Shown: piece after piece, positions 1-19,491 of the stretch
Numbering within the stretch: the stretch's first letter is position 1
How the letters are laid out: every line of letters starts with the position of its first letter
NCBI GenBank assembly: GCA_900551265.1
Contig: URVL01000026.1
Coordinates: 1 to 19,491, forward strand
Source of the DNA: an uncultured Eubacteriales bacterium
GTDB taxonomy: Bacteria > Bacillota > Clostridia > Oscillospirales > QAMX01
DNA length: 19,491 bases
Reading direction: 5' to 3'
Program-made: the position numbers and the translations under genes
The notes under the pieces: generated by a model
Told to the model about the DNA's origin: nothing
The model's input: the letters and a program-made list of their open reading frames with translations, nothing else
Databases searched by the model: none

Positions 1-386
1 CGGATTCCGCGGGAGGCGCCCTTTAAGATCGGAAGCTTATCAAGAAAGCTTTCTTCTCCCAGCTTATCGATTCCCACATCCTTTACCTTAACCATCAGCT
101 CCGACATCATGTCGCCCACATAACCGCTGTCCTTGCTGCGCACCTGTGTGAGGATATTGTCAGAAAAGCTGGAAATATTCCGCTGCGCCCCCACGCCGTA
201 CTGAAGCGCGGCCTGGGAATCCATCAGGTCGATGCTGTTTTTGACCTCCTCTACCCGTGCTTTCTGCTCCGGACTCAATTCTTCCACCTGAGCGCGCACC
301 GCTTCCACGCTTGCAGGCTTCTGCACTTGCAAGGCGGTATGTCCTTTACTCTGCATCAAAGCATCCAGTGTGATAGAATCTGCCAT
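1..386 (-). CDS. Toxic anion resistance protein TelA/YaaN family, N-terminal part (runs off left edge)
   Basis: Only the first 128 residues lie in the window. The start ATG (386-384) follows a GGAAGGAG site and sits 20 bases after the preceding gene, so it is the last visible gene of the operon. Residues such as DLMDSQAALQYGVGAQRNI, FSDNILTQVRSKDSGYVGD and the end of a helical stretch (DKLPILKGA) match the start of TelA (Pfam TelA, linked to tellurite and other toxic anion resistance; YaaN in Bacillus). Family members are soluble, mostly helical proteins of about 350-400 residues; the biochemical activity is not established. In Bacillus the homologue is next to xpaC, and here an XpaC-type gene lies two genes upstream, which supports the call. 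The C-terminus cannot be judged. Confidence 0.88.
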   Translation of the reverse strand, partial: MADSITLDALMQSKGHTALQVQKPASVEAVRAQVEELSPEQKARVEEVKNSIDLMDSQAALQYGVGAQRNISSFSDNILTQVRSKDSGYVGDMMSELMVKVKDVGIDKLGEESFLDKLPILKGASRGI

Positions 387-406
387 CTTTTATCTGCTCC
401 TTCCCG

Positions 407-1462
407 CTATGAAAGCGCTTTAATGATCCTGTCCATGGTATTGGCATCCGGCATGGGCGCTACCTGCGTCAATTCCTCGGCAATACCGGACACCCCGAAA
501 TGGGCTGCATCCGTGGGGGTATCGTATACGCCAGTACGGAACCCATGCTTTTCCCAGGCCAGTCGCTGGATGTCCTCGTCCAGCAAGGCGTCGATCCCCG
601 CCGTACCGGCCTCATCCAGGGCGATATACACATGGGAGGACCAGACGGTGGGCGTCGGGTACATCATCACAATGTCCCCCTTGATCTGTTCCCAGGTATC
701 CGGGTTTTCCACGGCGAATTCCAGCAGCTGGTTTTCATAGCCGGCGATCAGAGGCTTGGCACCCATGCCGGTCTTCAGAAACTGATCGAACAAATCCGAG
801 GAGGAGCTTTCCATATACCCCAGCTTCTGAAAAATATTTTGCAGCCGGGGCAGGATCTCCGCCAGATTGCTTTCGTCCGCCACGCCGCCGCAGAGGGTAT
901 TGGCCAAAAGCCCGGCGAACATATTGCCGGAATTGGATTTGGTCGGGTCGGTGGTGCCCACGGAAACACTGCCGTAAAGCTGGGGAAGGCCGATTTCCTC
1001 CCAGGTTGTGCCGGCTTCTATGGTCTCGGTCAATTTTTCCATGTCCACCGTGTATACGCCGTTTGTAACGACAGCAAGCCCGCTGTCGACCAAGGCCTGC
1101 GCCACGACGCTGCGGGTATACAGGACGATGGGTGTATTGAGGATGATCTCGCTTTTCACCGGGTCTCCATGAACCTGCTTATACAGTTCCAGAGCCGTCT
1201 GATTGGAGGGGAATAGGAAATCCCGCCCCTCGGCGTCGTCGGTGACCATATCGATGGAACCTGCCTTGGCGTAGTCGATGACCAGCCGATACCTGTCCCG
1301 CAGGATATCCTGTACCTCCTCGTCTTCCAGCAGGCCGATTTTTTCGCCGCCCACATAACCGTTGATTTCAGTAACGGTTTGGCTATTACTGATGAATACA
1401 TAGGCAGCGGCGGCTATGATGACAGCTGCCAGGATGCCCAGCCCAATGAGCTTGGTTTTCAT
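407..1462 (-). CDS. Membrane-anchored extracellular solute-binding-like protein
   Basis: A 351-residue protein with one N-terminal hydrophobic segment (about residues 5-24) after MKTK and no lipobox cysteine, so it is probably tethered outside the cell by an uncleaved or signal-type helix. The body resembles a type 2 periplasmic-binding fold: the stretch TTDPTKSNSG at about 170-179 matches the ligand-loop motif of the SBP_bac_11-like family, and a similar motif is present in the VWA lipoprotein of the same operon. The start codon overlaps the stop of the XpaC gene by four bases (ATGA), indicating translational coupling; telA follows after 20 bases. No ABC permease or ATPase is nearby, so a sensing or scavenging role is more likely than classical import (inference). 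The ligand is unknown; an oxyanion would fit the TelA partner. Confidence 0.75.
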   Translation of the reverse strand: MKTKLIGLGILAAVIIAAAAYVFISNSQTVTEINGYVGGEKIGLLEDEEVQDILRDRYRLVIDYAKAGSIDMVTDDAEGRDFLFPSNQTALELYKQVHGDPVKSEIILNTPIVLYTRSVVAQALVDSGLAVVTNGVYTVDMEKLTETIEAGTTWEEIGLPQLYGSVSVGTTDPTKSNSGNMFAGLLANTLCGGVADESNLAEILPRLQNIFQKLGYMESSSSDLFDQFLKTGMGAKPLIAGYENQLLEFAVENPDTWEQIKGDIVMMYPTPTVWSSHVYIALDEAGTAGIDALLDEDIQRLAWEKHGFRTGVYDTPTDAAHFGVSGIAEELTQVAPMPDANTMDRIIKALS

Positions 1463-2067
1463 TTTCCGCCCTCCATTTTCAAGGTGCTTTTCAGGAGTTC
1501 GATATCTGCCTCGATATCCAGCAGCTCGCCCTGCATCAGATGGGCAAACTGCTTTTCAAAGGCGGAGTTCAGCACCGGCAGGGCCTCCGCCGTCTTTTGC
1601 AGAATATCGGCGACCTCCCCCGAATGAAGCTCCGTCTCCTGGAAATCCACATATCTTGTCAGCAATTTGGCGGCCGTATCCAGATAATAGGTAAAGAAGC
1701 GGCGCGCCAGCTTAATTTTGTCTGGATTTTCCTCCAGATAGGTTAGGATCCGGGCCCCGGTAGCATATAGAGCCTGCGCATCCTGCCGCACAGAGGAAGT
1801 TTTGATCTCTTTTACTGCTTTATCAATGTCTGCCAGGTCCGCCTGGGCATCGTCCAAAAGTTGCCGGATCTCTTCACCGCCAGGCATAGATTCCACATCA
1901 ATTCCCGCGATTTTCCGGCTGGGCTTGAGCAGGAAAAACAGTCCGAAATAGATGCCGACACACAGCAGGATGCAGACAATCAGATTCCAATGGAAAAATA
2001 GGAACAGTAGCAGGAAGACGATTGCAGCAGCAAAGGAGGAAACGAGCATTCGCGAAGTCTCTTTCAT
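1459..2067 (-). CDS. XpaC-like 5-bromo-4-chloroindolyl phosphate hydrolysis family membrane protein
   Basis: A 202-residue protein. Two hydrophobic segments fill about residues 8-48, separated by a short WN turn, followed by a long charged helical domain (about 50-200) with heptad-like character that would face the cytoplasm. This is the layout of the XpaC/Halogen_Hydrol family. XpaC was named for hydrolysis of the chromogenic substrate X-phosphate in Bacillus, but the real function is unclear. In Bacillus subtilis xpaC is next to the TelA homologue yaaN, and the same partnership is seen here. The ATG overlaps the stop of the upstream VWA gene by one base (TGATG) and its own stop overlaps the downstream start, so stoichiometric expression is likely. 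It may be the membrane link between the outside binding proteins and cytoplasmic TelA (inference). Confidence 0.78.
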   Translation of the reverse strand: MKETSRMLVSSFAAAIVFLLLFLFFHWNLIVCILLCVGIYFGLFFLLKPSRKIAGIDVESMPGGEEIRQLLDDAQADLADIDKAVKEIKTSSVRQDAQALYATGARILTYLEENPDKIKLARRFFTYYLDTAAKLLTRYVDFQETELHSGEVADILQKTAEALPVLNSAFEKQFAHLMQGELLDIEADIELLKSTLKMEGGK

Positions 2068-3674
2068 CAGTTATACCCCTTTACGCTGCGGAACGCCTCC
2101 GTCAGATTCTCCCGGCCGTCGAACACCCGGGCATTGGTATACCGCGCCAGCTCCTCCAGTTGGGTTTCGTCAGCGTCTCCAAACATGATGGAGAAGACCG
2201 GGACCTCAGTTCCAAGCCCGGCGTAAGCCGCCTCAAAATCGGACAGGGACCCGCTGGACTGCCCGTCGGTGAGCAGGATGATCGCCGGCGTATACTGCGA
2301 CAGATCATATTCTCCCAGCAGCTCAATCCCCCGCACGGCGGCCGCGTACATATCGGTACCGCCGCCTACTTCCTGGTTTTCCACTTTGTCATAAAGCGCT
2401 TCCAGCTCGCTGCCGTTGCCTGTGGCCGTATAAGTGTCGATCACGCCCCCGTTAAAGGGAATAAGGATATTCACCTCGTTTTCTGATGCCTGCAAGAAGT
2501 TTTTCCGGGCGTTCTCCTGGATGAGCAGCTGCTCCATGGCCTGAACCAGCTGTTCATTTCCCTCGCCGCTCATGCTGCCGGAGTAGTCCAGGCAGTACAC
2601 GGTAAGGGAAGGCTTGCGGAAATCGGTTTGGTATAGATTTAGGCATTCAAACAGAACATCGGCAGCTGGCATTTTGATGGGGGAGAGCACCCGGTCGGGC
2701 TGCAGGCCCCAGTCGGCCCGGAATACATCCTTGTTTTTCTCCGAAACCCCGGTGTAGCCAGAACGGCGGCCGGTGCGCTGGATCTCGTCCTGCACATCCT
2801 CCGACAGCAGGTATTCCTGCAATTTTAAAAACAGTTCCTCCTGGCCATCGTCCCCTTTGTCCACATAGCCCAGGGGCGAATCCGCCAGCGAAAGACCGTC
2901 ATAGGGGTACACTACATACAGCGGCTCCTCGCCACGCTCTTCCAGTTCCCGGTTGGCCTGGATGACCAGGCACTCGTAGTTCACCATAGCGTCATAATCG
3001 CCCTGCAAGAACATGTCCTTCAGCCAGTCCGAGCTGCCGGAGGAGCGGTCCACGCCGGAGAGAAGCTCCTGCATTTGCGCCCTCAGTTCGTCACTCTGCA
3101 GATCCTCCGATGTGATGACTTCCGGGTTGCCCAGGAGCGCGTACAAAAATCCGATATACGCGCTGGCGCCGGAATTGGACTGAGTGGCGCTGGTCATGCA
3201 GAAGCGGAGTTTTCCGTTCCGGATCGCCTCAAGAAGGTCGTTTACCGACACCTCCCGCCCCACAAATCCCAGCTCCTCCGCCAGGCTTTTGCGGATACCG
3301 AACACCACCGGCGAAATGGAGATGGATTCCGCGTGCTTGATCCGGTGTTCCGTATCCCCCACCGTCAGCCACAGGCGGCTGGCCGGCCACACGGCGTCAT
3401 AGGGGATGTCTTCCTCTCCCAGTAGACGCATGATATCCAGCGAGCCCATATAGGTCATCTCAATGCGCACATGCTCCCTGTCGGAAAACTCCTCCAAGAT
3501 CGGTTCCAGTTCGGAATTTTCCGATCCGGAAACAATACGCAGCACCGAGCTACCACCACCCAAAACCGTGTCGGCTTCACCTCCGTCCGTGCTTCCTACA
3601 TTGCAGCCGCTGAACATTGTCAGTATCACGAAAATAGACAGCAGACAACCAATAAAGCCCCTTTTCATTTTCAT
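2067..3674 (-). CDS. Lipoprotein with substrate-binding-like domain fused to a VWA domain
   Basis: A 535-residue protein. The start at 3674 (MKMKRGF) is preferred over the in-frame ATG at 3713 because AAGGAAGGGG lies just upstream of it and the signal peptide then begins properly. Residues 1-24 form a lipoprotein signal ending in FSGC with Cys24 as the lipid site. Residues of about 45-320 look like a type 2 periplasmic-binding domain, with the ligand-loop stretch TSATQSNSG at 161-169. Residues of about 355-530 form a von Willebrand A domain with a complete MIDAS: D363-x-S365-x-S367, T440 and D470 (LLTDG). It is therefore expected to bind a divalent metal and a protein or ligand outside the membrane. 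It is first in the operon with XpaC and TelA proteins. Binding-domain plus VWA proteins are known as a conserved architecture without a clear function. Confidence 0.82.
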   Translation of the reverse strand: MKMKRGFIGCLLSIFVILTMFSGCNVGSTDGGEADTVLGGGSSVLRIVSGSENSELEPILEEFSDREHVRIEMTYMGSLDIMRLLGEEDIPYDAVWPASRLWLTVGDTEHRIKHAESISISPVVFGIRKSLAEELGFVGREVSVNDLLEAIRNGKLRFCMTSATQSNSGASAYIGFLYALLGNPEVITSEDLQSDELRAQMQELLSGVDRSSGSSDWLKDMFLQGDYDAMVNYECLVIQANRELEERGEEPLYVVYPYDGLSLADSPLGYVDKGDDGQEELFLKLQEYLLSEDVQDEIQRTGRRSGYTGVSEKNKDVFRADWGLQPDRVLSPIKMPAADVLFECLNLYQTDFRKPSLTVYCLDYSGSMSGEGNEQLVQAMEQLLIQENARKNFLQASENEVNILIPFNGGVIDTYTATGNGSELEALYDKVENQEVGGGTDMYAAAVRGIELLGEYDLSQYTPAIILLTDGQSSGSLSDFEAAYAGLGTEVPVFSIMFGDADETQLEELARYTNARVFDGRENLTEAFRSVKGYN

Positions 3675-3743
3675 AGTGAGACCCCTTCCTTTGCCAAAAT
3701 TCGTATATTGCAAAGTAAATATTTTTTACAATTACAACAACCC

Positions 3744-3772
3744 ATTATATTTTACAATGCGTCGTGTAAAAT
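3744..3772 (-). promoter_or_regulatory. Promoter and palindromic operator of the VWA-XpaC-SBP-TelA operon
   Basis: On the minus strand a perfect TATAAT lies at 3749-3744. Touching it is a perfect inverted repeat, ATTTTACA (3749-3756), eight bases, then TGTAAAAT (3765-3772). A TTTACA within the distal arm could act as the -35 box but at a short 15-base spacing. A further TTTTACAAT copy lies at 3724-3732, downstream in the direction of transcription. The arrangement fits a repressor site over the promoter. The regulator is not identified. The leader to the start codon would be about 60 bases. Confidence 0.55.
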
Positions 3773-3774
3773 CT

Positions 3775-4056
3775 GCTACCTCAGCAAGGTAAAAGATATG
3801 TATATTTGGAGCAGTATGTGGATGGAGGGCATAGAATAAAACAAAGATGCTGAACTTGACGACACCGCAAAAAATAGACGATATCGCAAACAACAAGGCT
3901 GAGAAGCATCTTTTCCTAACAGAATGAAAAACGCCACATACAGCGGCAGAAATGCCTCAAAATTGACCCGAAATCACACACAAAAGCGCTGATATATGCC
4001 ACACCCCCTTTGGCAGAGAGCAATTCTCGATTTCTCTTAAAGATTCGTAATAGGTA
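3775..4056. other. Intergenic stretch with a pair of direct repeats inside a long inverted repeat
   Basis: No convincing gene is seen here. Two near-identical 14-base copies, GACGACACCGCAAA (3858-3871) and GACGATATCGCAAA (3877-3890), lie 19 bases apart. They are enclosed by AAAGATGCT (3843-3851) and its complement AGCATCTTT (3905-3913). The stretch lies between the TelA operon promoter and the XRE-recombinase pair, so it may hold the left end or a protein-binding site of the mobile element. That is inference; no matching copy was found to the right of the recombinase. Confidence 0.3.
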
Positions 4057-4085
4057 TTGCAATTATCTCTGATTTGTATTATACT
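4057..4085 (+). promoter_or_regulatory. Sigma-A-type promoter for the XRE-recombinase pair
   Basis: TTGCAA (4057-4062), a 17-base spacer, and TATACT (4080-4085) form a good housekeeping promoter about 28 bases before the regulator start codon. The short leader carries the GGAGGTG ribosome site. Confidence 0.65.
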
Positions 4086-4113
4086 ATATTCAAGATGAAT
4101 TGGAGGTGCTTTG

Positions 4114-4461
4114 GTGAATACAGTTGGTGAGCGTTTGAAAACCCTGCGTGAGGGGATGGGTCTTTCGCAAAAAAAGATGGCTGAACTGTTGAATGTGACC
4201 CAGCCGAGCATCAACCGGTACGAACACGGGAAAGCGGTTCCTATCGAAGTGCTGATCGGGTATGCAGACTATTTTGATGTCTCGATGGACTATATCACCT
4301 GCCGCTGTGACGAGCCGCAGGGCAAGCTGTATCAGGCACGGCCGCCGCTCTCTGACAATCCGGAATTGGGAAAGTTTATCGAGATGTGCTTTGACCCACA
4401 TTCTCCGATGAACGGGCGGTTGAAAGAGGCCCTGTTCCGCATGATGGAGGGTAAACAATGA
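4114..4461 (+). CDS. XRE-family helix-turn-helix transcriptional regulator
   Basis: A 115-residue protein if the GTG at 4114 is used; GGAGG at 4102-4106 is seven bases from it, while the TTG at 4111 is only four bases away. An HTH_3 domain fills about residues 5-60, with the recognition part LSQKKMAELLNVTQPSINRY followed by EHGKAVP and a DYFDVSMDYI end, a classic Cro/CI-like layout. The C-terminal half is unassigned. It overlaps the recombinase start by four bases (ATGA), so the two are cotranscribed. Its most likely job is repression of its own promoter at 4057-4085 and hence of the recombinase (inference). Such XRE plus serine recombinase pairs occur on many integrative elements of Clostridia. 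Confidence 0.88.
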   Translation: MNTVGERLKTLREGMGLSQKKMAELLNVTQPSINRYEHGKAVPIEVLIGYADYFDVSMDYITCRCDEPQGKLYQARPPLSDNPELGKFIEMCFDPHSPMNGRLKEALFRMMEGKQ

Positions 4462-5997
4462 AAGCTGTGATTTACGCCCGATATTCTTCCGATAATCAGA
4501 GAGAAGCAAGTATTGAAGGACAAATCCGGGAGTGTACCGCCTTTGCCGAAAAGAACGGGATCACAGTCCTGCGGCACTATATCGACCGAGCTATTTCCGC
4601 TAAGACGGATAACCGGCCTGAATTTCAGAATATGATTAAAGACAGCAATAAAAAGCTGTTTGATATGATCATTGTCTGGAAACTTGACCGGTTTGCCCGG
4701 AACCGCTACGACAGCGCCCGGTATAAAGCGCAGCTCAAGAAAAATGGTGTGAAAGTGGTTTCCGCTACGGAGGTCATTTCAGACGGCGCGGAGGGGATCA
4801 TTCTGGAATCCATGCTGGAAGGTTTTGCCGAGTACTATTCGGTTGACCTCTCCGAAAAAGTCGTGCGCGGCATGACCGACAATGCTCTGAAATGTATGTT
4901 TAACGGCGGGACGCTGCCGATGGGGTATGTGATTGACGCGGAACAGCATTTCCAGATCGACCCGGTCACGGCACCGTATATTCTGGACGCTTTCAAACAG
5001 TATGACGAAGGCGCGACTATGACGCAGATTCGGGACTGGCTCAACGAGCAGGGCATGAAAAATACCCGTGGAAATCCCCTGACCTACAACAGCGTACAGC
5101 ACCTATTGAAAAACCGCCGCTACATTGGCGAATATCAGTACAGGGATATTCTCATTCCTGATGGCATACCTGCTATCGTACCGAAAGACCTTTTTGACCG
5201 GGTACAGGCCAAAATGGAGAAAAACAAGAAAGCCCCGGCTCGTCACAAGGCTGAGGACGATTATCTGCTGACAACCAAATTGTTCTGCGGGTACTGTGGA
5301 GCCTATCTCTGTGGCGAAAGCGGCACCAGCCGCACCGGAGTTGTCCACCACTATTACAAGTGCGTTTCGGTAAAAAAGAAGCGCAAGGAATGCCACAAAA
5401 AGCCGGTTAAGAAGGGTTGGATTGAGGATTTGGTTGTCTCCGAGACCATGAAGATGATCATGGATGACGATGCAATCGAAGCTATCGTTTCGATGCTCAT
5501 GGAGCTGCAGGAACAGGACAACACCAATATTCCCCTGTACGAACGACAGTTACAGGAAACGAATACCAAGATTCGCAACTTGATAAATGCGATCCAACAG
5601 GGTGTTTTGACCAAATCCACGAAAGAGAGCCTTGAAGAATTGGAGGCGGCAAAAGAGGAATTGGAAAACCCGTCTTGCCAATGAGCAGTTGTCCAAGCCT
5701 CCCAAGGTCAGCGCGGAGTTTATGACCTTCTGGCTCCACCGCTTCCGCAAGCTGGATGTCACCAAGCAGAGCCACCGGAAAATGCTGATAGACACCTTTA
5801 TCAATGCGATTTATCTTTATGACGATAAGATGCTGATCACCTTTAACTACAAGGACGGGACGAAGAAAATCACTTTCAGCGAGATACAGGAAGCCTCTAA
5901 ACGGGATGCTTCTGGTTCGGATTTGGAATGCTCACCGGCACCACGCCGGAGTAAAATTTGTTTTGCTCCGGCGTCTCTTTTGTTCCTCTTGTCCTGA
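4458..5997 (+). pseudogene. Large serine recombinase, frameshifted near its C-terminus
   Basis: The first frame (4458-5687, stop TGA at 5682-5684) gives 408 residues. It has the resolvase N-terminal domain with YARYSSDNQ, catalytic Ser10 (Arg8 nearby) and the DRFARNRYD motif around 77-85; a recombinase domain at about 145-260; a zinc-ribbon with Cys277, Cys280, Cys302 and Cys312; and a coiled coil from about 345. The family's usual end (RLANEQLSKPPKVSAEF, then FINAIYLYDDKMLITFNYKDG and SGSDLECSPAP) continues in the +1-shifted frame up to 5997. Removing one A from the AAAA run at 5665-5668 restores a single protein of about 512 residues. The catalytic domain is intact, so a truncated but partly active protein cannot be excluded; a sequencing error or programmed slippage is also possible. 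Such enzymes insert or excise elements at specific att sites. Confidence 0.85.
5944..5973 (+). terminator. Hairpin at the end of the recombinase gene
   Basis: CGCCGGAG (5944-5951) pairs with CTCCGGCG (5966-5973), extended inward by AAAA/TTTT with one mismatch, and is followed by TCTCTTTTG. It overlaps the last codons of the shifted recombinase frame, which is usual for this recombinase family. Confidence 0.55.
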
Positions 5998-6156
5998 CCT
6001 TCCCTGCGCCGGGCATCGTTTCAGCTATCCCATTCTCCAAACATAACAGTAATACCCGCACAAACGTAACAAAAAGAGAGTTGACGGTTTGTCAACTCTC
6101 TTTTCTATAGCTCCATAGCATTTCATGCCTTACGGTTTCTCTTTCATCATCAGGCC
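5998..6156. terminator. Convergent intergenic region with a strong two-way terminator at 6072-6104
   Basis: AAAAGAGAGTTGAC (6072-6085), a GGTTT loop, and GTCAACTCTCTTTT (6091-6104) form a perfect 14-bp stem flanked by an A-run on one side and a T-run on the other. It can end transcription of the recombinase on the plus strand and of the deacetylase on the minus strand. Nothing else was recognised in this gap. Confidence 0.85.
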
Positions 6157-6885
6157 TTATTGCCGGACGGCTGCCATTTGTGATTCTTCTGATTGCCGCT
6201 TACACAACTGCGACACCGTAGCAAACTGATACCCTCGCGTCTTAAGCTCCGTAATTATTTTTTTCAGAGCTGCAACCGTCTGCGGATTGTCATCATGGAA
6301 AACAATTGTGTCACCATCCTGTATATGATTTACAACCGTCGTATAAATACGCTCCGCATCAGGATTTTCCCAGTCGCCGCTGTCGATCGTCCACAAGATA
6401 AGCGGCAGGTCTATCGCCGCCTGGACCTTTGGCGTATATCTTCCGTAGGGGGGACGTACATGCTCGATTGTATAGTCCGGCAGAATTTTATGAAGAACAT
6501 CTGCGGTCTGCTGAATTTCCCTTTGTATTCCCTCTGTGTCCAGAGTGGTAAGATCCGCGTGCGAAAACGTATGGCTTCCGATTTCATGACCACTGAGCGC
6601 TATTTCCTGTACAAGCAATTTGTTTTCCGACAGCTTTTCTCCTACCAGGAAAAAAGTCGCCGGAACCTGCTCATCGTATAAAATATCCAAAACCTGCGGC
6701 GTATATCGGGGATTGGGGCCGTCGTCAAAGGTCAGCGCCACAACGGGTCGGCTGTCATCAATCTGTACTACGATCGCGTCACGATTGAGCCGGTGATAGA
6801 GCCCTGCAAACAGCCCCCACACGACGAATGCAATCATTCCAACGATTAAGACGCCAAATAGCAGATTTTTTCGTTTCATTTCCAT
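6157..6885 (-). CDS. Membrane-anchored polysaccharide deacetylase (NodB/CE4 family)
   Basis: A 242-residue protein with one N-terminal membrane helix (about 7-30) and an external NodB domain (about 45-230). The CE4 motifs are present: TFDDGPN with Asp54 and Asp55, SHTFSH with metal ligands His105 and His109, RPPYGRY (144-150), WTIDSGDW (165-172) and IVFHDD with His197. It should remove N-acetyl groups from a polysaccharide such as peptidoglycan or poly-N-acetylglucosamine outside the membrane. It lies directly after the glycosyltransferase and overlaps it by 10 bases, so the product of that enzyme is the likely substrate (inference). A second ATG at 6879 is seven bases from GGGAG and overlaps the upstream stop as ATGA; the real start may be that one. 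It lacks the glycoside hydrolase half of Gram-negative PgaB. Confidence 0.88.
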   Translation of the reverse strand: MEMKRKNLLFGVLIVGMIAFVVWGLFAGLYHRLNRDAIVVQIDDSRPVVALTFDDGPNPRYTPQVLDILYDEQVPATFFLVGEKLSENKLLVQEIALSGHEIGSHTFSHADLTTLDTEGIQREIQQTADVLHKILPDYTIEHVRPPYGRYTPKVQAAIDLPLILWTIDSGDWENPDAERIYTTVVNHIQDGDTIVFHDDNPQTVAALKKIITELKTRGYQFATVSQLCKRQSEESQMAAVRQ

Positions 6886-8144
6886 TCTCCCTTCCTATGC
6901 AGCAGCCGGATCAGGTAGCCATGTAATGCCGCCGTGCTCTGAATGGCCTGGAAGAATAAAAGAAAGCAGACAAATCCAAAAAAACTGTTTTGAAATGGGA
7001 TTCCCAGTTTTCTTTGATAGAGATACATACTCAAAAACAGCAAAAGGTTGATCGCCACTGTAAATAACGTAAGAAATCCGGCAAAGTAAAAATATCCAAA
7101 CGCCGCGAGGACAACGCCTGGAATGAGACCGAATAAAAAAGCAAAGTCTAGATAAATAATGGAAAGATTGACAAAGGCAAAGTATCGGGCGCATGAGGAC
7201 CCCTGCCGCCATGGGGGTACGGACGTCAGCCCCTCTATCATTCCGATTGCCCATCTTTTACGCTGATTATACAGGCCGTTTACCGTTTCCGGAACCGTCG
7301 TGTAGCCAACTGCACCGGGTTCATACGTGGATGAAAGGCCCTGCTGGAGCAGCTGATAGGTCAGTACGATATCTTCTCCCATCACGTCCTTCCATCCGCC
7401 GGTTTTTCGAACCGCCTCTGTCTGATAAGCACTAAAGGCGCCCTGTGCCACCAGGGTAGACTGATAACTGCCCTGAAAACGTTTGACTGCGGCAATGCTG
7501 AGCAGGTAGTCATAGTTTTGCATTTTTGCAGCCAGAGTAGCTCTCGAATTCTGAACGAACAGATTCCCGGCAACGCAAACGCTCTGACAGGAGACAATAT
7601 GATTCATGATCTTCTGCACCGCGTGCTTTTCCAGACAGGTATCGGCGTCTACGGTCATAAAATAAGGCGTTTGAACCATTGCCAAACCTGCATTTAATGC
7701 CTGCGCTTTGCCCGGCCGGTCGTAGTACATATACTTGATACAGCAGTCTTTCCCGGCCAACGCCTGCATTTTCGTAATCTCATGCCGGGTCTGGTCCGTT
7801 GACGCATTATCTACAACAATCAGGCAAATATGCCCGGCATACTGCTGATCTAAAACCGCCTGAATGGCTTTGGAAATTCCCCGTTCTTCATTATGCGCAC
7901 ACATAATGATGGTGGTATCCTCTGTAGTATCGGGATATTCTTTTCGTTTCCAATTCAACAGATTGGAGAAAAACATTGTGCTCATCAAAAATCCCGGGAG
8001 AAGTGCAATTCCAATAATCACCCACCACACGTACAATCCCGGCAAAATATATAAAATGCCCTGCGCCCAGCCAACCGCAAAGAACAGCGAAACGGCCAGC
8101 CACAGTACACCGAACAGAGCAGAAAGGAAAAATTTTACTTTCAA
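6876..8144 (-). CDS. Processive family 2 glycosyltransferase (PgaC/IcaA-like)
   Basis: A 422-residue protein if it starts at the TTG at 8144, chosen because GAGGAGGTGAT precedes it at good spacing and the sequence opens directly into membrane helices. The reading frame stays open to an ATG at 8294, but the added 50 residues resemble no domain. Two helices (about 5-28 and 33-60) precede a cytoplasmic GT2 domain with CAHNEERG (82-89), VVDNASTDQ (110-118), VDADT with the D-x-D-type Asp166/168, GED (256-258) and QRKRW (294-298). Three or more helices follow (about 322-408). This D, D, D, QxxRW set marks processive inverting synthases that make and export beta-linked polymers such as poly-N-acetylglucosamine, hyaluronan or cellulose-like chains. 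The following deacetylase favours an N-acetylated polymer (inference). The lumenal acceptor sugar cannot be told. Confidence 0.88.
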   Translation of the reverse strand: MKVKFFLSALFGVLWLAVSLFFAVGWAQGILYILPGLYVWWVIIGIALLPGFLMSTMFFSNLLNWKRKEYPDTTEDTTIIMCAHNEERGISKAIQAVLDQQYAGHICLIVVDNASTDQTRHEITKMQALAGKDCCIKYMYYDRPGKAQALNAGLAMVQTPYFMTVDADTCLEKHAVQKIMNHIVSCQSVCVAGNLFVQNSRATLAAKMQNYDYLLSIAAVKRFQGSYQSTLVAQGAFSAYQTEAVRKTGGWKDVMGEDIVLTYQLLQQGLSSTYEPGAVGYTTVPETVNGLYNQRKRWAIGMIEGLTSVPPWRQGSSCARYFAFVNLSIIYLDFAFLFGLIPGVVLAAFGYFYFAGFLTLFTVAINLLLFLSMYLYQRKLGIPFQNSFFGFVCFLLFFQAIQSTAALHGYLIRLLHRKGEWK

Positions 8145-8463
8145 GGAATCACCTCCTCTCCAATGTACGCCGGTACAGGAAAATAGGTGATATTGTCCTC
8201 TGAGAAGCGCGGTTATTTCCTTCTGCTTTTCCAGACTATCGCACGCATCCAGGGCATCCGGTCTCTTTCTTCGGTGCGTGACAAAGCGTGACAAACGCTG
8301 CGTTTTTTGACGGACTGGGAAAGATCCCCTTCAAGCTGTTAGAAAAGGCCTCTGTTTCGAGGCATTTTAAAACGTGGTGGAAACCTGAAAAAGCCGCTCC
8401 TTTCTTGTTTTATTCTCTATGCCTGAAATCCTCCCGCCTATCGTGCCGGCAGCGCCGCTGCAA
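8145..8463 (-). promoter_or_regulatory. Long upstream region of the glycosyltransferase with a possible attenuator hairpin
   Basis: About 320 bases separate the glycosyltransferase start from the terminator of the upstream esterase unit. On the minus strand a stem GCCTC/GAGGC (8348-8363), extended by AAAA/TTTT over one mismatch (about 8343-8368), looks like a weak intrinsic terminator located before the gene. A tandem copy of GCGTGACAAA lies at 8276-8295. No clear promoter or known riboswitch was recognised; the hallmark stretches of the c-di-GMP riboswitches were looked for and not seen. Confidence 0.3.
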
Positions 8464-8495
8464 AAAGGGATGTTATCGAATGATAACATCCCTTT
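8464..8495 (-). terminator. Terminator of the minus-strand esterase pair
   Basis: AAAGGGATGTTATC (8464-8477) and GATAACATCCCTTT (8482-8495) form a perfect 14-bp stem with a four-base loop. On the minus strand it ends in a run of T (from the A-run 8462-8466), about 75 bases after the esterase stop. Confidence 0.85.
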
Positions 8496-8570
8496 GCTGC
8501 AATTTGAGTTCGGTCCTTCGCATGCCACGCTGTCTGCACCCCGGACAGCGCCCGCATGATTTTCTACACG

Positions 8571-9731
<1,161 letters not shown>

Positions 9732-10889
9732 TCACCGGAACAACAGCTGCGCAAATTCGCGCAGGCTGTAGCGCCATACGTCCCATTCATGATAACCGGG
9801 ACGCGTGTATTCTACACCGTGAATTCCTTTTTCTGCAAGCGTTTTCAGCGTGTCATGATTTGCTTCCGTCATGCGCTCGCTCTCGCCCGCAGACACAAAC
9901 AGGACCCGGATCAGACGGTTGAACCGTTCGGCGTCCTCAAATGCCGCAGACACGTCGAAATCGCCGAACATTCCCTTCGGGCTGATGCCTCCCGAAAAGA
10001 CGCCGATGGCGGAGAACAGGTCCTCCATATGGTTGAGTCCGATCGAAAACGCCTGTGCGCTGCCAAGCGAAAGGCCGGCAATGGCGCGGCTCTCGCGGTC
10101 CGAACGCGTACGGTATTTCGCGTCAATAAACGGGATGCAGCCCGCCGTCAGTTCCCGGTCAAAGTCGCCGGGCAGGAACATATTGATCTCGCCGTCTACA
10201 AATGCATAGCCGGAGTTCATCACCACGAGCATCGGTTCGCACTTGCCTTCCGCGATGAGGTTATCCAGAATATAATTGAGCTTGCCCTGCCAGATCCAGC
10301 CCGTTTCGTTCTCGCCGACGCCATGCTGGATATAGAGGACGGGATAGCGGCGGTCTGTCTGCGCATCGTAACCGGGAGGCGCGTACACCCATGCGGCCTT
10401 CCAGCGTCCGTTGACAGGGGACTGATAAAGCTCCATACGCACATCGCCGTGCGGCACGTCCTGCAAGAGGAAAAAATCCGCGTCGCGGTCGGGCATTTCA
10501 AAGAAGTTGCAGACATAAAATCCTCCGTACCCATAGGGTGCGAGGGGGTTCAGCGTTTTTACGCCGTTGACATAGAAATCGCAATAGTGGAAGCCGGGGT
10601 TGATATCCTCCGCCGTGCAGCTCCAGTAGCCGTCGCCGCAGGGCGCAAGGTCATAAGACGCGCTCATGGAGCCGCCCCACCCCTTCACGCGCACGCTCCC
10701 GGCGTCCGGCGCATAGTAGTTAAAACGCGCCACGCCGAAATCCAGGATTTCCACGCCGGGCTTTTCGTCCACATAATAAATACGGTTACGCCCATTTTCG
10801 CCCTTTTCAAACACCGCTTTTTTGTTCAGCGGGTCAAAATAGAGCATGTGCTGGGAAAGCGCCTGGTTCTCTAAGATAGGGTCTTTCAT
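9732..10889 (-). CDS. Cytosolic CE1-like esterase, paralogue 2 (variant nucleophile elbow)
   Basis: A 385-residue protein, first in the minus-strand unit, with AAGGAGGGAGG just before the ATG. It has the same two-part layout as its neighbour: an N-terminal beta-sandwich (about 45-115, CGDGYWSCTAEDI, GFHYCDFYVNG) and a hydrolase domain. Its motifs are YIQHGVGENETGW, GLSLGS with Ser274, SAGESE in the acid loop (Glu336 or Glu338, where paralogue 1 has GEDE), and His367 in PGYHEWDVWR. The segment [20 protein letters not shown] is nearly identical to that of paralogue 3, so these two share ancestry most clearly in that part. The elbow and acid changes suggest a different substrate or altered activity (inference). 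No signal peptide is seen, so it should be cytosolic. Confidence 0.84.
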   Translation of the reverse strand: MKDPILENQALSQHMLYFDPLNKKAVFEKGENGRNRIYYVDEKPGVEILDFGVARFNYYAPDAGSVRVKGWGGSMSASYDLAPCGDGYWSCTAEDINPGFHYCDFYVNGVKTLNPLAPYGYGGFYVCNFFEMPDRDADFFLLQDVPHGDVRMELYQSPVNGRWKAAWVYAPPGYDAQTDRRYPVLYIQHGVGENETGWIWQGKLNYILDNLIAEGKCEPMLVVMNSGYAFVDGEINMFLPGDFDRELTAGCIPFIDAKYRTRSDRESRAIAGLSLGSAQAFSIGLNHMEDLFSAIGVFSGGISPKGMFGDFDVSAAFEDAERFNRLIRVLFVSAGESERMTEANHDTLKTLAEKGIHGVEYTRPGYHEWDVWRYSLREFAQLLFR

Positions 10890-12248
<1,359 letters not shown>

Positions 12249-12252
12249 GACA

Positions 12253-12292
12253 CAAAGAGCGCCTCTTACGGCACCGTAAGAGGCGCTCTTTG
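12253..12292. terminator. Two-way terminator between esterase 3 and the SLOG gene
   Basis: CAAAGAGCGCCTCTTACG (12253-12270), loop GCAC, and the exact complement at 12275-12292 make an 18-bp perfect stem. It abuts the stop codon of the minus-strand SLOG gene and serves the convergent pair. Confidence 0.85.
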
Positions 12293-12634
12293 TTATTCCC
12301 GGGAAGAAAAAAGGAAAACCTCACAAGATTTTTGCAGTTTCCGGCAGGTGTCGATTACATACTTTGTCCCACGGCTTTTCCCATCCCAAAAAGCAAGTAT
12401 GATATCTGCGTAAGCGATGATCTCCAGATTTCGTTTTAAGGGCGCCGACCTTCCAAAACGAGCGTAGTCCGGACAAAATTCCGTCAGTTTGATTTTGTGG
12501 TCAACTGCATAGTTTCTGGCACACCTGTCCATCCCCTTTGCGCCGCCGGATATAATTTCTGTAACGTCTTCCGGCAGATATTCCCCGAAATCTTTTATCG
12601 AAAGAGATCGCGATCCAATAATTGCAATTTTCAT
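12293..12634 (-). CDS. Small SLOG-fold protein (DUF2493/YspA-like)
   Basis: A 113-residue single-domain protein. The ATG at 12634 is preferred to the in-frame ATG at 12664 because GAGGTGAT precedes it and MKIAIIGSRS is the standard opening of the fold. Visible SLOG/Rossmann-like motifs are GSRS (7-10), SGGAKGMD (29-36) and DGKSRGT (84-90), with a conserved-looking Asn69. SLOG domains bind nucleotides or nucleotide-derived ligands, and some act in phage defence or nucleotide signalling; small stand-alone members occur often on mobile elements. No partner effector is adjacent, only a divergent ribbon-helix-helix gene, so its role is open. It is too short to be a full DprA or lysine-decarboxylase-like enzyme. 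Confidence 0.72.
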   Translation of the reverse strand: MKIAIIGSRSLSIKDFGEYLPEDVTEIISGGAKGMDRCARNYAVDHKIKLTEFCPDYARFGRSAPLKRNLEIIAYADIILAFWDGKSRGTKYVIDTCRKLQKSCEVFLFSSRE

Positions 12635-12681
12635 GTGAATCACCTCACAAAATAGCGAACTCATCCTAGGTTCATATCTGC

Positions 12682-12728
12682 ATCATAGCACATTATGAGT
12701 TCATAATAAACCCATAATGAATGCTATG
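12682..12728. promoter_or_regulatory. Divergent operator region between the SLOG and RHH genes
   Basis: A perfect ATTATGA-GT-TCATAAT palindrome (12692-12707) is nested in an outer pair, CATAGCA (12684-12690) and TGCTATG (12722-12728); a further CATAATG lies at 12713-12719. On the minus strand TTTATT and TATGAT (12687-12682), 17 bases apart, form a possible promoter with the palindrome in its spacer. The RHH protein to the right is the obvious candidate binder. Confidence 0.5.
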
Positions 12729-12738
12729 TGGTGATTTT

Positions 12739-12927
12739 ATGAAAAAGAATATCCGGCATCTTTCTCTGCGGATTGATGACGAGACATTGAAAAAGTTTCG
12801 TTATATCTGTGAATTTGATGGCCGCTCGGCAAACGGACAACTTTTGGTCTATATCCGCACCGCCATCCGAAAATTTGAAGAGGAAAACGGAGAAATTCCT
12901 GTGGACTCCCTGAGATACGAACTCTAA
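12739..12927 (+). CDS. Arc-like ribbon-helix-helix DNA-binding protein
   Basis: A 62-residue protein; the ATG at 12739 follows GTGGTGAT, a usable ribosome site. The layout is a ribbon-helix-helix fold: beta strand HLSLRID (7-13), helix 1 DETLKKFRYICEFDG (14-28), the turn RSANGQ, and helix 2 LLVYIRTAIRKFEEE. It ends with a short acidic tail. The strand-paired dimer would place the Ser, Arg and flanking residues in the major groove. It is divergent from the SLOG gene and close to nested palindromes, which suits autoregulation (inference). Similar small RHH proteins with RSANGQ are common in Clostridia, often on mobile elements. No toxin gene follows it, so a toxin-antitoxin role is not supported. 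Confidence 0.75.
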   Translation: MKKNIRHLSLRIDDETLKKFRYICEFDGRSANGQLLVYIRTAIRKFEEENGEIPVDSLRYEL

Positions 12928-13032
12928 TCTTGTGATACGTTACCATAAATTATACATGCAAAGGGTGTGTCCACGTATCAGGTTTTGAACAGCAAGCGCT
13001 TCGCTATTGCTGAATATCGGTCAGATGAATAA
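12928..13032. other. Short intergenic stretch with hairpins
   Basis: No gene is seen. TGATACG (12932-12938) and its complement CGTATCA further right (about 12974-12980) form an inverted repeat. CAGCAA and TTGCTG (about 12990-13012) bound a small hairpin with an inner GCG/CGC stem. Neither has a T-run, and their meaning is unknown. Confidence 0.3.
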
Positions 13033-13081
13033 AAGCACCCCCTGCTCTCTTTTTTGGAGAGCAGGGGGCTGCTTGTTTTTT
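13033..13081. terminator. Strong two-way terminator after glnS and the RHH gene
   Basis: CCCCCTGCTCTC (13038-13049) pairs exactly with GAGAGCAGGGGG (13057-13068), and AAGCA/TGCTT extends the stem past one bulged base. A T-run follows on the plus strand and TTTTATT on the minus strand, so it can stop both convergent units. Confidence 0.9.
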
Positions 13082-13087
13082 TAAGCC

Positions 13088-14752
13088 TTATTTCAATGTC
13101 TTTGCGTAACTGTCTTTCAGGCTCACCGTACGGTTAAATATCGACGGGTTCTTCGTGTCGCGGCAGAAGTAGCCCAGGCGCACGAACTGGAAGCGTTCGC
13201 CGGGCGCGGCGCCGGCCAGCGCCGGTTCCAGCTTGCAGCCGGTGAGATGTACAACGGATTCGGGGTTAATATAGTCGTCGTAGGTCTTATCCTCCGGCAT
13301 GTCGTTCACATCTTCCAACGTGAAGAGGTTGTCATAAAGGTCGATATCGGAATCCACGGCATGCCGGGCGCTGACCCAGTGAATGGTTCCGCGCACCTTA
13401 CGGCCGTCCGACGGCATACCGTCGCGCGAGACCAGGTCGGCGGTGCAGACGATCTGCGAAATGGAACCGTCGGCGTTTTTTTCTACCCGTTCGCACTTCA
13501 CAATGTACGCGCCCATGAGCCGGACCTCACGTCCCGGCGTCATACGCTGGAACTTGGGCGGCGGCACTTCGGCAAAGTCGTCCTCCTCGATCCACAGCTC
13601 CCGGGTAAACGGCACCTCGCGTTTACCTGCCTCCGGATCCTCGGGGTTATTTGCAATAGAGAAATACTCAGTCTGATCCGCCGGGTAGTTTTCGATGACG
13701 ACCTTTACGGGCTTTGTCACGGCAATACGGCGCAGGGCGGTTTTATTCAACTCTTCGCGCAGGCAGTGCTCCAGCAGACGAATATCAACCAGGCTGTCGT
13801 TTTTTGCAACGCCCACGCGGCCCAGGAAATCAATAATCGCATGCGCGGTATATCCGCGGCGGCGCAGGGCGCACAGCGTAGGCATACGCGGGTCGTCCCA
13901 ACCGTCCACAATACCGGTCTCGACAAGCTTGCGCAGGAAGCGCTTCGACATCACCGTGTGCGTAAGATTCAGCCGTGCAAATTCAATCTGGCGCGGATGG
14001 GCGTCCAGACCGCAGTAGGCATTGACCTTTTCCACCACCCAGTTATAAAGCGGACGGTGATTTTCGTACTCGAGCGAACACAGGGAATACGTAATGCCCT
14101 CCAGCATGTCCTGCACCGGGTGCGCATAGTCATACATCGGGAAAATGCACCACTTCCTTCCCTGGCGGTGATGCTCGATATAGCGGATTCGGTAGAACAC
14201 CGGGTCACGCATATTGAAGTTGCCGGAGGCCAGGTCGATTTTCGCACGCAGGGTATACTTCCCCTCCGGGAACTCGCCCGCGCGCATGCGGCGGAACAGG
14301 TCCAGCGATTCTTCGACCGGACGGTCGCGGTACGGCGACACGGCAGGGTGCGTCAGATCGCCGCGGTACTCGCGAAACTGCTCCGGCGTCAACTCGCAGA
14401 CATAGGCGTCGCCATGCAGAATGAGCTGTTCGGCAAACTCGTAGGTTTTTTCAAAGTAATCGGAGCCGTAATAGAAGCGGTCGCTCCAGTCAAAGCCCAG
14501 CCAATGGATGTCCTCTTTGATCGCGTCTACAAACTCCGTATCCTCCTTCGCAGGGTTTGTATCGTCCATACGGAGGTTGCACAGGCCGCCGTACTTTTTG
14601 GCCGTGCCAAAATCCACCAGCAGCGCTTTGCAGTGCCCGATATGAAGGTAGCCGTTTGGCTCCGGCGGGAATCTCGTATGCACATGGTCGGCACGGCCCG
14701 CAGCGAGATCCTCATCGATCAGATCGTGGATAAAATTATTGGAATCACTCAT
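13088..14752 (-). CDS. glnS: Glutaminyl-tRNA synthetase
   Basis: A full-length 554-residue class I synthetase that attaches glutamine to tRNA-Gln in the cytoplasm. The HIGH signature is present as GYLHIGHCKA (HIGH at 37-40) and the KMSKS loop as VMSKR (267-271). The catalytic half (about 25-335) contains RMDDTNPAKED, which marks GlnRS over GluRS, and the C-terminal half (about 340-554) is the two beta-barrel anticodon-binding region. The length is usual for bacterial GlnRS. TGAGGTGA precedes the ATG. It lies 45 bases after gltX and ends at a strong terminator. Many Firmicutes instead make Gln-tRNA by amidation with GatCAB; GlnRS in Clostridia is generally thought to be acquired. Whether GatCAB is also present cannot be seen here. 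Confidence 0.96.
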   Translation of the reverse strand: MSDSNNFIHDLIDEDLAAGRADHVHTRFPPEPNGYLHIGHCKALLVDFGTAKKYGGLCNLRMDDTNPAKEDTEFVDAIKEDIHWLGFDWSDRFYYGSDYFEKTYEFAEQLILHGDAYVCELTPEQFREYRGDLTHPAVSPYRDRPVEESLDLFRRMRAGEFPEGKYTLRAKIDLASGNFNMRDPVFYRIRYIEHHRQGRKWCIFPMYDYAHPVQDMLEGITYSLCSLEYENHRPLYNWVVEKVNAYCGLDAHPRQIEFARLNLTHTVMSKRFLRKLVETGIVDGWDDPRMPTLCALRRRGYTAHAIIDFLGRVGVAKNDSLVDIRLLEHCLREELNKTALRRIAVTKPVKVVIENYPADQTEYFSIANNPEDPEAGKREVPFTRELWIEEDDFAEVPPPKFQRMTPGREVRLMGAYIVKCERVEKNADGSISQIVCTADLVSRDGMPSDGRKVRGTIHWVSARHAVDSDIDLYDNLFTLEDVNDMPEDKTYDDYINPESVVHLTGCKLEPALAGAAPGERFQFVRLGYFCRDTKNPSIFNRTVSLKDSYAKTLK

Positions 14753-14797
14753 CGTGTGTCACCTCAGTGTTATTTCAAAATGATTGGCCGCGTATGG

Positions 14798-16447
14798 TCA
14801 GGAAAGCCTCTCTATCATCGAGGCAATCCGCGCACGTACGCGCGTCTCGCCCAGTACGCGCATCACTTCAAACATATCCGGGGAATTCTGCTTCCCCGTC
14901 ACAGCGATACGCAGGAACATGCTGACATCCGCCACGCTGCCGGGATACTGCTCCGGCGCGGCGCGGTACGCCTTCATGTCGGCGGCAAAGCCCAGCGAGC
15001 CCGCAACTGCCTTAATCTTGTCAAACCATACGGACTGTTCGTCCGCCGGATCATACGTCGCAAGAAATGCCTCCAGCGCGGCGCGGATCGTACTCCGCGC
15101 AAACTGCTCCGGGTAGGCGTCCTCAATTTGGAACAGTTCGTCAAAGAAGAAGCCCAGATACCCGCGCACCTCGCGCCACAGAGCAAAATCCTTACGCGGC
15201 TTTTTGCCGCCGCGCCCGATGGCGAGCGCCGCGCGGGCAAGCTCCGGCTGAGACCCCAGGCAGGCGGCAAATTCGCGGTCGAATTCGTCTGCCCAGGCCA
15301 GCACCTCCCGGTAAACCGTATCCGCGCTCATGCGCGAGATCACGTCCTTTGACACGTCGCGCAGCTTCATCACGTCGAAGAGCGCGCCGGCGGGGTTCAT
15401 TTTTTTATAGGAAAACCTGAACTCCGAGGCCGGAAGCATGGGATTCGCACGCCGCCAGTCCTCGAAATTGGAATTGAGTATGGTGAGCAGATATTCATAG
15501 ATGGAGTCAACCGGATACCCTTCGGCCTGGTAAAACGTCAGAGCAAGCTCCGGATCCTTGCGTTTGGAGAGCTTGCGCTTGCTTGCCCCGTCCATTTTTT
15601 GCAGCGGTCCAATATGCAGGTACTTCGGCGGACGGAAGCCCAGCGCGTTGAAAAGCTGAAGGTGAAACGGCAGGCTCGGCAGCCATTCATCTCCGCGCAC
15701 AACGTGCGTAGTGCGCATGAGATGGTCGTCCACCGCGTGGGCAAAGTGATAGGTCGGAATCCCGTCCGACTTCAAAAGCACATGGTCGATATCGTTCTCC
15801 GTCAGCTCAAGATTTCCCTTAATGAGGTCGGTGAACTTGATTTTCCGCGCAATGGAACCCTCCGAACGAAAACGCAGAACCCAGGGACGGCCTGCGTCCA
15901 GCATGGCGCGGATGTCCGCAAGGGGCCGGTCGCGCCACACGGCCCAGCGGCCGAAGTAACCGAAGTTGGCCTTTTCGGCTTCCTGCTCCTCATGCATCCT
16001 GGCCAGTTCTTCCTCCGTGCAGAAGCACGGGTACGCATGGCCCTCCTGTACAAGCTTTTTGGCGTAGACATGGTAGATCGCAGCGCGTTGGCGCTGGCGG
16101 TACGGGCCGTATGCCCCGCGCTCTCCGTCAACCGTGGCGCCTTCGTCAAATTCAATATGGTAATGGCTCAAAGCCCGAATTAACGTTTCCACCGCACCGG
16201 GGACCTCGCGTTTTGCGTCCGTGTCCTCGATACGCAGGTAGAGCACGCCGCCGGACTGGTGCGTCATGCGCTCCGAAGTGAGGCCCTGCACGAGGTTCCC
16301 AAGATGAACAAACCCCGTCGGACTGGGGGCAGCGCGCGAGACGACGGCCCCTTCGGGCAGTTCGCGCGCGGGATATCGGGCCTCCATGTCCTCCGGCGTC
16401 TCGGTGACATCCGGGAAAAGAAACTGGGCAAGCGCTAGATAATCCAT
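14798..16447 (-). CDS. gltX: Glutamyl-tRNA synthetase, atypical 549-residue type
   Basis: A class I synthetase that attaches glutamate to tRNA-Glu. PSPTGFVHLGN (41-51) is the HIGH-type motif, LYLRIEDTDAKRE (69-81) the glutamate-pocket signature, and KLSKRKDPE (292-300) the KMSKS loop. The stretch CFCTEEEL (141-148) falls in the zinc-binding region but only part of a cysteine set is visible. Usual bacterial GluRS is about 480-500 residues; this one has a longer N-terminus (about 35 residues before the HIGH region) and a longer C-terminal part, typical of a second GluRS type in some Clostridia. GGAGG precedes the ATG. It is first in the operon with glnS, which suggests it may serve only tRNA-Glu while GlnRS serves tRNA-Gln (inference). 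Confidence 0.94.
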   Translation of the reverse strand: MDYLALAQFLFPDVTETPEDMEARYPARELPEGAVVSRAAPSPTGFVHLGNLVQGLTSERMTHQSGGVLYLRIEDTDAKREVPGAVETLIRALSHYHIEFDEGATVDGERGAYGPYRQRQRAAIYHVYAKKLVQEGHAYPCFCTEEELARMHEEQEAEKANFGYFGRWAVWRDRPLADIRAMLDAGRPWVLRFRSEGSIARKIKFTDLIKGNLELTENDIDHVLLKSDGIPTYHFAHAVDDHLMRTTHVVRGDEWLPSLPFHLQLFNALGFRPPKYLHIGPLQKMDGASKRKLSKRKDPELALTFYQAEGYPVDSIYEYLLTILNSNFEDWRRANPMLPASEFRFSYKKMNPAGALFDVMKLRDVSKDVISRMSADTVYREVLAWADEFDREFAACLGSQPELARAALAIGRGGKKPRKDFALWREVRGYLGFFFDELFQIEDAYPEQFARSTIRAALEAFLATYDPADEQSVWFDKIKAVAGSLGFAADMKAYRAAPEQYPGSVADVSMFLRIAVTGKQNSPDMFEVMRVLGETRVRARIASMIERLS

Positions 16448-16477
16448 GATAGTCCTCCATCCATAACAATATTATGT

Positions 16478-16506
16478 ATTTTATCATAATGAAGAGTGGT
16501 TTGCAA
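16478..16506 (-). promoter_or_regulatory. Promoter of the gltX-glnS operon
   Basis: TTGCAA (16506-16501), a 17-base gap and TAAAAT (16483-16478) on the minus strand form a good sigma-A promoter. Transcription would begin about 25 bases before the gltX ATG, so there is no space for a T-box leader. Confidence 0.7.
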
Positions 16507-16647
16507 TGCCCGTGACCTCACAGATTCGCGGGTGATCCCTTATTCGAAAGAGCCGGACGCCTGATACCTGTCTGCGGCCGAAACACTATTTTGTCTGTAT
16601 TTATGCATGGCTGCTATTATAATATTATACAAATTTAAAAATTTTTA
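16507..16647. other. Divergent intergenic stretch without recognised elements
   Basis: Between the outward-facing promoters of gltX and of the lipoprotein unit. The right half (about 16610-16647) is very AT-rich, as expected for an upstream promoter element. No gene or RNA was recognised. Confidence 0.3.
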
Positions 16648-16676
16648 TTGACTTTTTTTATTCAATATGATAAGAT
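16648..16676 (+). promoter_or_regulatory. Strong promoter of the lipoprotein unit
   Basis: TTGACT (16648-16653), a 17-base gap and TAAGAT (16671-16676), preceded by an AT-rich stretch, make a near-consensus sigma-A promoter. The transcript would start near 16683, just before a ribosome site at about 16691-16700. Confidence 0.75.
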
Positions 16677-16710
16677 GGTACCATAAAACTGGAAAGGTGG
16701 TGTGAACCCC

Positions 16711-16755
16711 ATGGGCCGGAAAGTTCTGCCCAAGAAAGGATTTGCGGACAGATGA
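16711..16755 (+). CDS. Possible 14-residue leader ORF
   Basis: An ATG at 16711 (or an in-frame GTG at 16702) follows GGAAAGGTGG and encodes a short basic peptide, MGRKVLPKKGFADR, ending in TGA at 16753. It is the first translatable start after the strong promoter, and its stop lies 9 bases before the next ORF in the same frame. It could be a leader peptide or a chance ORF; no attenuator hairpin was seen. An alternative reading is that the next gene once began here and was broken. Confidence 0.3.
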   Translation: MGRKVLPKKGFADR

Positions 16756-16764
16756 AAGATGTAA

Positions 16765-17085
16765 ATGTACAGGGTTTTGAATGGAAATTCGACTGGCGGA
16801 CAGGTTACGCCGCTTAAAAATATTGTCATAATGGCGAGCGGCACTTACCGGACTTATTTGAAGGTGAAAACCGCATATGATATTAACACGCTGGAGATTG
16901 CACAGTATACATACAGTCATGTGATTGAGTCTTATGGGAATTACCCCTCTGAGGGTACGCGTTACTCTAATTTCAACAATCCTTGCCCCTATGCCATAGA
17001 TATTGCCGTCGGCAGCACTCCCGGCAGCGGCGGCGGGATGTATTTTAACTGCGAGGTGACTATTGATGGCAGATCTTATTCGTAG
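16765..17085 (+). CDS. Hypothetical 106-residue protein
   Basis: Not recognised. The ATG at 16765 directly follows an in-frame TAA, and its ribosome site is weak, so the start is uncertain. The protein is rich in Tyr, Thr, Gly and Asn with alternating hydrophobic residues (IVIMASGTYRTYLKVKTAYD, then IAQYTYSHVIESYGNYPSEG), suggesting beta structure, with a flexible SGGG stretch near 87-91. It has no signal peptide or membrane helix. Its 3' end overlaps the lipoprotein gene by 20 bases and contains that gene's GAGGTGA ribosome site, which argues for a real coupled gene. It sits under the strong promoter at 16648-16676. It may be the remainder of a longer exported protein that lost its 5' part. 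Confidence 0.45.
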   Translation: MYRVLNGNSTGGQVTPLKNIVIMASGTYRTYLKVKTAYDINTLEIAQYTYSHVIESYGNYPSEGTRYSNFNNPCPYAIDIAVGSTPGSGGGMYFNCEVTIDGRSYS

Positions 17086-18145
17086 CATGAAAAGTCGCCA
17101 TGGCTTTGTCCGGCTGATCTCCTTTACTCTTTGTCTCTGCCTGCTCTTTTCCCTCGCTGCGTGCGATTCCGCAGAAGAAGAACCGGGGACATCCGATACC
17201 TTGGATGTCTCCAATCCCCCTACGGAGGATGTCTCAGATGAAGCAGAGGACGACCCGGACGAAATTGCCCAACCGGATGAGACCCCGGACGAGACGGGGG
17301 AGGAATCCGGCGAGGAGGACGGGGCTTCTTCCGCCTGGGAGGATGTTCAGGCGCAGGTGGAGGCGCTTGGGCTTCCCGAAGGGCCGAAGTTTTCCGGCTT
17401 TGAGAATTTTTCTTTCGCGGGCCCGTATCTTGAGAGCCTGGGCGAATTCCGGCAGGATCTGGTCGAGCCGCTCTCTCTTACGGACGATGTCTGGGAATAC
17501 TTAGAAGTCGACGGGCTGCCCGGTCCGCGTCCTTCCATGCGAGAGCCTGTGGAAATCGGCGGCGAGGACTACACACTCTATCTTCGTTTCACGCAGGGCC
17601 CGGAACGCGACACGCCGGGCTACTTGAGCTATTATTATTTTGAGCGCACAGTGGAAGGCGATGCCGCGGCCAAGGATACCGCAATTCAGGCACTTTACGA
17701 GCAACTGGTCGAGGAGCTTGGCGAGCCGGAGGAACCCGGCACGAATGTCGCTTTTATGGTTGAAAACGACGGCCTCTCGCCGGAAGATTATATCGCCGAT
17801 ACGGAAACCGAGCAACCGCCGCTTTATGACACGGTACGCGGCGGCATCGAGGCCGGTGCGCATGGCGCGCAGGAGTATGAAAAGTGGGTGTTGGCGGATG
17901 GAATCCTTTATCCCGGAATGGTGGTGGACGCGCTGAAGCTGGGTGTGGAGCCCCAAACGGCGACGGATGAGAACGTGGCGCTGTTGGTCACACTGGGTGT
18001 GAACAACAACAGCTCGAGCGTTGTGCTGACGGTGACTATGCAGCTGATCAGCGCGGCGGATACGGAGGTCGCCCGTTATCAGGACGAGCGCACTGCAAAG
18101 TTTATCGAGGAACGTATCGCAGAGCGGCAGGCGCGGAAGTCATAA
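17066..18145 (+). CDS. Putative lipoprotein with acidic linker, function unknown
   Basis: A 359-residue protein from the ATG at 17066, six bases after AGGTGA; an in-frame ATG at 17087 would also leave the signal intact. A basic N-region and hydrophobic core lead to a good lipobox SLAAC with Cys33, so the protein is likely anchored on the outer face of the membrane. Residues of about 34-82 are an Asp/Glu/Pro/Thr-rich linker of the type that spans the cell wall. The remainder (about 85-359) has mixed alpha/beta character with an acidic bias; I do not recognise a domain or catalytic motif. It overlaps the 106-residue gene by 20 bases and ends at a strong terminator. Ligand binding or a cell-surface structural role are possible. 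Confidence 0.72.
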   Translation: MADLIRSMKSRHGFVRLISFTLCLCLLFSLAACDSAEEEPGTSDTLDVSNPPTEDVSDEAEDDPDEIAQPDETPDETGEESGEEDGASSAWEDVQAQVEALGLPEGPKFSGFENFSFAGPYLESLGEFRQDLVEPLSLTDDVWEYLEVDGLPGPRPSMREPVEIGGEDYTLYLRFTQGPERDTPGYLSYYYFERTVEGDAAAKDTAIQALYEQLVEELGEPEEPGTNVAFMVENDGLSPEDYIADTETEQPPLYDTVRGGIEAGAHGAQEYEKWVLADGILYPGMVVDALKLGVEPQTATDENVALLVTLGVNNNSSSVVLTVTMQLISAADTEVARYQDERTAKFIEERIAERQARKS

Positions 18146-18171
18146 GCAAGGCAGTTTCAGCCTTTTATTTG

Positions 18172-18204
18172 AAAAAAGCAAGGTTTTTGGGCCTTGCTTT
18201 TTTT
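18172..18204 (+). terminator. Terminator of the lipoprotein unit
   Basis: AAAAAAGCAAGG (18172-18183) pairs with CCTTGCTTTTTT (from 18192), followed by more T. It is a classic intrinsic terminator 26 bases after the stop codon. Confidence 0.9.
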
Positions 18205-18216
18205 CGCCCTTTTCTC

Positions 18217-18245
18217 TTGAACTTAAGGCACCGCCGGCGTATAAT
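18217..18245 (+). promoter_or_regulatory. Near-consensus promoter of the AEC transporter
   Basis: TTGAAC (18217-18222), exactly 17 bases, and a perfect TATAAT (18240-18245). Transcription would begin near 18252, about 57 bases before the proposed GTG start. Confidence 0.8.
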
Positions 18246-18308
18246 AAGAAAACGGCGCGAAAAAAGAGAACATGCGCTATCATGAAAGGGAAAAGGAAGT
18301 GCTTTGTT

Positions 18309-19241
18309 GTGGAATTAAGCCTGCTTCTGATGAAACAGATTGCATCCATGTTCCTGATGATGGCCGTCGGCGTGATTCTGGTGCGGCTGAAGGTATTAAA
18401 GCCAGAGCATGGAACCGTGATTTCAAAAATCCTGCTCTACGCCGTAGTGCCCTGTACCATCATCAATTCCTATCAAATTGACTTTTCCATGTCCAAACTC
18501 GCGGGGATGGGCGTATCCATCCTCGGCGCCGTCCTGGTACATATCATTTTTTATGTGTTGGAGCGCGTCCTGCGCCGTCCTCTGCGGCTGGAGCCGGTGG
18601 AAAGCGCGTCCATCTTTTACTCCAACGCCGGAAATCTGATTATTCCGCTGGTCATGGCCGCGCTCGGGCAGGAATGGGTCTTTTACATCAGCGGCTACAT
18701 GCTTGTACAGCAGCTGCTCATCTGGACGCACGGAAAATCTCTGGTATGCGGCGAGCGGCAGTGGGATTTTAAGAAAATCATCACGAATGTCAATATCATC
18801 GCCATTTTTGTCGGCATCGTCCTGTTTTTAACGGGCTTCCGTTTCCCCTCCGTCGTTCAGACCGCGGTAGACTCCATGGCCGGCATGATCGCGCCGCTCT
18901 CCATGGTGCTCACCGGGATGCTGCTCGGCGGCATGAAATTTCGGGAGATCGTCGGCGCACGCCGCGCTTACCTCGTCAACGCGCTGCGGCTGATCGTATT
19001 CCCGCTCGCCGTCGTGCTTGTGTTTGCCTTTTCCGGGATTACACGCCTGCATCCGGAGGCGGTGAACATTCTGTTGATCACAACGCTTGCCGCATCCTCC
19101 TCCGCCGCCACCACGATCACGCAGTTTGCACAGCTCTACGACAATAAACCGGGTTATACCAGCGTCATCAGCATCATGACGGTCATCTTCTGTATCGTTA
19201 CAATTCCGCTGATGACGGGGCTATACCAATGGCTCGTATAA
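18309..19241 (+). CDS. AEC-family (auxin efflux carrier type) transporter
   Basis: A 310-residue integral membrane protein. The GTG at 18309 is preferred because AGGAAG lies about nine bases upstream and family members usually open as here with a short ELSLLLMKQI helix; the in-frame ATG at 18282 has no ribosome site. About ten hydrophobic segments are visible in two halves, e.g. FLMMAVGVILV near 15-27, MAGMIAPLSMVLTGMLLGGM near 200-220 and a final FCIVTIPLMTGLYQWLV. The half-repeat features YSNAGNLIIPLV and SSSAATTITQFA match the AEC family of bile/arsenite/riboflavin-type carriers, which move organic anions such as malate, lactate or amino-acid-like compounds. The substrate cannot be deduced; no catabolic gene is adjacent. 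It has its own promoter and downstream hairpins, so it is monocistronic. Confidence 0.87.
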   Translation: MELSLLLMKQIASMFLMMAVGVILVRLKVLKPEHGTVISKILLYAVVPCTIINSYQIDFSMSKLAGMGVSILGAVLVHIIFYVLERVLRRPLRLEPVESASIFYSNAGNLIIPLVMAALGQEWVFYISGYMLVQQLLIWTHGKSLVCGERQWDFKKIITNVNIIAIFVGIVLFLTGFRFPSVVQTAVDSMAGMIAPLSMVLTGMLLGGMKFREIVGARRAYLVNALRLIVFPLAVVLVFAFSGITRLHPEAVNILLITTLAASSSAATTITQFAQLYDNKPGYTSVISIMTVIFCIVTIPLMTGLYQWLV

Positions 19242-19284
19242 ACAAAATCAGCCGGTCTCTTCCGGCAAAATTCCAACACAGCGC

Positions 19285-19321
19285 AAACGCGCCGGACGAA
19301 GATGCTTCGTCCGGCGCGTTT
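19285..19321. terminator. GC-rich hairpin after the AEC gene
   Basis: AAACGCGCCGGACGAAG (19285-19301) pairs exactly with the complement at 19305-19321 around a three-base loop, a 17-bp stem with only TTT at its end. It probably separates the AEC gene from the convergent minus-strand gene. Confidence 0.65.
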
Positions 19322-19331
19322 GATCAGGACA

Positions 19332-19357
19332 CCGGCGGGCTTCAAAAATCCCGCCGG
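19332..19357. terminator. Second hairpin overlapping the end of the right-edge gene
   Basis: CCGGCGGG (19332-19339) pairs with CCCGCCGG (19350-19357). The minus-strand stop codon (19344-19342) lies in its loop, and GTTTTG follows on the plus strand. It may back up the neighbouring terminator. Confidence 0.35.
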
Positions 19358-19491
19358 AACGTTTTGTGACTTTTTATGTGGCGGTAGCCACAGCGCTCGT
19401 AAAAAATATGCGCGCCTGAGCGTTCCTCAACATATTTAAGAATTTCAAGATTCTTTTTTATAAGCTCCTCATGAACCACATATGAGGGAGT
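19342..19491 (-). CDS. Right-edge partial ORF, possible NspC-acetyltransferase fusion remnant
   Basis: The reading frame enters from the right edge and ends at TGA (19344-19342), giving 49 visible residues. The first part, TPSYVVHEELIKKNLEILKY followed by VEERSGA, resembles the start of carboxynorspermidine decarboxylase (NspC), whose opening is close to TP-x-YVV-x-EELL-x-KNL-x-IL. The last part, HIFYERCGYRHIKSHKTF, instead resembles the FYE-x-CGF end of a GNAT acetyltransferase. NspC proteins continue for about 350 more residues, which are absent. So this may be a deletion fusion and a pseudogene. Alternatively the whole piece is simply the C-terminus of an unusual GNAT protein. The upstream part is outside the window, so the call is weak. 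Confidence 0.4.
   Translation of the reverse strand, partial: TPSYVVHEELIKKNLEILKYVEERSGAHIFYERCGYRHIKSHKTFRRDF

Follow-up and report, generated by a model that had tools for sequence, protein, structure and literature searches.

TelA and XpaC are common proteins, and we know of no established signal or mechanism for either. In the passages of PMC12791056 that deal with it, mutation of Listeria lmo1967 (TelA) raises susceptibility 2-fold for tellurite and 4-fold for nisin. Passages of PMC3139573 report that membrane-protein overproduction in Lactococcus raised an XpaC-like gene 10.3-fold and telA1 3.44-fold, together with cesSR. Ter/TelA systems have been proposed as a block to phage entry, according to passages of PMC7824862.

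Here, we analysed a whole stretch of DNA of 19,491 nucleotides (the window), in which genes for XpaC (PF10112) and TelA (PF05816) occur together with two genes for binding proteins. Read along the minus strand, which encodes all four, the order is SBP-VWA, XpaC, SBP2, TelA. The features are as follows.

Positions 2067 to 3674, minus strand: SBP-VWA (Pfam, alignment, AlphaFold2, fold matches).
Positions 1459 to 2067, minus strand: XpaC (Pfam PF10112, hydropathy, alignment).
Positions 407 to 1462, minus strand: SBP2, without a database family (AlphaFold2, fold matches, hhalign).
Positions 3 to 386, minus strand: the first 128 residues of TelA, whose gene is cut by the window edge (Pfam PF05816).
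Positions 3675 to 3810, minus strand: promoter region of the SBP-VWA operon (motif scoring).
Positions 3749 to 3772, no strand: perfect inverted repeat ATTTTACA-N8-TGTAAAAT in the promoter region (upstream-region comparison).

SBP-VWA and XpaC overlap by 1 base (2067), XpaC and SBP2 overlap by 4 bases (1459-1462), and 20 bases (387-406) separate SBP2 from TelA. The gene coordinates, Pfam and, for SBP2, AlphaFold2 bear out the first-pass annotation, which had described the four genes with these identities, overlaps and gap. A search of the window against Rfam at the gathering threshold and a tRNA search gave no match.

We place the start of SBP-VWA at the ATG at 3674; the open reading frame lister had chosen a TTG at 3713. 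The protein matches PF13531 (E = 2.6e-14) and the VWA family PF00092 (E = 3.1e-7). A type-II solute-binding domain (about residues 40-355) is fused to a VWA domain (about residues 356-535), and the AlphaFold2 model has a mean pLDDT of 89.9. The protein is membrane anchored and presumably extracytoplasmic. Its earlier description as a lipoprotein holds for part of the set, but the cysteine is absent, as judged by eye, from 4 of 11 aligned sequences. The complete VWA metal site was correctly called, as D363, S365, S367, T440 and D470 are invariant in all 11 aligned sequences, including that of the window. We take DxSxS ... T ... D to be the MIDAS pattern of the VWA metal-dependent adhesion site. 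XpaC (PF10112, E = 1.2e-27) has two N-terminal hydrophobic segments in a simple hydropathy scan, in agreement with the two-helix membrane protein proposed for it, followed by about 150 residues that are presumed to be cytoplasmic. The segments leave almost no outside loop, and no external domain was seen in the scan. TelA matches PF05816 (E = 3.1e-16) with the 128 residues in the window, compared with 377 in the G001 copy.

SBP2 matched no family in NCBIfam, nor any in Pfam at E = 0.1. Its AlphaFold2 model (mean pLDDT 88.3) has a predicted N-terminal helix at residues 3-26, and both predicted structures have the type-II, two-lobed solute-binding fold. The binding domains of SBP2 and SBP-VWA are homologous (hhalign 98.1%, E = 1.3e-13), which we count as new. 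Both predicted structures have sulfate/hexose-phosphate-type folds, consistent with the anion-binding role suggested in the first pass. However, thiamin-, ferric- and polyamine-binding proteins score nearly as well, and thiamin-binding 2qry ties in fold. PstS is not among the 50 fold matches listed, which excludes nothing. SBP2 has at least 1,562 relatives at E = 1e-10, and the named ones among the 120 listed are actinobacterial. Widened profiles mixed SBP2 with SBP-VWA and were discarded in favour of the earlier ones. No SBP2 relative was found in a phage collection, and a search of viral contigs limited to close relatives of SBP-VWA found none.

Of 342 genomes of the class, 10 contain SBP-VWA, and the same 10 contain SBP2. 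We extended the analysis to 80 named loci, the best of 375 named relatives, so the counts lean to closer relatives. XpaC follows SBP-VWA in 80/80 loci, and SBP2 is next in 78/80. (At L097 SBP2 is divided over two open reading frames, and L114 has no SBP2 and a TelA of 157 residues.) All are on one strand, and gaps of 50 nt or less, overlaps included, separate SBP-VWA from XpaC in 79/80 loci and XpaC from SBP2 in 77/78. Therefore, the tight spacing is not due to chance. TelA follows the operon in 46/80 loci. Of the 34 loci where TelA is not adjacent, 20 were examined further, and all 20 genomes encode TelA elsewhere (TelA regions were taken from 18 of them). One genome (G280) keeps the three-gene core and has no TelA at all. 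TelA as a fourth gene is therefore correct for the window and many relatives but is not obligatory; the core is three genes with TelA as an optional neighbour, which we also count as new.

The gene order is kept far beyond close relatives, so the first-pass proposal withstands the refuting condition on gene order that it had set itself. SBP2, SBP-VWA and TelA also occur together in Variovorax, Sphaerotilus and Nonomuraea. A Variovorax "substrate-binding and VWA domain-containing protein" is 28.4% identical to the window SBP-VWA, and a Streptomyces protein of that name is 26.5% identical to the Sphaerotilus protein. In Nonomuraea, Variovorax, Deinococcus and Sphaerotilus, SBP-VWA is followed by a membrane protein of about 210 residues with one or two hydrophobic segments. 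We treat it as a positional analogue of XpaC only; hhalign gave 18% (E = 0.0013), and the three proteins scanned had no convincing Pfam match. Outside Clostridia, some records show an incomplete gene set: there are SBP-VWA relatives in Miltoncostaea and in one Streptomyces record, and an SBP2 relative in two Streptomyces records, but the other parts were not found in any of these. Records of other genera contain copies about 98% identical to that of the window.

No ABC permease was recognised by eye among the 50 nearest same-strand neighbours, and neighbour clustering placed ABC ATPases in 21/80 loci at scattered distances only. The earlier statement that no permease or ATPase accompanies the binding proteins thus stands as far as conserved neighbours are concerned, and the permease and ATPase pair that marks an ABC importer was not recognised alongside. 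Resistance genes, whether for reductases, efflux or other functions, do not recur among the neighbour families listed. Inspection by eye, rather than a Ter profile search, revealed no TerB/C/D-type cluster among the recurrent neighbours; TerD-like genes adjoin some other TelA copies. A Na/Pi-cotransporter-PhoU gene adjoins the unit at one locus, and Variovorax copies adjoin Wadjet genes. PADLOC matched 0/7 proteins at E = 0.01.

Many promoters of the operon family carry an 11-nt direct-repeat Pho box that is common to pst genes. After a locus with a split SBP-VWA (L116) was left out, 79 loci formed 59 groups, which were scored against first-order Markov sequences as null models. The motif exceeded the 99% limit in 27/59 dereplicated loci and fell below it in 32/59. 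A Pho-type promoter motif is present in about half of the lineages. Loci with an adjacent TelA pass in 17/32 cases and those without in 6/22; of 10 further early loci, G328 and G365 are the only two that pass. Classical XpaC-TelA operons pass in 2/29. A reversed matrix passes in 7/59, so base composition accounts for part of the signal. In genomes that carry such operons, the motif also stands ahead of pst-phoU operons, of phoH and of genes for PhoB-like regulators. One set of scanned genomes was picked entirely for a motif-bearing operon, as were 4/7 genomes of a second set, the other three (G001, G328 and G365) coming from the first set of operon-bearing genomes. The operons themselves supplied the pattern, and most genomes were picked in this way, so the enrichment there is circular and only the link with phosphate genes is independent of the derivation. 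Of the 53 pattern matches, 31 fall in or before other genes. PstS-type proteins score under the TIGR02136 cut-off in 6/7 cases (their halves are in swapped order). We predict from these sequences that motif-bearing operons are members of the Pho regulon, which we count as new.

The WalR consensus is, we assume, the reverse complement of the same 11-nt-motif repeat. The WalR reading was set aside because the genes behind the motif are of the phosphate kind. Against first-order Markov sequences, upstream 11-nt repeats were significant in Nonomuraea only among the other phyla, and not in Sphaerotilus, Deinococcus or Variovorax. In the window promoter itself, the coding strand has two TTTTAC half-boxes, at -97 and -120 from the ATG (plus coordinates 3765-3771 and 3788-3794). 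They form a degenerate relative of the motif that scores 10.3, above the 95% shuffle limit (9.0) and under the 99% limit (13.1). The inverted repeat was rejected as a general operon feature, as a looser form of it occurs in 5/82 upstream regions, those of the window and its nearest copies only.

We tentatively favour, at a little under even chances, a sensor that is anchored at the surface, serves no transport, detects a phosphate-type oxyanion, acts via XpaC on TelA and is encoded in a Pho-linked operon. As parts of one co-inherited envelope module, SBP-VWA and SBP2 would have as ligand a small oxyanion or an ester of one, with phosphate or one of its compounds as the likeliest candidate, and would feed no transporter. 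The ligand state would reach XpaC through membrane-helix contacts, perhaps with the help of contacts that the external proteins make with each other at the VWA metal site. The cytoplasmic part of XpaC would then act on TelA, encoded next door or elsewhere, and TelA would adjust membrane or envelope protection. The operon is predicted to be in the phosphate-starvation (PhoB/PhoP) regulon of many gut Clostridia, so the module would tune TelA-based protection to the phosphate available. Transport in trans would also suit a motif common to pst operons, type-II binding folds and the adjoining Na/Pi-cotransporter-PhoU gene. The binding proteins would then hand phosphate compounds to Pst or Na/Pi importers elsewhere, and XpaC-TelA would be only a scaffold. 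However, no conserved permease or ATPase was recognised beside the unit, and fusion to VWA and strict XpaC linkage are unusual for transport, so we think this improbable.

The first-pass annotation had also offered envelope damage as the signal. External proteins that sense cell wall or membrane damage and activate TelA would fit the Lactococcus response alongside cesSR (passages of PMC3139573) and the Listeria nisin phenotype (passages of PMC12791056). However, the binding-protein folds suit small ligands, and the boxes are common to phosphate genes and rare at classical XpaC-TelA operons. Nothing that we found points to damage, whereas phosphate is indicated by the promoter motif and by part of the gene context, and we give the damage explanation little credence. 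We also consider it unlikely that toxic anions such as tellurite or arsenate, on entering via phosphate uptake, are sensed or sequestered by the binding proteins, with TelA-XpaC conferring resistance and Pho control anticipating the hazard. The TelA family name, the sulfate/molybdate-type folds and the Listeria tellurite phenotype agree with this, but no resistance gene recurs beside the unit in the neighbour families listed, and the tellurite effect quoted in the passages of PMC12791056 is weaker than the nisin effect. A role of the TelA kind against phages or in mobile elements would be in line with the proposal in PMC7824862, the Wadjet neighbours and the near-identical copies in other genera. 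It is very improbable given the PADLOC result, the phage and viral searches and the boxes common to phosphate genes.

If the phosphate-sensor reading is true, it would supply the first natural signal for TelA and would link the "toxic anion resistance" proteins of different phyla with phosphate homeostasis. The strictly co-inherited external ligand-binding pair is a candidate input for TelA and XpaC, and because the motif is common to pst-phoU operons, phosphate limitation is the condition to examine. An open question on TelA/XpaC thereby becomes directly testable. For gut bacteria, the gene set is tightly conserved, and the Pho-type switch in many copies suggests what the TelA stress machinery may sense. 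It is possible, although on balance doubtful, that this is a widespread undescribed signalling class, in which a duplicated, non-transport oxyanion-binding pair with VWA, controlled by phosphate starvation, reports external phosphate or a phosphate compound via XpaC to TelA. Searches of the open-licence PMC literature turned up no account of the unit or of TelA in connection with phosphate.

The records of Variovorax and Streptomyces "substrate-binding and VWA domain-containing proteins" have the same architecture as SBP-VWA, and the Variovorax one adjoins TelA and an SBP2 relative, as here. They are annotated gene by gene, and no system description was found in open-licence PMC. In the passages on them, Listeria lmo1966-1967 and Lactococcus llmg_1115-telA1 are XpaC and TelA side by side, as here, and such Firmicutes pairs are probably the same inner half as this module. 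However, those passages show no external binding proteins, whereas two dedicated ones are added here. The module also differs from the classical pairs in its Pho-like promoter motif and in that the telA gene may lie elsewhere in the genome. Ter/TelA systems likewise pair a sub-membrane TelA with a VWA protein (passages of PMC7824862), but here an N-terminally anchored binding domain carries the VWA domain as a fusion, and no TerB/C/D-type cluster was noticed by eye among the recurrent neighbours. ABC importers use sulfate-, molybdate- and hexose-phosphate-binding proteins (5um2, 1sbp, 6ddn and 4r73); the binding proteins here differ in that no conserved permease or ATPase was recognised beside them, in being membrane anchored and in that one copy is VWA fused. 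A system that works alike involves HptA, which we take to be structure 6lkg and which has the same fold. According to the passages on the Staphylococcus HptA-HptS co-sensor in PMC8774646, this binding protein serves signalling, not transport, in response to hexose phosphate. Its partner is a histidine kinase, whereas here the partners are XpaC and TelA.

The four-gene set proposed in the first-pass annotation was present in the window as described, with every gene on the minus strand and three of the four backed by Pfam:

3674-2067, minus strand, SBP-VWA, a binding domain plus VWA (Pfam)
2067-1459, minus strand, XpaC (Pfam)
1462-407, minus strand, SBP2, putative second anchored binding protein (predicted structure)
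386-3, minus strand, TelA, first 128 residues (Pfam)

SBP2 is without a family in Pfam or NCBIfam and was identified as a probable binding protein from its predicted structure. TelA is complete (377 aa) in the nearest genome of those compared, G001 (contig 77). Elsewhere in the window, three related genes at 8571-12248 (382-401 aa; two on the minus strand, one on the plus strand) resemble alpha/beta-hydrolase esterases, and two neighboring minus-strand genes at 13088-16447 presumably encode glutaminyl- and glutamyl-tRNA synthetase-like proteins.

We surveyed 342 genomes of the class with completeness of at least 85%. SBP-VWA had some match in 32, but it was full-length in only ten (42-100% identity); the other 22 matches were weak and partial (21 to the VWA part, one to residues 1-99). 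SBP2 was confined to the same ten genomes. XpaC (81/342 above cut-off) and TelA (96/342) were much commoner. The order SBP-VWA, XpaC, SBP2, TelA on one strand was found in 10 of the first 11 loci, which came from these ten genomes and G045. The genome G280 has the first three genes and no TelA match at all. SBP-VWA presence is patchy, because G001 is the sole carrier among 37 genomes of its genus (completeness varies). DNA 97-99% identical to window positions 10-5943 occurs in G001 (L006), Candidatus Merdivicinus (L065, two pieces), and Gemmiger formicilis An723 (L066), and in Ruminococcus turbiniformis (L067) it reaches position 4810. Besides the operon, this stretch takes in a large serine recombinase and an XRE-type regulator; its right-hand ends differ among genomes, and it looks like a recent transfer between genera. 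The recombinase gene (4458-5997) looks broken: its frame stops at 5684, and the final portion runs on in another frame (5632-5997). The L006 recombinase is likewise split over two ORFs.

When GTDB contigs were scanned with a pattern, 375 relatives turned up, and the 80 best of them were analyzed further. XpaC came next after SBP-VWA in all 80, and SBP2 followed in 78 (L106 ends there, and L114 lacks SBP2). TelA proved optional as the fourth gene: it followed in 46 of the best 80 and was not adjacent in the other 34. Clustering 79 loci at 85% identity gave 59 groups, with TelA present in 31, absent in 22, and mixed or on sequence too short in 6. Genome searches for 20 of the 34 loci without a neighboring TelA located the gene elsewhere every time. 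Twenty such regions came from 18 of these genomes; in 18 regions a second XpaC lay within 300 nt upstream, one lay at a contig end, and one was Ter-like by eye. Second TelA loci also occur in two genomes with the four-gene unit (L170 in G142 and L171 in G375), where two XpaC genes stand in tandem and the second overlaps TelA by 4 bases.

No recurrent neighbors were found among the best 80 of 375 loci except local synteny in one clade. ABC ATPases occurred in 21 of these 80 at scattered distances, twice under 1 kb among the distances printed. A nearest same-strand gene lay within 300 nt in 23 of 46 groups with downstream room and in 27 of 56 upstream. None was recognized as an ABC permease (by eye; three checked with Pfam), in agreement with the earlier claim that none accompanies the unit.

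The word TTTTACA lies upstream of SBP-VWA in 30 of 59 dereplicated loci, versus 1.9 expected in shuffles, where the maximum for any 7-letter word was 13. The repeats are spaced 11, 22, and 33 nt, the same build as PHO boxes described in a review (PMC4415409). In six genomes picked for a clear motif, a two-box pattern had 26 matches, versus 13 for the reversed pattern; twelve precede five PstS-type genes, two phoH, two 5'-nucleotidase-type genes, one OmpR-family response regulator, and two operon copies, and the remaining 14 are in or before other genes. Seven further genomes gave 27 matches versus 12 reversed, including five operon copies, two PstS-type genes, one phoH, and two response regulators, with 17 in or before other genes. 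The ten sites of the first set that lie outside operon copies were used to build a matrix; with limits from shuffles, it exceeded the 99% limit at 27 of 59 operons and the 95% limit at 38. The 99% limit was exceeded at 2 of 377 neighboring genes, at 2 of 29 classical XpaC-TelA loci, and, with the matrix reversed, at 7 of 59 operons. Groups with an adjacent TelA exceeded it in 17 of 32 cases, versus 6 of 22 without. The window's own promoter scored 10.3, between the 95% (9.0) and 99% (13.1) limits.

Six of seven PstS-type proteins (L233, L237, L241, L246, L255, and L258, by PstS/PBP profiles) match the PstS model only with halves swapped and under cut-off, possibly a circular permutation. Because of this poor match, the regions behind five PstS-type genes were read further. 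All five continue with apparent pstC, pstA, pstB, phoU, response regulator, and kinase genes (pstC, pstA, pstB, and phoU above NCBIfam cut-off in L274, pstB and phoU in L277, the other three regions by eye). In G001, the regulator with the box scores best against the PhoB model (242 bits, below the cut-off of 296) and shares 54% identity with the phoU-adjoining regulator of G412. This gene content and the PhoB-like regulator argue that the motif marks phosphate operons. The evidence for predicted Pho control is good for the family of operons, not for the window's copy. Two gene contexts agree with a Pho link: in Sphaerotilus, SBP2 comes 4 nt after the end of a PhoX phosphatase gene, and the degraded copy L114 has a Na/Pi-cotransporter-PhoU gene behind it.

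By tblastn, SBP-VWA relatives (25-32% identical) were found in seven plasmid records (Nonomuraea, three Variovorax, Deinococcus, Sphaerotilus, and Miltoncostaea), four of them adjoined by SBP2 relatives (E 1.3e-36 to 6.2e-60 with Clostridial profiles). Nonomuraea, Variovorax, and Sphaerotilus share the order SBP2, TelA, SBP-VWA, and a membrane protein of ~210 aa, which is the Clostridial order rotated two places; Deinococcus has this order without TelA. The Variovorax TelA is taken from annotation and is not detected by the Clostridial profile (E 0.54). The membrane protein could not be demonstrated to be XpaC. In the stretches read, Miltoncostaea and one Streptomyces record have the SBP-VWA relative and two Streptomyces records the SBP2 relative, with the other parts not found; outside Clostridia, these are counter-examples to a complete set. 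In Variovorax records L183 and L190, the TelA/SBP-VWA unit has a flotillin gene on one side and Wadjet-type genes, JetA among them, on the other. Upstream of SBP2 in Nonomuraea (L182, 4380-4633), tandem 11-nt repeats match at lag 11 in 18 of 18 positions, versus 0 of 1,000 random sequences, and are a candidate actinobacterial PHO operator. Their letters fit the GTTCACC box only loosely.

XpaC-TelA pairs are known, and the SBP-VWA architecture is named in databases. In the open-licence literature searched, neither the four-part unit nor a phosphate link for TelA was found described. The regulatory link to phosphate predicted from the promoters would be surprising, and it is testable.

The likeliest reading, to which we give slightly less than an even chance, is that the unit would be a sensor of a phosphate-type ligand acting on TelA. 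Its main rivals are protection against oxyanions, sensing of envelope damage, and capture of a ligand in trans. Both external proteins are anchored and the two hydrophobic segments of XpaC leave almost no outside loop, so any signal would have to cross the membrane through helix contacts, and TelA would have to act from the cytoplasmic side. For signaling by a binding protein that does not transport, the closest parallel is HptA-HptS of Staphylococcus, in which ligand-bound HptA shifts its contact on the kinase (PMC8774646).
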